This document shows, piece after piece, positions 1-64,000 of a stretch of DNA of 64,000 bases. Every line of letters begins with the position of its first letter. Position 1 is the first letter of the stretch. The DNA is from Parafannyhessea umbonata (lineage in GTDB: Bacteria; Actinomycetota; Coriobacteriia; Coriobacteriales; Atopobiaceae): the NCBI RefSeq assembly GCF_900111255.1, contig NZ_FOGP01000002.1:310001-374000 (forward strand), read 5' to 3'. The notes beneath the pieces were generated by a model. That model saw nothing but the letters and a program-made list of their open reading frames with translations. It was not told the origin of the DNA and searched no databases. A program made the position numbers and the translations under genes.

Positions 1-1
1 C

Positions 2-400
2 TTCGTGCTGAAGGGCACGACCCTGCTCTACGCCGGACAAGAGCTCTGCGCGACCCACCAGCCCAGCCTCTTCGACAAGGACCCGATCGACTGGGAAGCG
101 AAAGACGACATCTCAGGCCTGCTCGCGCTTCTCGCCCGCATAAAGCACGAGACGCTCGCGGGCCTCGAGACGCAGACGCTTTCGGCCGAGAAGGACGTGG
201 CCGTCGTGGGTCGCGGCCGCGTCGGGGACCAGCATCCCTCGGTGGTGGCGGTCCTCTCGCTCACGGGCGAGGCGGCGGAGGTCAAGGTCAGCCTTCCCGA
301 CGGACGCTACCGCGACCTGGTCTCGGGAGGGCGAGCCGAGGTAAGTGACGGCGTCGTGCGCAGCGCGGGCGAGCCGCTCATCCTCCAGGCGCAGCCTTAG
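2..400 (+). CDS. C-terminal part of alpha-amylase family (GH13-like) glycosidase, truncated by window edge
   Basis: The open frame is already running at the window edge, so only about the last 132 codons are seen. The motif TLLYAGQEL near the start resembles the end of the GH13 barrel (family consensus P-x-I/L-Y-x-GQE). It is followed by SLFDKDPIDW and then a beta-rich tail typical of the amylase C-terminal sandwich. The expected activity is alpha-glucan or maltodextrin hydrolysis. This fits the phosphorylase gene 1.1 kb downstream and the AraC gene that ends convergently with it, with a 23-base overlap. The catalytic residues lie upstream and cannot be checked, so the exact GH13 subfamily is unknown. 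Confidence 0.7.
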   Translation, partial: FVLKGTTLLYAGQELCATHQPSLFDKDPIDWEAKDDISGLLALLARIKHETLAGLETQTLSAEKDVAVVGRGRVGDQHPSVVAVLSLTGEAAEVKVSLPDGRYRDLVSGGRAEVSDGVVRSAGEPLILQAQP

Positions 401-1346
401 GCGCGGGTTCGGCCGCGGCTGCCGCCCACCTCTTGCGGTAGGCGAGCGGCGCGCAGCCGTAGGCGGCCCTGAAGCTGCGGGTGAAGTACGGCACGCTGTC
501 GAACCCGCAGCCCTCGGCCACCGCCGAGATCGGCTCGGAGGTGCGGCGCAACATGGCCTCGGCCTCCGACAGGCGGTATGCCCTGAGGTAGCTCACGAAG
601 GTCTGGCCCGTCTCGCGACGGAAGACCCGCATGAAGTGCGCGGCGCTGTAGCCGGCGAGCCCCGCCGCTTCGCGCACGCTGATGGGCTTGTCAAAATGGA
701 GCTTGACCTCGCGCAGCACCGGCTTCAGGCGCTCGGCCACCGCGTTGGGCGCAACAGCGGCGCCACGCTCCGCGTGCGCGTAGAGCGCACGAAAGAACAG
801 GTAGACGCTCCCCTTGACCGCAAGGGTGTAGCCCGGCCCGCGCTCGGCGGATGCGGCATCGGCCGCGTCCAGGGCACGGGCCGCCTCGTCGTGCAGGGCG
901 CCGCCGGGCCTGAGCACGCAGTCGAACGAGAGCGTCCCCTCGCGCAGGGGCACCAGGACGTTGTCGCGGCACCAGTCGTCCTCCATGCGCGAGTCGAAGG
1001 CCTCCAGCGAGAAGATGATGTTCTCGTACTCCATGCGCTCGCCGGGGACGCCCTCGATCGCGTGGACGCGCCCGGGGCACACCACCACGATGGTCCCGGC
1101 CCCCACCTCATGGCGCTCGAAGTCCAGCGAGACCACGCCGCGGCCCGCCTTGACGTAGATGACCTCCATCTGGTCGTGCCAGTGCTCGGGCACGCGGTCG
1201 AAGTCGAGGGGGATGGTGCAGAGGTAGGTGACGTAGGCGAAGCCGGGGCGCTCGTGCAGCTTGCGTTCGCGAAAGCGCTCGTAGTCGGTCCCGGCGGCAA
1301 GCCTGGCGGACCTCGCGGGACCCTCGATCGCGGCGGATTCGGCCAC
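378..1346 (-). CDS. AraC family transcriptional regulator (cupin plus AraC HTH)
   Basis: A 322-residue protein. Residues about 20-180 form a cupin-like sensor (HWHDQMEVIYVKAGRG, then VGAGTIVVVCPGRVHAIEG). Residues about 215-310 hold the double helix-turn-helix of the AraC family, with the signatures AAGLAGYSAAHFMRVFRRET and GFDSVPYFTRSFRAAYG. The start is GTG, preceded by GGGGAGG six bases upstream. It is divergent from the glycogen phosphorylase gene across a 175-base AT-richer gap and convergent with the amylase gene. A role as sugar-responsive regulator of alpha-glucan use is inferred from position only. The effector is unknown. Confidence 0.88.
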   Translation of the reverse strand: MAESAAIEGPARSARLAAGTDYERFRERKLHERPGFAYVTYLCTIPLDFDRVPEHWHDQMEVIYVKAGRGVVSLDFERHEVGAGTIVVVCPGRVHAIEGVPGERMEYENIIFSLEAFDSRMEDDWCRDNVLVPLREGTLSFDCVLRPGGALHDEAARALDAADAASAERGPGYTLAVKGSVYLFFRALYAHAERGAAVAPNAVAERLKPVLREVKLHFDKPISVREAAGLAGYSAAHFMRVFRRETGQTFVSYLRAYRLSEAEAMLRRTSEPISAVAEGCGFDSVPYFTRSFRAAYGCAPLAYRKRWAAAAAEPAPKAAPGG

Positions 1347-1521
1347 GTGCGGCCTCCCCTTCCGGGCGAGCGGACGGCGCGAACGCCGCGCACTTCTCCC
1401 CTTTTTCTGCTTGTAGCTGCGAAATGATAGCTTAGTGCAAATTCTTGCTGCTATCTGGCAGCATAATAGCGCTTCGACGCAACTATAGTGCCATTAGTTC
1501 CGACGAGCGAAAGGAAGAACC
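1347..1521. promoter_or_regulatory. Divergent control region between araC-type gene and glgP
   Basis: This gap is clearly AT-richer than its surroundings from about 1395. It contains the inverted repeat TGCTGC-6-GCAGCA at 1446-1463 and an AACTATAGTG stretch near 1482 that could supply a -10 element for glgP. No -35 box stands out. The repeat is a candidate operator for the divergent AraC regulator. This is inferred from position and symmetry. Confidence 0.35.
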
Positions 1522-3816
1522 ATGGCAGATGCAGTAACCCAGACGCGGGACGCCGGCACGGGCATCGCGCGCTACGCGGGCAAGCCCATCGCGAACTGCA
1601 CGAACCTCGAGCTGTTCAACGCGCTGCTGCGCATGGTGCGCGACGCTGCCCAGGCGCGAGGAACGAACCAGGGCAAGAAGCGCCTGTACTACGTCTCGGC
1701 GGAGTTCCTCATTGGCAAGCTGCTCAGCAACAACCTTATCAACCTGGGCCTCTACGAGCAGGTTCGCGCAGAGCTCGCGGCGGCGGGGCGCAGCCTGGCG
1801 GAGCTCGAGGAGCTCGAGAGCGAGCCCTCCCTGGGCAACGGTGGCCTGGGCCGTCTGGCCGCATGCTTCCTGGACTCGTGCGCAACGCTCGGCCTTCCCG
1901 CCGACGGGATCGGCCTTGCCTACCACTGCGGCCTGTTCAGGCAGAGCTTCCTGGGCAACAAGCAGTGCGAGACGCCCGATGGCTGGCTTACCTGGGGTCA
2001 GGAGAGTTGGATGAGAAGGGCATCGCTCCACCAGACCGTGAGCTTCGGCGACTTCGACGTCACCAGCACCCTGTACGACATCGACGTCACCGGCTACGGC
2101 AGCAAGTGCGCGCGCCTTCGCCTGTTCGACGTCGACAGTGCGGACGAGCGCCTGATCAAGGACGGCATCGCCTTCGACAAGAGGCGCGTCGCCCAGGGCC
2201 TGACCCTCTTCCTCTACCCCGACGACTCAGACGACGAAGGCCGCATCCTGCGCGTCTACCAGGAGTACTTCATGTGCAGCAACGCGGCCCAGCTGATTCT
2301 GGCCGAGTGCGAGGAGCGCGGCAGCAACCTGCGCGACCTGGCCGATTACGCGGCGGTCCAGATCAACGACACGCATCCCTCGATGATCATCCCCGAGCTC
2401 ATCAGGCTCCTGGTCCAGAGGGGCATCGCGTTCGACGAGGCCAGAGGCATCGTACGCGACGTCTGCGCCTACACCAACCACACCATCCTGGCAGAGGCCC
2501 TCGAGTGCTGGCCCAAGTCCTTCCTGCAGAGGGTGGCGCCGCAGATCGTTCCGATCATCGAGCGCCTCGACGCGGACGTGCGCAAGTCCTGCAAGGAGCC
2601 CTTCGTGCAGATCGTGGACGAGCACGACAACGTGCACATGGCCAACATGGACATCCACCTGTCGCACTCCACCAACGGCGTCGCGGCCCTGCACACCAAG
2701 ATCCTCGAGGACGTCGAGCTCGCACCCTTCCGCAGGCTCTACCCCGAGCGTTTCAACAACAAGACCAACGGCATCACCTTCCGTCGCTGGTGCATCGCCT
2801 GCAACCCCGAGCTCGCGGCGCTTGTCGACAGGACCATCGGCGACGGCTGGAGGCACGACGCCACGCAGCTGGAGCGCCTCCTCGAGCACGAGGACGACGC
2901 CCTCCTGGGCGAGCTTGCGGCCATCAAGCGCCGCAACAAGGAGCGCTTCGCGACGTGGATCGAGCGGCACCAGGGCGCCAAGGTCGACCCCGAATCCGTC
3001 TTCGACGTGCAGTCCAAGCGACTGCACGAGTACAAGCGCCAGCAGCTCAACCTGCTCTGGGCCATTGACGCCTACCTGGGCATCAAGGCCGGCAAGCTAC
3101 CCCGCCGCAAGGTGACGGTCATCTTCGGCGCCAAGGCCGCGCCCGCCTACACCATCGCGAAGGACGTCATCCACGCCATACTCTGCCTGAGCCAGGTCGT
3201 CGCGGCGGACCCCGTCGCCAACAAGTGGCTGCAGATCGTCATGATAGAGAACTACAACGTGACCGCGGCCGAGAGGCTCATCCCCGCAGCCGACATCTCG
3301 GAGCAGATCTCGCTCGCCTCGAAGGAGGCCTCGGGCACGGGCAACATGAAGTTCATGCTCAACGGCGCGCTCACGCTCGGCACCATGGACGGCGCGAACG
3401 TCGAGATCGCAGGCCTTGTCGGCGCGGACAACATCTTCACCTTCGGCGAGAGCTCCGACGAGGTCATCGCCCGCTACCAGCGCGGAGACTACGACCCGAT
3501 GTCCTACTACCAGGACGACGAGCGCATCAAGGCCGCGGTCGACTTCCTGCTGAGCCACGACATGCTCGCGGCCGGCGACGGCCACAGTCTGGACCGCCTG
3601 GCCCACGAGCTGATGTGCAAGGACTGGTTCATGACGTTCCCGGACTTCGACGCCTACCTCGCCGAGAAGGACCGCATGCTCGAGGCGGCGGAGGACGAGG
3701 CTACTTGGCAGTCCAAGTGCCTCGTCAACATCGCGAAGGCCGGGTTCTTCTCGTCCGACAGGACCATTGCCGAGTACAACCGTGACATCTGGCATCTGAC
3801 TCCCGACGCAGACTAG
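1522..3816 (+). CDS. glgP: Glycogen/maltodextrin phosphorylase
   Basis: A 764-residue GT35 phosphorylase that releases glucose 1-phosphate from alpha-1,4-glucans using phosphate and pyridoxal phosphate, in the cytoplasm. The PLP-site signature EASGTGNMKFMLNGALTLG is complete, with the PLP lysine at about residue 610. The N-terminal YYVSAEFLIGKLL and SLGNGGLGRLAACFLDS motifs are typical. The ATG follows GAAAGGAAGAACC. It is somewhat shorter than the 800-850 residues common in the family, mainly because of compact N-terminal and linker regions, so maltodextrin may be the preferred substrate (inferred). A strong hairpin lies downstream, so it looks monocistronic. Confidence 0.95.
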   Translation: MADAVTQTRDAGTGIARYAGKPIANCTNLELFNALLRMVRDAAQARGTNQGKKRLYYVSAEFLIGKLLSNNLINLGLYEQVRAELAAAGRSLAELEELESEPSLGNGGLGRLAACFLDSCATLGLPADGIGLAYHCGLFRQSFLGNKQCETPDGWLTWGQESWMRRASLHQTVSFGDFDVTSTLYDIDVTGYGSKCARLRLFDVDSADERLIKDGIAFDKRRVAQGLTLFLYPDDSDDEGRILRVYQEYFMCSNAAQLILAECEERGSNLRDLADYAAVQINDTHPSMIIPELIRLLVQRGIAFDEARGIVRDVCAYTNHTILAEALECWPKSFLQRVAPQIVPIIERLDADVRKSCKEPFVQIVDEHDNVHMANMDIHLSHSTNGVAALHTKILEDVELAPFRRLYPERFNNKTNGITFRRWCIACNPELAALVDRTIGDGWRHDATQLERLLEHEDDALLGELAAIKRRNKERFATWIERHQGAKVDPESVFDVQSKRLHEYKRQQLNLLWAIDAYLGIKAGKLPRRKVTVIFGAKAAPAYTIAKDVIHAILCLSQVVAADPVANKWLQIVMIENYNVTAAERLIPAADISEQISLASKEASGTGNMKFMLNGALTLGTMDGANVEIAGLVGADNIFTFGESSDEVIARYQRGDYDPMSYYQDDERIKAAVDFLLSHDMLAAGDGHSLDRLAHELMCKDWFMTFPDFDAYLAEKDRMLEAAEDEATWQSKCLVNIAKAGFFSSDRTIAEYNRDIWHLTPDAD

Positions 3817-3915
3817 CACGATCGGCGTCACTGCACCCCCGCCGATCCCCCTAGTCGACTCCCCTTAGGTGGCGCCGCCCTCATCCGCCCGGACGGCGCC
3901 ACCGCCCCACATGCA

Positions 3916-3950
3916 GAGGCGCCTCGCCTTCAGGCGGGGCGCCTCGTTTA
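3916..3950 (+). terminator. Intrinsic terminator after glgP
   Basis: A 13-bp stem (3916-3928 with 3933-3945, one G-U pair) closes a TTCA loop and is followed by GTTTA. It lies 100 bases after the glgP stop. Confidence 0.75.
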
Positions 3951-4067
3951 CATATCGGCTGAAGCGCGGTCGGCTGCCGTGGGATATCCTCTTGGACAGA
4001 CAACCGATGCGGCGAAGCGCAGGGTAAAGGGACTCCGCGGGCATGCCGCACAACCGAGGGAGGACCC

Positions 4068-4577
4068 ATGGACATCCAGATGCAGCTCGAAGACGGTTAC
4101 CTTTCCGAGCGCTACGCCAAGCGCAGCGACGTAATGGACCGCGAGGGCTGGGCCTGCCGCAGATCGTTCCCGTTCGCAGTCACCGGCATCCCCGAGGGCA
4201 CGAGGGCCCTAGGCATCCTCTACATGGACTGGGACTCCATTCCCGTGTGTGGCTTCCCCTGGATCCACTGGTGCGCCGTCGCGACGCCCGCGCACGCGGA
4301 CTTCGACGGCACCTGGGAGGCGCCCGACGACCTGAGCCGCGGCTGCGCCGCCCGCATCAAGCAGGGCTACAACTCTGCCTGCAAGTCCGAGCCGGAGATC
4401 GGTGTTGGCTACGTGGGCCCATGCCCGCCCGACGCGGACCACGGATATACCCTGACAATCTTCGCGCTCGACGAGGACCCGCAGCTGGGCGAGCCGTTCT
4501 GGGCCAGCGAGCTGGTCGACCTCGCCCGCGAGCACGCGCTCGAGGAAGTCAGTCTTACCATGATGGCCTCCTGCTAG
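4068..4577 (+). CDS. YbhB/YbcL-type PEBP family protein (Raf kinase inhibitor-like)
   Basis: A 169-residue protein of the phosphatidylethanolamine-binding family. Recognisable parts are FAVTGIPEGTRALGILYMDWD and FPWIHWCAV (the ligand-site region, normally D-x-D and HW in bacterial members), then GYVGPCPPDADHGYTLTIFA, which matches the conserved GPxPPxxxHxYxFxxYALD region. The bacterial function is not established. The ATG follows GAGGGAGGACCC. It is flanked by the glgP terminator and, convergently, by a small membrane-protein gene that overlaps its 3' end by 23 bases. Confidence 0.85.
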   Translation: MDIQMQLEDGYLSERYAKRSDVMDREGWACRRSFPFAVTGIPEGTRALGILYMDWDSIPVCGFPWIHWCAVATPAHADFDGTWEAPDDLSRGCAARIKQGYNSACKSEPEIGVGYVGPCPPDADHGYTLTIFALDEDPQLGEPFWASELVDLAREHALEEVSLTMMASC

Positions 4578-5007
4578 AGACGTAGAAGATTGAGTGCGAG
4601 CCGCCGGCGACATCAGTCACATCGGCAGAGGCCAGGACATCCCGGCTGGGGATGAAAGCGATCCAAGAGCCGTCATCAAGCACGTACCACGTCAGGGGAC
4701 GAGCCTCGCGCACATTAGAGGTCCCTTTTGTCACGGACTCGTTCCCGTATGCCACGTCGACCCCATAGAGTTGCGTCATCGCCTCCCCACAGGCAGGCAG
4801 CCGATTCCGAGAGGAGCAATTCCCGACGGCTGCGACAAGAACGCCTGAGGAAGCGGATCCTCCAGAAACGCGAAGGCTGGTTCGTACGCCAGATTCGACG
4901 ATGAGGCAAATGGCATCGGAAAGAAAAAGGAGAAGCAGCAAGAGCGTTGCAAGAACGGCCATGCGTGGCATGGGAAGCGAGCCATCTGCGAAGATGTGTC
5001 TTTTCAT
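4555..5007 (-). CDS. Small exported or membrane-anchored protein, unknown
   Basis: About 150 residues with one strong N-terminal hydrophobic segment (MAVLATLLLLLLFLSDAICL), which is a signal peptide or anchor. An extracytoplasmic part with two cysteines follows, ending in WYVLDDGSWIAFIPSRDVL and IFYVSSRR. No family is recognised. The start is uncertain: ATG at 5007 or an in-frame GTG at 5025, both with weak ribosome sites. Base composition of this stretch is clearly less GC-rich than its neighbours. It lies downstream of, and on the same strand as, the other small membrane protein at 5144-5452 (gap about 135 bases), so the two may be co-transcribed. Confidence 0.55.
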   Translation of the reverse strand: MKRHIFADGSLPMPRMAVLATLLLLLLFLSDAICLIVESGVRTSLRVSGGSASSGVLVAAVGNCSSRNRLPACGEAMTQLYGVDVAYGNESVTKGTSNVREARPLTWYVLDDGSWIAFIPSRDVLASADVTDVAGGSHSIFYVSSRRPSW

Positions 5008-5143
5008 CAGCAACCTCAACCCCACGCCAATTCCCCAGAGCGAATACTCCTGAAGAGGTGCGGGCCTTTAATAAACCGTGAGCGCGGGGTTCAACCGTTT
5101 CGCCACGATGGTCGAAAGAATAGGCAAACTGACTGGCGGGAAA

Positions 5144-5452
5144 CTACTTGCGGCGACGCCTCCTCAAGACAAGAGCAACGTAGACCAGGAGAAGAGCGGA
5201 TGCGGAAGCGCCGAGGGTCAAAACGGTAGAGGATGAATAATCGCCAGCCACATTTGGCTCTTCCGGTAACGCAATGCTGTCATCCACAGCGTTATCAACG
5301 GACGACACCAAAGTGGCGGAATCCACATCGTCCGCCTCAGCAATTGCTCGGACCGGAACTCCCGTGAGAATCAAGGACATCGAAACCGCCAACGAAGTCA
5401 CCTTTGTAAACGTTCTTCCCAGAACGCCATCGTGCCTAGCGTCAAGTCCCAT
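5144..5452 (-). CDS. Small secreted or surface-anchored protein, unknown
   Basis: About 102 residues. It has an N-terminal signal-like segment (FTKVTSLAVSMSLILTGVPVRA, likely cleaved after VRA or AIA), an acidic middle of about 40 residues, one C-terminal transmembrane helix (ALLLVYVALVL) and an RRRRRK tail. This is the plan of a minimal wall or membrane-anchored exoprotein, but no LPxTG sortase motif is visible. The ATG at 5452 follows GGGAAAGGG seven bases upstream, which is better than the longer start at 5545. The gene lies in an AT-richer patch, and a TATATA-containing stretch about 70-80 bases upstream may hold its promoter. Function unknown. Confidence 0.55.
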   Translation of the reverse strand: MGLDARHDGVLGRTFTKVTSLAVSMSLILTGVPVRAIAEADDVDSATLVSSVDNAVDDSIALPEEPNVAGDYSSSTVLTLGASASALLLVYVALVLRRRRRK

Positions 5453-5592
5453 GGCCAACCCTTTCCCTTCGCAGCAATCCATATTGCATGCGGCTATTCG
5501 CAGCCTTCTTTGCCATGAGCTATATAAAACAAGGAAAGAGGTCACAGGAAAGAGTCGTTGTCACTATTTGAGAGTGTTATAGTTACATATAT

Positions 5593-7065
5593 TCACTTCC
5601 AGCACGTACCAAAGAACGCATCGAGCCGCCTTCGGCCCGCGGCGTCGATGGCGTAGGTCTCCCTGACCGCGCCGCGCTCCATGCGCATGACATGGGAGCA
5701 GCACGCCTGCACAAAGTCGCGGTCGTGCGTCACCACGAAGACGCTCGCGCGGTCCTCGAGCGAGCGGATCAGGCGGGCCGTCGCCAGCATGTTGCGCAGG
5801 TCCTGCCCGCTCGTTGGCTCGTCGAACACCAGGATGTCCTTTCCGGCCAGAAGTGCCGAGGCGATGGCGACGCGCTGCCTCTGGCCGCCCGAGAGGCTCA
5901 GGGGATGGCGCTCCTCCAGTCCGCGCAGCCCCAGCTCGCCCAGGATGCGGCTCACGTCCGCTTCGCGCGAGGGGTCCATGCCCAGGCGGACCTCCTCCTC
6001 CACGCTCTCGCAGAACAGCTGGTGGTTAACGTCCTGCATAACAAGGTAGCAGCGCTTGAGCAGCTGGCGGGAACGCAGTCGCTCGCCGCCAAGGAGCACT
6101 TCTCCGCCAAAGCGGCGCATGAGCCCGCAGAGGCAGGCCGAGAAGGTCGACTTTCCCGCCCCGTTCTCGCCAATCACGGCAACAACCCGCCGTGCCGGGA
6201 GGCTCAGGTAGGGCACGTCGAGGGCTGGGCACGCATGGCCATAGGAGTACCTGAAGTTCCGCAGCTCGAGCGCGTCGCTGCCGGCCGTGGGCGGAGGGCA
6301 CGGCCGCTCGCCCCCGTCGAGGGCGTCGGGCGAAAGCGGCCTCAGCCCGTGCGCGATCCTGAAGCCATCACCCAACGCGACGAAGTCATCCATTGGGCCG
6401 TCCCATGCTATGCGCCCGCCGTCCACGACAACCACGCGGTCGCAGACGTCCCGAAGCCACGCGAGCCTGTGCTCGGCCACCACGACGGACCGGCCCATCT
6501 GGCGCCAGCGCTCAATCACCTGACGGAGCATGCCTATGGTCGGCGGGTCGAAGTTCGAGCTCGGCTCGTCGAGCACGAAGACCCTGGACCCCATTGCGTC
6601 CACCGACGCGCAGGCCACCCTCTGCTTCTGGCCGCCGGAGAGCCCGAAGATGCTCTTGCCCATGATGTCGCCAAGCGCCATCTGGCGAGCGGTCCGCTCG
6701 ACGCGGCGTCTGACCTCGTCGGCGGGCATGCCCATGTTCTCGCAGCCGAACGCCACCTCGCTTTCCACGTCCACGCAGAAGAACTGGCTGCGCGGGTTCT
6801 GGAAGACGTTCCCCACCACGCGGCCCGTCTGGCAGAGGGGTGCAATAAGGACGTCGGATCCGTCGACCGCAACGCTGCCTTGGACCGTGGCCTGGTCGAA
6901 GTGCGTGGCCAGCCCATTTATCAGGCGCGTGAGCGTGGTCTTGCCAGCTCCGGAGGCACCGCAGACCAGAACGGCCTGGCCATCGGGGATGGTCAGGCTG
7001 ATGCCCTTGAGAACGGGGCTCGCGGCCCCCTTGTACGTAAGCGTAACGTTGTCGAAGACGATCAC
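5593..7065 (-). CDS. ECF transporter ATPase, fused EcfA1-EcfA2 (two ABC domains)
   Basis: A 490-residue protein carrying two ABC ATPase domains. Domain 1 has Walker A GASGAGKTTL, signature LSGGQKQR and Walker B VFVLDEP. Domain 2 has GENGAGKSTF, LSGGQRQR and ILVFDEP. It powers vitamin or cofactor uptake together with the T and S proteins encoded just upstream. The GTG start at 7065 overlaps the ecfT stop (GTGA), which shows translational coupling and rules out the longer frame starting at 7116. Fusion of the two ATPases is a known arrangement in ECF systems. Confidence 0.93.
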   Translation of the reverse strand: MIVFDNVTLTYKGAASPVLKGISLTIPDGQAVLVCGASGAGKTTLTRLINGLATHFDQATVQGSVAVDGSDVLIAPLCQTGRVVGNVFQNPRSQFFCVDVESEVAFGCENMGMPADEVRRRVERTARQMALGDIMGKSIFGLSGGQKQRVACASVDAMGSRVFVLDEPSSNFDPPTIGMLRQVIERWRQMGRSVVVAEHRLAWLRDVCDRVVVVDGGRIAWDGPMDDFVALGDGFRIAHGLRPLSPDALDGGERPCPPPTAGSDALELRNFRYSYGHACPALDVPYLSLPARRVVAVIGENGAGKSTFSACLCGLMRRFGGEVLLGGERLRSRQLLKRCYLVMQDVNHQLFCESVEEEVRLGMDPSREADVSRILGELGLRGLEERHPLSLSGGQRQRVAIASALLAGKDILVFDEPTSGQDLRNMLATARLIRSLEDRASVFVVTHDRDFVQACCSHVMRMERGAVRETYAIDAAGRRRLDAFFGTCWK

Positions 7066-7811
7066 TTGAGCGCTCCCAGGAGCTCTGCGGCAGTCAGGAC
7101 ATAGGGTGTCGCGCACATCAGGAGCACCGCGGCGTCAAATGCCCCGAAACCGATCTGGCACACGTTGGTCCTCTTGGCCTCGCCTCCCAGGCCACGCGTC
7201 AGGGCCGCGGCGGAAAGCTCTTCTCCGATGCGGGCCGTGCACACGAGCAGAGGGACGAGGCGGTATTCCACGATGCGCGAGGGCCTGCCGCCGCCCAGGG
7301 CGACGCCCCTCATGCGCATCGCGGCGCTTATAGAACGGCGCTCGTCGGCGATGGTGGGAAACATGCGGAACATGACCGAGAGCGGAATCACGATCTTGTC
7401 GGTGACGTGCACGCGGCGCATGGCCGCGCAGAACTCGCTGACGCGCGTCGTGGACGTGAGGTAGGCTGCCGCGAAGGCGCTGGGCACCAGGCGCGCCGCG
7501 ATGCCCCCAAACATGAGGGCGAAGAAGTAGGGTGCCCCGTCCAGGACGGGGACGAGGGCGAAGAGCGTCACACAGGCCAGCAGGTAGGCCAGGGCGTAGG
7601 CCACCACGCGGCGCCAGTTGCGCTGACTCAGCATGAGTACAAGCACGATAAGCGCCATACCGTGCTGCACGACGGGCTCGGGAGAGGCGCCCCCGAGCAG
7701 GAAGACGCTGAGCGTGAGCATCACGGCCATCTTCGTCCGGGGGTCAAGCGAGAGGGCGCGGGACTCGCTCCGCTCGGCCATGGCGCCCCCTGCCGCCGCG
7801 CACGTCGCCAT
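7062..7811 (-). CDS. ECF transporter transmembrane T component
   Basis: A 249-residue EcfT/CbiQ-type membrane protein. It has several hydrophobic helices and two short Ala-Arg-Gly type coupling motifs: AMRMRG after the SISA sequence, and AALTRGLGG near the C-terminus, which contact the ATPases. The ATG at 7811 is one base after the TAA of the S gene (TAACATG), and its stop overlaps the ATPase start. The three genes therefore form one tight operon, S-T-A. Confidence 0.9.
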   Translation of the reverse strand: MATCAAAGGAMAERSESRALSLDPRTKMAVMLTLSVFLLGGASPEPVVQHGMALIVLVLMLSQRNWRRVVAYALAYLLACVTLFALVPVLDGAPYFFALMFGGIAARLVPSAFAAAYLTSTTRVSEFCAAMRRVHVTDKIVIPLSVMFRMFPTIADERRSISAAMRMRGVALGGGRPSRIVEYRLVPLLVCTARIGEELSAAALTRGLGGEAKRTNVCQIGFGAFDAAVLLMCATPYVLTAAELLGALK

Positions 7812-7812
7812 G

Positions 7813-8430
7813 TTACAGAATCCCGGCCTTCTGGAAGTGCCTCCTGAGCACGGACCTGCCAATCAGGCCACCGACCAGGCCGGAGACGAAGCACGAGACG
7901 GCCTCGGCAGGAATCAGCCAGCCCTGGAGAAAGGGCCTGATGGCCTCGACGTAGCCCTGGCCGATCTTCTGGCCGGTGGAGCTCAGGTAGCTGGGATCCA
8001 GGAAGAACGGCAGGTAGTTGCCGACGATGAACACGCTGAGGACTGCGTAGGCCAGAACGGCTGCGACGGAGCTCCTGTAGCCGCCGGCGCGCCACACGAG
8101 CTCGGCTGCGATGCCAGTGGCGACGCTCACCAGGGGCGTGTAGAAGCCCATGCCGGTCAGCCACATGAAGAGGCCGGCGAGCACGTTGAAGATCAAGATC
8201 ATGCCGGGTTTCTTGGCCCTCGTCATGAACATCATGAACGGGATGCCGCAGATCAGGGGACACAGGACGCTCAGCAGGAACATGACGATGGGAATGTAGC
8301 CGAATATGCCAACCACGGTCATCGCGACGCAGTAGAGAGCGGCGTAGATGCCGATGTTGATGAGGTCGCGACCACCCAACCTGCCGCCAGTCGCGGGAGC
8401 GGACCCCGTGGTCATCTGAGAGCCAGCCAT
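7813..8430 (-). CDS. ECF transporter substrate-binding S component, MptD/Trep_Strep type
   Basis: A 205-residue protein with about six membrane helices. It resembles the MptD family of putative ECF S components (DLINIGIYAALYCVAM, then GIPFMMFMTRAKKPG). The S protein decides which small molecule the transporter takes up. The substrate of this family is not established, and nothing in the neighbourhood settles it. The ATG follows GAAAGGTGAAGCA. It is the first gene of the operon, with a good sigma-70-type promoter at 8483-8511. Confidence 0.82.
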   Translation of the reverse strand: MAGSQMTTGSAPATGGRLGGRDLINIGIYAALYCVAMTVVGIFGYIPIVMFLLSVLCPLICGIPFMMFMTRAKKPGMILIFNVLAGLFMWLTGMGFYTPLVSVATGIAAELVWRAGGYRSSVAAVLAYAVLSVFIVGNYLPFFLDPSYLSSTGQKIGQGYVEAIRPFLQGWLIPAEAVSCFVSGLVGGLIGRSVLRRHFQKAGIL

Positions 8431-8482
8431 TGCTTCACCTTTCGACTTCGCCCAATGCGGATCATTTTGTTAGCTTTGGTGA

Positions 8483-8511
8483 ACAATAAGCATGGCCCGG
8501 CAGGCGGTCAA
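8483..8511 (-). promoter_or_regulatory. Sigma-70-type promoter of the ECF operon
   Basis: On the minus strand, TTGACC (8511-8506), 17 bases, then TATTGT (8488-8483). It lies about 50 bases upstream of the S-component ATG. No known riboswitch fold was recognised in the short leader. Confidence 0.6.
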
Positions 8512-8578
8512 GCAGAGCAGCGAATAAGTCAAGAAACGCGCAACGCCCGACAAACAAACTTTGCCTAGCGTAGCGCCC

Positions 8579-8622
8579 GCACAAGGGAGAAGGGCAACCG
8601 CCCCAAGGCCGCCGCCCTTCTC
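8579..8622 (-). terminator. Probable terminator of the MarR/RGG gene
   Basis: A perfect 9-bp stem (8587-8595 with 8614-8622) with an 18-base loop is followed on the minus strand by CCCTTGTG. It lies about 70 bases after the stop of the MarR-like gene and before the ECF promoter. The tail is only moderately T-rich. Confidence 0.5.
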
Positions 8623-8689
8623 GCATGCGCTCTGTGAATCTCGCTTGGAGGCAGAGGCCACGCGCCTCCCGCCCTAAGCCGTCTGGCGA

Positions 8690-9436
8690 CTAGTCGTCGC
8701 GGCGACGGTTGCCGCCGCGAAAGCCGCCGCGGTCGTCGCGCCCGCCACGGTTGCCGCCGCGAAAGCCGCCGCGGTCGTCGCGCCCGCCACGGTCCTCGCG
8801 GAAGCCCCTGCCGCCGCGGTCGTCGCGCCCGCCACGGAACCCGCGGCCACCACGGTCGCGGTCGTCTCGGCCGCCACGGAACCCGCGGCCACCGCGGTCG
8901 CGGTCGTCTCGGCCGCCACGGAACCCGCGGCCACCGCGGTCGTCACGGCCACCGCGGTCGAAGCCCTTCTTCTGGAACTTCTTGGCCTTGCGCTCCTCCT
9001 CGCGCTCGCGCCAGTCGGCGCCGATCTCGCCGGTGAGCGACGTCTCGATGCGCTCGAGCAGCCCCATCAGGGCATCGACGTCCTCGTCGCCGAAGCCGTC
9101 CAGCGCCACATCGGAGAGCTCCTTGGCCTCGGCTTGGTAGTCGCGGCCCTTCTCGGTCAGCGTGACGGACTTGGGGCCCTCTCCCTCGGCCGCGGAGAGC
9201 TCGACCAGGCCGGAGGCGACCATGGACTCGAGCGTCGTGCCCATGGCCTCGCTGTCGACGCCCAGGACCATGCCCATCTCGCGCGTGGAGATGCCGTCCT
9301 TGATGCGCAGCATCGCCAGGATGCGGCCGACGTTCGCGTCAGCCGCGGCCTCCTGCTCGCGGCGCATGTGGCGGGCGATGCCCACCATGTGGTTGACGAC
9401 GCCGATCTTCTCGACGACTTCCCTCTTGCTTGCCAT
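8690..9436 (-). CDS. MarR-like winged-helix protein with RGG/RDD-repeat tail
   Basis: A 248-residue protein. Residues about 1-95 look like a MarR winged helix (VGRILAMLRIKDGISTREMG, LTEKGRDYQ), followed by a short helical region to about residue 150. The last 90 or so residues are a low-complexity Arg-Gly-Asp tail with repeated RGG, FRGG and RDDRG units. RGG tails usually bind RNA or drive condensation, and they are unusual on a MarR-type DNA-binding domain. The ATG at 9436 follows AGGAG with a five-base gap. Function is unknown; regulator or nucleoid/RNA-associated protein are both possible. Confidence 0.8.
   Translation of the reverse strand: MASKREVVEKIGVVNHMVGIARHMRREQEAAADANVGRILAMLRIKDGISTREMGMVLGVDSEAMGTTLESMVASGLVELSAAEGEGPKSVTLTEKGRDYQAEAKELSDVALDGFGDEDVDALMGLLERIETSLTGEIGADWREREEERKAKKFQKKGFDRGGRDDRGGRGFRGGRDDRDRGGRGFRGGRDDRDRGGRGFRGGRDDRGGRGFREDRGGRDDRGGFRGGNRGGRDDRGGFRGGNRRRDD
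8700..8960. repeat. Tandem coding repeats of the RGG tail
   Basis: The tail of the MarR-like gene is built from imperfect in-frame direct repeats of about 42-51 bases (on the plus strand around GGAACCCGCGGCCACC, at least three near-identical copies between 8830 and 8940, and further variants to 8710). Copy number is likely to vary between strains by slippage. Confidence 0.8.
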
Positions 9437-9616
9437 GTGCACTCCTGTCTCTGCAGCCGAAGCCCGACCGACTCGATCGCCGCCACCTGCGGCCCAAACG
9501 GCCTTGTCCCCGACACGAATACCCTGTCTTGATAGCTGCGCAAGTATGTCATGCGTGCGTGTAGAAGCTGTCGGCTATCCGCACGTGCGCAATATGACCA
9601 TCATTGCGCGCGGGCG

Positions 9617-10285
9617 CTACAGCCCCTTGGCCCACCCGATCACGCGGCGGGTGACCAGCGGGTAGCAGACGCACTCGACGGCGACCTTCACGACGGAGGC
9701 CACGACGATCATCTGGAAGATGACGTCCCAGGGCAGCACGCCGGCAAACGCCATGAGCGAGAAGACCGTCATGTCCAGGGTCTCGCCCACCACCGTGGAC
9801 GCGATGCAGCGAAGCGCCAGCCTGCCCTCGCCATCGCGCACGTGCATGAGCTCCATCACCTTGGCGTTCGAAAGGCTGCCCACGACGTAGGCCGTGAAGC
9901 TTGCCACCAGGATGCGTGGGGTCGAGCCGAGCACCGTCTGGAAGGCGTCCTGGGCCGTGAAGGTCGCAAACTGGGGCGCGGCAAGCGTGAGAGTGAAGAA
10001 GGCCACGCACAGCAGGTCGCACAGAAACGCGATGATAGTCACGCGACGCGCCTCGCGGTAGCCGTACACCTCGGCCAGCACGTCCGAGACGATGTAGTCG
10101 ATGGGGATGGTGAAGCTCCCACAGGTGATGGCGAAGCCCAGGATGTCGGTCTGCTTGTTGGTGATGATGTTGGACGCGACGAGCGAGGCAACCGAGAGCG
10201 CGGTGAGCGCCTGCAGAAGGTGGAAGCGCCTGCCGACGGCCTTGCCGTCGTCGGCGATGCCGTTGGCATCAGTCTGGTTGTTCAT
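9617..10285 (-). CDS. yhhQ: Queuosine precursor transporter (VUT family, YhhQ)
   Basis: A 222-residue membrane protein with about six helices. It matches the VUT/YhhQ family (SNIITNKQTDILGFAITCGS, IDYIVSDVLAEVYGYREARR, CIASTVVGETLDMTVFSLMA). It imports preQ0, preQ1 or a similar 7-deazaguanine. Position just downstream of queC and queF on the same strand supports this. The ATG follows TAGGAGAAATGC. A 7-bp inverted repeat without a T tail lies just past the stop (9587-9609). Confidence 0.9.
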   Translation of the reverse strand: MNNQTDANGIADDGKAVGRRFHLLQALTALSVASLVASNIITNKQTDILGFAITCGSFTIPIDYIVSDVLAEVYGYREARRVTIIAFLCDLLCVAFFTLTLAAPQFATFTAQDAFQTVLGSTPRILVASFTAYVVGSLSNAKVMELMHVRDGEGRLALRCIASTVVGETLDMTVFSLMAFAGVLPWDVIFQMIVVASVVKVAVECVCYPLVTRRVIGWAKGL

Positions 10286-10393
10286 GCATTTCTCCTAGTT
10301 TTGTTTGGTTGAGGCTGGTTCTCTAGGACAGCCGTCTTGCTGGTATATCCGCTCGAAAGTCGGCGGGCGCGGGACGAGCGGACAGTCGGCGCG

Positions 10394-11092
10394 CTAGACG
10401 CGGTAGGGCACGGGGTCCTCGACGCCGTTTGCCGCAAAGGCCGCCTTGCGGTCCAGGCAGGTGCCGCACTCGCCGCACTGGACGTCTCCGCCCTCGTAGC
10501 AGCTCCAGGTGAGCTCGTAGGGAACGCCCAGTCTGAGGCCCCACTCGACGACGCCCGCCTTGGTGAGCTCGACGAAGGGCGCCCTCACGTGCACGAGCCC
10601 GCCGGTCCCCGCCTCGATGGCCTCGTACATGGCATCGGTGAAGCGCTTGGTGCAGTCGGGATAGGCGTCGCCGGCCGCATCGTCGGCGTGGGCGCCCAGG
10701 TACAGCTCGACCTCCTGGCCGGGATACTCCGACAGCGCCACGGCCGCGACGGACGAGAGCAGAAGGCCGTTGCGGAAGGGCACGTAGGTGTCGACCATGC
10801 CGCCGTGCTTCTCGTCCTTCTGACGCGCGTAGCTGCCATGCCGAATCTCGCCGTTGCCCTCGAGCAGCGTGCAGTTGGAGCCATCGAAGATGCGCGATGC
10901 CTCGAGGTCGATGACGCGGTGCCTCACGCCGTAGTACTGGGCTATCTTCTGCGCGCAGACGAGCTCCTTCTTGTGCTTCTGCCCGTACCACGCGCTCACG
11001 GTGGTGACGTTCTGAGCGCCGTACTTGTCGACGGCGATGCCGACGCAGGTGGTCGAGTCGACGCCGCCGCTGCTCAGGATGACGGCCCTCAT
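10394..11092 (-). CDS. queC: 7-cyano-7-deazaguanine synthase QueC
   Basis: A 232-residue PP-loop enzyme that converts 7-carboxy-7-deazaguanine to preQ0 with ATP and ammonia. The PP-loop SSGGVDSTT is at residues 7-15. Near the C-terminus four cysteines (CYEGGDVQCGECGTC) form the zinc site expected in QueC. The start ATG overlaps the queF stop by one base (TAATG), so the two are coupled. yhhQ follows after 108 bases. queD and queE are not in the window. Confidence 0.96.
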   Translation of the reverse strand: MRAVILSSGGVDSTTCVGIAVDKYGAQNVTTVSAWYGQKHKKELVCAQKIAQYYGVRHRVIDLEASRIFDGSNCTLLEGNGEIRHGSYARQKDEKHGGMVDTYVPFRNGLLLSSVAAVALSEYPGQEVELYLGAHADDAAGDAYPDCTKRFTDAMYEAIEAGTGGLVHVRAPFVELTKAGVVEWGLRLGVPYELTWSCYEGGDVQCGECGTCLDRKAAFAANGVEDPVPYRV

Positions 11093-11580
11093 TACTCGTG
11101 GCCCCCAAGCTGCTCGAACTGACGGCGCGTGACCAGGTCACCGTAGCCGAACTCGGGGTTCGCCCAGTTGGCGAACGGCAGGATCGAGATGCCGCCGCGC
11201 GGGCGGAACTTGCCGAACACCTCGATGTAGCGGGGCTCCATCAGCCTGACGAGGTCATCCATGATGATGTTGACGACGTCCTCGTGGAAGTCGCCGTGGT
11301 TGCGGAAGCTGAACAGGTACAGCTTGAGCGACTTGCTCTCGACCATGCGGACGTTGGGGATGTAGTTGATGTAGATGGTGCCGAAGTCGGGCTGGCCCGT
11401 CTTGGGGCACAGCGTGGTGAACTCCGGGCACTCGAAGGTGACCATGTAGTCGCGGTCCTGATGCTTGTTGACGAAGGTCTCCAGCACCTCGGGCGCATAG
11501 TCGTCGCGATACGTGGTGTTCTGGTTGCCCAGCAGCGTGACGCCATCGAGCTCGGTCTCGCTTCTTCCTGCCTCAGACAT
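11092..11580 (-). CDS. queF: NADPH-dependent 7-cyano-7-deazaguanine reductase QueF
   Basis: A 162-residue short-form (YkvM-type) QueF that reduces preQ0 to preQ1 for queuosine. The catalytic stretch [20 protein letters not shown] contains the nucleophilic cysteine (about residue 58) and the conserved aspartate. The NADPH-binding motif [20 protein letters not shown] is intact. The ATG follows GGGGAGGGACCTCC. It is the first gene of queF-queC-yhhQ. The usual preQ1 riboswitch sequence was not recognised upstream. Confidence 0.96.
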
Positions 11581-11879
11581 GGAGGTCCCTCCCCTTACTA
11601 AGATTTAACAGGAGAAAGCATACCGCCTAATAGAGGCACGTGCGAAGCTTCGCAATAGAACCACGATGCAAGAAGTTCATGCCGTCGCGACTGCAGGCTC
11701 ACCTAGACCGGAATGGAACCCGAGTCGACGGCCATTCCCTTCCATCCGTGGCAGCCTTTCGCATACGGAGATACAAACACGACCCCGTCGGGTAGTTGGG
11801 GTATGCCGTCCGGCGTCAGCAACCTGCCTCCTTGGCCGCCCCTTCTCTGCGCGGCACCTACATAAAGGAGGAGATTGCC

Positions 11880-12070
11880 ATGCGGAAGACCAGGGCATCC
11901 TCCACCCTAGCCGTCTGCCACAACGGCCGGCTTTGCGTGGGGACGTTCGAGCGCGTCGAGGACGGGCGGCTTTCGGCATGCCGAGCCGTCGAACGAGGAG
12001 GTTCAAGGGCTCATGCGCACAAGCTGGGACAAGCTAACGTTTACCCAGCCGATTGCCCACGAAGTGGCCC
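11880..12070 (+). pseudogene. Frameshifted yjdF-like (DUF2992) gene remnant
   Basis: A perfect ribosome site (AAAGGAGGAGATTGCC) precedes ATG at 11880. The first 35 or so codons (TLAVCHNGRLCVGTFERVED, then GRLSACR) resemble the start of YjdF/DUF2992 proteins. From about 11977 the resemblance continues in another frame (AEPSNEEVQGLMRTSWDKL, TFTQPI), matching the family's next segment. The four or so residues normally between the two parts (VFG-type) are missing. A deletion of roughly 10-11 bases with loss of frame explains this, and the C-terminal region is also gone. Read in its original frame the ORF ends at 12131 as an 83-residue product. The assignment rests on recalled family patterns, not on a search. 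Confidence 0.5.
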
Positions 12071-12109
12071 CGAATCGCTGCATAGGGCTAGTAGGGACTA
12101 TGGCTATAC

Positions 12110-12145
12110 GAAAAAACAGACCAGTAAGTGAAAGTTACTGGTCTG
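12110..12145 (-). terminator. Intrinsic terminator of the initiator tRNA gene
   Basis: On the minus strand, a perfect 11-bp stem (12145-12135 with 12127-12117) and 7-base loop are followed by TTTTTT. It starts 12 bases after the tRNA 3' end. Confidence 0.9.
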
Positions 12146-12156
12146 CATCAGGTCTA

Positions 12157-12233
12157 TGGTCGCGGGGGCTGGATTTGAACCAACGACCTCCGGGTTATGA
12201 GCCCGGCGAGCTACCAGACTGCTCCACCCCGCA
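12157..12233 (-). tRNA. Initiator tRNA-fMet (CAT)
   Basis: A 77-base tRNA with all four arms. The anticodon is CAT in loop CTCATAA. The anticodon stem ends in three G-C pairs (GGG/CCC), the hallmark of initiator tRNA. The D arm is GAGC...GCTC, the T loop TTCAAAT, and CCA is encoded. The 1-72 position reads U-G rather than the common C-A mismatch, so it is still not a Watson-Crick pair. The gene has its own promoter (12265-12293) and terminator. Confidence 0.95.
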
Positions 12234-12264
12234 ATGTCTGGGCGCACCCTGTGCGCAAGGAAGT

Positions 12265-12293
12265 AATATAGCGGCATGTCCAACATGAGTCAA
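12265..12293 (-). promoter_or_regulatory. Promoter of the initiator tRNA gene
   Basis: On the minus strand, TTGACT (12293-12288), exactly 17 bases, then TATATT (12270-12265). It lies about 30 bases before the tRNA 5' end. Confidence 0.8.
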
Positions 12294-12603
12294 CGCAGAG
12301 ATTGCCAGTTGTGAATTCTTCTTCACAATGCCAGTTGGATGCCGCGATCGCGGAACCAGGCACTTCTCGGCTGACTACGCCTCATCCACCGTTGAGTGCG
12401 CCGATGCCTCCGTTGCCGTCCCGGTCACCCCCCCTCTTGGGCTTCTCTCGGACTGCACTAGCCCCCCTGCCCCTCCCACCTTCCCTTATTTGGTGAACCG
12501 GCTCTCGCTGTTCCCAACCGTCCCATTTCTGGGCATAGTTAAGGGCAGACAGACACTGGGCGCGGCGGATGCGCGGCGGCCGACGAACAACCATGGGAGC
12601 GAA

Positions 12604-14736
12604 ATGGCAGCAGACAGCGACGACCCCACCTTCATCGAGGAACAGAGACACCTGAGCGAGATCTACGCTCAGCTACGCGACATCTACGACGAGCTGACCG
12701 AAGAGATCGAGGTCAAGCACAAGAGCGCCGCTCAGGACCTGAGGGACCTCTCGGAGGAGGTCCGCATCGACTTTGGCGGCGCGGACGAGACGATGGAGAC
12801 CCTCGCGGCCATCGAGACTCTCAACTCCGTCATCGACACCTACAACCAACACCACGACTTTGCCGTCGAGAAGCTGGGCCGCGTCATTATGCTGATGGGC
12901 CAGCCCTACTTTGCCAAGGTGCGCCTGAAGATGCGCCCCGGTCGCCCCGCACGCGACGTCTACATTGGCTCGGCGGGCATCACCGACAAGAACAAGATTC
13001 CCCTGATCGTCGACTGGCGCAACCCCGTGGCCGAGACCTACTACAACCAGGAGATGGGCCCGACCTCCTACACCGTGGACGGGCGCGTGCGCACCGTCAA
13101 CCTTGAGCTGCGCCGCCAGTACGACATCGTGCGCGACAAGCTGAACGCCTACTTCGACACGACCATCGCCATCGAGGACTCGCTGCTGCTCAACGCCCTC
13201 AAGCGCCACCACACCGAGAAGCTCCAGGCCATCACCGCGACCATCCAGAAGGAGCAGAACCAGGTCGTGCGCCACGAGGACGTGCCCGTGATGCTGGTCA
13301 ACGGCATCGCGGGGTCGGGCAAGACCTCGGTCCTTTTGCAGCGAATCGCCTTCCTCTTCTACCGCAACCGCGAGACGCTCAGCCCCGAGCAGGTCTACCT
13401 CTTCACCCCCAACCAGGTGTTCCAGAAGTACATCGACACGGTCCTGCCCACGCTGGGCGAGTCGAACCCGCAGACCTTCACCTGGAAGGAGTTCCTGGCG
13501 GGCCTGGGCCTGGGTGACCGCGGGACCGGCGCCGAGGAGGACCCGGCGGTTCTCGACGAGCTGGACGCGGCCTTCGGCGACGTGCAGGTCAAGATGGAGG
13601 ACCTCCGCGACATCCGCGTGGGCGAGACCGCGCTCATCAAGGCCTCGCAGATCAAGAGCGCATTGGAGAAGTTCTCGCAGTTCCCCGTCGGGCCCCGCCT
13701 CATGGCGCTGGTGCGCGACGAGCTGCACGACCGCCTGGACAGGCGCATTGCCCAGATGGCCCACGGCGAGGAGGTGCTCGAGGAGGTGCTCGCGCTCGAC
13801 GTGGACGAGCAGATGGAGCTCTTCGGCGAGGTGGCCAGCCCCTCCAACGACGACGATGCCTTCCGTTACGCCAAGAAGCTGCTCAAGAGCCGCTACGATT
13901 GCGCCCACGAGGACATCGAGAACCTGACGTGGCTGCGCCTTGACCGCATAGGCTGCCGCATGACCGGGAGGAAGGCCATCAGCGCGGCCGAGTGGCTCTA
14001 CCTGAAGCTTCTGGTGACCGGCCATGGCGCCGACGACGCCCGCTTCGTCATGATCGACGAGGTACAGGACTACACGCTCACGCAGCTGACGGTTCTGGCC
14101 AAGTACTTCCCCCGCGCCCACTTCCTGCTTTTGGGCGACTCGCACCAGGCCATCCACGAGGGGACGGCTACCTTCGAACAGATTCGCGAGCTGTTCGCGC
14201 GCACCCACGGCAACGTGGAGGAATGCCGCCTGATGACCAGCTACCGCTCGAGCCCCGAGATCACCAGGCTGTTCGCGAGCCTGCTGCCCGAGGAGGAGCG
14301 CATCAACCTGAGCTCGGTGCACCGTCCCGGCATCGCCCCGCGCGTCGTCGAGGTGGCCGACGGCGAGACCAACACCCAGGCCTGGCTCGACGAGCTCCGC
14401 TCGGCCATCGACGCCGCGGCCCAGGACGAGGGCCTCACCGCGGTGGTCGCCGCGGACAAGCGCCGCGTGAGCTGGCTCTCGAAGCAGCTGGGGGAGCGTG
14501 TCGTCACCGTCAGGAACGGCAAGAAGCTGCCGGCCGAAGGCGTGGTCCTGATGGACCTCCCGCTGGCGAAGGGTCTCGAGTTCGACCACGTGATCGTCCC
14601 GGACGCACAGGAGACCGTCTACCCTGACACGCCGCTCGCGCGCCGCAGGCTCTACACCGCGATATCGCGCGCCATGCACAAGGTGGACCTCATCTCGCAG
14701 GGAGGCATTTCTCCCCTGCTTGCAGACTGGAAGTAG
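12604..14736 (+). CDS. helD: HelD-like UvrD-family helicase / RNA polymerase recycling ATPase
   Basis: A 710-residue superfamily 1 protein. A charged N-terminal region (residues about 5-90) is predicted coiled coil, as in HelD, which uses it to enter RNA polymerase. Walker A GIAGSGKTSVLLQRIAFL is near residue 235, Walker B VMIDEVQDYTLTQL near 484. MTSYRSSPEI, KGLEFDHVIVPDA and LYTAISRA match UvrD motifs IV-VI. HelD releases stalled RNA polymerase from DNA in Gram-positive bacteria. ATG at 12604 follows GGGAGCGAA; the frame is open upstream to 12328 but that part is not protein-like. A strong terminator follows. Confidence 0.87.
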   Translation: MAADSDDPTFIEEQRHLSEIYAQLRDIYDELTEEIEVKHKSAAQDLRDLSEEVRIDFGGADETMETLAAIETLNSVIDTYNQHHDFAVEKLGRVIMLMGQPYFAKVRLKMRPGRPARDVYIGSAGITDKNKIPLIVDWRNPVAETYYNQEMGPTSYTVDGRVRTVNLELRRQYDIVRDKLNAYFDTTIAIEDSLLLNALKRHHTEKLQAITATIQKEQNQVVRHEDVPVMLVNGIAGSGKTSVLLQRIAFLFYRNRETLSPEQVYLFTPNQVFQKYIDTVLPTLGESNPQTFTWKEFLAGLGLGDRGTGAEEDPAVLDELDAAFGDVQVKMEDLRDIRVGETALIKASQIKSALEKFSQFPVGPRLMALVRDELHDRLDRRIAQMAHGEEVLEEVLALDVDEQMELFGEVASPSNDDDAFRYAKKLLKSRYDCAHEDIENLTWLRLDRIGCRMTGRKAISAAEWLYLKLLVTGHGADDARFVMIDEVQDYTLTQLTVLAKYFPRAHFLLLGDSHQAIHEGTATFEQIRELFARTHGNVEECRLMTSYRSSPEITRLFASLLPEEERINLSSVHRPGIAPRVVEVADGETNTQAWLDELRSAIDAAAQDEGLTAVVAADKRRVSWLSKQLGERVVTVRNGKKLPAEGVVLMDLPLAKGLEFDHVIVPDAQETVYPDTPLARRRLYTAISRAMHKVDLISQGGISPLLADWK

Positions 14737-14752
14737 CGGCCACCGCATGCGC

Positions 14753-14788
14753 GGGCCGTCGTCCGTTCGGGCGGCGGCCCTTTCTTTT
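14753..14788 (+). terminator. Intrinsic terminator after helD
   Basis: A 12-bp G-C-rich stem (14753-14764 with 14769-14780) with a GTTC loop is followed by TTTCTTTT. Confidence 0.85.
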
Positions 14789-14806
14789 CCGACGCAAAGC
14801 TTGCTA

Positions 14807-14826
14807 TTGTGGAACCGATTTCACAA
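14807..14826. promoter_or_regulatory. LacI-type operator upstream of the sucrose regulator gene
   Basis: An imperfect 20-bp palindrome, TTGTGGAACC followed by GATTTCACAA. It nearly repeats the two operators in front of the PTS gene at 16139 and 16208. It lies about 80 bases before the regulator start, which suggests autoregulation. Confidence 0.7.
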
Positions 14827-14907
14827 CGAACGGCATCTGGCGGCGGTGGCGGTCACGCCCAACGGCAGACGCCTCGCGCACGATTACGCACGATTGGGAG
14901 CTTCGAC

Positions 14908-15894
14908 ATGGACATCAACGAGATTGCCCGCATGGCCGGCGTTTCTCGCGCGACGGTTTCGCGCTACCTCAACGACGGCTACGTGTCGGAGGAGAAGCGC
15001 CACATGATCAAGAAGGTCATCGACGAGACCGGCTACGTCCCCTCTCAGCGTGCCCAGACCCTGCGCACCGGCAAGACCAAGCTCGTGGGCGTGATCATCC
15101 CCAAGATCAGCTCCGACTCGGTCAGCCGCATGGTGCAGGGCATGACCAAGCTCTTCCGCGAGAACGGCTACCAGATCATCCTGGCCAACACCGACAACGA
15201 CGCGAAGGCCGAGGTCGACTACATCAAGCTGTTCTCGGGCCGCAACAAGGTGGACGGCATCATCCTGATAGCCACGGTCTTCTCGGCGGCGCACATTCGC
15301 GCGCTCGAGGCATGCAGCATCCCCACGGTGGTGCTCGGGCAGAAGCTCGAGGGGCAGTCGTGCGTCTTCCAGGACGACTTCCACGCGCTGTACGAGATCA
15401 CGCTTTCGGCGCTCCAGCACGGCAGCAAGCCGGCGTTCCTGGGCGTGCGCGAGGACGACGTGTCCGCCGGCCACCAGAGGCACGAGGGCTTCATGGCGGC
15501 CTGCAAGGAGCTGGACATTAGGATCCCCCAGAAGAACGTCATCCTGGGCGGCAAGTTCAGCGTCGACGCGGGCTACAACATGACTGAGGAGCTCATCGAG
15601 TCGGGGGCCGACGTGGACACCATCGTCTGCGCGACCGACAACATCGCCTTCGGCGCGATCACCTGCCTGCGCGAGTACGGACGGCGCGTCCCGGAGGACG
15701 TCCAGGTGACCGGCGTCGGCGACGGCACGCTCTCGCAGGTGGTCAGCCCTACGCTCACCACCGTCCACCACTACTACCGCGAATCCGGCCTGGAGGCGGC
15801 AAAGATCCTGGTTGACGCCATGAACGGCGGCACCACCATCGCGCGCGAGGTGCGCATGGGCTACGAGGTCCGCAGGAGGCGCTCGACCCGCTAG
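14908..15894 (+). CDS. LacI family transcriptional regulator, probable sucrose regulator
   Basis: A 328-residue protein. The N-terminal helix-turn-helix INEIARMAGVSRATVSRYLN is a canonical LacI headpiece, followed by a periplasmic-binding-protein-like sensor (LVGVIIPKISSDSVSRMVQG, ATDNIAFGAITCLREYGRRV, TGVGDGTLSQVVSPTLTTV). ATG at 14908 follows GGGAGCTTCGAC; the longer open frame upstream overlaps the operator and is not coding. It stands directly before the sucrose PTS and GH32 genes, and the same operator occurs upstream of it and of them. It is therefore very likely the ScrR-type repressor. The inducer is inferred to be a fructosyl sugar or its phosphate. Confidence 0.9.
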   Translation: MDINEIARMAGVSRATVSRYLNDGYVSEEKRHMIKKVIDETGYVPSQRAQTLRTGKTKLVGVIIPKISSDSVSRMVQGMTKLFRENGYQIILANTDNDAKAEVDYIKLFSGRNKVDGIILIATVFSAAHIRALEACSIPTVVLGQKLEGQSCVFQDDFHALYEITLSALQHGSKPAFLGVREDDVSAGHQRHEGFMAACKELDIRIPQKNVILGGKFSVDAGYNMTEELIESGADVDTIVCATDNIAFGAITCLREYGRRVPEDVQVTGVGDGTLSQVVSPTLTTVHHYYRESGLEAAKILVDAMNGGTTIAREVRMGYEVRRRRSTR

Positions 15895-16138
15895 GCGGCG
15901 CACGGACGCACGCGCACTCGGCACTCGGTATCGCCGGGGGCCTTTTTGCGCCGCGCGCCGCATGGCGTCGGGCACTGGCCGACGCCGCAGAATCCCCCAT
16001 GGCCGCAGCTCGGTCGGCGAAACCTCCCGGCATCGAAGGCGACATCTGTCGGATACCGTTCGCCGTCCTATTCATACCGTTTGCCGCGAGCATAGTAAGG
16101 AAGTCGCGATTCTCCACAAACGGAGAGTATTTCTATTG

Positions 16139-16227
16139 TTGTGAGAACGATTTCACATCGTTTCACACTTGTTTATAATGCGTTTGTTAGTTTTGTTCTG
16201 CGTTTGTTTGTGAGAACGATTTCATTC
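16139..16227 (+). promoter_or_regulatory. Promoter with two LacI-type operators for the sucrose PTS-GH32 operon
   Basis: Operator 1 (16139-16158, TTGTGAGAAC plus GATTTCACAT) overlaps the -35 region. A perfect -10 TATAAT lies at 16174-16179. Operator 2 (16208-16227, TTGTGAGAAC plus GATTTCATTC) lies about 30 bases past the expected start. Spacing between the two operators is 69 bases. This is a classic repressor layout. Ribosome site AAAAAGGGGGAAAC precedes the PTS ATG. The rest of the 370-base gap upstream (15895-16138) shows only a T-run (CCTTTTTG at about 15940) that may end the regulator transcript. Confidence 0.8.
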
Positions 16228-16265
16228 TGCCTACGTTCTCACTGCCATCCGAAAAAGGGGGAAAC

Positions 16266-17687
16266 ATGGCACTAGACCACAAGCAGGCGGCTGAGGAGAT
16301 CCTCAAGGCCGTCGGCGGCAAGGAGAACATCGTGTCCGCAGCCCACTGCGCCACGCGTCTCCGCCTTGTCATCGCCGACGACAGCAAGGTCGACAAGGAC
16401 GCCGTCGACAACGCCACGGGCGCCAAGGGCAACTTCTCTGCCTCGGGCCAGCTCCAGGTCATCTACGGCACCGGCACCGTCGACAAGGTGTACGACGAGT
16501 TCGTCAAGATCGCCGGCGTCGAGGCCGCGACCAAGGACGAGGTCAAGCAGGCGGCTGCCGCCAAGGGCAACGCCTTCCAGCGTGCCATCAAGGTCCTGGC
16601 AGACGTCTTCGTCCCCATCATCCCGGCAATCGTCGCCTCCGGTATGCTCATGGGCATCATGGGCGCCCTCAGCTTCATGGGCACGCCCGTCGCAGACGGC
16701 GGCGCAGGCTTCTTCGCCCTTGACCAGACGACCGTCTGGTGGCGCATTGCCGCGCTGATCAACGCCTGCGCGCTCGCCAACCTCCAGATTCTCCTGGGCT
16801 TCTCGGCGGCCAAGGTCTTCGGCGGCAACCCCTACCTGGGTGCATCGCTCGGCGCGCTCCTGATCAGCGGTGACTTCATCAACGCCTACAGCGCCTCCGC
16901 CGCGATCGCCGACGGCTCCATGATCACCCTCCCGGTCATCCCGGGCGTCTACAGCATCGACTGGATCGGCTACCAGGGCCACGTCATCCCCATCCTCGTA
17001 GGTGTCTGGATCCTCTGCTTCTTTGAGAAGCGCCTCCACAAGATCGTCCCCGAGATGCTCGACCTGTTCCTCACTCCCCTTCTGTCCGTCTCGCTCGCTG
17101 CCTACATCACGATCCTGTTCATCGGCCCGGTCTTCGTCTGGCTCGAGAACAGCATCCTCAGCGTGCTCATGTTCCTGCTCACCGTGCCCCTGGGCCTTGG
17201 CTACATCGCAATCGGCCTGATCTACTCGCCTTCCGTCGTCACCGGCCTGCACCAGATGTACACCGCCATCGACGTCTCGATGCTCGCCCAGTACGGCGTC
17301 ACCTACTGGCTGCCCATCGCCAGCGCCGCGAACATCGCCCAGGGCGGCGCCTGCCTCGCGGTCGCGCTCAAGACCAAGAGCGACAAGACCAAGGCGCTCG
17401 CGGTTCCCGCCGGCATCTCCTGCCTGCTGGGCATCACCGAGCCCGCAATCTTCGGCGTCAACCTGCCTAACCTCAAGCCCTTCGCCTGCGGCATGGCCGG
17501 CTCCGCCTGCGGCGCCCTGATGTGCTTCATCTTCCACCTCGCCGCCAGCGGCACCGGCGTCACGGGCATCTTCGGCATCCTGCTCTGCATTGCCCAGCCC
17601 GTCCAGTACGCCATCATGTTCGCCGTCGCCTTCGGCGTGGCATTCGGCCTCTCCATGGTCCTCTACAAGGACAAGGTCGCCGAATAA
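16266..17687 (+). CDS. PTS transporter EIIBC, sucrose/beta-glucoside type
   Basis: A 473-residue PTS permease. Residues 1-85 are the EIIB domain with the phosphorylated cysteine in [10 protein letters not shown] (Cys28). Residues about 100-470 are the EIIC membrane domain of the glucose/sucrose superfamily, with the substrate-region motif [13 protein letters not shown]. No EIIA domain is attached, so phosphate must come from an EIIA in trans, perhaps the one encoded at 40616. It takes up and phosphorylates the sugar that the following GH32 enzyme splits. It is controlled by the LacI-type operators upstream. Confidence 0.92.
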
Positions 17688-17707
17688 GGCTTCACCCCGA
17701 AACGCCA

Positions 17708-17737
17708 GGGGGAGCGGCCGCGGTCGCTCCCCCCTTT
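17708..17737 (+). terminator. Terminator or attenuator between PTS and GH32 genes
   Basis: A perfect 9-bp stem (17708-17716 with 17725-17733) is followed by CTTT. It stands inside the presumed operon, so it may reduce rather than end expression of the GH32 gene. Confidence 0.6.
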
Positions 17738-17869
17738 CGCGTTTCGCGCGCCCATCGGCTCACCAGCGCAGGCGCTGGGCGCACGCAACGCGAAGGCTTC
17801 GCGGGAACGCACGGGCGCCTCGCAGCCCTCCGCGAGATTCGAGATCACCAACACAGGAAGCAGGTAAAC

Positions 17870-19288
17870 ATGACCGACAAGACGTGGCGCATGGGCTTTC
17901 ACCTTATGCCTCCCTCCGGCTGGATCAACGACCCCAACGGTCTGTGCCAGTTCAGGGGCGTCTACCACGCCTTCTTCCAGTACAGCCCCGACTGGCCCAA
18001 CGGCGGAGAGCGCTGTTGGGGACACGCCACGAGCACCAACCTCGTGAGCTGGGACTACCACGACGTCGCGATCCACCAGGACACCCCCGAGGACGCCAAC
18101 GGCGCCTACTCGGGCTCGACCTTCGTCGAGCGCGGCGCGGCAGCGGACGGCGGCGACCGCATGCGCATCTACTACACGGGCAACGTGAAGCACCCGGGCG
18201 ACTACGACTACATCAACGAGGGTCGCGGCGCGAACGAGATCACCGTCACCAGCGACGACGGCATGCACTTCTCGCCCAAGCAGGTGCTGCTCAGGAATGC
18301 CGACTACCCCGCCTACTGCTCGTGCCACGTGCGCGACCCCAAGCTGTGGGAGCAGCGCGGCGAGCTCCACATGGCCCTGGGCGCGCGCGACCGCGACAGT
18401 CACGGCCTGGCGCTCATCTACAGCTCCACCGATGGCATCGACTGGCGGCTTCGAACCGCCATCCGCCCCACAGATGACTTCGGCTTCATGTGGGAGTGCC
18501 CCGACGTGATCCGCCTGGTTGAGGGTGTAGACGGCCAGAGGCACGAGTTCCTGGGCTTCTGCCCGCAAGGGATGCCCGCGAAGGACGACGACGGCAGGGG
18601 CACCTCGTGGGCCGGTTACCTGCCGCTCTCCGGCACCGCCATCGACGCCACGACGGCCGACCCCGCGCTCTGGCGCGAGTGGGACGGCGGCTTTGACTTC
18701 TATGCGCCCCAGACCTTCGTCGACGACGCAGGCCGCACTCTGCTGATTGCCTGGGTCGGCATGCCCGACGAGGACTTTATGGGCCAGCCGGAGCAGCTCG
18801 ACTGGATCCACAGCCTGAGCGTCCCGCGCACGCTGGAGGTGGACCCCAAGGACCCCACCCGCATCATGCAGTGGCCCGTGGGCGAGGTCGACGCGCTGCG
18901 CCAGGAGGCCACCGAGGCCCAGGACGGGCAGCTCTCGCTCCCCTGTCACCGCGCGGACATAGAGGTCGAGGGCGTGCAGGGCGACTTCGCCCTCACGCTG
19001 GACGGAGCACTCGCCATCAGTGGCAGCGGGGACAGCGTCACGCTGTCGCTCGACGCGGCGACCGGCTGTGGCCGCGGCGCCCGCTCGATCGCCTGCGGCG
19101 GCATCGAGTCGCTGCGCGTGCTGGTTGACGAGTCCATCGTCGAGGTGTTCGTCAACGGCGGCCGCGCGACCTTCACCACGCGCTGGTTCCCCACGGCCGA
19201 CAAGCTCGATGTGAGGCTCGAGGGCTCGTGCGCCTCGGCCCGCGCGTGGACCATGGCGAAGGCGGGTACAGACCCGTACGAGGGTTAG
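17870..19288 (+). CDS. scrB: GH32 sucrose-6-phosphate hydrolase
   Basis: A 472-residue glycoside hydrolase family 32 enzyme. The catalytic triad motifs are present: WINDPNG (nucleophile Asp, about residue 22), VRDPKLW (transition-state Asp) and WECPDVI (acid/base Glu). It should cleave the sucrose 6-phosphate produced by the adjacent PTS to glucose 6-phosphate and fructose. The C-terminal beta-sandwich ends with VDESIVEVFVNGGRATFTTR, a typical GH32 C-domain signature. The ATG follows ACAGGAAGCAGGTAAAC. The frame is open upstream to 17522 but that part overlaps the PTS gene and is a shadow. Confidence 0.94.
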   Translation: MTDKTWRMGFHLMPPSGWINDPNGLCQFRGVYHAFFQYSPDWPNGGERCWGHATSTNLVSWDYHDVAIHQDTPEDANGAYSGSTFVERGAAADGGDRMRIYYTGNVKHPGDYDYINEGRGANEITVTSDDGMHFSPKQVLLRNADYPAYCSCHVRDPKLWEQRGELHMALGARDRDSHGLALIYSSTDGIDWRLRTAIRPTDDFGFMWECPDVIRLVEGVDGQRHEFLGFCPQGMPAKDDDGRGTSWAGYLPLSGTAIDATTADPALWREWDGGFDFYAPQTFVDDAGRTLLIAWVGMPDEDFMGQPEQLDWIHSLSVPRTLEVDPKDPTRIMQWPVGEVDALRQEATEAQDGQLSLPCHRADIEVEGVQGDFALTLDGALAISGSGDSVTLSLDAATGCGRGARSIACGGIESLRVLVDESIVEVFVNGGRATFTTRWFPTADKLDVRLEGSCASARAWTMAKAGTDPYEG

Positions 19289-19372
19289 GCCTCACTGCCC
19301 GCCGGCCCGGCTCCTTGCATCCAGCTGGACCGGCGGACGCGAGATATGAGACCATGTGTCTCGACCAAGGCT

Positions 19373-19403
19373 GGGTCCGGCGCGCTCGCGTCGGACCCTT
19401 CTT
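19373..19403 (+). terminator. Intrinsic terminator of the sucrose operon
   Basis: Seven-bp stem GGGTCCG/CGGACCC (19373-19379, 19392-19398) followed by TTCTT. Confidence 0.65.
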
Positions 19404-19457
19404 GCGAAGAAGGGCGCGCCGCCTTGCCGGGTGAAGCGCCATGGGAGGAACGGAACT

Positions 19458-20078
19458 ATGCTCATCGCCTGCCTGCTCGTCGGATACCTGCTGGGAAGCT
19501 TTCTGACCGCCGAGGTCGTCTGCCGCGTCGTCGCGCACCGAAGCGCGTTCGAAGTCGGCGAGGGCAACCCCGGCATGGCCAGCGTCGGCCGCGAGCTGGG
19601 CGCCAAGGCGGGAGCCTGCGTGCTTGCGGGAGACATCCTCAAGACCGTGGCCGCCTGGGCCGCGGCGCAGCTGCTGTGTCCCGCAGACGCGCAGATGGCC
19701 GGGCTGCTCGCGACGCTGGGTGCGACCGTGGGCCACAACCACCCCTTCTGGCACCGCTTCCGCGGCGGCAAGGGCGTGGCGACCACCTGCTCGGCCATCA
19801 TCCTGGCCTCTCCCGCCCTGGGAGTCGCGGCAAGCCTTGCGGGCCTGGCGGTCGTGGTCCTCTCGGGCTACCTCTGCTGGGGCGCCTTGGCCATACCCGT
19901 GGCGTTCACGCTGCTGACGCTCGCGACCGGAGCCGCACCCGCGGTCGTGGTGGCGTCTGCGATACTCGCGGCGCTCATGGCAAAGGCGCACGCCAACGCC
20001 ATGAGCGAGGCCCTGGCGGGCACGCGCCGCAGGGCCAGCATATCGACTAAGTTTTGGGACAGGGTCAGGCGCCGCTAG
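19458..20078 (+). CDS. PlsY-type glycerol-3-phosphate acyltransferase
   Basis: A 206-residue membrane enzyme of the PlsY family, which transfers acyl from acyl-phosphate to glycerol 3-phosphate. Motif 2 and its flank (GHNHPFWHRFRGGKGVAT) are canonical. Motif 1 reads GEGNPGMASVGRELG, a variant of the more common GSGNIGATN, so this may be a diverged paralogue rather than the housekeeping PlsY. Several hydrophobic helices are evident. ATG at 19458 follows GGGAGGAACGGAACT. It is isolated between the sucrose operon terminator and a convergent gene. Confidence 0.82.
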   Translation: MLIACLLVGYLLGSFLTAEVVCRVVAHRSAFEVGEGNPGMASVGRELGAKAGACVLAGDILKTVAAWAAAQLLCPADAQMAGLLATLGATVGHNHPFWHRFRGGKGVATTCSAIILASPALGVAASLAGLAVVVLSGYLCWGALAIPVAFTLLTLATGAAPAVVVASAILAALMAKAHANAMSEALAGTRRRASISTKFWDRVRRR

Positions 20079-20134
20079 TTGCTGCCGCATGCGGGCGGCA
20101 GCGGGGTCGGGCGAGGTCGCCGCCGGCGGCGGGG

Positions 20135-20668
20135 CTAGTTCTCGAGCACCTCGAAGCGGTTGATGCGCATGAGGATCTGCTCGACGTCGAGGGTTCCCAG
20201 GATGGTGACGGGCTTCTTCTCGCCCACGTAGAACACCCTGACACTCTGGTAGCCCGCGGCGTTGCTGGGGCGAGCCCACTCCATGCGCAGGATGTTCTCG
20301 TAGCGGATGGTGCGCTCGGGACCCACGAACGGCGTGATCGTCATGTAGTCCTCGTAGGTGATCACGCGGTAGCGGCACATGGCCGCCCACAGCAGGAACG
20401 TCACGAGGACGAAGGTGCAGAAGAACGCCAGAACCACGACGGGATTGGCGCTGTAGACTCCCAGCTCGCACAGCCACGAGAGCAGAAGTCCCAGAAGCGA
20501 CATGAAGACAATCACAAGAAGCAGCGCGCGGGTGAGCGCGATGGACACCAGGTAGGTGTCGTGGTGGCGATGGTGGCGCTCCGACATGCCCGTTCCCATC
20601 GAGAACTGCATGAACAGGGCAAGCAGGGGCACCATCGTCGTCACCGCGGCCAGGATGTTGTGGAGCAT
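20135..20668 (-). CDS. Membrane protein with two or three helices and a C-terminal PH-like region, unknown
   Basis: About 177 residues. Hydrophobic segments lie at residues about 3-22, 42-65 and 75-100 (ALTRALLLVIVFMSLLGLLL, NPVVVLAFFCTFVLVTFLLW). A soluble tail of about 75 residues follows (YRVITYEDYMTITPFVGPE, ILRMEWARP, VTILGTLDVEQIL), resembling the small PH-like domains of bacterial membrane proteins. A HHRHH cluster sits between helices. ATG at 20668 has GGGGAGGTG ten bases upstream. A longer frame to 20827 exists but runs into a promoter-like AT stretch. Function unknown. Confidence 0.7.
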   Translation of the reverse strand: MLHNILAAVTTMVPLLALFMQFSMGTGMSERHHRHHDTYLVSIALTRALLLVIVFMSLLGLLLSWLCELGVYSANPVVVLAFFCTFVLVTFLLWAAMCRYRVITYEDYMTITPFVGPERTIRYENILRMEWARPSNAAGYQSVRVFYVGEKKPVTILGTLDVEQILMRINRFEVLEN

Positions 20669-20886
20669 GTCGGCGTCACCTCCCCAGAGGAGCTCGTCGC
20701 CGCAGGGGCGAACCATATAAAAGCTTGGCTGATTTGAATATAGGGTACCGCGCACGGCCGGCCCGGAGCCCTGCAGCCCCCGCGCGCGGGGGCCATGCAT
20801 CCGCAAGCGAGAAGGGCCTGCGGCCAAGGGTTGATTTTGCTACGCGAGCGGTAGCAGATTGGCCGGTCGCCGGCACGGCAGCCTCC

Positions 20887-22140
20887 CTACGCGACGGCGA
20901 ACTTGGCCACGAGCCTCACCAGCATTTCGACGGTCAGCTCCATGCTGCGCACGGGAATGAACTCGCGTACGCTGTGGGCGTTGTAGCCGCCGGTCGCCAG
21001 GTTGGGGCAGGGCAGGCCGCGCAGCGAGAGCTGGGAGCCGTCGGTGCCGCCACGGACCGCGATAACGAACGGCTCGATGCCCGCCTCGCGATTCGCCTCG
21101 AGCGCGCGGTCAATCAGGAAGGGGCAGTCGTCGAAGGCCTCGACCATGTTGCGGTACTGCTCACGCAGCTCGACCTCGACGGTCCCCTCGCCGTAGAGAG
21201 CGTTGAGGAACGCGGCGATGTCGCGCAGCACCTGCTGGCGCGCCTCGAATTTGGCGGAGTCGTGGTCGCGGACGATGTAGCACAGCTCCACCTCGGACGC
21301 CGAGCCCTTGATCGAGATGGGGTGGTAGAAGCCCTCGCGGCCCTCGGTGTGCTCCGGGCGCTCGAAGGCCGGCACAAGGCTCTGGAACTCGCCGGCGACG
21401 GTGATAGCGTTGACCATGATGTCCTTCGCGGTGCCCGGGTGGACCATCATGCCGCGCACGCGGACCTTCGCCTCAGCCGCGTTGAAGGTCTCGTAGCAGA
21501 ACTCGCCCAGGGCCTCGCCGTCAACGGTGTAGCACCAGGTGGCGCCGAACTCCTTCAGGTCCAGGAGCGACGCGCCGTGGCCGATTTCCTCGTCAGGCAC
21601 GAAGGCAATCTTGAGCGCGGGATGGGGCAGACTGGGGTCGTCCCTCAGACGCTTGACGAGGGCGCAGATCTCGGCCACGCCGGCCTTGTCGTCAGCCGAG
21701 AGGAGCGTGCTGCCGTCGCTGCAGATGATGTCCTGGCCCTCGAGCTTCTTCAGGTCGGGAACCTGCTCGGGCGTGGTCGCGACGGTCACGCCGTCCACGA
21801 CGCCAGCCACCAGGTCACCGCCCTCGTAGTGGACGATGTGCGGCTTCACGCCGGATGCGGGCGCGTCGACGACGGAGTCCAGATGCGCGCAGAGGCCCAG
21901 TGCGGGAAGTCCCTCGGCCCCCTCGGAGGCCGCGACGCTCGCGGTGACGTAGGCGTGCTCGTCGACGCGGACGTCGTCGCAGCCCAGGACGCGAAGCTCT
22001 TCTCCAAGGTAGGCGGCCATCTTGTGCTGCTCGGGCGTGGAGGGAGTCTGGTCCTCGTTGTCGGGGTTGGACTGGGAGTCAATCTGAACGTAGCGCATGA
22101 AGCGCTCGACGACGTCGGAAAGCTCGGCGTTTTCAGCCAT
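20887..22140 (-). CDS. pepT: Peptidase T (tripeptide aminopeptidase)
   Basis: A 417-residue M20B metallopeptidase that removes N-terminal residues from tripeptides in the cytoplasm. Zinc ligands and catalytic residues are visible in LGLCAHLDSVVDAP (His and Asp), LSADDKAGVAEI (bridging Asp), VPDEEIGHGA (catalytic Glu-Glu), YTVDGEALGE and the C-terminal NLATGGYNAHSVREF. The ATG follows GAAAGGAGCACCGC. The length matches the family. Monocistronic by context. Confidence 0.95.
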   Translation of the reverse strand: MAENAELSDVVERFMRYVQIDSQSNPDNEDQTPSTPEQHKMAAYLGEELRVLGCDDVRVDEHAYVTASVAASEGAEGLPALGLCAHLDSVVDAPASGVKPHIVHYEGGDLVAGVVDGVTVATTPEQVPDLKKLEGQDIICSDGSTLLSADDKAGVAEICALVKRLRDDPSLPHPALKIAFVPDEEIGHGASLLDLKEFGATWCYTVDGEALGEFCYETFNAAEAKVRVRGMMVHPGTAKDIMVNAITVAGEFQSLVPAFERPEHTEGREGFYHPISIKGSASEVELCYIVRDHDSAKFEARQQVLRDIAAFLNALYGEGTVEVELREQYRNMVEAFDDCPFLIDRALEANREAGIEPFVIAVRGGTDGSQLSLRGLPCPNLATGGYNAHSVREFIPVRSMELTVEMLVRLVAKFAVA

Positions 22141-22239
22141 GCGGTGCTCCTTTCGGACGGTTGCCCGTCCTCGCGTGATTTCTAGCGAACGATGGTAGCA
22201 CGCAGCCGGCGCCGCACGGGCGCTTATGCCGAATGCACA

Positions 22240-22281
22240 GACAACGCAAGCGGGGTCGCCGCCCGAAGGCAACGACCCCGC
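22240..22281 (-). terminator. Probable terminator of the giant activase gene
   Basis: A perfect 9-bp stem (22281-22273 with 22258-22250) lies about 40 bases after the activase stop on the minus strand. It is followed by TTGCGTTGTC, only moderately T-rich. Confidence 0.55.
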
Positions 22282-22317
22282 GCAATGGCACTCACATGGC
22301 TTGCGCCTGCCTGGCGA

Positions 22318-25300
22318 CTACCTCACGCCGGCCTTGCGCTTGGCCTCCTCGATGGCGTCCAGCTGCTCGGCAGACAGGTGGATCCTGCCCTCGCCGCGGC
22401 CGACCGTGACGCCGCCGTCCTCGTCGACCGGCGTGCCATAGGCGGCGTAGCCGCCCGAGACGGACGCGCCCTCGTTCACGACGTGGTCGTCGAGCTCTCC
22501 CTTGCGGCGCAGGTGCGCGCCGCGCGCGGTGGAGGAAAACGACGGCCTCTGCAGGTCATCGCCCTTGAGCGTGAAGGACCCTCCCCTCTTGTAGTTCTCC
22601 TTGGCAACCGAGATCATTAGCTTGATGCGATTGAGCTGGTTGACCTCCGAGGCGCCGGGGTCGTAGTCGACGGCGACGATGTTGCTCTCGGGGTGCATCT
22701 GGCGCAGGCGCTTGATGACCGACTTGCCCACGACGTGGTTGGGCAGGCAAGCAAACGGCGACGCGCAGACGATGTTGGGCGTGCCGCTCTCGATTAGCTC
22801 GACCATCTCGGCAGTCAGCAGCCAGCCCTCTCCCATGGTGTTGCACAGCGACAGGATGCTCTCGGCCTTCTTGCCCAGGTCCATGATGCCGCCGTAGGGC
22901 TCAAAGCGATCGGACTTCCTGAGCATCTTGTTGATGGGCTCTCGCATGCCTTCGATCAGCTTGATGCCGGCGGCGTGCGTCAGGCGGCTCGAGGCCTTGG
23001 TGCCCAGCTCGTCCTTCATGTTAATCTGGTTGGAGGTGCCGAAGAGGAAGAAGTCCACCAGACCGGGGACGTCGGCCTCGCAGCCCTCGCCCTCGATGAC
23101 CTTGACGACCTCATTGTTGGCCGTCGGGTGGAACTTGACCAGGATCTCGCCGACGACGCCGACGCGCGGCTTGGTGCGGTCGGCCTCGAGCGGCAGCTGG
23201 TCGAAGCGGCGGACGGTATCCTCGCACAGCTCGTAGAACGACCTGCGGCTGGCGCGCGGGATCAGCGTCTTGGCGCGGCTCATGAGACTGTCGTACAGCC
23301 GGTCCGCCGAGCCCTTCTCGGCCTCGTAGGGACGCACGCGGTACAGGCACTTCATGATGAGGTCGCCGTACAGAAGCGCGTAGATCGCGCGCTTGACGAG
23401 CTTGGGCTGCAGGATGTTGAAGCCGGGGTTGTCCTCGTCCAGGCCGCCGGCGACCGACAGCGAGATGACGGGCACGTTCTCGTGGCCGGAGTCCTTCAGG
23501 GCCTTGCGGATGAGCGCGATGTAGTTGGTCGCGCGGCAGCCGCCGCCGGTTTGCGAGATCAGGACCGCGGTTCGGCTCAGGTCGTACTTACCCGAGAGGA
23601 TGGCCTCCATGATCTGGCCGGTGACCAGAATCGACGGGTAGCAGATGTCGTTGTTCACGTACTTCAGGCCCGTGTCGACCGCGGCGTGGTCGACGGAGGG
23701 CAGCAGCACCACATTGTAGCCCGAGGACTTCAGGAGCGCCTCGACGATCTCGAAGTGGATGGGGCTCATCTGCGGCGCGAGGATGGTGTAGCCCTCGGCC
23801 TGCATCTCCTTGGTGTAGCGCACCTTCTTGAAGGCAGCGCTGGCGGCCTCACGGTAGACAGGCACGCGGCGGCTCAGATCGGTGCGGCGGGCCTTCTCGA
23901 GCGAGCCGTCAGCCATGCGCACATCGACCGGGATAGCCTCGACGGCGGTGCCCGCGGCGGTCTTGCGCTCGAGCTCGGCGCGCTCCTCCTTGAGAGCGGC
24001 CATCAGCGAGCGCACGCGGATGCGGGCGGCGCCAAGGTTGGACACCTCGTCGATCTTGAGGACGGTGTAGATCTTGCCGGACCCCTCGAGGATCTCCTGC
24101 ACCTGGTCGGTGGTGAGAGCGTCCAGGCCACAGCCGAAGGACTGGAGCTGGATCAGGTCGAGGTCATTGCGGGCCGCGACGAAGCGGGCCGCGCGGTACA
24201 GGCGGCTGTGGTACATCCACTGGTCGACCACGCGGATGGGGCGCTCGGGCCCCATCTTGTGGGCGACGGAGTCCTCGGTCAGGACCGCGAAGCCGAACCC
24301 CTGCAGCATCTCGGGGATGGCGTGGTTGATCTCGCCGTCGTTGTGGTACGGGCGGCCTGCGAGCACGATGCCGTGGGCGTCGTTGTCCTCGATCCACTCC
24401 AGAACCTCGTCGCCCTTGCGGTGCATCTGGTCCTTGAACGCGAGGTCCTCCTCCCAGGCGGCGTTAACGGCGGCGTCAACCTCGGCGCGGGTGATGTCGC
24501 TTCCGGTGAAGCGTCCCTTGCCGTTTGCGGCGTCAGCCTTGCGCTGCACCTGGACGAGCTCGTACAGGCGACGCTTGAGCTCGCTCTTCTTGTCGTACGG
24601 GATGAAGGGGTCCATGTACTCGACGGCAGGATCGCTCAGCTCGTCGACGTTGAGGCCCAGCGCCTGAGGGTAGCTCATGACGATCGGGCAGTTGTAGTGG
24701 TTGCCCGCCGTCTTGTCCTCCTGGCGCTCCCAGCGGATGCAGGGCATCCAGATGAAGTCGGGGTCCTTCTCCAGAAGGTTCATGATGTGGCCGTGGCTGA
24801 GCTTGGCCGGGTAGCAGACGGACTCGGAGGGCATCGACTCGGTGCCGGCCTCGTAGGTCTTGCGCGTGGTGGGGTCGCTCAGCACGACCGAGAAGCCCAG
24901 CTTGGTGAAGAACGTGTGCCAGAAGGGGTAGTTCTCGTACATGTTGAGGGCGCGAGGGATGCCCACGGTGCCGCGCGGAGCGCTGTCCGCGGGAAGGCTC
25001 TCGCGGTCGAACAGCAGCTTGTTCTTGAAGGCGAACAGGTTCGGGGCCTTGGACTGCTGGCTCTTGGGCTTGCCCGAGCCCTTCTCGCAGCGGTTGCCCG
25101 TGACGAAGCGGCGGCCGTTGCCGAAGGAATTGATGGTGAGCAGGCAGTTGTTGGAGCAGCGACCGCAGTGGGCGTTGGTGTGCTTCACCTGCAGGTTGTC
25201 GATCTGCTCGCGTGAGAGCAGCTCCGAGGTGCCTGCCGCGCCCGCGCGGTCGCGGGCCAGGAGCGCCGCGCCGTAGGCACCCATGACGCCGGCGATGTCG

Positions 25301-27087
25301 GGGCGGATGACCTCGCGGCCGGTCAAGAGCTCGAAGGCGCGCAGGGTGGCGTCGCTCATGAAGGTGCCGCCCTGGACGACCACGTACCTGCCGATCTCGT
25401 CGTAGTCACGCAGCTTGATGACCTTGAAGAGCGCGTTCTTGATGACGGAGTAGGAAAGGCCCGCGGCGACGTCGCCGATGGTCGCGCCCTCCTTCTGCGC
25501 CTGCTTGACGCGGGAGTTCATGAAGACGGTGCAGCGGCTGCCCAGGTCGACGGGCCTCTCGCCGCCCACGGCCGCGCGGGCGAACTCGCGAACGTCCATG
25601 CCCATCGAGTCCGCGAAGTTCGCAATGAACGAGCCGCAGCCCGACGAGCATGCCTCGTTGAGGCTGATGTGCTCGATGATGCCGTTCTTGACCTGCAGGC
25701 ACTTCATGTCCTGGCCGCCGATGTCCAGGATGAAGTTGACGTCGGGCACGAAGGCCTTGGCGCCACGCAGGTGCGCGACGGTCTCAATCTCGCCGGAGTC
25801 CGCACCGAGGGCCTCGATCAGGATGCCCTCGCCGTAGCCGGTGGTCGTGACGTGGCCGATCACGCAGTCGTCGCTCAGGTGGTCGTAGATGTCGTCCATG
25901 ATCTTGCGGGCGGTGCCCAGGACGTCGCCGTTGTTGTTGTCGTACCAGGTGTAGAGAAGTTCGCCCTCCTCGCCCACGACGGCGGCCTTCATCGTGGTGG
26001 AGCCTGCGTCGAGGCCGATGAACACGCGGCCGTGGTAGCCGTCGAGCGTGCCCTTGGGAACGACCTCCTTGTCGTGGCGCTCCTTGAAGGCGGCATAGTC
26101 CGCCTCGGTGGCGAACAGCGGGTCGAGGCGCTCGACCTCGGAGCCCTGGGTGTCGCCCAGGTTCTTGAGGTCCTCGATGACCTCCGAGAAAGTCACGTAC
26201 TTATTGGACTCGCCGGCAAGCGCTGCGCCCGTCGCGACGAACAGATGGGCGTTCTGCGGGATGACGCGGTGCTCCTCATCCAGGTTGAGGGTCAGGTAGA
26301 AGCGGTGGCGCAGCTCCGAGAGGTACTGAAGCGGGCCGCCCAGGAAGGCGACATAGCCGCGGATGGGGTGGCCGCAGGCGAGGCCCGAGATGGTCTGGTT
26401 GGCAACCGCCTGGAAGATGGAGGCGGCCACGTCCTCGCGCGCCGCGCCCTCGTTGAGCAGCGGCTGGACGTCAGACTTGGCGAACACGCCGCAGCGCGAC
26501 GCTATGGGATAGATGTGCTGCGCGCCCTTGGCCAGCTCGTTGAGGCCGGAGGCGTCGGTCTCCATAAGCGAGGCCATCTGGTCGATGAACGCACCGGTGC
26601 CGCCGGCGCAGGTGCCGTTCATGCGCTGCTCGATGCCGTTGTCGAAGTAGATGATCTTGGCGTCCTCGCCGCCCAGCTCGATGGCGCAGTCGGTCTGCGG
26701 GATGAGCGCCTCGACCGCGTGCTTGGACGCGATGACCTCCTGCACGAACTCCACGTCGAGCCACTGGGCCAGCAGCATGCCGCCGGAGCCTGTGATGGAG
26801 ACGCGCATGGGGGCGTCGCCCAGCACGGCGCGGGCCTTCTCGAACACCTGCGCGGCCGTGGCCTTGACGTCGGTGTGGTGGCGCTCGTAGTTGGCGTAGA
26901 CCAGGTTGTCGTTGTCGTCGATAACGGCGAGCTTGACCGTGGTGGAGCCGACGTCGATGCCCAGGCGCAGGTTCGCATGGGTCAGGTCGATGCGCCTCTT
27001 GGGCCTCAGCTCGGCCTCGAACTGCTCGAGCTCGATCGGCTGCTTGCTCTCGACCTGGGCCTTCGTGGAGTCAGAGTGGTTAGTCAT
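22318..27087 (-). CDS. Giant BcrA/BadF-type acyl-CoA dehydratase activase-related fusion protein
   Basis: A 1589-residue fusion. Two ASKHA ATPase domains come first: residues about 40-310 (RLGIDVGSTTVKLAV, ELGGEDAKIIYFDNG, CAGGTGAFIDQMA) and 355-625 (FIGLDAGSTTMKAAV, LDIGGQDMKCL, ACSSGCGSFIANF). The cysteines match the Fe4S4-binding positions of HgdC-type activators. A Cys cluster (HCGRCSNNCLLTINSFGNGR) at about 655 follows, then a DUF2229-type segment and a long C-terminal half resembling the activase-associated HgdB-like region. Classical activators drive ATP-dependent electron transfer to 2-hydroxyacyl-CoA dehydratases. This large version has no proven role, and no dehydratase genes lie nearby. 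ATG at 27087 overlaps the TetR stop by 8 bases. Confidence 0.9.
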   Translation of the reverse strand: MTNHSDSTKAQVESKQPIELEQFEAELRPKRRIDLTHANLRLGIDVGSTTVKLAVIDDNDNLVYANYERHHTDVKATAAQVFEKARAVLGDAPMRVSITGSGGMLLAQWLDVEFVQEVIASKHAVEALIPQTDCAIELGGEDAKIIYFDNGIEQRMNGTCAGGTGAFIDQMASLMETDASGLNELAKGAQHIYPIASRCGVFAKSDVQPLLNEGAAREDVAASIFQAVANQTISGLACGHPIRGYVAFLGGPLQYLSELRHRFYLTLNLDEEHRVIPQNAHLFVATGAALAGESNKYVTFSEVIEDLKNLGDTQGSEVERLDPLFATEADYAAFKERHDKEVVPKGTLDGYHGRVFIGLDAGSTTMKAAVVGEEGELLYTWYDNNNGDVLGTARKIMDDIYDHLSDDCVIGHVTTTGYGEGILIEALGADSGEIETVAHLRGAKAFVPDVNFILDIGGQDMKCLQVKNGIIEHISLNEACSSGCGSFIANFADSMGMDVREFARAAVGGERPVDLGSRCTVFMNSRVKQAQKEGATIGDVAAGLSYSVIKNALFKVIKLRDYDEIGRYVVVQGGTFMSDATLRAFELLTGREVIRPDIAGVMGAYGAALLARDRAGAAGTSELLSREQIDNLQVKHTNAHCGRCSNNCLLTINSFGNGRRFVTGNRCEKGSGKPKSQQSKAPNLFAFKNKLLFDRESLPADSAPRGTVGIPRALNMYENYPFWHTFFTKLGFSVVLSDPTTRKTYEAGTESMPSESVCYPAKLSHGHIMNLLEKDPDFIWMPCIRWERQEDKTAGNHYNCPIVMSYPQALGLNVDELSDPAVEYMDPFIPYDKKSELKRRLYELVQVQRKADAANGKGRFTGSDITRAEVDAAVNAAWEEDLAFKDQMHRKGDEVLEWIEDNDAHGIVLAGRPYHNDGEINHAIPEMLQGFGFAVLTEDSVAHKMGPERPIRVVDQWMYHSRLYRAARFVAARNDLDLIQLQSFGCGLDALTTDQVQEILEGSGKIYTVLKIDEVSNLGAARIRVRSLMAALKEERAELERKTAAGTAVEAIPVDVRMADGSLEKARRTDLSRRVPVYREAASAAFKKVRYTKEMQAEGYTILAPQMSPIHFEIVEALLKSSGYNVVLLPSVDHAAVDTGLKYVNNDICYPSILVTGQIMEAILSGKYDLSRTAVLISQTGGGCRATNYIALIRKALKDSGHENVPVISLSVAGGLDEDNPGFNILQPKLVKRAIYALLYGDLIMKCLYRVRPYEAEKGSADRLYDSLMSRAKTLIPRASRRSFYELCEDTVRRFDQLPLEADRTKPRVGVVGEILVKFHPTANNEVVKVIEGEGCEADVPGLVDFFLFGTSNQINMKDELGTKASSRLTHAAGIKLIEGMREPINKMLRKSDRFEPYGGIMDLGKKAESILSLCNTMGEGWLLTAEMVELIESGTPNIVCASPFACLPNHVVGKSVIKRLRQMHPESNIVAVDYDPGASEVNQLNRIKLMISVAKENYKRGGSFTLKGDDLQRPSFSSTARGAHLRRKGELDDHVVNEGASVSGGYAAYGTPVDEDGGVTVGRGEGRIHLSAEQLDAIEEAKRKAGVR

Positions 27088-27796
27088 CAAGGATCCCCTT
27101 CATCTTGAGTGCCGCGACCGCGATGGTCGGGATGTTGAACTCGATGGTCTTGCCGTAGAGGTCGCCGGGGCGGACGAACATGAGCGCCGTCATGACGCGG
27201 GCCATGACCTCGACGTTCTCGCGCATGCCACTGGTGAGCCAGCGCACGAGCACGCCGACCTCGGCGGATATCGCATAGGTGAGGTAGTAGTCGAAGAACG
27301 CCCCCACGGCCAGCGAGTCGATGCCCTCGGAGGCGCGGCTCTCGACCGTCTCACGCACCATCTGCTCAAGGCGCTTGGCGAACGCGGGGTCGCCGCCGTT
27401 TCCCAGAAGCGCCGCAAGGTAGCTGCCGCGCTTCTTGAAGTAGTTGAGCAGCTCGATGGAGCCGGGGCAGGGCTCGAAGCGCCCGATGGACTCCTGGAGG
27501 TCGTCCAGATGGGTCGCCGCGATCTTCTCGACCAGCCCGCGCGCCTCGCAGATCGTCTCGTGCTCGATGGCGAAGACCAGATCGGGAATGTCGCGGAAGT
27601 GCGAGTAGAACGTGCGACGGGTGACGCCGGCCCGGTCGCTCACGGCGGTCACCGTGACCTGCGAGAGGTCGCCGGTCTCCTCGATCTCGCGCGCCAGGGC
27701 GTCGCGCAGGGCACGCCGGGTGCGCGTCGTGCGCCTGTCGGGCGCCGACGCGGCCGCGTCCGGAAGCGGCGAGCCGCCTTGCATGGGCCATTGCAT
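27080..27796 (-). CDS. TetR family transcriptional regulator
   Basis: A 238-residue protein. The N-terminal TetR helix-turn-helix reads VTVTAVSDRAGVTRRTFYSH, with FRDIPDLVFAIEHE after it, and an all-helical ligand domain follows. The gene precedes and overlaps the giant activase gene (ATG of the activase inside its last codons), so both are one transcript. A perfect inverted repeat 18 bases before its ATG (27814-27849) is the likely operator, implying autoregulation of the whole operon. The ligand is unknown; acyl-CoA or an acid would fit the activase but this is a guess. Confidence 0.9.
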   Translation of the reverse strand: MQWPMQGGSPLPDAAASAPDRRTTRTRRALRDALAREIEETGDLSQVTVTAVSDRAGVTRRTFYSHFRDIPDLVFAIEHETICEARGLVEKIAATHLDDLQESIGRFEPCPGSIELLNYFKKRGSYLAALLGNGGDPAFAKRLEQMVRETVESRASEGIDSLAVGAFFDYYLTYAISAEVGVLVRWLTSGMRENVEVMARVMTALMFVRPGDLYGKTIEFNIPTIAVAALKMKGILDD

Positions 27797-27813
27797 CTTG
27801 TGGTGCTCCGTTC

Positions 27814-27849
27814 CTTCACAGGCTGTGCAGTTTTACACAGCCTGTGAAG
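27814..27849. promoter_or_regulatory. Perfect 14-bp inverted repeat, probable TetR operator
   Basis: CTTCACAGGCTGTG (27814-27827), 8 bases, and its exact complement (27836-27849). A further GCACAGGGTG half-site follows at 27853. It sits just upstream of the TetR ribosome site. Such long exact symmetry is typical of TetR operators. A hairpin in the leader RNA is the alternative. Confidence 0.75.
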
Positions 27850-28156
27850 TATTGCACAGGGTGAGAAGGAACGCTGCCCCGCTCGGACGACTTCCACAGA
27901 CGAACCATGATGGCGGACATGGCCCCACAACATGCAGAATCACTCTTTTGTTATGCGTAACAGTGCTGTTTTGAAACATCGACTTTCGGTATGTTTGCAT
28001 TTCTCATACCTGTTTATAACGCCTTTGTTACGGCTTTGCGATTGATTGCGCGGGACGCGCACGGCGGGCGCAAACTTTCCTGCAACGCACGGAGCAACCC
28101 CCGGGCGCAGGCAGGCGACCGAACGGCCGCGAAAGCAAATAGGGACGGAGACCCAC
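27850..28156 (+). promoter_or_regulatory. Leader and promoter region of the binding-protein genes
   Basis: An AT-rich gap of about 300 bases. From 27940 to 28030 it holds a possible -10 TATAAC near 28014, an inverted repeat GGTATG-11-CATACC (about 27987-28009) and AACAGTGCTGTT near 27959. No convincing -35 box or riboswitch was found. The repeats are candidate binding sites for an unknown regulator. Confidence 0.35.
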
Positions 28157-29020
28157 ATGGCTGACATCACACGCAAGAACCACCCGCTCGACGCCCTCGT
28201 CTCGCGACGAAACTTTGTCGCCCTCTGCGGAGCGGGAGCAGCCGGACTGGGCCTCGCCGCATGCGGCGCGCAGCCGTCCGGCGACGGGTCCGCGGACTCC
28301 GCCAAGAGCGAGAGCGGCTACACCCTCGTCGAGGGGGGCAAGCTCATCGGCGTCTCCGACATGGCCTATCCCCCGCTGGAGTCCATTCCCGACGGCGGCA
28401 GCGAGCCCGAAGGTTTCGAGATCGACATGATGGACGCCCTCGCAAAGAAGCTCGGCCTCCAGATGAAGTGGCTGCCAGCGACTAAGTTCGACACGATAAT
28501 CCCGCTGATCAAGCAGGGCGGGAAGGCCGACGTGGGCGTCTCGGCGTTCACGATCACCGACGAGCGCAGGCAGGAGATCGACTTCACCGACTCCTACCTC
28601 GACTCCAACCAGGGCCTGGTGGCCCCCAAGGCCGCCGGCGAGCTGAGCGAGGAGAAGCTCAACGTCGCGGGCACCCAGATTGCGGTCCAGTCCGGCACTA
28701 CCGGCGAGGCCTGGGTGAAGGAGAACCTCCCCGAGGCCACCTGCGTGCCCCTGGACGACGCCATCCAGGCGATGACCGGCGTCCAGACGGGGCTCTACGC
28801 AGCCTGCGTAGCGGACCTGCCCGTCATGTCCTACTTGTGCAAGGAGTCCTACACCGACCTGCAGGTCGCCATCGAGATCCCCACGGGCGAGCAGTACGGC
28901 ATCGTAGTGAGCAAGGACAACCAGCAGCTGACCAAGGACCTCGACAAGGCCATCGCCGAGATGCAGAGCGACGGCACCATGGACGAGCTCCAGCAAAAGT
29001 GGTTCGGCACCACGCTCTAG
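28157..29020 (+). CDS. Amino-acid ABC transporter substrate-binding lipoprotein 1 (Tat-type signal)
   Basis: A 287-residue family 3 solute-binding protein. The N-terminus has a twin-arginine motif (SRRNFVAL), a hydrophobic stretch and a lipobox (GLAAC), so it is likely a Tat-exported lipoprotein. The ligand domains show ISDM-type start (IGVSDMAYPPLES), EGFEIDMMDALAKKLG and VSAFTITDERRQEIDFTDSY, characteristic of polar amino-acid binding proteins. No permease or ATPase gene is adjacent; a close paralogue follows after 99 bases. ATG at 28157 follows AGGGACGGAGACCCAC. Confidence 0.9.
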   Translation: MADITRKNHPLDALVSRRNFVALCGAGAAGLGLAACGAQPSGDGSADSAKSESGYTLVEGGKLIGVSDMAYPPLESIPDGGSEPEGFEIDMMDALAKKLGLQMKWLPATKFDTIIPLIKQGGKADVGVSAFTITDERRQEIDFTDSYLDSNQGLVAPKAAGELSEEKLNVAGTQIAVQSGTTGEAWVKENLPEATCVPLDDAIQAMTGVQTGLYAACVADLPVMSYLCKESYTDLQVAIEIPTGEQYGIVVSKDNQQLTKDLDKAIAEMQSDGTMDELQQKWFGTTL

Positions 29021-29119
29021 CGCAGGGCCGCCCCAGACACCGGCGCGTCCGGCGCCGACAGCCAAACAGCCAATCAACTACCAGAGCCCGCCGCGCGCGG
29101 GGTTGGGAGAAACAGCAAC

Positions 29120-29965
29120 ATGAACTCGAACGCACTTTCCCGCAGGAACTTCGTCCAGCTCGTCGGCCTCGGCCTCGCCGGCATGGGGGCCGCCGGCCTG
29201 GCGGGCTGCGCCGGCCAGAGCGCCCCGGCGGACTCGTCCGCCAAGGACGACGACGGCTTCAAGCTGGTCGAAGACGGCAAGCTCACGCTCGTCTCCAACT
29301 TCTACTTCCCGCCCTTCGTCTCGATGAACGAGAAGACCGGTGACTACGAGGGCTTCGACGTCGACCTCTACAAGGCCATCTGCGAGAAGCTCTCGCTCGA
29401 GCCCAACATCCTGCCGACGGTTCAGTTCGACACCATCATCCCGACCATCAAACAGGGCGGCAAGGCCGACGTCTCGCTGGGCGCGATCACCATCACCGAC
29501 GCCCGCGAGCAGGAGATCGACTTCAGCGACCCATACCTCGACTCCAACCAGTCCATCGTCGTGCGCAAGGACGCGACCGCGACGACCACCGAGCAGCTCA
29601 ATGCCGACGGCATGCAGATCGCCGTCCAGGGCGGCACCTCCGGCGAGGGGTGGGCGAAGGAGAACCTTCCCAAGGCGACCATCGTCCCTCTGGACGACAT
29701 CATCCAGGCGCTGACCGGCGTACAGTCCAACCTGTACGCGGCCTGCATCACCGACCTGCCCGTCTCGAGCTACGAGATCAAGATTGCCTACAGCGACCTC
29801 ATGATTCCCGAAGGCGGCGAGATTCCCACCGGCGAGCAGTACGGCGTCGTCATCAGCAAGGACCAGCCCGGCCTTACCAAGGCAATCAACAAGGCCCTCG
29901 CCGACATCCAGAGCGACGGCACCATGGACTCCCTGCAGCAGAAGTGGTTCGGCCAGACCCTCTAG
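29120..29965 (+). CDS. Amino-acid ABC transporter substrate-binding lipoprotein 2 (paralogue)
   Basis: A 281-residue paralogue of the preceding protein, with the same architecture: LSRRNFVQLVGLGLAG twin-arginine signal, lipobox LAGC, EGFDVDLYKAICEKL, LGAITITDAREQEIDFSDPY and an almost identical C-terminus (SDGTMDSLQQKWFGQTL). The ligand-site loop differs (SNFYFPPFVSM against SDMAYPPLESI), suggesting a different preference. ATG follows GGGTTGGGAGAAACAGCAAC. The two genes are probably a tandem duplication in one transcript that ends at a strong hairpin. Confidence 0.9.
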   Translation: MNSNALSRRNFVQLVGLGLAGMGAAGLAGCAGQSAPADSSAKDDDGFKLVEDGKLTLVSNFYFPPFVSMNEKTGDYEGFDVDLYKAICEKLSLEPNILPTVQFDTIIPTIKQGGKADVSLGAITITDAREQEIDFSDPYLDSNQSIVVRKDATATTTEQLNADGMQIAVQGGTSGEGWAKENLPKATIVPLDDIIQALTGVQSNLYAACITDLPVSSYEIKIAYSDLMIPEGGEIPTGEQYGVVISKDQPGLTKAINKALADIQSDGTMDSLQQKWFGQTL

Positions 29966-30030
29966 CGCAGACGCCCCGGCGGCGCCAGCGGCTCGGCAGC
30001 GCCGCCCGCAGGCGACCATAGGCACAAGCA

Positions 30031-30068
30031 GCACCCCGGGCCCGTCCAGATGGACGGGCCCGGGGTGC
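30031..30068. terminator. Strong hairpin terminator, possibly bidirectional
   Basis: A perfect 17-bp stem (30031-30047 with 30052-30068) and AGAT loop lie between the binding-protein genes and the convergent DUF554 gene. The T tail is short on both sides (CTTGGTT on plus, TGCTTG on minus). Confidence 0.7.
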
Positions 30069-30127
30069 CTTGGTTGCAGAGGCCTTCAATTGCGGAGAAG
30101 CGCCCCCTCTCGGCATCACGACCTTCG

Positions 30128-30850
30128 CTACAGCAGGCCGAGCGCCGTCATCACGGGAACGAGCGCGATGGGCATGAAGGCCGCGGGCAGCATGTTGGCG
30201 ACCTTGAGGTCGGTCAGCTTCAGCAGGTTCAGGCCGACAGCGAGCAGCAGGAGCGAGCCGGTGACGGCAATCTCGGTGATGACCGCCTGGGTCAGGAGAC
30301 CGCCGAGCGCTGCCGCAAGGAGGCTGAGCACGCCCTGGTAGACGAAGACGCTCACTGCGACAAAGGGCACGCCGATGCCCATGGTGGCCGCGAAGGGGAT
30401 GCAGACGACGAGGTCGATCAGGCCCTTGGCGATCAGGGTGGCGTGATCGAGCTGGATGCCGGACTGCAGCGAGCCCACGATGCCCATGGCGCCGGTGCAG
30501 CAGAACAGCGTCGCGTTGACGAAGCCCTGCGAGAAGCTGCCCAGGCGCTTGCTGCCCGCGAACGCCGCGTTCAGGCGGCGCTGTGCCCAGTCGCCCAGGC
30601 GGTTGACGGCGCCGTCGAGGTCGATGAGGTAGCCGACGAGGCTTCCCAGCGCGACGGCCAGGGTGACCACGACGATGCTGCCGCCCGAGGCCATGCCCTG
30701 CACGCCGACGAGCACGACGCAGAGGCCCTGCCCCTTCAGGAGGAAGTCTCCCAGGTCGTCGGAAACGTGACTCTTGAACACGAGGCCAATCAGGCCGCCG
30801 ACGGCAGCCTCCACGGCGTTGATGAGGGCACCAAGCAGAACCACGGGCAC
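30128..30850 (-). CDS. DUF554 family membrane protein
   Basis: About 240 residues, six or seven hydrophobic helices. It matches the DUF554 family (LLGALINAVEAAVGGLIGL, FVNATLFCCTGAMGIVGSLQ, GIQLDHATLIAKGLID, CIPFAATMGIGVPFVA). The function of the family is unknown; it is often called a putative transporter. The start is GTG at 30850, directly after AAGGGGAGAA; a second GTG two codons later is also possible. The frame is open to 31330 upstream but that part is repetitive shadow. Confidence 0.85.
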   Translation of the reverse strand: MPVVLLGALINAVEAAVGGLIGLVFKSHVSDDLGDFLLKGQGLCVVLVGVQGMASGGSIVVVTLAVALGSLVGYLIDLDGAVNRLGDWAQRRLNAAFAGSKRLGSFSQGFVNATLFCCTGAMGIVGSLQSGIQLDHATLIAKGLIDLVVCIPFAATMGIGVPFVAVSVFVYQGVLSLLAAALGGLLTQAVITEIAVTGSLLLLAVGLNLLKLTDLKVANMLPAAFMPIALVPVMTALGLL

Positions 30851-31104
30851 TTCTCCCCTTCTGAATATTGGATAGGATGTCGCCTGCAGACGAGATAGCT
30901 GTGCAGAGACTGTCTGAGGATACGCCCCGGGCGGCCCCGCGGGGAGGGCGGCGGGGCACTTCACCGTCAGAACAGACGGGCGGGCGGCCCGCGTGGGGCC
31001 GGCCGCCGAGAGCGGCTCGCGTCGCCCCGACCAGTCACCGGGACCAGTAGCCCAGATCAGTCGCCGGGACCAGCTGCCGGGACTGGCCGCAGGGGTCGCT
31101 CGGG

Positions 31105-34100
31105 CTAGTCGCCCAGAAGCTCGATGAGGTCCTCCTTGCGAAGCGAGCCCAGCGAGCTGCCGCCGCCCTCGCCGACCACCTGCTCGGCCAGGTCGGACTT
31201 GGCCTCCTGCAGCGCCAGGATGCGGTCCTCGATGGTGTCGCGGGCGATGACCTTGTAGACCGTAACGTCCTTGGTCTGGCCGATGCGGTGGGCGCGGTCG
31301 GTCGCCTGGTTTTGCGCGGCCGCGTTCCACCAGGGGTCCGCGTGCACGACGACGTTCGCGCCCGTCAGGTTGAGGCCGGTGCCACCCGCCTTGAGCGAGA
31401 TCAGGAACACGGGCGTGTCGTCCTTGTTGAAAGCGTTGACCAGCTTTATGCGGCGCTTCTTGGGCGTGGCGCCGGTGAGGACGTAGTAGCTCACGCGACT
31501 CTCGTCGAGCTTCCGCGCGATGACGTCCAGGTAGCTCGTGAACTGCGAGAAGACAAGCATCTTCTGCTGCGCGTCGACCGACGCCGAGACGAGGTCCATG
31601 ATCGCGTCGAGCTTCGCGGAGCCGCCCTCGTAGTCCTCGTAGACCAGGGCGGGGTCGCAGCAGATCTGCCTGAGCCTCATGAGCTCGGCGAGGATCTCCA
31701 TGCGGTCCTTGCCGAACACGTTGTCGCGGCTCTTGGACAGCGCCACGCGAAGCGCCTGCTCGTGGGCGTGGTAGAGCTTGCGCTGCTCGCCATCGAGCTC
31801 CGCGTAGACCACCTGTTCCAGCTTGTCGGGGAGGTCGGTCAGGACCTCGTCCTTGCGGCGGCGCAGCACGAAGGGCGCGACGGTCTCGGAAAGAAGGCGG
31901 GCCGCGCTCTCGTCGCCGTCCAGGATGGGCTGCTCGTAGCGCTCGCGGAAGCGGTCATAGGAGGCCAGGAAGCCAGGCATGAGGTAGTCGAAGATGCTCC
32001 AGAGCTCGCTCACACGGTTCTCGATGGGCGTGCCCGTGAGCGCAAAGCGGTTCCTGGCGGGGACCAGCTTCACGGTCCTCGCGATGAGGGTGTCGCGATT
32101 CTTTATGTACTGCGCCTCGTCGAGCACCTCGCACCAGAAGTCCATCTTCGAGTAGTCCTCGATGTCGCGGCGCAGAAGCTCGTAGGAGGTGATGTAGACG
32201 TCGTACCAGTTTTCCTGCCGCAGCTCGGCGCGCTCCTCGGCGCCGCCGGCCACCAGGGCCACGTTCAGCGAGGGCGCGAACTTCTTGATCTCGGAGCGCC
32301 AGTTGTAGACCAGGGACGCAGGGCAGACGATGAGCGCAGGCCCCTCCTCCCTTCGGGCCAGCAGCAGCGAGATCATCTGCAGCGACTTGCCCAGGCCCAT
32401 CTCGTCGGCCAAGATGCCGCCGAAGCCCATGTCACAAAGGGCGCTCAGCCACTGGAAGCCCGCCTTCTGGTATGGGCGCAGGATAGGCGCGACGGATGCG
32501 GGCGGCTCGTAGACCGAGGGGTCCACCGCATGGAAGTTATCGATGTAGGTCGAGAAGGACAGGTCCTTCTGGGCGTCCGGGACCATCGAGTCGAGGATGA
32601 ACGCCTTGTAGGAGGGGATCTCGACCGAGCCGCGGGCAAGGTCCTCGGAGGTGAGACCCAGCTCGTCGGCCAGCTCGGCAGCCTCGCTCAGGTCGACACG
32701 CGAGAGGTCGACGAAGGAGCCGTCCGCAAGGCGGTGGAAGCGACGGTGCTGGCGGTAGCTGTCCAGCAGCGCGTAGAGCTCGTTGAGCGGGAGGTCCTCC
32801 GCCGAGACCGTGAGGTTGATGAGCTTGGCGCGCACCGAGAGGCCCATGGTGATGCGGGGCGTGGCGGTGGCGGCGAGGCGGTCGTAGGACTCGGTCGTGA
32901 TGACCGTACCCACCTTCCGAAGCTCGGCCATGCCCTCGAAGACGAAGCGCGCCATGGCGTCGGGGTCGTCGTCGGGAATGCGCGCTACGGAGCTCGTGGC
33001 GCCCAGCGTGAAGAAGCGGCCCACGAGAGCGCGGGCGTCAGCCTCGCCCACGACGTCGCGACCGGACTCGATGCTCTCCCCCACCTCGCGTCGGGCGATG
33101 TGGTAGCTTGACTCGCCATAGATTGCCAGCACGTCGCAGGTGATTCCCCCGCGCGCGTGGCCGATGCGGAACTCGAGCTCAAGGGGGTCGGGGCGCAGGT
33201 CGTCGAGCTCGTCGGGAACATGCACCTTGAAAGTGCGCTCGAGCGAGGGCAGCACGGCCTCCGCGAAGCGGGGCGCGTCGCCGCGAGAGAGCATGAGGTG
33301 GCTTGCCACGTTGCCGTAGACGTTGGTCATGAAGTTCGCCACGTCGTTCAGGCGGGACGTGCAGCGGAAGAGCCTGTCGTCCTGCACGGCGTAGAGAAGG
33401 CCATCGGACGTGAAGAAGTCGGCCTCGCCCTCGCGGACGATCTCGAAGGCGCCGTCGTCTTTCGTCTCGAAGCCGATGCCCACGTCGGGGTCGCCCTGGC
33501 AGACGGTCACGGCGCGCTTTCGCACGACCGCGCCGGAGGGGCTCGTGCCGTCGATGATGACCCGGCGCCCCATCATGAAGTCCACCAGCTCGTCGATCTC
33601 GGGCCCGGTGAGGCGCATCTGGCGCCCGATCTTGACCTTGCCGCTGCCCGGCCCGCCGTTGCGGCCGTGGCCGCCGGAGCGCTCGGCCGCAAACGCGCGG
33701 CGGTTCTGAACCGCGCGCAGGACGAACGAGGCGATCTTGGCACTGGTGGGCTCGAACATGTCGAGCGTGTGGGTAAAGGCGAGGCAGGTGCCATACGTGT
33801 GGTAGCTCCCCCTGGCCAGGTGGTCGGCGAACTCGCTCACGCTGGTGATGACGTAGGACCCCGAGGCCCCGATGATGCGCAGCCGCAGGCAGACGTCGCC
33901 ATCGCAGTACAGCGTGGGCTCAAGCACGATGCTGCCCGAGGCCGGCTTCTTGCGCGGCACCCTGAGCCGCGGCTTGCGAATGCTGGACTCGATGTAGGAG
34001 CTCAGGGCCGACGAGGTGTAGACCTGGTCGACGTGGCCAAAGCCCTCATAGTCATGGGCATGCTCGTTGAAGTCGAGCGCCAGGGCGACGCAATGCTTGC

Positions 34101-34359
34101 ACGCCCCCTTGAAGCGTCCGGACCAGGAGCAGTTGCAGGTGCACTCGACCACCGAGTCGGCCGACTCGTCGAGTACGACGCACGCCTCGTAGTGGTCCTG
34201 GTCGTCGACGGAGCCGTCGACGTTCGCGGTCAGGACCGTGTTGCCGCCCTCGTAGGCGCAGGTGCGGTGCCATATTGCTCCCCGCCGTTCGGCAAGGGTC
34301 TCGGCGCGGTTCAAAACTGAGTTGCGAGTCACGCGCGCAAGAGCTTCCCTAGAGATCAC
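31105..34359 (-). CDS. SWIM zinc-finger SNF2-family helicase
   Basis: About 1084 residues. A SWIM zinc finger lies at residues about 70-95 (CTCNCSWSGRFKGACKHC, pattern CxC...CxxH). A SNF2-helicase-associated region follows, then the SNF2 ATPase: GGILADEMGLGKSLQM (about 650), VLDEAQYIKN (DEAQ box, about 746), ALTGTPIENRVSELW, and the C-terminal helicase lobe (LISLKAGGTGLNLTGANVV, ATDRAHRIGQTKDVTVY). Bacterial members are HepA/RapA-like DNA translocases of uncertain role. GTG at 34359 has a perfect GGAGG eight bases upstream, preferred over ATG at 34389 or 34407, which lack one. Confidence 0.92.
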   Translation of the reverse strand: MISREALARVTRNSVLNRAETLAERRGAIWHRTCAYEGGNTVLTANVDGSVDDQDHYEACVVLDESADSVVECTCNCSWSGRFKGACKHCVALALDFNEHAHDYEGFGHVDQVYTSSALSSYIESSIRKPRLRVPRKKPASGSIVLEPTLYCDGDVCLRLRIIGASGSYVITSVSEFADHLARGSYHTYGTCLAFTHTLDMFEPTSAKIASFVLRAVQNRRAFAAERSGGHGRNGGPGSGKVKIGRQMRLTGPEIDELVDFMMGRRVIIDGTSPSGAVVRKRAVTVCQGDPDVGIGFETKDDGAFEIVREGEADFFTSDGLLYAVQDDRLFRCTSRLNDVANFMTNVYGNVASHLMLSRGDAPRFAEAVLPSLERTFKVHVPDELDDLRPDPLELEFRIGHARGGITCDVLAIYGESSYHIARREVGESIESGRDVVGEADARALVGRFFTLGATSSVARIPDDDPDAMARFVFEGMAELRKVGTVITTESYDRLAATATPRITMGLSVRAKLINLTVSAEDLPLNELYALLDSYRQHRRFHRLADGSFVDLSRVDLSEAAELADELGLTSEDLARGSVEIPSYKAFILDSMVPDAQKDLSFSTYIDNFHAVDPSVYEPPASVAPILRPYQKAGFQWLSALCDMGFGGILADEMGLGKSLQMISLLLARREEGPALIVCPASLVYNWRSEIKKFAPSLNVALVAGGAEERAELRQENWYDVYITSYELLRRDIEDYSKMDFWCEVLDEAQYIKNRDTLIARTVKLVPARNRFALTGTPIENRVSELWSIFDYLMPGFLASYDRFRERYEQPILDGDESAARLLSETVAPFVLRRRKDEVLTDLPDKLEQVVYAELDGEQRKLYHAHEQALRVALSKSRDNVFGKDRMEILAELMRLRQICCDPALVYEDYEGGSAKLDAIMDLVSASVDAQQKMLVFSQFTSYLDVIARKLDESRVSYYVLTGATPKKRRIKLVNAFNKDDTPVFLISLKAGGTGLNLTGANVVVHADPWWNAAAQNQATDRAHRIGQTKDVTVYKVIARDTIEDRILALQEAKSDLAEQVVGEGGGSSLGSLRKEDLIELLGD

Positions 34360-34767
34360 CGAAGCTGCCTCCAAACGATAAACATACATGTTGTGCAGGC
34401 AATTCATGCGTCACCCACACAGAGGGGAGAAGACCTGGGCAAGACGTCCGGACCCTTCCCTCACATAACTTGTGCATCTGTCTAGACTAGCGCGTTTTGG
34501 GGTGTCGGCCGGTCTCTTTTTGATTGAGCGGCCAGGGCCGCAAGCCGCGACGCGGGGGCGCTTCTCGGCGGCGCTCTCTATGCAAATGACTACATAGCGT
34601 TGTCCATTTACGCGTGGGAATGTCTTTTTTGCCCCATCTGAGCCGTCAACCGTCGATTTGCTGCCGTCTGGAATAAAATATTCTCTGTCTGCCATAAGGT
34701 CAGACAACACCGGACAGATGCGCTCGGGGAAGGGCCCAGGGCGCTTTATGTGGTGGAGAGGAGAACC
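34360..34767. other. Long intergenic region upstream of the scaffold/GGGtGRT genes
   Basis: About 400 bases between divergent genes with no credible ORF. It holds a GCGGCC-AG-GGCCGC palindrome (34528-34541), an AT-rich stretch around 34655-34690 (TTTGCT, 16 bases, TATTCT) that is a plausible promoter for the downstream pair, and the inverted repeat TGTCTG-9-CAGACA (34686-34706) just beyond it, a candidate operator. The leader is about 80 bases. Confidence 0.45.
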
Positions 34768-35460
34768 ATGCAGTATTCCGCAGAAGTGGAGAAGATGTGC
34801 CCCGTCACCAAGGGCGCATACCACGGACCTGCACCCATCCCCGAGGAGGGCAAGTGGGTTCAGGCGAAGCAGATCAGCGACATTGCCGGCTACACGCACG
34901 GCATTGGCTGGTGCGCACCCCAGCAGGGCGCCTGCAAGCTCAGCCTCAACGTTAAGGAAGGTGTCATCGAGGAGGCCCTGGTCGAGACCATCGGCTGCTC
35001 CGGCATGACGCACTCCGCAGCAATGGCCGCAGAGATCCTCCCGGGAAAGACCATCCTCGAGGCTCTGAACACCGACCTTGTCTGCGACGCCATCAACGTT
35101 GCAATGCGCGAGCTCTTCCTGCAGATCGTCTACGGCCGCACGCAGACCGCCTTCTCTGAGGACGGCCTCCCCGTCGGCGCTGGCCTCGACGACCTCGGCA
35201 AGGGCCTCCGCTCCATGGTGGGCACCACCTACGGCACCAAGGCCAAGGGCGCTCGTTACCTCGAGCTGGCTCAGGGCTACGTCACGCACCTCGCCCTCAA
35301 CGAGAACAACGAGATCATCGGCTTCGAGTTCCTCAACCTCGGCAAGTTCACCGATGCCATCAAGTCTGGCACCGATGCCAAGCAGGCCGTCGAGGACGCT
35401 ATGGGTCGCTATGGCCAGTGGGACAACCCCGCCAAGGTCATCGATCCCCGCGAAGAGTAG
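34768..35460 (+). CDS. NifU/IscU-like iron-sulfur cluster scaffold protein (partner of GGGtGRT protein)
   Basis: A 230-residue protein whose residues about 40-130 follow the IscU/NifU N-domain: WCAPQQGACKLSLNV (first cysteine region), ETIGCSGMTHSAAMAAEIL (equivalent to the IscU GCGSAIASSS segment) and GKTILEALNTD. A further cysteine lies at EKMCPVTKG near the N-terminus. The C-terminal 100 residues are specific to this subfamily. It stands 19 bases before the GGGtGRT gene, a pairing seen in other anaerobes, so it may build or hold a cluster for that protein (inferred). ATG follows GAGAGGAGAACC. Codon choice is biased as in highly expressed genes. Confidence 0.87.
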   Translation: MQYSAEVEKMCPVTKGAYHGPAPIPEEGKWVQAKQISDIAGYTHGIGWCAPQQGACKLSLNVKEGVIEEALVETIGCSGMTHSAAMAAEILPGKTILEALNTDLVCDAINVAMRELFLQIVYGRTQTAFSEDGLPVGAGLDDLGKGLRSMVGTTYGTKAKGARYLELAQGYVTHLALNENNEIIGFEFLNLGKFTDAIKSGTDAKQAVEDAMGRYGQWDNPAKVIDPREE

Positions 35461-35479
35461 AGAAAGGAGCTGAGCATAC

Positions 35480-36496
35480 ATGGCAGTTACGTTCGAAGGC
35501 TATGAGCGTCGCATCGACAAGATCAACGAGACGCTGGCAAAGTACGGCATCGCTGACCTCGAGGAAGCCCTCAAGCTCTGCACCGACAAGGGTTTCAACC
35601 CGTATGACATCACCGAGGATGTCCAGTCCATCGCGTTCGAGAACGCCAAGTGGGCTTACACGCTCGGCTGCGCTATTGCTCTGAAGAAGGCCGAGAAGGG
35701 CGAGGTCACCAACGCCTCCGAGGCAGCCGCCGCCATCGGCGAGGGCCTGCAGGCCTTCTGCGTCCCCGGCTCCGTGGCCGAGGACCGCAAGGTCGGTCTC
35801 GGCCACGGCAACCTGGGCGCAATGCTGCTCGGCGAGGACACCGAGTGCTTCGCGTTCCTGGCTGGCCACGAGTCCTTCGCAGCCGCTGAGGGTGCCATCG
35901 GCATCGCCAACAACGCCAACAAGGCCCGCAAGAAGCCGCTGCGCGTCATCCTCAACGGCCTCGGCAAGGATGCGGCCCAGATCATCGCCCGCATCAACGG
36001 CTTCACCTACGTCCAGACCCAGTTCGACTACTTCACGGGCGAGCTGAAGGTCGTCAAGACGATCCCGTACTCCGATGGTCCCCGCGCCAAGGTCAACTGC
36101 TACGGCGCCGACGACGTCCGCGAGGGCGTTGCCATCATGTGGCACGAGAACGTTGACATCTCCATCACCGGCAACTCCACGAACCCGACCCGCTTCCAGC
36201 ACCCCGTTGCGGGCACCTACTTCAAGGAGCGCACGCTGGCTGGCAAGAAGTACTTCTCCGTCGCCTCTGGTGGCGGCACCGGCCGTACGCTGCACCCGGA
36301 CAACATGGCTGCCGGCCCCGCCTCTTACGGCATGACCGACACCATGGGCCGCATGCATTCCAGCGCCCAGTTCGCCGGCTCCTCCTCCGTCCCCGCGCAC
36401 GTCGACATGATGGGCCTGATTGGCATGGGCAACAACCCCATGGTCGGCTGTACCGTCGCCTGCGCCGTCGCTGTCGAGGGCGCCATCAAGGCCTAG
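35480..36496 (+). CDS. GGGtGRT family protein, function unknown
   Basis: A 338-residue protein of the GGGtGRT family, named for the motif seen here as ASGGGTGRTLHPDN (about residue 268). Other conserved-looking segments are GLGHGNLGAMLLGEDTECFA, AGHESFAAAEGAIG and the C-terminal GMGNNPMVGCTVACAVAVE, with two cysteines that could bind metal. There is no signal peptide or membrane helix. The upstream scaffold gene suggests an iron-sulfur or other metal-linked role. ATG follows AGAAAGGAGCTGAGCATAC. A terminator follows directly, so the two genes form a complete unit. The activity is not known. Confidence 0.92.
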   Translation: MAVTFEGYERRIDKINETLAKYGIADLEEALKLCTDKGFNPYDITEDVQSIAFENAKWAYTLGCAIALKKAEKGEVTNASEAAAAIGEGLQAFCVPGSVAEDRKVGLGHGNLGAMLLGEDTECFAFLAGHESFAAAEGAIGIANNANKARKKPLRVILNGLGKDAAQIIARINGFTYVQTQFDYFTGELKVVKTIPYSDGPRAKVNCYGADDVREGVAIMWHENVDISITGNSTNPTRFQHPVAGTYFKERTLAGKKYFSVASGGGTGRTLHPDNMAAGPASYGMTDTMGRMHSSAQFAGSSSVPAHVDMMGLIGMGNNPMVGCTVACAVAVEGAIKA

Positions 36497-36531
36497 GTTC
36501 GCATCGAACCCTGAGCCCCCTTGGACTCACG

Positions 36532-36561
36532 AGACCCGTCACCTTGGTGGCGGGTCTTTTT
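36532..36561 (+). terminator. Intrinsic terminator of the scaffold/GGGtGRT operon
   Basis: A 12-bp stem (36532-36543 with 36546-36557, one mismatch or wobble) followed by TTTTT. Confidence 0.88.
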
Positions 36562-36667
36562 CTGTTACGGCCCCTCGCGAGGCGAGAATAGTAAGGCGCC
36601 GACCGAACTGCGACGGCACACCGGTCGCCTCTTTCTGCGCGCAGCCCCAGCCGCGCGAGCCCCTGCC

Positions 36668-37450
36668 CTACTCGCCCGCAGCCTCCACGGCGGACGCACG
36701 CTTAGAGCACAGCTGGAAGTAGCGTTCGAAGACCGTCTCCATCACGTAGTAGAAGCAGAGCCTGCTGGTCAGGTCCATGCTGTCGTAGACGATGTGCTTG
36801 TCCATGGCGTAGAGCGCAATGTCAGCCTGCTTGGCAAGCTTGTTCTTCGAGAGTCCCGTCAGCGTGATGAGGGTCGCGCCGTGGGACTTTGCAATGGCGG
36901 CCGCCTCGACCGACAGCCTGGTCTGTCCGGTCACGCTCACCACGAACACCACGTTGGGAGCCTCCGCGCGTTTGGCGGCATGACGCATCACGTGGCGTTC
37001 GGTGTAGACGACCGAGTCCTTACCCATGATCGTGAGGCGCCGGCTCATGTCCTCGCACGGAAGCGCCGAGAGTCCCGACGCGAAGAAGTCCACGCGCCGC
37101 GCACCGTCCAGGGCGTGCACCACCTGGTCCACGACTTCGTCGTTGAGCAGCTCGTGGGTGCGGATGATCTGCTCGTCCAGACTCGTGCGCTCCATGACAA
37201 AGCCAGCCTCCTGAAGGGAGAGCAGGTACGAGGTCTTGAGGTCGTTGAACCCCTTGTATCCCAGCTTGTGCGCCAGGCGCGTGATGGTGTTGGGCGCGAC
37301 GTAGAAGTGGTCCGCGAGAGAGCGGGCCGTCAGCTCTCCCACACCCTCCTTGCTCGCAATAACGTAGCGGAGAATGTCCGCATCCAGGTCGTTGAGCTTT
37401 TCGGCGTTCTCCGCGACGGCCTCATAGAATTCCACGAGCGCTCCAGTCAT
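36668..37450 (-). CDS. RpiR/MurR family regulator (HTH plus SIS domain)
   Basis: A 260-residue regulator. Residues about 1-80 are the RpiR helix-turn-helix (SLADHFYVAPNTITRLAHKL). Residues about 105-240 are a phosphosugar-binding SIS domain (VVFVVSVTGQTRLSVEAAAI, ATLITLTGLSKNKLAKQADI). It is divergent from the alpha-glucoside operon and should respond to a phosphosugar such as maltose 6-phosphate (inferred). No ribosome site is visible before the ATG; overlapping palindromes begin five bases upstream, so the mRNA may be leaderless or short-leadered. Confidence 0.92.
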   Translation of the reverse strand: MTGALVEFYEAVAENAEKLNDLDADILRYVIASKEGVGELTARSLADHFYVAPNTITRLAHKLGYKGFNDLKTSYLLSLQEAGFVMERTSLDEQIIRTHELLNDEVVDQVVHALDGARRVDFFASGLSALPCEDMSRRLTIMGKDSVVYTERHVMRHAAKRAEAPNVVFVVSVTGQTRLSVEAAAIAKSHGATLITLTGLSKNKLAKQADIALYAMDKHIVYDSMDLTSRLCFYYVMETVFERYFQLCSKRASAVEAAGE

Positions 37451-37454
37451 CCGA

Positions 37455-37479
37455 TGTGTATGGATACACAGACCTGTGT
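37455..37479. promoter_or_regulatory. Two overlapping palindromes, candidate RpiR operator
   Basis: TGTGTAT-GG-ATACACA (37455-37470) overlaps ACACAG-AC-CTGTGT (37466-37479). Both are exact. They lie next to the rpiR-type start and about 170 bases from the GH4 start, placed to control both directions. Confidence 0.6.
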
Positions 37480-37645
37480 CACAACTCGAAAAGTGTATCG
37501 CCGAGCCGAATGGCTATGCAACCCGCACTTTTTTTGCACCCATACGGTAAAACGGATTGCGTCGCGGCGAGACGAAATCCCGGGAGCGTCAACACTGCCG
37601 CATTGCTGGAAGCAAATGGCTCCAAACCAAGGAAAGTGGTTTTCG

Positions 37646-38971
37646 ATGAAGGACAAGCTCAACATCGTTATCGTCGGCGGCGGCTCCACCTGGTGCCCCG
37701 GCATCCTCAAGTCGCTCACCAAGCACCAGGACATCTTCCCGCTCAACCGCGTAATCATGTTCGACACGGACGCAGAGCGCCAGGCCGTGATCGGCGAGTT
37801 CGGCAAGATCCTGTTCCGCGAGGAGGCCCCCGAGGTCGAGTTCGACTACACAACCGACAAGGACGTGGCATACGAGGATGTCGACTTCGTTCTGTGCCAG
37901 ATTCGTACCGGCGGCTACGACATGCGCTCCAAGGACGAGAAGATCCCCCTGCACATGGGCCTCATCGGTCAGGAGACCGTCGGTGCCGGCGGCATGGCCT
38001 ACGGCATCCGTTCAATGACCGACATGATCGAGATCGTTAAGGACGTCCGTGCCCACAGCCCCAAAGCTTGGATCATCAACTACACCAACCCCGCAGCGCT
38101 CGTGGCCTACGGCCTGCAGAAGGCCTTCCCAAAGGAGGACCACATCCTCAACATCTGCGATCAGCCCGTCAATCTGCTGCGCTCCTATGGCCGTCTGCTG
38201 GGCCGCGACTCAAGCGAGTTCGAGCCCGTCTACTTCGGCCTGAACCATTTCGGCTGGTTCACGCACCTCTACGACAAGGATGGCGTCGACCTCGTCCCGA
38301 CCGTCAAGAAGTTCGTTAAGGAGAACGGCTTCAAGCCGGTCGACGCCGAGCAGCGCGACCAGTCCTGGCTCGACACCTACGCGATGGTCGCCGACATGCT
38401 CCAGGACTTCCCCGACTACCTGCCCAACACCTACCTGCAGTACTACCTCTATCCCAAGTACAAGCTCGCTCACCTCGACCCCGACTACACCCGCAGCGAC
38501 GAGGTCATCAACGGGCGCGAGAAGCGCGTCTTCGCCGAGTGTCGCCGCGTCGCCGAGGTCGGCACCGCCAAGGACTCCTCGGTAGTCCAGAATGACGCGC
38601 ACGGCGACATGATCGTCGAGGTCTCCTCGGCCATCTACCGCAACACGCGCCAGACCTTCATCGTCATGGTCAAGAACGACGGCATCGTCAAGGACTTCCC
38701 GGACGACGCGATGGTCGAGGTCGCGGCAAGCGTCGGCGTAAACGGCCCCCAACCCTACGCCGTCGGCGAGATCGGCACCTTCTACCACGGCCTAATGGTC
38801 AACCAGTACTCCTACGAGCGCCTTGCGATCGAGGCCTACTTCGAGCACTCCTACGAGAAGGCGCTCCAGGCCCTCACGCTCAACCGCCTCGTCAACGACG
38901 CCAAGGACGCCCGCGCCATCCTCGACAAGCTCATCGAGGCCAACAAGGACTACTGGCCCGAGCTCAGCTAG
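37646..38971 (+). CDS. GH4 family 6-phospho-alpha-glucosidase
   Basis: A 441-residue NAD+/Mn2+-dependent glycosidase of family GH4, which hydrolyses phosphorylated disaccharides by an oxidation-elimination route. The N-terminal NAD fold is VIVGGGSTWCPGIL. Metal-site residues appear in NICDQPVNLL (Cys) and GLNHFGWFTH (His). QETVGAGGMAYGIRSM is typical. Genes for an alpha-glucoside-type PTS EIICB and an EIIA follow on the same strand, so maltose 6-phosphate or a related sugar is the likely substrate. ATG follows AAGGAAAGTGGTTTTCG. The usual CDMP of GlvA/MalH reads CDQP here, so the substrate is not certain. Confidence 0.88.
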   Translation: MKDKLNIVIVGGGSTWCPGILKSLTKHQDIFPLNRVIMFDTDAERQAVIGEFGKILFREEAPEVEFDYTTDKDVAYEDVDFVLCQIRTGGYDMRSKDEKIPLHMGLIGQETVGAGGMAYGIRSMTDMIEIVKDVRAHSPKAWIINYTNPAALVAYGLQKAFPKEDHILNICDQPVNLLRSYGRLLGRDSSEFEPVYFGLNHFGWFTHLYDKDGVDLVPTVKKFVKENGFKPVDAEQRDQSWLDTYAMVADMLQDFPDYLPNTYLQYYLYPKYKLAHLDPDYTRSDEVINGREKRVFAECRRVAEVGTAKDSSVVQNDAHGDMIVEVSSAIYRNTRQTFIVMVKNDGIVKDFPDDAMVEVAASVGVNGPQPYAVGEIGTFYHGLMVNQYSYERLAIEAYFEHSYEKALQALTLNRLVNDAKDARAILDKLIEANKDYWPELS

Positions 38972-39034
38972 TCGCCCACGTGCGGAAGGCACGGCAAACC
39001 TAAGATTCAGTGGAGAGTAGTGAGAGGAATCAAG

Positions 39035-40606
39035 ATGAATAAAGAAGAGGTGCTTGGAAAGTTCCAGCGCTTGGGCAAAGTCCTCATGACGCCCGTGCTC
39101 ATCCTGCCTATCGCTGGCATCCTCGTTGGCCTGGGCAACGCGTTCACGAGCAAGTCGCTTATCGCCGTGGCACCCTGGCTCGGTACCATCGTGCCGACCA
39201 TGATCTTCACGCTCTGCAAGGTCGCAGGCAACGTGGTCATGGGCAACATCCCCGCAATCTTCGCGATCTGCGTCGCCTACGGCTTCGCGAAATCCGAAAA
39301 GGCCACAGCCGCGCTCTGCGGCTTCCTGGGCTACATGACGATGAACACCGTCATGGGCACCTTCCTGACCACCACGGGCGTCATCGACCCCGCGAACCTC
39401 GCCACCGGCCAATCCTCCATCCTGGGCGTGAGCACGCTCGACACCGGCGTCATCGGCGGCCTCGCAGTCGGTGCGCTCGTCGCCTGGCTGCACAACCGCT
39501 ACTACAAGATCGAGCTTCCGCCCGTGCTGTCCATCTTTAACGGCACCCGTTTCATCCCCGCGGTCACGCTCCTCTTCTGCACCGTACTCGGCCTTCTGAT
39601 GTCCTTCATCTTCCCGCCCATCCAAGGTGCCCTGGGCATGCTGAGCGAGTTCATCCGCAGCACCGGCGCGCTGGGTAGCTTCGTCTACGGCGCGGCCGAG
39701 AGGCTCCTGCTCCCCTTCGGCCTGCACCACTTCGTGTACCTGCCCTTCATGTTCACCAGCCTGGGCGGCACTGCCACCATCGACGGTACGGACCTGACAG
39801 GCGCGGTGAACATCTACAGCGCCATCCTCAACTCCAGCAGCACGCCCTTTGACATCGAGGTCAGCCGCTTCGTCATGAACGGCAAGGTCATCTTCGCGAT
39901 GTTCGGCCTCACAGGCGCGGCACTCGCCTTCTACCACACCGCTCTGCCCGAGAACAAGAAGAAGGTCGGCGCGCTCATGATTGCCGTCGTCATCCCCTGC
40001 TTCTTCATGGGCATCACCGAGCCGATCGAGTACTCGTTCCTGTTCATCGCCCCCGTTCTCTACGTCTTCCACGCAGTCATGGCAGGCCTCGCCTACGCCC
40101 TCACCTACCTGTTGAACTTCAACGTCGCCGGTTCCGCGGCATTCGGCGGCCCGTTCCTCTCGCTGGTGTTCAACGGCATCCTGGGCACTGGCAAGGGCTC
40201 CAACTGGCAGGTCATCCTGATCCTGGGCCCCGTCTACTTCGCAGCCTACTACTTCGCCTTCAAGGCCATCATCCTCAAGAAGGGCCTCAAGACCCCGGGC
40301 CGCGAAGACGCCTCCGACGAGGACGACGCTCCCCAGGCGACCGTAAGCAGCACCGAGATCAGCAAGGTTATCCCGCAGATCATCCAGGCCGTCGGCGGCG
40401 CGCAGAACATCAAGAGCGCCGACGCCTGCTTCACCCGCCTGCGCCTGCAGCTGAACGACATGGACAAGGTTGCAGATGACGGCGTATTCACCCGCGACCT
40501 GGGCGCCAACGGCATCGTCCACGTGAGCGGCGGCGTACAGATCGTCTACGGCAACAAGGCCTCGCTCTACGCCACGCAGATGCGCGAAGCCCTCGAGCAG
40601 GAGTAG
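39035..40606 (+). CDS. PTS transporter EIICB, alpha-glucoside/maltose type
   Basis: A 523-residue PTS permease. Residues about 10-425 form the EIIC domain of the glucose superfamily (GKVLMTPVLILPIAGILVGL, LPFGLHHFVYLPFM, MGITEPIEYSFLFIAP). An acidic linker leads to EIIB at about 445-520, with the phosphorylation cysteine in SADACFTRLRLQL. It carries sugar in and phosphorylates it for the GH4 enzyme encoded 63 bases upstream. ATG at 39035 follows AGAGGAATCAAG. EIIA is encoded separately just downstream. Confidence 0.93.
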   Translation: MNKEEVLGKFQRLGKVLMTPVLILPIAGILVGLGNAFTSKSLIAVAPWLGTIVPTMIFTLCKVAGNVVMGNIPAIFAICVAYGFAKSEKATAALCGFLGYMTMNTVMGTFLTTTGVIDPANLATGQSSILGVSTLDTGVIGGLAVGALVAWLHNRYYKIELPPVLSIFNGTRFIPAVTLLFCTVLGLLMSFIFPPIQGALGMLSEFIRSTGALGSFVYGAAERLLLPFGLHHFVYLPFMFTSLGGTATIDGTDLTGAVNIYSAILNSSSTPFDIEVSRFVMNGKVIFAMFGLTGAALAFYHTALPENKKKVGALMIAVVIPCFFMGITEPIEYSFLFIAPVLYVFHAVMAGLAYALTYLLNFNVAGSAAFGGPFLSLVFNGILGTGKGSNWQVILILGPVYFAAYYFAFKAIILKKGLKTPGREDASDEDDAPQATVSSTEISKVIPQIIQAVGGAQNIKSADACFTRLRLQLNDMDKVADDGVFTRDLGANGIVHVSGGVQIVYGNKASLYATQMREALEQE

Positions 40607-40615
40607 TGACCGGCC

Positions 40616-41131
40616 ATGTTCATCAGGAACCCCTTCTCTCGCTCGCGGCTAGTCACCACCAAGACTGACGGCAAGGCTCCCACAGGCGTCAGCATCGTCA
40701 GTCCCGCGACGGGCGAGGCAGAGCCCTTGGAGAAGTGCTCGGACGAGGTGTTCGGCAAGGGCATGATGGGCCCCGGCGCCCTCATCATCCCCAGCGAGGG
40801 CAAGATCTTCTCGCCCGTCGACGGCAAGATCGAGGTGCTCTTCGACACGCTCCACGCCTTCGGCTTCAAGACCCCCGAAGGATGCGAGGTCATGCTGCAC
40901 GTGGGCATCGACACCGTCGAGCTCGGCGGCGCCCCGTTCGTGGCCCACGTCGCCCAGGGCGACACCGTCCGCAAGGGCGACCTGCTGCTCGACATGGACC
41001 TCTCGGCCATCGAGGCCGCGGGCAAGAGCAGCGAGACGCTCGTAATCGTGACCGACGCGCACGGCAAGCAGGTCAGCCTCACCAACAACGGCTCCGTGCA
41101 GGCGGGCGACCCCATCCTGAGCGTCGCGTAG
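40616..41131 (+). CDS. PTS EIIA component, glucose (Crr) type
   Basis: A 171-residue EIIA-Glc domain protein. The two active-site histidines are in DTLHAFGF and MLHVGIDTVEL, and IFSPVDGKI and GALIIPSEG are typical. It passes phosphate from HPr to EIIB. It lies 9 bases after the EIICB gene, with GGAG about 12 bases before the ATG. It may also serve the sucrose EIIBC at 16266, which has no EIIA (inferred). Confidence 0.93.
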   Translation: MFIRNPFSRSRLVTTKTDGKAPTGVSIVSPATGEAEPLEKCSDEVFGKGMMGPGALIIPSEGKIFSPVDGKIEVLFDTLHAFGFKTPEGCEVMLHVGIDTVELGGAPFVAHVAQGDTVRKGDLLLDMDLSAIEAAGKSSETLVIVTDAHGKQVSLTNNGSVQAGDPILSVA

Positions 41132-41166
41132 CCGCACGCGCCCAACAGTCCCCCACCCCCCTGCGA

Positions 41167-41195
41167 GGCCCCGCTCCGGCGGGGCCTTTCGCTTT
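41167..41195 (+). terminator. Intrinsic terminator of the alpha-glucoside operon
   Basis: Eight-bp stem GGCCCCGC/GCGGGGCC with TCCG loop (41167-41186), then TTTCGCTTT. Confidence 0.8.
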
Positions 41196-41373
41196 CGCAG
41201 AAGTGCCACGCCCACAGGCCCGCCACAACTCGGGCCGTGCGGGACCCGCCGCCGTGGCGTCGGGCCCCCTAGTCGAAACACACGGCCCCTCCATACACGC
41301 CCCGCATAGAATGTGCTCGCCAATGCATACGAATCGGCGCACCAACGCAGCGCAGTCACAGCAAGGAGCATGA

Positions 41374-43284
41374 ATGGGCGTAATGTCGGGCAACTTCACC
41401 GAGGACCTCCGGTTCAGCAAGCTGCTGGCACGCGAGTTTTCCAACAGGCAGTCCGCCATCAGCGAGATCATCAACCTCGAGACCATCCTCACCCTTCCCC
41501 GCGGCACCGAGCACTTCGTGAGCGACATCCACGGCGAGCACGAGGCGTTCATACACATCCTCAACAACTGCTCCGGCGTCATCCGCGAGCAGATTCGCGT
41601 CATCTTTGACGGCGAGCTGGACGACCATGGACAGGAGGAGCTGCGTACCCTGGTCTACTACCCGCGCGAGAAGCTCGAGCGCATCCACGCGCACGGCCTC
41701 GCGACCGACGAGTGGTACCAGGTGAACCTGTACAACCTGGTGCGCCTGGCGCGCTGGATCGCCGGCAAGTACACGCGCTCCAAGGTGCGCAAGTCGATGC
41801 CACGCGAGTACGCCTACATACTGGACGAGCTCATGCACGCCACCCGCGACGAGGAGAAGGTCCGCCACGAGTACCACCAGTCGATCCTCCGCTCCATCGT
41901 GGGCACGGGCGCGCAGGACGACTTCGTCGAGGCGCTGGCCACACTCATCAAGCGCCTGGCCGTCGACCGTCTGCACGTGGTGGGCGACATCTACGACCGC
42001 GGCCCGCACGCGGACCGCATCATCCACGACCTCAAGAACCACCCCTCCGTCGACATCCAGTGGGGCAACCACGACATCGCCTGGATGGGAGCCGCCTGCG
42101 GGTCTCTGGCCTGCATCTGCTCCATCGTGCGCACCTGCGTGCGCTACGACACGCTGGACATCCTCGAGAGCGCCTACGGCATCTCCCTGCGCAAGCTGGC
42201 GCTGTTCGCAGATGCCACCTACCGCCACGACGACGCCGTCGCACCCATGGAGAAGGCCATCGACGTCATCCTCTTCAAGGTCGAGGGCCAGACCTTCCGC
42301 CGCCATCCCGACTGGCGTCTCTCGAGCCACAGGCTGCTGCTCGACAAGATGGACCTCGCCCGCGGCGTCGTGAACGTCAACGAAACCGAGTGGCCGCTTT
42401 CGACCACCGACTTCCCCACTGTCGACCCGAAGGACCCCTTCGCGCTCTCGCCCGAAGAGGAAGAGCTGCTCCACGGCATCGCGCAGGCCTTCGGCGAGAG
42501 CGGCCGCCTGCACCGCCACATCTCGTTCTTCTACGAGCGCGGCTCGCTCTACCTGGTCCGCGACGGCAACCTGCTGTTCCACGGCTGCATCCCCATGGCG
42601 AAGGACGGGTCCTTCTCGCGCGTGATGTGCAACGGCGAGCTGCTGAGCGGCCGGGCCTACATGGACTTCTGCGACCACGTGGCGCGCCGTGCCTGGTCCC
42701 AGGGCGACCAGGACGCCCTCGACTGGATGTACTACCTGTGGTGCGGCGCGCACTCGCCGCTCTCGGGCCGCGTGGTCAAGACCTTCGAGCGCGCCTTCGT
42801 GCCCGACAAGGCCGCATGGGAGGAGCCGCGCAACCCCTACTACGAGCTCAGCAACGACGAGCGGGTCTGCGAGCGCATACTGGCGGAGTTCGGACTGGCG
42901 GGGCCAACCTGCCGCATCATCAACGGCCACACGCCGGTAAAGGCGTCCTCGGGCGAGAGCCCCGTACGCGCGAACGGCCGCAAGCTCGTGATTGACGGCG
43001 GCTTCTGCAAGGCCTACCACAAGAAGACGGGCATCGCCGGCTACACGCTGGTCTCGGGCTCGCACGACATGCGCATCAAGGCGCACCGCCCCTTCGACGG
43101 CATCGACTCCGCCCTGGACGACAACGCCGACATCATGAGCGAGAGCGACGTCATCTGCCGCTACGACCACCAGGTGCTCGTCGCCGAGACCGACCGCGGC
43201 GACGACATCCGCGAGCGCATCGAGGACCTCTCGCACCTGGTGGCGGCCTACCGCGAGGGACTGATCGTCGAGAAGTACGACTAG
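41374..43284 (+). CDS. fbp: Class III fructose-1,6-bisphosphatase
   Basis: A 636-residue enzyme of the Firmicutes-type class III FBPases, which dephosphorylate fructose 1,6-bisphosphate in gluconeogenesis. It carries metallophosphatase motifs FVSDIHGEHEAF, VVGDIYDRGPHAD, IQWGNHDIAWMGA and IINGHTPVKASSGESP. Length fits the family (about 640-670). ATG follows AGCAAGGAGCATGA. A possible -10 TAGAAT lies about 65 bases upstream. It stands alone after the PTS operon terminator. Confidence 0.96.
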   Translation: MGVMSGNFTEDLRFSKLLAREFSNRQSAISEIINLETILTLPRGTEHFVSDIHGEHEAFIHILNNCSGVIREQIRVIFDGELDDHGQEELRTLVYYPREKLERIHAHGLATDEWYQVNLYNLVRLARWIAGKYTRSKVRKSMPREYAYILDELMHATRDEEKVRHEYHQSILRSIVGTGAQDDFVEALATLIKRLAVDRLHVVGDIYDRGPHADRIIHDLKNHPSVDIQWGNHDIAWMGAACGSLACICSIVRTCVRYDTLDILESAYGISLRKLALFADATYRHDDAVAPMEKAIDVILFKVEGQTFRRHPDWRLSSHRLLLDKMDLARGVVNVNETEWPLSTTDFPTVDPKDPFALSPEEEELLHGIAQAFGESGRLHRHISFFYERGSLYLVRDGNLLFHGCIPMAKDGSFSRVMCNGELLSGRAYMDFCDHVARRAWSQGDQDALDWMYYLWCGAHSPLSGRVVKTFERAFVPDKAAWEEPRNPYYELSNDERVCERILAEFGLAGPTCRIINGHTPVKASSGESPVRANGRKLVIDGGFCKAYHKKTGIAGYTLVSGSHDMRIKAHRPFDGIDSALDDNADIMSESDVICRYDHQVLVAETDRGDDIRERIEDLSHLVAAYREGLIVEKYD

Positions 43285-43337
43285 CCCTTCTCGGGCGCCC
43301 CCCTTGCGGGCGTCTGGCACGGAGCCACCACCGGCAA

Positions 43338-43351
43338 CCCGTATAATCGGG
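43338..43351 (+). promoter_or_regulatory. Possible promoter -10 of the ygiQ operon inside a small palindrome
   Basis: An exact TATAAT (43342-43347) flanked by CCCG and CGGG. No -35 box is visible at the right distance. It lies about 58 bases before the ygiQ ATG. Confidence 0.45.
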
Positions 43352-43404
43352 AAGAAACGCCACGGCCGTACATGCACGTCGCGCGGCCACACCAAAGGAG
43401 CGAC

Positions 43405-45459
43405 ATGAGCTTTCTTCCCGTCAGCAAGCAGGACATGGCCGAGCGCGGCTGGGACCAGTGCGACTTCGTCTACGTGTGCGGAGACGCCTACGTGGACCAC
43501 AGCTCGTTCGGCATGGCCATCATCACGCGCACGCTCGAGGCGCACGGCTACAAGGTCGGCGTCATCTGCCAGCCAGACTGGAAGGACCCCCAGAGCGTCA
43601 GGGTGCTGGGCGAGCCGCGCCTGGGCTTCATGGTCTCGAGCGGCAACATGGACTCGATGGTCAACCACTACACCGTCGCCAAGCGCCGCCGCAGCAAGGA
43701 CTTCTACTCCCCCGGCGGCGTCATGGGCCTGCGCCCCGACCACGCCACCGTGGTCTACTCGAACCTCATCCGCAGCCAGTACAAGCACGCGCCCATCATC
43801 CTGGGCGGCATCGAGGCGTCGCTCAGGCGCCTGGCCCACTACGACTACTGGTCGAACGACCTCAAGCGCTCCATCCTGCTCGACTCCGGCGCCGACCTGC
43901 TGATCTTCGGCATGGGCGAGAAGAGCGTGGTCGAGGTTGCCGACGCGCTCGACTCGGGCCTGCCCGTCAGCCAGCTGACATGGATCCACGGCACCGCATA
44001 CAAGACGCGCAACCTGGCGGACCTCGACGACCCCGTCATCCTCCCCACCTGGGAGGAGCTGCGCGCAGACAAGCTCAACTATGCCCGCAGCTTCGGCATC
44101 CAGAGCAAGAACCTCGACCCCTTCAGCGCGCACACGCTGGTCGAGGGCTATCCCCACGACGTCTACGTGGTGCAGAACCCACCCAGCATGCCGCTCACCA
44201 CGCAGGAAATGGACGAGACCTACGAGCTCCCCTACGAGCGCACCTACCACCCCATGTACGAGGGCAGGGGCGGCATCCCCGCCATCAAGGAGGTCAAGTT
44301 CTCCATCGCCAACAACCGTGGCTGCCTGGGGCAGTGCAGCTTCTGCGCGCTCAACTTCCACCAGGGCCGCATCATCCAGGCTCGCAGCCACGAGTCGATC
44401 CTGGCCGAGGCGCGCCTGATGACCAAGGACCCGGACTTCAAGGGCTACATCAACGACATCGCCGGCCCCACGGCGAACTTCCGCATACCTGCCTGCCAGA
44501 AGCAGCTCAAGGCGGGAGCCTGCGTGAATCGCCGCTGCCTGAGTCCAAAGCCTTGCCCCAACCTGCGCGTGACCCATAAGGACCTTGTCAAGCTCCTGCG
44601 AGAGCTGCGCGCCATCCCCGGCATCAAGAAGGTCTTCATCCGCAGCGGCATCCGCTTCGACTACGCCATGCTCGACCCCGACCGCAGCTTCATCGAGGAG
44701 ATCGCCAAGTACCACACCTCGGGCCAGCTGCGCCTTGCGCCCGAGCACATCTCGGACGCCGTGCTCGAGGTCATGGGCAAGCCCAGCAACGATTCCTACC
44801 AGGCCTTCTGCAAGGAGTTCTACCGCATCAGCAAGCAGGCCGGAAAGGAGCAGTACGTTCTGCCCTACCTGATGAGCAGTCACCCGGGCTCCACCATGAA
44901 GGAGGCCGTCAAGCTTGCCGAGTTCTGCCGCGACCTGGGCTACAACCCCGAGCAGGTGTCCGACTTCTACCCCACGCCCTCGACGGTCTCGACCTGCATC
45001 TACTACACGGGCGTCGACCCGCGTACCATGCAGGAGGTCTACTGCCCCACCAACCCGCACGAGAAGGCCATGCAGCGCGCGCTGATCCAGTATCGCAACC
45101 CCAAGAACTACGACCTGGTGGTCGAGGCGCTCCACCGCGCGCACCGCGAGGACCTCATCGGCTACGGGCCCAAGTGCCTGGTCCGTCCCGACGGCCCGCA
45201 CGGCCCGAGGCGCGAGGGCGCCAAGGGCAAGGGCCCCAAGCGAGACGCCAAGGGACAGAAGGGCACGCCGGGCGAGAAGGGCAAGACCCCCCAGCGCAAG
45301 CGCGGCAAGAGCGGCAGGCCCGCCAGGGGCGTGGGAGCGTCCCACGGCACCGGAACCAACCCCAAGCAGGGAATCTACGCGGCGCGCGGCAGGCACCACG
45401 GAAAGAAGGCGCGCGGAGCCGGCAACGGCCGCGCCGGCAGGCCCCAAGGCGGAAGGTAA
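43405..45459 (+). CDS. YgiQ family radical SAM protein
   Basis: A 684-residue radical SAM protein of the YgiQ/UPF0313 family, function unknown. The N-terminal cobalamin-binding-like part has VCGDAYVDHSSFGMAI, and the SAM cluster motif is NNRGCLGQCSFCALNFHQGR (CxxxCxxC, about residue 312). YCPTNPHEKAMQRALIQYRN closes the conserved part at about residue 565. The last 80 or so residues are a disordered, strongly basic Lys/Arg/Gly tail. ATG at 43405 follows AAAGGAGCGAC. The next gene starts three bases after the stop. Confidence 0.93.
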   Translation: MSFLPVSKQDMAERGWDQCDFVYVCGDAYVDHSSFGMAIITRTLEAHGYKVGVICQPDWKDPQSVRVLGEPRLGFMVSSGNMDSMVNHYTVAKRRRSKDFYSPGGVMGLRPDHATVVYSNLIRSQYKHAPIILGGIEASLRRLAHYDYWSNDLKRSILLDSGADLLIFGMGEKSVVEVADALDSGLPVSQLTWIHGTAYKTRNLADLDDPVILPTWEELRADKLNYARSFGIQSKNLDPFSAHTLVEGYPHDVYVVQNPPSMPLTTQEMDETYELPYERTYHPMYEGRGGIPAIKEVKFSIANNRGCLGQCSFCALNFHQGRIIQARSHESILAEARLMTKDPDFKGYINDIAGPTANFRIPACQKQLKAGACVNRRCLSPKPCPNLRVTHKDLVKLLRELRAIPGIKKVFIRSGIRFDYAMLDPDRSFIEEIAKYHTSGQLRLAPEHISDAVLEVMGKPSNDSYQAFCKEFYRISKQAGKEQYVLPYLMSSHPGSTMKEAVKLAEFCRDLGYNPEQVSDFYPTPSTVSTCIYYTGVDPRTMQEVYCPTNPHEKAMQRALIQYRNPKNYDLVVEALHRAHREDLIGYGPKCLVRPDGPHGPRREGAKGKGPKRDAKGQKGTPGEKGKTPQRKRGKSGRPARGVGASHGTGTNPKQGIYAARGRHHGKKARGAGNGRAGRPQGGR

Positions 45460-45462
45460 GAC

Positions 45463-46986
45463 GTGACCACGGCACCCAATCCCATCGAGGCGCTCGCCCG
45501 GGCGTCCGCCAGCCAGACCAAGATCCGCTACGTTCGCTACCACGGCGCGTACGCGCGACCCTGCCCAGCCCCAGCCAAGGCGGACGGCTCGCCGCAGGCT
45601 GATTTCACAAGCACGCGGCCAGCTGACGCCACGGACGCGCGACAGCTGGCCATCCTGCGCCACATAGAGCTCCCGCGCATCAGGGAGCGTCTCTGGCACG
45701 GAGAGTCCATCCTTCTGGCCACGACCTCGCAGGAGCAGGCCCGGGCGGCGCTGCGCATTGTGCGCGAGGCGCTTGAGGGAGAAGAAATCGACACCGCGCT
45801 CGAGGGCGCCAACGTGATCCTGCACCGTCCGCAGTACGACGCCTACGACGCCGTCTATCTGCTGCCGGCCAACCCGGGTCCACAGGCTGGCGCGGGCGCG
45901 TTCGCGCTGGGCGGCATCGTCGTCAAGGGCGAGGTCTGCCTCGTCGCGTCGGCGGACGACCCGCAGGCCCAGGCCCTTCTGGCCACGGTTCCCGCAGAAC
46001 GCCTGGGCGTGGAGGACTCGACGCTCCTCTCGATCTTCGACGACGTGCGCGAGGGCGTCACCACCCTCGAGGGCGAGCCGGTCCCCACCTTCCACCGCCG
46101 CGTCGGCCGCACCCTGCGCGAGCTGGACAAGAGCGGCAGCATCCCGCGCCTGTGGTTCAAGAAGAACGTCACGCTCTCGCAGCTCGCCGACCAGGACGGC
46201 GCGGGCCTGGGCAGGCTCGCGCGCCAGTGGGACGTGCCCAGCAACGCGTGCTTCGACTTCGCGGTGTTCGACCGCGTCAGCCGCAGGCTCTGCGCGCTGA
46301 TCGACGTCCGGGCGCCGGGAGCGGCGAGCGACGCCCCGCAGGTCCGGACCAAGGCGCGCTTCGTGCGCGAGGCGCTGGGCGCCGCTGCGGTGACGCTCAC
46401 GCAGCCCGAAGAGCCCACACACGCGGACGAGGGTGCGAACCCGGATGCCTCGACTTTCTCGTACGTCACCATCCCCACAGACGGCAGCACCTTCCTCGAG
46501 ACCAAGGAGCTGCGGCTCAAGGCCATGTCGATGAGCCTTGCCGGCAGCCGCTACCTACCCGATGGCACCAAGCTGCCCGTCAGCCTGGCCCACGTGCTGC
46601 TGAGCGCCTTCAGGGCGCAGCGCTCGGACGACGAGCGGCGCCTCTACGTAAGCGAGGACGTGCTCAGGGCCGCGCGCGACGCGGGACTGAGCATCTGGCC
46701 CAAACCCAAGCCAAAAGACGAGGCCAAGGCCGCCAAGGCCAAGCGAAAGGCCGCCGACGCCGGCGGCGCGACGGCAAGGGACGCAGGCAAGAAGGGCGCG
46801 CCCCCCAGGGGCGGCAAGCAGGATGGCACAAGGCAGGACAGCGCCAGGCTCGGCCACGACGGCAAGCAGCCACATGGCAGCGGGCGTGCCGTCGCGCGGA
46901 AGCAGAAGGTCAAGCCCGGCTACAAGGCGAAGGCTAAGCGCAAGGCAAGGCGTACGCAGCACGGCCGCGAGGGCGGCAGGCGCTAA
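45463..46986 (+). CDS. Unknown protein coupled to YgiQ, basic C-terminal tail
   Basis: A 507-residue protein with no sure family. Residues about 250-310 (DFAVFDRVSRRLCALIDV, then TKARFVREALG) are reminiscent of DUF2726-type PD-(D/E)XK folds, but the similarity is weak. The region TKIRYVRYHGAYARPCPAP is distinctive, and residues about 415-507 are a low-complexity Lys/Ala/Arg/Gly tail. The GTG start lies 3 bases after the ygiQ stop, using GGAAGGTAAGAC as ribosome site, so the two are translated together. Both proteins end in basic disordered tails, which hints at RNA or DNA binding (inferred). Confidence 0.75.
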   Translation: MTTAPNPIEALARASASQTKIRYVRYHGAYARPCPAPAKADGSPQADFTSTRPADATDARQLAILRHIELPRIRERLWHGESILLATTSQEQARAALRIVREALEGEEIDTALEGANVILHRPQYDAYDAVYLLPANPGPQAGAGAFALGGIVVKGEVCLVASADDPQAQALLATVPAERLGVEDSTLLSIFDDVREGVTTLEGEPVPTFHRRVGRTLRELDKSGSIPRLWFKKNVTLSQLADQDGAGLGRLARQWDVPSNACFDFAVFDRVSRRLCALIDVRAPGAASDAPQVRTKARFVREALGAAAVTLTQPEEPTHADEGANPDASTFSYVTIPTDGSTFLETKELRLKAMSMSLAGSRYLPDGTKLPVSLAHVLLSAFRAQRSDDERRLYVSEDVLRAARDAGLSIWPKPKPKDEAKAAKAKRKAADAGGATARDAGKKGAPPRGGKQDGTRQDSARLGHDGKQPHGSGRAVARKQKVKPGYKAKAKRKARRTQHGREGGRR

Positions 46987-47042
46987 GCGAGATCCGCGGC
47001 AGGCGCTAAGCGAGATCCGCGGCAGGCACTAGGCGGAATCCG
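46975..47042. repeat. Tandem 23-bp repeat at a convergent gene junction
   Basis: Two exact copies (46975-46997 and 46998-47020) and a degenerate third copy (47021-47042). Copy 1 contains the TAA stop of the unknown gene, copy 3 the TAG stop of the convergent EAL gene. Confidence 0.9.
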
Positions 47043-49014
47043 GGGCGAGCGCGGGGCTCGTGCCAACAGGCGCGGGGCCCTCATCCATGGTCCGCTTGAG
47101 GTAGTCCGTGAACTCGCGCACGGGCAGCGCCGGCGAGAAGTAGAACCCCTGCTCGTACTCGACGCCCATGTTGAGCACGTCCGAGGCCATGTGCATGGTC
47201 TCGACGCCCTCGACCACGACGTCGAAGCCCATGTGCTCGAGCATGTCTATCTGGAAGCGCAGGACCTGGCTCTCGCCCTTGAAGAAGGCGCGGGTGGTCT
47301 CGGCGTCGAGCTTGACCTCCGATATGGGCAGGGTCGAAAGGCGAACGATGTTGCTGGTCCCCGAGCCGAAGTCGTCCAGGGCGAACGTCGCGCCCTCGCC
47401 TATCAGGCGCAGCATCTGGCTGCGCAGGAGGGTCAGGTCGTCCATGGCGGACTCGGTGATCTCGAAGCAGAAGTCCGAAAGCAAGACGTTGCGACGGGCC
47501 GCCTCCTGGATTAGCTCCTCGGCCAGGTTCTCGCTCATACACTGCGCGGGAGAGAGGTTGACGTTGATGCGCTCGATGCCCAGGGCCCGCAGGTCATGCG
47601 TAGAGGCAAACAGGCAGGCACCCGCGAACACCTGACGCCCCAGCTCGCGAATGCTGCCGTTCCTTTCGGCCACGGCGACGAAATCCGACGGGGGAACGCT
47701 GCCCATCTCGGGATCGTTCAGGCGGGCGAGGGCCTCCGCCCCCGTGATCTGGCGGTCGTGCACGGAGTAGATGGGCTGGAAGAAGACCTCGATGCGCCTC
47801 TCGCGCAATGCGCTCATGACCGCGCCCTCGACGGCAGCCTCGCGAATGAGCGCCTCGAGGTAGGAGTCGTTGATCGTGAAGAGGTCCTCTCCCCTGAGTT
47901 CGGCCTCCATCAGGGCGCGCACCAGGCACTCGCGAACGACGACGATGTTCGTCTTGTCGACCGAAAGGGGCAGGTATGCCATGGCGACAGTGAAGTCGAC
48001 CTCGGTCGAGGTGTCCAGCCAGGGCCTGCGGAAGCGCTGACGGATCTCGGACGACAACCTCCTCGCATCCATCTCGCCGCCCTCGCACAGGAGCACGAAG
48101 CGGCCCGAGCCGATGTAGAACCCATAGTACTGGGGGAACTGGTGGCGAAGCCAGTCGCCGATCAGGACGATGCCACGGTCGACCTGCGGGACGCCGTAGA
48201 TTCGCTTGGCGACGGCATAGTTGCGCAGCTGGATGCCAAAGACCGAGAAACGCTCCGCTCGTATCTGGCAGTTGGACACCATCTCGTCGAAGGCGCCGTA
48301 GTTGAACAGCGGGACCTTGGGATGGTGGAAGAGGTCAGGGTTCTGAGCGGTCAGGTAGATGACCAGGATTGCCAGCAGGCTAAAGAAGCTCGTCACCAGC
48401 GTGTGGGAGAACAGCCCGCGCATGAGGATGGCCGCGACCAGGATGGCGTCGCAGACGTACAGGCTGATGACCAGTCTGAGCTGGGAGCGACGCTGGCAGG
48501 TGACCAGCACGAAGAGGAGCGCACCTATGTAGAACCACGTCGACCAGTAGATGCTGGGGTAGAGCCAGGTGTTGTGGTAGCCCTCCCCCGGGTCAAAGTG
48601 GAAGATGAGGCCGAACCACGGCGTGGTGACGACCAGCGCCACCATGATCAGGATGGGGACGCAGAGCGCGTTGATGACGCGTATGCCCAGCACGCGCTCT
48701 GCGTGGAGCGCCTCGACCGCATAGTAGAAAATCGCCCAGCCCCTGAGCAGGAAGCCCAGGAAGTACAGGATGTTGACCACGTACATGAGCCACAGGGGGA
48801 ACTGCTCCCATATCTCGTTCATCTCGCACGAGACGATGTCGGATATGGTCATGGCCAGGTTGGCCGCAAGGACCGCGGCGAACGCCCACGACTGCCTGCC
48901 GGGAAGGTTGCGACGAGACAGGTAGTAGCCCATCAGAATAATCTGGACCGGGATAGTGGCCAACGCAAAGTCGTAGTTGTACCCGCTGAGCCAATGGAAC
49001 ACCGCAACCACCAC
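47029..49014 (-). CDS. Membrane EAL-domain c-di-GMP phosphodiesterase with degenerate GGDEF
   Basis: About 660 residues. The first 210 or so form about seven membrane helices (AVLAANLAMTISDIVSCEMN, LYFLGFLLRGWAIFYYAVEA, FYIGALLFVLVTCQ). A GGDEF-like domain follows whose signature is replaced by YIGSGRFVLL, so it is not a cyclase. The EAL domain has the key residues: GAEALARL, INVNLSPAQC, CFEITESAM, ALDDFGSGTS, EVKLDAE and VVEGVET. It should hydrolyse c-di-GMP. The start is uncertain: GTG at 49014 or 49011, or GTG at 49098, with no strong ribosome site. The frame continues upstream to 49689 over another gene and is not coding there. Confidence 0.87.
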   Translation of the reverse strand: MVVAVFHWLSGYNYDFALATIPVQIILMGYYLSRRNLPGRQSWAFAAVLAANLAMTISDIVSCEMNEIWEQFPLWLMYVVNILYFLGFLLRGWAIFYYAVEALHAERVLGIRVINALCVPILIMVALVVTTPWFGLIFHFDPGEGYHNTWLYPSIYWSTWFYIGALLFVLVTCQRRSQLRLVISLYVCDAILVAAILMRGLFSHTLVTSFFSLLAILVIYLTAQNPDLFHHPKVPLFNYGAFDEMVSNCQIRAERFSVFGIQLRNYAVAKRIYGVPQVDRGIVLIGDWLRHQFPQYYGFYIGSGRFVLLCEGGEMDARRLSSEIRQRFRRPWLDTSTEVDFTVAMAYLPLSVDKTNIVVVRECLVRALMEAELRGEDLFTINDSYLEALIREAAVEGAVMSALRERRIEVFFQPIYSVHDRQITGAEALARLNDPEMGSVPPSDFVAVAERNGSIRELGRQVFAGACLFASTHDLRALGIERINVNLSPAQCMSENLAEELIQEAARRNVLLSDFCFEITESAMDDLTLLRSQMLRLIGEGATFALDDFGSGTSNIVRLSTLPISEVKLDAETTRAFFKGESQVLRFQIDMLEHMGFDVVVEGVETMHMASDVLNMGVEYEQGFYFSPALPVREFTDYLKRTMDEGPAPVGTSPALAPDSA

Positions 49015-49199
49015 GCCCTCTGCCAAAGTGACGTACGCATGCCCGCAAAATATAGAGAGTTGCACCAACAGTTTGGCATAGGGCGACAATATCGTCACCG
49101 ACGCGGTGACAATTGGCACGATGTGGCAGGCGAGCGCAACAAAGTCACGCTCGCAAGGACTAGCCGGGCAAGAAGAGGTTGGGAAGTGCCAGGATCCGG

Positions 49200-50042
49200 C
49201 TAGCGCATGAACGAGGGCGTCTGGCCGCTTTGGGCGCAGCGGGCGATCTCCTCGAGCGCCTGGGCGACGGCATCGTCGGCACAGGCGCCGATGTGCCAGC
49301 GCGCGGTCGCGGCGGCCTCGGGCGTGGCGTTGGCGACGGCCACGGAGTTGGGCACTTCTCGCATGATGGCAAGGTCGTTCTCGGCGTCGCCGAAGAACAC
49401 GATCTCGTCGGCGCAAACGTCGAGCTCGGTCATGAGGTCGGTGAGCGAGGAGCCCTTGTTGACGCCGCTCGGCAGGATGTCCACCCAGTGCGGGACCGGC
49501 TGGACGAAGTCGAACTCGGGACAGAGCTCGGCACCCTTGGCCATGACCTCCTCGACGTCGGCCTGGGTGCCGGCGCAGCCGAAGGTGGCGCCGATGATCT
49601 CGAAGTCGGGCACGGCGTCGCAGGCGTGCGCCTCGAACGAGAGGTCGTCGCCCCAGAGCTCGGCAAAGCGCTGGCGGATGCCCATGCACCAGACGGGGTT
49701 CTGGGGTGCGCTCTTAAGCGGGTAGGCGCCCACAAAGCAGTCGTCGCGCGTGAGGACGTAGTCGACGAAGCGCTGGAGCGCGGCGTTGTCAATCAGGTGC
49801 ACGCGGCGCATGTCGCCGTCGACCATGACCTTCTTGCCGTTGGAGAGGATGCCCGTCCGGAAGCAGGAGTCGTCGCCGTCGAAGAACCTGAGCAGCTCGA
49901 AGTAGTCGCGCCCGGTGGCGGGGCCGAACTGGACGCCTGCCGCGCGGACGGCCGCGATGGCCTTGCGGGCGCGGGCAGAGACGTGCCCCGCGCCAAAGGG
50001 GACGAGGGTGTTGTCCATGTCGGTCAGTACGAGCTTGATCAT
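49200..50042 (-). CDS. HAD superfamily Cof-type hydrolase
   Basis: A 280-residue haloacid dehalogenase phosphatase of the Cof/type IIB group. Motif I is VLTDMDNTLVPF (nucleophile Asp8), motif II region GPATGRDYFEL, motif III lysine in SGVNKGSSLTDLM, and motif IV FFGDAENDLAIM. The substrate is probably a sugar or other phosphate and cannot be read from the sequence. ATG follows AGAAAGGCGACGC. It lies 140 bases after the iron-dependent alcohol dehydrogenase gene on the same strand. Confidence 0.93.
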   Translation of the reverse strand: MIKLVLTDMDNTLVPFGAGHVSARARKAIAAVRAAGVQFGPATGRDYFELLRFFDGDDSCFRTGILSNGKKVMVDGDMRRVHLIDNAALQRFVDYVLTRDDCFVGAYPLKSAPQNPVWCMGIRQRFAELWGDDLSFEAHACDAVPDFEIIGATFGCAGTQADVEEVMAKGAELCPEFDFVQPVPHWVDILPSGVNKGSSLTDLMTELDVCADEIVFFGDAENDLAIMREVPNSVAVANATPEAAATARWHIGACADDAVAQALEEIARCAQSGQTPSFMR

Positions 50043-50182
50043 GCGTCGCCTTTCTGGTTGCGATGACGGGCCACGGGTTTACCTGGGAATGGTACCGCGC
50101 GAGAACCCGCGGGCACGCAGCACCGTCGCCACCTGCGCCCTAAGCACACAACCCGCGACCGCCACAAGCTTCGGACTACGGG

Positions 50183-51412
50183 CTACGCGCCCGGCAGCAG
50201 GCGCTCGAGCACCTCGACCATCTGCTCGTGACCCCATATGACGGGCACGGGATACCAGGGAGTCGCCTCCTCGAGGGCGCGGTCGGCCAGAAGGTCGAAG
50301 TCGGACGGGTCGAGACGCTCGATGTGCGCGGGAATGCCCAGGCGCTCGTTGAGGGAGCGGATGCCCTCGATCAGGCGCGCGGCGTTCTGGTCGTCAGGCA
50401 GGTTGGGGTCGCCCACGCCCGCCGCGTGCGACAGCTGTGCCAGGCGCGCGTGCGCCGCGCTGCCGTAGGCCTCGAGCACCACGGGCATCACGCTTGCGAT
50501 GGCGCGACCGTGGGGAATGTCGTAGAGCGCGCCGATGCCATGGGCAAGGGCGTGCACGTAGCCCACGAACGCGTTTGTGAGGGCAAGCCCCCCGCCGTAC
50601 GAGGCGGTCAGCATGCACTCGCGCGCCTCGAGGTCGGACGGGTCGTCCATCACGCGGGGAAGGTTCGAGAAGACCAGGCCCACGGCCTCGAGGGCGGCCT
50701 CGGAGGCGACGGGCGGGCAGAAGCGGTTGACGTATGCCTCGACGGCGTGGGAGAGCGCGTCCATGCCGCTATAGGCCGTGACCTCGGGCGGAAGTCCCAG
50801 CGTGAGCTGGGCGTCCAGCACCGCCAGGCGGGGCACGAGCCTCGAGTCGCTTATGGGGTACTTGCAGTCGCGTCCGTCGACCACGTCGGTTATGACCGCG
50901 GCGGCCGTGACCTCGGAGCCGGTCCCGGCCGTGGTGGGGACGGCGACCAGGGGCGGAAGCATGCCGCGGACGCGCATGACGCCGCGCATCTGGGGAATCG
51001 TGAGACCGGGGTTGGCGACGCGCATGCCGATGGCCTTGGCGCAGTCGATGGCCGAGCCGCCACCGAGGGCGACGATGCCGTTGCAGCAGCCCTCCTGGTA
51101 GGATGCAAGGCCCTTCTCGACGCACGCGACCGTGGGGTCGGGCTTGACGTCGGAATAGACGGATGCCGCAATGCCGCTGACCTTGAGCGCGCGCTGCAGG
51201 GGCTCGATGGTGCCGCGGCGCACCATGCCGGAGGACGTGACGATCAGGACGCTCGTCACGCCCATGCGCGAAAGGGCCTGCGGCAGGCACAGGAGCGAGC
51301 CGGGGCCGATGATCCGCCGCTGCTCCCTGAAGCCCGCTCGCAGCGCAAGGGAGGTCCCGAGGTTGAGGGCGCGAGTGCCCATCCTTCGCGAAATGGCAGA
51401 CAGAGCGCCCAT
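50183..51412 (-). CDS. Iron-containing alcohol dehydrogenase
   Basis: A 409-residue group III alcohol dehydrogenase. NAD(P)-binding motif ALGGGSAIDCAKAIG, the PTTAGTGSEVT loop, and iron ligands in GMDALSHAVEAYV and ALAHGIGALYDIPHGRA are all present. It reduces aldehydes or oxidises alcohols during fermentation; the substrate is not determined. ATG at 51412 has a perfect AAGGAGGATCTGGC upstream; the GTG at 51430 lies before that site and is not used. A promoter and small palindrome are found at 51466-51505. Confidence 0.93.
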   Translation of the reverse strand: MGALSAISRRMGTRALNLGTSLALRAGFREQRRIIGPGSLLCLPQALSRMGVTSVLIVTSSGMVRRGTIEPLQRALKVSGIAASVYSDVKPDPTVACVEKGLASYQEGCCNGIVALGGGSAIDCAKAIGMRVANPGLTIPQMRGVMRVRGMLPPLVAVPTTAGTGSEVTAAAVITDVVDGRDCKYPISDSRLVPRLAVLDAQLTLGLPPEVTAYSGMDALSHAVEAYVNRFCPPVASEAALEAVGLVFSNLPRVMDDPSDLEARECMLTASYGGGLALTNAFVGYVHALAHGIGALYDIPHGRAIASVMPVVLEAYGSAAHARLAQLSHAAGVGDPNLPDDQNAARLIEGIRSLNERLGIPAHIERLDPSDFDLLADRALEEATPWYPVPVIWGHEQMVEVLERLLPGA

Positions 51413-51465
51413 GCCAGATCCTCCTTGCACGCGTCAGCAGAAGATGCGGACACCAAAATCCCGCG

Positions 51466-51505
51466 TGTCACGCAATGACAATAGTGTAATCAATTAGCGG
51501 GGCAA
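51466..51505 (-). promoter_or_regulatory. Promoter and candidate operator of the alcohol dehydrogenase gene
   Basis: Minus strand: TTGCCC (51505-51500), 16 bases, TATTGT (51483-51478). An inverted repeat TGTCA-5-TGACA (51466-51480) overlaps the -10 and start, suggesting repression. Confidence 0.5.
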
Positions 51506-51547
51506 TTATTCGGAGAGTGGCGCCTATCTTGCAGTCAAAAGTTCCGC

Positions 51548-52399
51548 CTACGATCTTCGGAACACAAGGTAGCGGTTGAGCGAGGAGGTCCTTCCGTCAG
51601 ACGAGAAGTTCCCCAACAGGCGGGCGGAATCCCCCACCGCGCCCGCGAGCCGCTCAACCTCCGCATCGCCGAAGCTGTGGCAGTAGCGCCAGGCGCCCGG
51701 AAGCCGCTGCCAGCCCAGGAGGTAGTCGCCCGGACCAAGGTCCTGCGCGTCCAGCCCAAGGGCGTCGAGCGCCTGGGCGGTCGTCGCGCGCGCACGCTCG
51801 GCCAGGCCGGGCTCGCTCATGAAGCGCCAGAGCGAGACGCAACAAAGACCCCCGGGGTGCGTCGCGGCCACGAGGCCCTGCAGGAGCCGCTGCCGCGCGG
51901 CCTCCCCGGGCACGTGGTGAAGGAAGCCGAAGGAGACCACCAGGTCGAAGCCGCGCCCGAGCTCGGGACCGAGCCCCGCCGTCGCAAGGCGCGTGGGAAG
52001 GTCTCCGTCCAGGAGTGCCCCCACCACGTCGACCTTGTGGGTCGCCACGGCCACGCGCCCCGAAGACACGGCGTCAGGGGCCGTCGCCATGAGGTCCTCG
52101 CAGTTGTCGACGGCGTGGTAGTCAATGCGCCGCCGTGGGAGCGCTCGTGCCAGGAAGGTCGCAAAGCGCAGGTTGCCTGCGGCAAGGTCGAGCACGCGCA
52201 GGGAGGCGCCGCCCGCATCCCACGGGGCGGCCCGGTCGCCCACCAGATGCGACAGGCAGCGGTCCCACCCCGGCCAGCGATTGTGTCGGGTAGCGGAAAA
52301 CGAGCTCGCCTGCAGGCGGTAGAACTCGCTGTTCAGCCGGCTCATGCGGCGCGCGACGTCGTCGGCCATGTCGTCCATGTCAGGTCTTCTGGTATCCAT
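51548..52399 (-). CDS. Trm9-like SAM methyltransferase, probable tRNA wobble-uridine modification
   Basis: A 283-residue class I methyltransferase. The N-terminal sequence LNSEFYRLQASSFSATR followed by NRWPGW recalls Trm9/ALKBH8-type enzymes, which methylate 5-carboxymethyluridine-34 in tRNA. SAM-binding motif I is LRVLDLAAGNLRFATFLA, and VSFGFLHHVPGE matches the catalytic-core region. It lies divergent from, and 117 bases away from, elp3, whose product makes the carboxymethyl group. The start may be ATG at 52399 or 52378; neither has a good ribosome site. The alternative is a general small-molecule methyltransferase. Confidence 0.72.
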   Translation of the reverse strand: MDTRRPDMDDMADDVARRMSRLNSEFYRLQASSFSATRHNRWPGWDRCLSHLVGDRAAPWDAGGASLRVLDLAAGNLRFATFLARALPRRRIDYHAVDNCEDLMATAPDAVSSGRVAVATHKVDVVGALLDGDLPTRLATAGLGPELGRGFDLVVSFGFLHHVPGEAARQRLLQGLVAATHPGGLCCVSLWRFMSEPGLAERARATTAQALDALGLDAQDLGPGDYLLGWQRLPGAWRYCHSFGDAEVERLAGAVGDSARLLGNFSSDGRTSSLNRYLVFRRS

Positions 52400-52502
52400 A
52401 GCAGCATTCTAAGCCCAGCCGGCAGCGGACGGCACATGGCGGAAAAGTGGCGAGGGCGCATGCGCGCGCTTCTGGGCCACGCGCGCCCCCACGTCGCGCC
52501 CC

Positions 52503-52517
52503 TATAATGGCTTCCTA
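52503..52517 (+). promoter_or_regulatory. Promoter -10 for a leaderless elp3 mRNA
   Basis: An exact TATAAT (52503-52508) ends 8 bases before the elp3 ATG, so transcription should start at or next to the A of the start codon. No ribosome site is possible in between. A -35 box is not evident. Confidence 0.6.
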
Positions 52518-54358
52518 TGGAAGAACTCTTGCTAGACATACTCGGGCGGCTGCGCGCGCTGCCGCAGGGGCAGGACGCGCTGGGGCACGAGGCGCTCGAG
52601 GCCGTGGTCCGCAGGCACAACCGCGGCATCCGTGACAACGCCAAGCACCTCTCGAAGAGACGGATACTCCCCTTCTACCTGCACGTTCGACAGAACGACC
52701 CCGACCGCTGGGCCAGCTGGAGCATCGACGAGGAGCTCGAGCGGCGCCTGCTCAAGACGTTGCGCATGAAGCCCCGACGCACGGCCTCGGGCGTCGCGAC
52801 CATCACGGTCATCACCCGCCCGCAGCCCTGCTCGAGCGACTGCGTCTACTGCCCGTGCGACCTGCGCATGCCCAAGAGCTACCTTTCGAACGAGCCGGCG
52901 TGCCAGCGCGCCGAGCGCTCGTTCTTCGACCCGTACCTGCAGGTGACAGCCCGCCTGCGCGCGCTCGACCAGATGGGCCACGCAATCGACAAGATCGAGC
53001 TCATCGTGCTGGGCGGCACCTGGAGCGACTACCCACGTGCCTACCAGATCTGGTTCGTTCGCGAGCTCTTCCGCGCGCTCAACGACTGGCCGAACGTGGA
53101 CCAGGACCGCCACGAGCGCTGGAGGCTCTACCACGACCTGGGCATATCAAGTGACCAGGAAGACCTTGCCGCCTTCGTCGCGGGCGAGCAGGCCAAGGTG
53201 GACGCCGGACAGAGCAGCTACAACGAGTCGTTCAGGCGGCTCTTCTCCCAGAGCGAGCCCCACCAGAGGGCCGGCGACGCCATGGCCGCAACGCTGGACG
53301 AGCTCTACGCCGAGCACGCGCGCAACGAGCGCGCGGCGCACCGCGTGGTGGGCCTGGTCATCGAGACGCGTCCCGACACCGTGACCCCGCAGGCGCTCGA
53401 GCTCTTCCGCCAGCTGGGCTGCACCAAGATCCAGATAGGCATCCAGTCAACACGGCAGGAGATTCTGGACGCAAACCAGAGAGCAACGACAATCGCGCAG
53501 GTCAAGCGCGCGTTCTCGCTCATCCGCCTGTACGGCTTCAAGATCCACTCGCACCTGATGGTGAACCTCGTGGGCGCCACGCCCCAGGAGGACAAGCGCG
53601 ACTTCCAGACCTTCGTGCAAGACGCCGGGTTTCTGCCCGACGAGATCAAGCTCTACCCTTGCGCCCTTGTCGCAGGCACGCGCCTGGTCGGTCTCTACCG
53701 GACAGGCGCGTGGCGACCCTACGACGAGGACGAGCTGCTGGACGTGCTGGTAAGCGACACCATGGCCACCCCGCCCTACATCCGCATCAGCCGCATGATT
53801 CGCGACATCGGGGCCGACGACATCCTGGCGGGCAACAAGAAGACCAACCTGCGCCAGATGGTCGAGGGCAAGATCGAGCGCGCGGGGCTGGCCGGCAAGG
53901 TGCAAGACATCCGCTTCAGGGAGATCAACCAACGCAACATCAGGGCCGACGACCTCACGATGGACGACTACCCGTACGAGACGGCAACCACGCGGGAGCA
54001 CTTCCTGCAGTGGGTCACGCCACAGGGGCGCATCGCGGGCTTCCTGAGGCTCTCGCTCCCCAAGTGGGAGGCCATCCAGGACGGCCAGACCGACGTCGCC
54101 GCGGACGAGCTTCCCACCGGAGCTGGCGAGGCCATGATCCGAGAAGTGCACGTCTACGGAATTGCCGCCCACCTGGGCAAGTCGGACGTCGCGGCGCAGC
54201 ACCGCGGCCTGGGACGCGCGCTCGTCAGCCGGGCCGTCGACATTGCGCGCGAGGCGGGCTACGCCCGGCTCAACGTGATCAGCTCCGTCGGCACGCGCGA
54301 GTACTACCGCCACCTGGGATTTGCAGACGCGGGACTCTACCAGAGCGTCGAGCTCTAG
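52517..54358 (+). CDS. elp3: Elp3-like tRNA uridine-34 carboxymethylase (radical SAM/GNAT)
   Basis: A 613-residue bacterial Elp3. The radical SAM part has the cysteine cluster PCSSDCVYCPCDLRMP, then KSYLSNEPACQRA and VLGGTWSDYP, all Elp3 hallmarks, and IETRPDTVTPQALELFRQLG. The C-terminal GNAT acetyl-CoA domain (residues about 490-610) shows AQHRGLGRALVSRAVDIARE and SVGTREYYRHLGF. Elp3 attaches carboxymethyl to U34 of tRNA using acetyl-CoA and SAM. No other Elongator subunits are expected in bacteria. It is divergent from the Trm9-like gene. The mRNA looks leaderless. Confidence 0.94.
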   Translation: MEELLLDILGRLRALPQGQDALGHEALEAVVRRHNRGIRDNAKHLSKRRILPFYLHVRQNDPDRWASWSIDEELERRLLKTLRMKPRRTASGVATITVITRPQPCSSDCVYCPCDLRMPKSYLSNEPACQRAERSFFDPYLQVTARLRALDQMGHAIDKIELIVLGGTWSDYPRAYQIWFVRELFRALNDWPNVDQDRHERWRLYHDLGISSDQEDLAAFVAGEQAKVDAGQSSYNESFRRLFSQSEPHQRAGDAMAATLDELYAEHARNERAAHRVVGLVIETRPDTVTPQALELFRQLGCTKIQIGIQSTRQEILDANQRATTIAQVKRAFSLIRLYGFKIHSHLMVNLVGATPQEDKRDFQTFVQDAGFLPDEIKLYPCALVAGTRLVGLYRTGAWRPYDEDELLDVLVSDTMATPPYIRISRMIRDIGADDILAGNKKTNLRQMVEGKIERAGLAGKVQDIRFREINQRNIRADDLTMDDYPYETATTREHFLQWVTPQGRIAGFLRLSLPKWEAIQDGQTDVAADELPTGAGEAMIREVHVYGIAAHLGKSDVAAQHRGLGRALVSRAVDIAREAGYARLNVISSVGTREYYRHLGFADAGLYQSVEL

Positions 54359-54451
54359 GCGCTTCTCCGCCGCGCGGGACTTACGGACGTCCTGCCGGGC
54401 TCGTCACGCCAGGGCCTGCGAGCATTCGTCAAGCACGCCCAGTGGTCGGAC

Positions 54452-55435
54452 CTACCCCACCAGGCCGAGCGAGCTCACCAGCCACAGCCAGAGCGTCAGG
54501 GTGACGGCGCAGCCAAACGTGGTCATCATGACGGCGGTCGAGGTGAGGGTGCCGTCGTGCCCCATGTTCTTCGCCATGATGTAGCAGCTCACCGTGCTGG
54601 CGGAGCCCAGCATCACCAGCAGCGCCACCAGCTGCTGGTCGCGGAAGCCCATCAGGATGGCAAGCGGCAGGAAGATGGCCACCAGAACGACCAGCTTGAT
54701 GGCCGTCGCCACGCCGGCGAGCCTCAGGTCTCCCCTGGCGTCCTCGATGCTGAACGAGGCACCCATGGCCATGAGCCCCAGCGGGGTCGCGAGCACGGCC
54801 ACGTTCTTGAGGGTGCTGGCCGCGATGCCGGGCATCGGCAGGCGCAGGACCGACCAGGCGAGGCCCGCCACGACGCCGATGATGATGGGGTTCTTGGCGA
54901 TTCCGACCAGGGACTTCCTCACCAGGTCAGCGGTCTGGTCGGCACCCGTGCCCTCGGCGCCGCCCTCGTCGGTCCCCTCGGCGGTCAGCGTCAGCACGGC
55001 GACGGCCGCGACGTTGTACAGGGGCACGCTGCCCAGGATCATGAGCGCGCCCATGCTGGTGCTCGCCGAGCCGTAGATGTTCTGGATGAACGCCAGGCCC
55101 AGGATTGCCGCAGAGCTGCGGTAGCTCACCTGGATGAACTCTCCGCGACGTGGGCGCTCCGGCACCAGAGCGCGGCCCAGGAGCACGATTGCCGCGATGC
55201 TCAGCGTGGTCGCGACCAGGCAGAACAGCACGTAGCGACCGTCCCACGCGTCGGCGAAGTCCTGGGTCGCGAGGTCCCTGAACAGGAGCGCGGGCAGCGC
55301 CACCTTGAAGACGAACGCGTTCAGGTACGCGGTGAACCTCTGGTCCATGAGGCCCAGCCTGCGGAACAGCAGGCCGCACAGCATGGTCAGGAAGATGGGC
55401 AGGGTTGCGTTGACGCTAAAGAGAAAGCTCTCCAA
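54452..55435 (-). CDS. AEC (auxin efflux carrier) family transporter
   Basis: A 327-residue membrane protein with about ten helices in the AEC arrangement (FLTMLCGLLFRRLGLMDQ, LNAFVFKVALPALLFRDLA, TPLGLMAMGASFSIED). An acidic cytoplasmic loop of about 25 residues lies in the middle. Family members export or import organic acids such as malate. The start is TTG at 55435 after GGGGGTGTCCC; the next ATG would remove the first helix. Substrate unknown; no functional neighbour. Confidence 0.88.
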   Translation of the reverse strand: MESFLFSVNATLPIFLTMLCGLLFRRLGLMDQRFTAYLNAFVFKVALPALLFRDLATQDFADAWDGRYVLFCLVATTLSIAAIVLLGRALVPERPRRGEFIQVSYRSSAAILGLAFIQNIYGSASTSMGALMILGSVPLYNVAAVAVLTLTAEGTDEGGAEGTGADQTADLVRKSLVGIAKNPIIIGVVAGLAWSVLRLPMPGIAASTLKNVAVLATPLGLMAMGASFSIEDARGDLRLAGVATAIKLVVLVAIFLPLAILMGFRDQQLVALLVMLGSASTVSCYIMAKNMGHDGTLTSTAVMMTTFGCAVTLTLWLWLVSSLGLVG

Positions 55436-55661
55436 GGGACACCCCCAGCGAGGTTGCGGTCAAGGGGACGGCGTGCGGACACGCGCCGCCATGACCCGAT
55501 TGTCTCCCCCGGCGTGCGGCCCGGCCGCCGCGCGCGCGAAACATACCCAAAAACGTAACGTCAGCACAGTTGGGGCGCGGGCCAGGTACCGGGAGCGACC
55601 GGGGGGACGACCCGGCAGGCCGCGCACTTCTCGCCCGCACGAGCGCGCAACCACCGGCGCG

Positions 55662-56288
55662 CTACCCCTCCAGGGCCGAGCGCACCGCCGCCTGCAACTC
55701 GGGCACGACCTCCGCCTCGAACCACGGGTTCTTCCGCATCCAGATCCGGTTGCGCGGCGAGGGGTGCACCAGGGGGAAGTACGCGGGGCCAAACGAGCGC
55801 CAGTCGCGCACCACGTCCGTGAGCGCCACGGAACCCTTGAGTCCCAGGTACCTGTGGACGGCGTAGCTGCCCACGAGCACGGTCAGCCGAACGTGCGGCA
55901 TCATGCCCAGAAGCACCGGATGCCACTTCTGCGCGAAGCCCCTGCGCGGCGGCAGGTCCCCGGACTTTCCCGAGCCGGGAAAGTAGAAGTCCATGGGCAC
56001 AATGGCGACCTTGCGCGCGTCGTAGAACGTTTCGCGGTCGACGCCCAGCCACGAGCGCAGGCGGTCGCCCGACTTGTCGTTCCACGGGACGCCGCTGTCC
56101 TGCGCGATGCGCCCGGGCGCCTGCCCTATCACCACCATGCGGGCCTCGGCGCTCGCCGAGTACAGCGGGTCGATTCCCCGCTCGGTGTAGGCGGCGTTCT
56201 GCGCGTCGGCCCTGATCGCCTCGAACACGGCGCCGAAGTCGCCGCCAAAGGCGTCCGCGCCCTCCTGACCAATGTCTGGCACTGCCAT
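55662..56288 (-). CDS. Uracil-DNA glycosylase family protein
   Basis: A 208-residue protein of the uracil-DNA glycosylase superfamily. The catalytic-loop region reads VVIGQAPGRIAQDSGVPWND (the GQxP motif of families 4/5 and related groups), and the leucine-loop-type motif is LVHPSPRNRIW. The middle PMDFYFPGSGKSGDLPPRR is typical of the small bacterial subgroup annotated as uracil-DNA glycosylase family. No iron-sulfur cysteines are present, which argues against true family 4. ATG at 56288 follows GGGAGGTTGCG. Probably base-excision repair, but activity in this subgroup is not certain. Confidence 0.8.
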   Translation of the reverse strand: MAVPDIGQEGADAFGGDFGAVFEAIRADAQNAAYTERGIDPLYSASAEARMVVIGQAPGRIAQDSGVPWNDKSGDRLRSWLGVDRETFYDARKVAIVPMDFYFPGSGKSGDLPPRRGFAQKWHPVLLGMMPHVRLTVLVGSYAVHRYLGLKGSVALTDVVRDWRSFGPAYFPLVHPSPRNRIWMRKNPWFEAEVVPELQAAVRSALEG

Positions 56289-56421
56289 CGCAACCTCCCG
56301 TCGAACCCTTGCAGCCAGATACAGTCTGAACCAACGGGAGGCGCAGTCCGTTGCAGCCGCAACAGAGCCTAAGATCGCAACGGCGCGAGGGGCCGGGAAG
56401 CGCCTGTCCCCTCGGCCGGCA

Positions 56422-56793
56422 CTAGTCCTTCGCGGGCGTGGGCGCACCGGGCTGGATGGCCATGAAGCCCTCCTCGCCCGTGCGGATGCGGATGGCGCGG
56501 TCGAGCTCGTAGCAGAAGATCTTGCCGTCGCCCACCTCGCCGGTCCAGGCGGCCTCGCGGATCACGTTGATGACCTTCTGGGCCCAGTTGGGCGTCGAGA
56601 CCACGATCTCGAACTTCACCTTGGGCAGCATCGTCATGGCAGACACGCTGCCGCGCACCTTGTGCGTGTAGCCCATCTGGGTCCCGCAGCCCATCACCTG
56701 TGACACGGTGATGCCGCGCACCTCGATCCCAAAGAGGGCCTCCTTGACGTCCTCGAGCTTCTCCTCGCGGACGATTGCCTCGATCTTGAACAT
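56422..56793 (-). CDS. PII nitrogen regulatory protein (GlnB/GlnK)
   Basis: A 123-residue PII protein. KLEDVKEALFGIEVRGITVS and TGEVGDGKIFCYELDRAIRI, followed by RTGEEG, are canonical. It senses ATP/ADP and 2-oxoglutarate and should plug the ammonium channel encoded 69 bases upstream. The T-loop is unusual: RGSVSAMTMLPK has serine where the uridylylated Tyr51 normally is, and serine also at position 49. The C-terminus is extended by about ten residues. ATG at 56793 follows GGGAGGCTGAC. Confidence 0.95.
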   Translation of the reverse strand: MFKIEAIVREEKLEDVKEALFGIEVRGITVSQVMGCGTQMGYTHKVRGSVSAMTMLPKVKFEIVVSTPNWAQKVINVIREAAWTGEVGDGKIFCYELDRAIRIRTGEEGFMAIQPGAPTPAKD

Positions 56794-56862
56794 GTCAGCC
56801 TCCCAACAGGCCGCGCGACCGGACACCCGTGCCAGCCGCGCGACGGTCGCATACCAGCAATC

Positions 56863-58101
56863 CTAGTCGTCCAGTCCGTTGAACGAGGGGTAGGCGCGCT
56901 CGCCGTGCTGCGAGATGTCCAGGCCCACGCGCTCGTCACGCTCGCTCACGCGCAGCGGGACGACCAGGCTCACGACCTTGGCCACGACCAACGTTCCCGC
57001 CACGGCGATTGCGATGGTGATCAGGATACTGGCGACCTGCGCCGCGAAGAGCTCCCACTGGCCAAACGCGAGGCCGTCCCAGCGCACGGCGGGATTCACC
57101 TGGGACGTGGCGAACACGCCCGTCATCACGCCACCAAAGATGCCACCGATGCCGTGGCAGCCAAAGGCGTCCAGCGCGTCGTCGTAGCCAAAGTGCTTCT
57201 TGATGCGAGACACCGCGAAGAAGCAGAGGGGACTCGCGAGGAAGCCAATCACCAGGGCCGCCCACAGGGGCACGAAGCCACAGCCCGGGGTGATGGCCAC
57301 CAGACCGATGACCAGGCCCGTGCTGGCGCCGACCAGCGTCGGCTTGCCGTCGTGAAGCACGTCCATCAGCAGCCACGAGAGCTCGGCCGTGGCAGAGCTG
57401 ACGGCCGTCGTCGCAAACGCGTGGCCCGCGAGCTCGTTGGCCGCAAGCGCGCTTCCCGCGTTGAAACCGAACCAGCCAAAGAGCAGCAACGCCGCGCCGA
57501 TGGCGACCAGCGGGATGTTGTGCACGCGATAGCTCGCCTCGTCGTAGCCCTGACGACGACCCAGAAGCAGGCACAGCACGAGGGCAGACACGCCGGAGGT
57601 GATGTGGACCACGTTGCCGCCCGCGAAGTCGACCGACCCCATCTGGGCCAGAAGACCGCCACCCCACACCATGTGCGCCACGGGGTAGTACACCACCAGG
57701 GTCCAGAGCACCACGAACAGGAACAGCGCCTTGAAGTTCATGCGACCCGCGATGGCACCGGCAATCAGGGCCGGCGTGATGACCGCGAACATCATCTGGA
57801 ACAGCGCGTAAACCATCAGCGGGATGCTGGGCGCGTAGCCGTTCGTCGCGTCCTCGACTCCAATCATGAACGGGTACTGCATGCTGCCGATGACGCCGGC
57901 CACGTCAGTCCCGAAGCTCAGCGAGAAGCCCAGCACGAACCACATCACAATGGCCACACCAATGCAGAAGAACGACGTCATGATGTTGTTGACGACGTTC
58001 TTGCGGCGACCCAGGCCGCCATAGAAGAAGGCAAGGCCTGGCGTCATGAACAGCACAAAGGCCGCGCACAGCAAAACAAAGCCAGTATCGGCAGCATTCA
58101 T
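56863..58101 (-). CDS. amt: Ammonium transporter AmtB
   Basis: A 412-residue Amt/Rh channel with about eleven helices. Signatures include TPGLAFFYGGLGRRKNVVN, VDFAGGNVVHITSGVSALV (first channel histidine) and DAFGCHGIGGIFGGVMTGVF (second histidine). The C-terminal tail ends in GLDISQHGERAYPSF, typical of PII-regulated Amt. ATG at 58101 follows AAGGGGTACTAAG. It forms an operon with the PII gene downstream. The missing N-terminal signal sequence is normal for Gram-positive Amt. Confidence 0.96.
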   Translation of the reverse strand: MNAADTGFVLLCAAFVLFMTPGLAFFYGGLGRRKNVVNNIMTSFFCIGVAIVMWFVLGFSLSFGTDVAGVIGSMQYPFMIGVEDATNGYAPSIPLMVYALFQMMFAVITPALIAGAIAGRMNFKALFLFVVLWTLVVYYPVAHMVWGGGLLAQMGSVDFAGGNVVHITSGVSALVLCLLLGRRQGYDEASYRVHNIPLVAIGAALLLFGWFGFNAGSALAANELAGHAFATTAVSSATAELSWLLMDVLHDGKPTLVGASTGLVIGLVAITPGCGFVPLWAALVIGFLASPLCFFAVSRIKKHFGYDDALDAFGCHGIGGIFGGVMTGVFATSQVNPAVRWDGLAFGQWELFAAQVASILITIAIAVAGTLVVAKVVSLVVPLRVSERDERVGLDISQHGERAYPSFNGLDD

Positions 58102-58367
58102 CTTAGTACCCCTTCGTCGTAAGCGAACGGATACATGATTCAACGCTCCGGTTGCCCGTTTGCATCGCGGTCGTTGCAGCCACGTTGCCAAGCGTTTCTA
58201 CCAAGTCAACCGAACGTTACCGTTGCCTTCCAGACGCGATGCCACGCCGTCACACCCCCACGTAAACCGATGGGGAGAAGTGCGTATGCTCCGAGCACGA
58301 TTCCTTCCCTCCCCCGGTTCACGTATTCGGTACCAGTTAGCGGAGGCCCCATGACCCCCCACGGGGA

Positions 58368-58406
58368 ACAAAAGAGCGGCGGACGCGCATCGCTCGCATC
58401 CGCCGC
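58368..58406 (-). terminator. Intrinsic terminator of the methyltransferase gene
   Basis: On the minus strand an 8-bp stem (58406-58399 with 58383-58376) is followed by TCTTTTGTT. The rest of the 58102-58441 gap holds the amt leader; TTGACT near 58220 is a possible -35 for amt but no good -10 follows. Confidence 0.75.
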
Positions 58407-58441
58407 CCGCTCAAAGAGAGCCATCAACAAATAAGCAAGGG

Positions 58442-59722
58442 TTAATCGAGGTCCTTCGCCAGCTCGCATCCAATCCTATGCGGGATACCGACGACCAGGG
58501 CGTTGCCCATGCAGAACGCTCGATGCCCATCAGTCATGCCAACATTCGTCCAGCCCTTAGGGAAGCCCTGCAGCTGGTCGAGCTCATCAGGGACGAGTCT
58601 TCTCATACGTCCGTCTTCCGTCTTGATGATGTGCTTAAAACGGGAGGGGCCAGACCCACCCTCGCCCGTCAGGATGGTCCTGGACGGGTTCTCGAGCAGG
58701 TCAGGATAGGCCATTGAGCCCTCAGAGTAGAAGTACGTGAAGCCCGTCTTCTTGTTCACTCTCTCTTCTCGCTTCGACCCCTTGAGGTACTCCCACTTGG
58801 GCAGTTGCTCATCCGGCACGTAGAAGGACTCCGGCACCTCTGAAGCCGGGACAATCACGTCTCCCAAGCACCCCAGGCGACCGTCGTAGACTTCCTCAAC
58901 ATCGCAAGTCAGCACTTTTCCGTCAGCCATCACGCCACGGTTGCGGAAGGGCGAGCGCTTCGAACGTTCCTCGTTGAAGTGAAGCGTCGCGTCATACGGG
59001 TCAGCAGGAATGCTAACCGTGCCGATTTCCTCGGTCTTTGCAATTGGGAACGCTCGTGTGATAACGCCATCGAAAAGCCTTACCCGCTGATTCCAGGAGG
59101 CGTTGCGCTCCGCGAAGATGTAAACGCGCTTGCGCCTCTGGGGGAAGCCGTACTCACCGGAATTGATGACTTGCCACTCGACAGAGTAACCAAGCGAGGA
59201 CAAGCAGCTGAGGATGATCGAAAAATCGCGACCGCGCTGCGACGCAGGAGACTTCAGGAGCCTGTCAACGTTCTCGAACAGGCAATAGCGCGCGTTCTCG
59301 GACGACTTAGATATCTGAATCTGGAGGAATCTGTAGATGTCCCACCAAAGAACGCCTTTCTTTCCCTCGATGCCACCGGCTTGGCTAAGGGGCCTCGCCA
59401 CGCTGTAGTCCTGGCAGGGGAACCCACCCACGACCATGTCGACGGAAGGAACGTCCCTCTCGCCTGCGTCGACTTCGTCAAGCACCTTATGGATGTCTTC
59501 ATTGACGACGGAGCCCTCGCCAAAGCGGGTCTCGTAGCATCGGGCCGCAAACTGGCGCGCGTTTGATCCAGGCGGCTCCCACTGGTTTGCCCATACCGTC
59601 TTATAAGGTCCCGCGGCGGGCAGGCTCATGCCGGAACCGTTTGGGTCGGTGTAGCCGTCAAGGCCAAGACGGAAGCCACCGACGCCCGCAAAGAGCTCGG
59701 CAATCTTAATCTCTTCGGACAC
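58442..59722 (-). CDS. DNA (cytosine-5) methyltransferase of a type II R-M system
   Basis: A 426-residue C5 methylase. Motif I is ELFAGVGGFRLGLD, motif IV GGFPCQDYSVAR (catalytic Cys about residue 101), motif VI FENVDRLL, motif VIII QRRKRVYI and motif X CMGNALVVGIPHRIG; the target domain lies between VIII and LQGFPKGW. The start is GTG at 59722 after TTGGAGAAAC. Its partner nuclease is encoded just upstream on the same strand. The Sau3AI-type nuclease suggests GATC as target (inferred, to be tested). GC content is clearly below the flanks, suggesting transfer. Confidence 0.93.
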   Translation of the reverse strand: MSEEIKIAELFAGVGGFRLGLDGYTDPNGSGMSLPAAGPYKTVWANQWEPPGSNARQFAARCYETRFGEGSVVNEDIHKVLDEVDAGERDVPSVDMVVGGFPCQDYSVARPLSQAGGIEGKKGVLWWDIYRFLQIQISKSSENARYCLFENVDRLLKSPASQRGRDFSIILSCLSSLGYSVEWQVINSGEYGFPQRRKRVYIFAERNASWNQRVRLFDGVITRAFPIAKTEEIGTVSIPADPYDATLHFNEERSKRSPFRNRGVMADGKVLTCDVEEVYDGRLGCLGDVIVPASEVPESFYVPDEQLPKWEYLKGSKREERVNKKTGFTYFYSEGSMAYPDLLENPSRTILTGEGGSGPSRFKHIIKTEDGRMRRLVPDELDQLQGFPKGWTNVGMTDGHRAFCMGNALVVGIPHRIGCELAKDLD

Positions 59723-59840
59723 GTTTCTCCAATCGCTGCTGTGTCCCAAAACTTGTGAGATCAATAATAACCGATCGACCGGACAAGATCAATCTTGCAA
59801 GGCGGCATGGATAAATGCCAAGCAGATGAAAGACGAGTAG

Positions 59841-61172
59841 CTACCGTCCAAGCGCTTTGGCAATCTCGTCGGCGATGTAGTTAGCATTAAGCCAGAAACT
59901 CTTCTTTGGAACTGGCTTGCCATGGGGCTGTGGGCAGGTGTCTTTGCTGTCCCTACCGTGCGTCTTTACAAAGCAGCACCTGTTTTCGGTCGACCTGACC
60001 GAGACGATAGCAAGTCCTTCTCTCACGTTTTCCCGCATTTGGTCATAGCAGGCTTTGGCTTCATCGAGGTCGTCATCGGACATCTGCCAGAAGCAGATGT
60101 CCGAGAGGCGATATGCACCGTCCTGGTCCTCCCTATAGAGAACGAAAAGGTACATGTTCTGGAGATACGAGTAGAAATCAGAATCCTCGAATTCTCTCTC
60201 TTCAAGGTCATAGTAGTTGAATGCCCGAAAGGAAAGGGGCTCCTTAGGCTTGCCGTTCTTCTTAAGACGTATCGTCTTTGGCTCGATTCCTGCTTTAACG
60301 AACTCTGCAATCTGTTCGTTTTCGCCAATGCCAAGAATGCGCTTTGTGATTCTCGCACACCTGTCCTTCGAGCAAGATACGCCCATCTTCTTGGCAAGCT
60401 CAGCCTCAGTGAGTCCGAAGAACGGTTCGAAGCGTCTGCGCACGAGCTCAAGAAGACCGATAGAGCCCTCATCGGCAGAGCGCCCGATAGCTTTCGCATT
60501 TTCAAGAAGGTGATTTTGGACGGACGTCATGTACGAGGCCTTAAACGCCCAAGCTCTTGGCTTCGCGCAGGCTGACGAGAAGGGCTGGGAGCGGCGGACT
60601 TTAGAATTCGCTGATTTGGTACAAGCCTCAAGGTAGACGGTATCGGAGCCAGAGATGTCCTCGGCATGGCCGGACCGTACCTTGTTCACAACCGTTTCCC
60701 AATCGGCCTTGATCTGTGGGACATCCTCGGGAGGGATTGACCAGACGTCGGCAAGGACAACCTTATAGTCGAGCAAATCAACGTCCTTCTCCCACAGATA
60801 CGAGATGAGAAGGATGTTGTCAATCTTCTCCATGAGATGACTCGTCTCAAACGTCTCGTTGACGACGCTCATGTAGTCAATCATGCTCAGAACGAGCCGC
60901 TCTTTGGCAACTAAGCCACCCTTGGTCGTCCGTTTCAGGGGCGTGCACTTGAGCTCAAGCCCCGCCTCGGAGAAGTCGGGAGCAGAATCGGAGTTCGGAG
61001 CATAGTGGAAGTAGTACTCCTCCACAGCGTTGCCAAACGCCCCTTTCCTCCTATGGGGATCATCGAGCTTGGACGCATTGGTCTTCTCACGAAGGCTGTG
61101 CCCCACGAGCTTGTGAGCGTATTCGACAATTGAATGAACATCCTTCTCGTCGTATTCCTCGTGTCGCGCCAA
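59841..61172 (-). CDS. Sau3AI/MutH-family type II restriction endonuclease
   Basis: A 443-residue nuclease. The N-terminal region (residues about 40-80: KGAFGNAVEEYYFHY, NSDSAPDFSEAGLELKCTPL) is the MutH/Sau3AI active-site signature, with Asp and the ELK triad. A second, C-terminal half (FEPFFGLTEAELAKKMGVSC) fits the tandem-domain plan of Sau3AI, where the second copy is catalytically degenerate. Sau3AI (about 490 residues) cuts GATC. The start is TTG at 61172 after GGGAGGGCGCC. The methylase gene follows after 118 bases. Codon and base use are foreign-looking. Confidence 0.88.
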   Translation of the reverse strand: MARHEEYDEKDVHSIVEYAHKLVGHSLREKTNASKLDDPHRRKGAFGNAVEEYYFHYAPNSDSAPDFSEAGLELKCTPLKRTTKGGLVAKERLVLSMIDYMSVVNETFETSHLMEKIDNILLISYLWEKDVDLLDYKVVLADVWSIPPEDVPQIKADWETVVNKVRSGHAEDISGSDTVYLEACTKSANSKVRRSQPFSSACAKPRAWAFKASYMTSVQNHLLENAKAIGRSADEGSIGLLELVRRRFEPFFGLTEAELAKKMGVSCSKDRCARITKRILGIGENEQIAEFVKAGIEPKTIRLKKNGKPKEPLSFRAFNYYDLEEREFEDSDFYSYLQNMYLFVLYREDQDGAYRLSDICFWQMSDDDLDEAKACYDQMRENVREGLAIVSVRSTENRCCFVKTHGRDSKDTCPQPHGKPVPKKSFWLNANYIADEIAKALGR

Positions 61173-61416
61173 GGCGCCCTCCCTTCACGAGCGGCTTTCC
61201 AAATCCGAGACAGACACTACCACTTGAAAGTTGCCAAACGAGGGCAATTGAAACCCGAACTCAAGACCCTTCCGCCGCTACTGTCAAACCAACGCTACTG
61301 CCAAAAACCTCGCCGCGAGACGAAATGGAACGCCGCTCAACACTGATGACGAAGCCCGCAGCCTATACTTTGTGTACACTTCAAACCCCTGTTGTGCGAG
61401 CTTCCAGAGGAGCAAC

Positions 61417-62544
61417 ATGAGCCCCGTCGACTTCATGTACTTCTACGTAAAGGACTTCTTCATCCTGCTCTTCCTCGAGCTGGTCATGCTCGTGCTGTTC
61501 ACAACCAACCCCCGCATCGGATCGAGGCGAGACCGCATCCACGTCCTCAGCCTCATGGCGATATGCCTAGCGCTCTCCGTCGCACGAGAGGTGGACACGA
61601 TCTTCTCGGACGTCAGCCTGTACCCCTACACCAACATGCCGCGCGCCATCGGCACCTACCTCACCTACGTGCTGGGCGTGGCGTCACTCCTGCTGTTCTT
61701 CGAGCTCGCCCTGCCAGACACGCGCAAGGTCCTGCTATTGGCAATCCCCCTCGCGCTGATGGCCATCCTGTACCTGACCATCATCATCTTCCCCACCGCA
61801 GAGAACCCCCTCGTCGTCGGCTTCGGGACGGACAACGTCTTCAGGCGAGGTCCTCTGGGCTTCACGTCACACACCCTGAGCGTAATCTACACGCTGGGCC
61901 TGATGGGAGTCATCATTCGCAGCGCAGGTTCGGCCAGGCGCGTGGACACCCTGGTCATCGTATCGTGCGGAATCGGCGTCATGTACGCGCTGGCCATCGA
62001 GACGCTGGGCATCGCGACCAACGTCCTGTACCCCACCATCCTGATCAGCACGGTCGTCTGGGTCCTGTACTCGTTCATGAAGACGGCGCGCCACGACACG
62101 CTCACGAAGCTGATGAACCGCCTGACCTTCCTGGACGACGAGATGCGCGAGAACGGCAGCGTCTGTGCGGTGATCTCCATCGACATGAACGGCCTCAAGC
62201 AGATCAACGACGCCAAGGGACACATCGCGGGCGACGACGGGCTGCGCGCCATCGGAAGCGTCTTGGAAAGGTTCTCGAGCGCCGACTGCCGCATGTACCG
62301 AACCGGAGGCGACGAGTTCACCGCCCTGTGCCGCAAGATGGACGAAGGCGCCGTTAGGAGAATATGCGACGACGTTCGCGACGGCGTCATACAGAAGGGT
62401 TACTCGGTATCGATAGGCTATGCCATGCGAACACCGGGCATGAGCGTGGAGGACGCCTACAAGGCGGCCGACGCCGCGATGTACGAAAGCAAGCGCGCGT
62501 ACTACCAGCGTGAGGGAAACGATCGCAGGAAGCACCGCGCATAG
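61417..62544 (+). CDS. Membrane-bound GGDEF diguanylate cyclase
   Basis: A 375-residue protein. About six membrane helices fill residues 5-215 (FFILLFLELVMLVLFTTNP, GTYLTYVLGVASLLLFFELA, ILISTVVWVLYSFMKTA). The GGDEF domain at about 220-365 has an intact active site, YRTGGDEFTAL (about residue 295), and SIDMNGLKQINDAKGH. It should make c-di-GMP. No RxxD inhibitory site is obvious five residues before the GGDEF. ATG at 61417 follows CAGAGGAGCAAC. The regulator gene downstream starts ten bases after its stop and shares the transcript. Confidence 0.92.
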   Translation: MSPVDFMYFYVKDFFILLFLELVMLVLFTTNPRIGSRRDRIHVLSLMAICLALSVAREVDTIFSDVSLYPYTNMPRAIGTYLTYVLGVASLLLFFELALPDTRKVLLLAIPLALMAILYLTIIIFPTAENPLVVGFGTDNVFRRGPLGFTSHTLSVIYTLGLMGVIIRSAGSARRVDTLVIVSCGIGVMYALAIETLGIATNVLYPTILISTVVWVLYSFMKTARHDTLTKLMNRLTFLDDEMRENGSVCAVISIDMNGLKQINDAKGHIAGDDGLRAIGSVLERFSSADCRMYRTGGDEFTALCRKMDEGAVRRICDDVRDGVIQKGYSVSIGYAMRTPGMSVEDAYKAADAAMYESKRAYYQREGNDRRKHRA

Positions 62545-62553
62545 GAGGAGCGC

Positions 62554-64000
62554 ATGGCTTCCGCTGACACGCGAGACGAAATCCTGAGGCACTTGGACGA
62601 AGCGACGCGCAAGCTAAGCCCAAGCTCGACCAACACGTTCAACACGTCGGCCATCGCCTCGCGATGCAACGTAAGCAGGAATCTGGCGAGCCAATACCTC
62701 AACGAGCTCGTCCGGGCGGGACTTGTAGTAAAGGTCAACGCGCGACCCGTGCTCTACCTGCACAGACGCGGGCTCGAGCGTTATCTGCAGTCGGAGCTCG
62801 ACCACACGGAGTTCCCATCGATGCAAGACCTACTGTCTTCCGTCGGCATGGTCGAGCGCAAGGACTTCGAGAAGGCAATCGGATTCGACCTGAGTCTTTC
62901 CACCTGCGTGGAGCAGCTCAGGGGAGCAGTCGGCTATCCGCCCTTCGGCCTGCCCGCACTCCTGATAGGCGGTCATGGGTCCGGAAAGGACATGCTAGCC
63001 CGTCTGGCTTTTGAGTACGGGACGAACTCGGGCGCGCTCCCCCAGGGCGCGAGCCTGGTGAAGGTAAACTGCACCGCCTACGAAGAGTCGGCCACAAGCT
63101 TCGAGGCGGATGTCTTCGGCCAAGATGACACGAACGGTGCAGCGCAACGCTGCACGGGAGGCATCGTCTACCTCAGCCGCGTCGACCACCTGCCGCTGGC
63201 CACCCTCGAGACCCTGACCCACCGCATCCTGGAAGACAGTGAGGGCCGCTCGGGCAGAGGCAGCCATCCGGCACGCTTCATCCTAGGAACCGCTCGGCCC
63301 CCGGAAAGCCCCGTCGTACAGAACCTCGCCCGCATGATCCCCATAGCCGTAGAGCTCCCCGACTACGCAAAGCGAACCGAACGCGAGCGAACCGCACTGG
63401 TCATGCACTGCCTCCATGCCGAGGGGCGACGCGTGGCAGCAGACGTCTCCGTCAGCCGAGGCGCATTGCGCGCACTTGCCTCCTACGACTTCGACGAGAA
63501 CATAGACGGACTGAGGGCCTGCGTCACCAACTGCTGCGCAAGTGCATTTCTGAGCCGCAAGGATGAGGGCGTGGTGGTCCGCAGCTACAACCTGCCCAGC
63601 CACATCCTGGGAAGCAGCACCCCGCTTCCCGACGATGACCAGCTGGTTTCCAGCACGGACCGCGAGCCCAGCGACCCCAGCGGAAGGCTCGTCTCGTTTC
63701 TCCAGCGAATAGTGGACTCCTTCGAGGAGCAGCAACAGGGCGAGGTGTCGCTGGGCGAGTTCATGCGTGTGGCGAGCGGCGCCCTGGGATCGTTCCAGGA
63801 CGCCCAGAACTTCGAGTCCCAGTACGCCAGCCCACGCGTCGCCTCATTCGAGCGCGTGCTCGCTCCCGTAATCGAGGGCATCAACGCCGACTACGGCATC
63901 GAGCTTTCCCGTAAGGTGACGCGCTCGCTCGCCCAGTCCCTCTCAATCCAACTGTGGGACGGAACCTACCTGAGCATGTGGCGTGCGAAGAACCGCGCAG
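62554..64000 (+). CDS. LevR-like sigma-54-type regulator with degenerate ATPase, runs off the window
   Basis: At least 482 residues, open at the right edge. An N-terminal winged helix (SAIASRCNVSRNLASQYLNE, LVRAGLVVKVNARPVLYLH) is followed at about 115-340 by an AAA+ domain of the sigma-54 activator type. Walker A reads LIGGHGSGKDML, acceptable though unusual. The GAFTGA loop region is replaced by DVFGQDDTNGAAQ, and Walker B reads GGIVYLSRVDHLP, lacking the Asp-Glu. So it probably neither hydrolyses ATP nor contacts sigma-54. In LevR relatives PRD and EIIA-like domains follow; here they would lie beyond about residue 400. ATG at 62554 uses GGAGGAG overlapping the cyclase stop. Confidence 0.8.
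   Translation, partial: MASADTRDEILRHLDEATRKLSPSSTNTFNTSAIASRCNVSRNLASQYLNELVRAGLVVKVNARPVLYLHRRGLERYLQSELDHTEFPSMQDLLSSVGMVERKDFEKAIGFDLSLSTCVEQLRGAVGYPPFGLPALLIGGHGSGKDMLARLAFEYGTNSGALPQGASLVKVNCTAYEESATSFEADVFGQDDTNGAAQRCTGGIVYLSRVDHLPLATLETLTHRILEDSEGRSGRGSHPARFILGTARPPESPVVQNLARMIPIAVELPDYAKRTERERTALVMHCLHAEGRRVAADVSVSRGALRALASYDFDENIDGLRACVTNCCASAFLSRKDEGVVVRSYNLPSHILGSSTPLPDDDQLVSSTDREPSDPSGRLVSFLQRIVDSFEEQQQGEVSLGEFMRVASGALGSFQDAQNFESQYASPRVASFERVLAPVIEGINADYGIELSRKVTRSLAQSLSIQLWDGTYLSMWRAKNRA

Follow-up and report, generated by a model that had tools for sequence, protein, structure and literature searches.

A divergent gene pair encoding Elp3 and a Trm9-like methyltransferase: a proposed two-enzyme pathway to mcm5U34 in bacteria

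Introduction

Can a bacterium convert U34 of its tRNAs into mcm5U34 with only two dedicated genes? The question is raised by a locus of Parafannyhessea umbonata (Atopobiaceae) in which a gene for Elp3 stands head to head with a gene for a class I SAM methyltransferase. The locus belongs to a stretch of 64,000 nucleotides that was analysed as a whole (hereafter, the window), from a genome of 2.06 Mb that is 99.8% complete. The initial annotation of this DNA read the two genes as a possible two-gene bacterial mcm5U34 pathway, a reading that is supported by the analysis reported here.

The combination of Elp3 and Trm9 is already known in archaea and eukaryotes; what appears to be new is the divergent pair in bacteria, in at least five phyla and without MnmEG. 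The eukaryotic system consists of Elongator (Elp1-6) together with Trm9-Trm112 or ALKBH8, and eukaryotic Trm9 and ALKBH8 require Trm112. Among archaea, Elp3 and Trm9 were predicted in 2008 for Haloferax volcanii and Sulfolobus solfataricus (PMC2584109). In S. solfataricus the gene for Elp3 forms a cluster with that for a Trm9-type methyltransferase (PMC2584109, PMC5372719), and H. volcanii is reported to contain mcm5U34 (PMC7663514). For bacteria, a review of 2017 stated that genes similar to Trm112-dependent methyltransferases (Trm9) had not been found and that U34 is modified by MnmEG (PMC5372719), and a review of 2020 placed bacterial Elp3 in Dehalococcoides, without direct evidence for its nucleoside product (PMC7663514). 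Titles and abstracts, with subscription papers and preprints mostly uncovered, yielded no description of a bacterial Trm9-like partner of Elp3; under the same limits of coverage, no literature was found that names Elp3 together with Chloroflexi.

Results

The anatomy of the locus was observed directly. The methyltransferase gene lies on the reverse strand at positions 51548..52399 of the window and encodes 283 amino acids, the proposed carboxyl methyltransferase that would turn cm5U34 into mcm5U34. The Elp3 gene lies on the forward strand at 52517..54358 and encodes a radical SAM and GNAT/KAT protein of 613 amino acids, the proposed synthase of cm5U34 from U34. Both positions and the head-to-head arrangement given in the initial annotation were confirmed, with 117 bp of sequence (52400..52516) common to the two divergent starts and separating their start codons. 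A consensus scan of this intergenic region revealed no complete sigma-70 promoter. A TATAAT at 52503-52508 ends 8 nt 5' of the Elp3 ATG (52517), and given this position the elp3 mRNA may be leaderless. The genes that flank the pair, an iron-dependent alcohol dehydrogenase and a Mem_trans permease, are outside the conserved unit: in a comparison of 26 diverse loci, the methyltransferase and Elp3 were the sole genes shared by the whole set, and a third conserved gene beside them was sought in these loci without success.

When GTDB genomes were scanned with no query but the methyltransferase, 60 loci were recovered. In 57 of them an Elp3 gene lies head to head with it on the other strand, and for 50 of these 57 the distance from start to start is below 760 bp. 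Two of the three loci without Elp3 (L056 and L075) are cut near a contig end. Carriers belong to Coriobacteriia, Propionibacteriaceae, Myxococcota, Pseudomonadota, Acidobacteriota and Chloroflexota MAGs. So frequent a pairing greatly exceeds what chance would give, and uniqueness to one genome, which would have refuted the initial annotation, is ruled out by this spread over several phyla. The divergence that the initial annotation proposed to test in Coriobacteriia is conserved there, and it is not confined to them. The methyltransferase of the window has its closest relatives in Atopobiaceae (Olsenella and Parafannyhessea), and within the family of the window (140 genomes) the methyltransferase was detected in 70 genomes, Elp3 in 71 and both in 69. 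The gene-tree distances of the two proteins correlate (r = 0.87), part of which is due to shared genome ancestry.

Co-occurrence was also observed directly in a class where the pair and MnmG both exist, that of an Anaerolineaceae MAG of the Chloroflexota (L088). The 199 genomes sampled from this class include 91 with the methyltransferase, 101 with Elp3 and 57 with MnmG. Elp3 accompanies the methyltransferase in all 91 genomes, and the methyltransferase accompanies Elp3 in 91 of 101. The two genes lie within 5 kb of each other in 69 genomes, divergently in 68 of these pairs, and in the other 22 carriers they are on different contigs in all but one. Note that Elp3 was found without a detected methyltransferase in genomes of this class (G169, G181, G217, G237, G245, G256, G261, G281, G289 and G354) and of the family of the window (G052, which is about 100% complete, and G070). 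These 12 genomes remain unexplained and count against a two-gene pathway.

MnmE-MnmG, with MnmC/MnmM, fills the same niche in bacterial U34 C5 modification with unrelated enzymes, and it is absent from the pair-carrying genomes tested. Neither MnmG (TIGR00136) nor MnmE (TIGR00450) was over cut-off in any of the 140 genomes of the family, in a search where 9 of 14 control genomes were over cut-off. MnmG was likewise over cut-off in none of 21 genomes with diverse pairs, for which MAG completeness is not given. Within the Chloroflexota class, not one of the 199 genomes combines MnmG with Elp3 or with the methyltransferase. The MnmG genomes did give two methyltransferase matches, both very weak (E about 1e-9), which were counted as unrelated. 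Fisher p values were 2e-23 for Elp3 against MnmG and 8e-20 for the methyltransferase against MnmG; they ignore shared ancestry and are given for scale only. The initial annotation had allowed that the pair replaces or supplements MnmEG. The first alternative holds and the second does not, since MnmEG is absent wherever it was tested in carriers.

Near-matches to MnmG and MnmE in the genome of the window were rejected, as they correspond to TrmFO (501 bits, TIGR00137) and Der (546 bits, TIGR03594). The methylene-THF-dependent TrmFO for m5U54 is encoded in this genome at G000:C4:21108-21434. A separate observation concerns genomes with neither system. These make up about half of the family of the window, including the whole of genera g33 and g34 (G083-G121), in which Elp3, the methyltransferase, MnmG and MnmE all fall below cut-off and which apparently have no known C5-U34 pathway at all. 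In the Chloroflexota class, 41 of the 199 genomes are without Elp3 and without MnmG.

Judged from its sequence, the Elp3 of the window is complete and keeps all tested catalytic residues; that it forms cm5U34 is inferred. It scores 405.7 bits against TIGR01211 (curated cut-off 350), which bears out its description in the initial annotation as a clear bacterial Elp3, and PF16199, the Elp3 C-terminal domain, has one match in the genome. We aligned the protein to the structure of Elp3 from Dehalococcoides mccartyi (DmcElp3, 5l7j), likewise a bacterial, stand-alone enzyme with identical catalytic residues. The key residues of the DmcElp3 acetyl-CoA pocket, K77, K193, E386 and Y441 (PMC6367351), correspond to K159, K342, E543 and Y596, and the cysteines of the radical-SAM CX3CX2C motif are C105, C109 and C112. 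Among 55 Elp3 homologues from paired loci, the three cysteines, K159, K342 and E543 are invariant and Y596 is present in 54. This core of radical-SAM cysteines and KAT residues is also common to the Elp3 of eukaryotic Elongator.

Differences from DmcElp3 were seen as well. The protein of the window carries a 78-residue insert in its radical-SAM half (residues 190-267) that is missing from DmcElp3 and that spans 62-84 residues across the paired loci examined; the methyltransferase or tRNA might dock onto this insert. Furthermore, it has no Cys at the positions aligned to the presumed Zn-linker cysteines (C310, C312 and C315, an assignment made in the present analysis).

The relation of the methyltransferase to Trm9 had to be established by other means than family databases and single sequences. 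Pfam recognizes only generic methyltransferase domains in the protein of the window and NCBIfam nothing, and scans of all 46 homologues against both returned generic methyltransferase families only. A single-sequence phmmer search against the PDB gave nothing useful. A 126-residue fragment of Trm9 matched other loci weakly and did not recover the methyltransferase from the genome of the window; a profile was consequently needed to show the Trm9 link. When a profile of the 46 homologues (A1) was searched against all PDB sequences, the top chain was Trm9 of Yarrowia lipolytica (5cm2_Z; E 4e-8, 36.1 bits), followed by a runner-up at 29.3 bits, with CmoA at 22.0 bits. A profile of the C-terminal part alone returned nothing significant from the PDB. 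Note that the relationship is judged from solved structures only and rests on a single solved Trm9 sequence.

The hhalign alignment of A1 with 5cm2_Z covers 184 columns from end to end (Prob 99.0) and pairs TR-x-x-PW, HH, GDYLLGW/QDVMVPW, RYCH/RYYH and a C-terminal N-x-[YW]-[LV]-V between the methyltransferase and Trm9. The residues of the Trm9 substrate site are R29, H115, R241, Y243 and N271 (PMC5372719). Four of these five are matched in the methyltransferase and essentially invariant, R29 by R38 (45 of 46 homologues) and H115, R241 and N271 by H161, R238 and N275 (46 of 46 each). The position of Y243 is occupied by C240, with Cys in 43 of 46 homologues and Ala or Ser in the remainder. The C-terminal part of 5cm2_Z was reached with a yeast Trm9 sequence as bait; the alignment itself left the bait out and used the 5cm2_Z chain only. 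For N275 the assignment was taken from the DNWW motif of the Yarrowia chain, the bait sequence being three residues long there. Conservation extends to the N-terminal motifs quoted in the initial annotation, which are real family motifs: each of F26, Y27, F34, T37, R38, W42 and W45 is kept in 44-45 of the 46 homologues.

On the basis of sequence and residue conservation we class the methyltransferase (METHYLTRANSFERASE) as Trm9-like, and we do not claim that it is Trm9 itself. Trm112 (PF03966) had no match in the genome of the window, and matches to PF03966 in some relatives lie inside open frames of at least 320 aa. With no Trm112 found and Y243 changed to Cys, the name Trm9-like is used instead of Trm9. 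Because Trm112 was undetected in this genome, activity of the bacterial enzyme is expected not to depend on it. The likeness to Trm9 proposed in the initial annotation stands as far as the best PDB match goes and needs qualification beyond it, in that the methyltransferase forms a Trm9-like branch of its own.

The same residues bear on what the enzyme does. One alternative is that Elp3 makes cm5U34 but the methyltransferase acts on that nucleotide, or on the anticodon loop, in another way (2'-O-methylation, say, or activation towards ncm5U, or formation of another terminal product), leaving an end nucleoside other than mcm5U. We hold this to be unlikely, though it deserves to be kept in mind. 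Pairing and co-occurrence show only a common pathway, the family has Cys where Trm9 has Y243, and yeast has ncm5U besides mcm5U, with ncm5U reported to accumulate in trm9 mutants (PMC3110198). Against this alternative, the family retains substrate-site residues that are believed to position cm5U34 in Trm9, and by sequence no PDB chain matches better than that of Trm9.

Structure prediction was less informative. The AlphaFold (AF2) model of the methyltransferase (pLDDT 92.6) is predicted to have an ordinary class I methyltransferase fold, and its structural matches include METTL6 (Z 20.5 over 229 residues) and CmoM (8joz; Z 17.2, 206 residues aligned). Foldseek placed Trm9 (5cm2_Z) at rank 5; judged on fold only, its score is equalled or exceeded by those of METTL6 and several further class I enzymes. 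The solved 5cm2_Z chain is short (184 residues), so that its absence among the VIA matches listed is uninformative. The candidates are separated by sequence and residue conservation and would not be separated by this modeled fold. The match to CmoM could be taken to mean that the protein resembles CmoM in function, or is some other carboxyl methyltransferase, with a different modified uridine (e.g., cmo5U34) as its substrate, and that its gene is placed beside Elp3 for regulation. Very little speaks for such a role, given that CmoM is not in the best 60 profile matches, that CmoA scores lower than Trm9 in the same search, and that the methyltransferase never occurs without Elp3 in the 199 Chloroflexota-class genomes. 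Action on a small molecule or a protein, with divergent pairing as incidental gene order, is slightly more improbable still: it can draw on the generic database families and on a fold common to many small-molecule enzymes, but the divergent pairing is kept across six bacterial groups with no other neighbour family comparably conserved, the co-occurrence with Elp3 holds even with genes on different contigs, both genes and MnmG are mutually exclusive, and membership in an unrelated small-molecule clade, which would have refuted the initial annotation, is contradicted by the best PDB match.

Discussion

We consider it likely that Elp3 and the Trm9-like methyltransferase constitute a minimal two-enzyme pathway that stands in for MnmEG, with cm5U34 as the product of Elp3 and mcm5U34 as its ester formed by the methyltransferase. 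The reactions, the tRNA specificity, the order of steps and the independence from Trm112 are inferred, and no nucleoside was measured. In the first step, C5 of U34 would be carboxymethylated by Elp3 alone, through radical chemistry that draws on acetyl-CoA and SAM, to yield cm5U34 in tRNAs of the NNA/NNG type. One archaeal Elp3 was shown to form cm5U34 in vitro on its own (PMC13315578). In the second step, the Trm9-like enzyme would move the methyl group of SAM to the carboxylate of cm5U34 and give mcm5U34, a reaction carried out elsewhere by Trm9-Trm112 (PMC5372719). In a third step, MnmA may lead to mcm5s2U in the tRNAs that it thiolates; MnmA is present in the genome of the window (320.7 bits) and mcm5s2U is therefore possible.

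The proposed pathway can be set against the known systems. Eukaryotic Trm9 shares with the bacterial methyltransferase the matched positions R29, H115, R241 and N271, whereas the genome of the window has no detected Trm112, its methyltransferase has Cys at Y243, and the two genes are divergent neighbours. Elp1, Elp2 and Elp4-6 of eukaryotic Elongator were not seen adjoining the bacterial pair, a statement limited to the locus neighbourhood. The archaeal systems of H. volcanii and S. solfataricus likewise combine a stand-alone Elp3 with a Trm9-type methyltransferase. However, archaea keep Trm112, undetected here, and thiolate through Tuc1/NcsA-type enzymes where the genome of the window has MnmA.

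The more general proposition, which we regard as probable with somewhat greater reserve, is that Elp3 and a Trm112-independent Trm9-like enzyme form a widespread, multi-phylum bacterial system of two dedicated genes that excludes MnmEG and makes mcm5(s2)U34, a nucleoside of eukaryotic type. Among the carriers are several named cultured strains, some of them isolated from the human gut; cultured carriers include Slackia piriformis, Collinsella tanakaei, Olsenella intestinalis and P. umbonata. If the proposition is true, bacterial mcm5U would be directly testable in cultured carriers. It would also provide a two-protein model, free of Elongator and of Trm112, for a disease-relevant eukaryotic pathway, and it would explain how NNA/NNG codons are decoded in bacteria without MnmEG.
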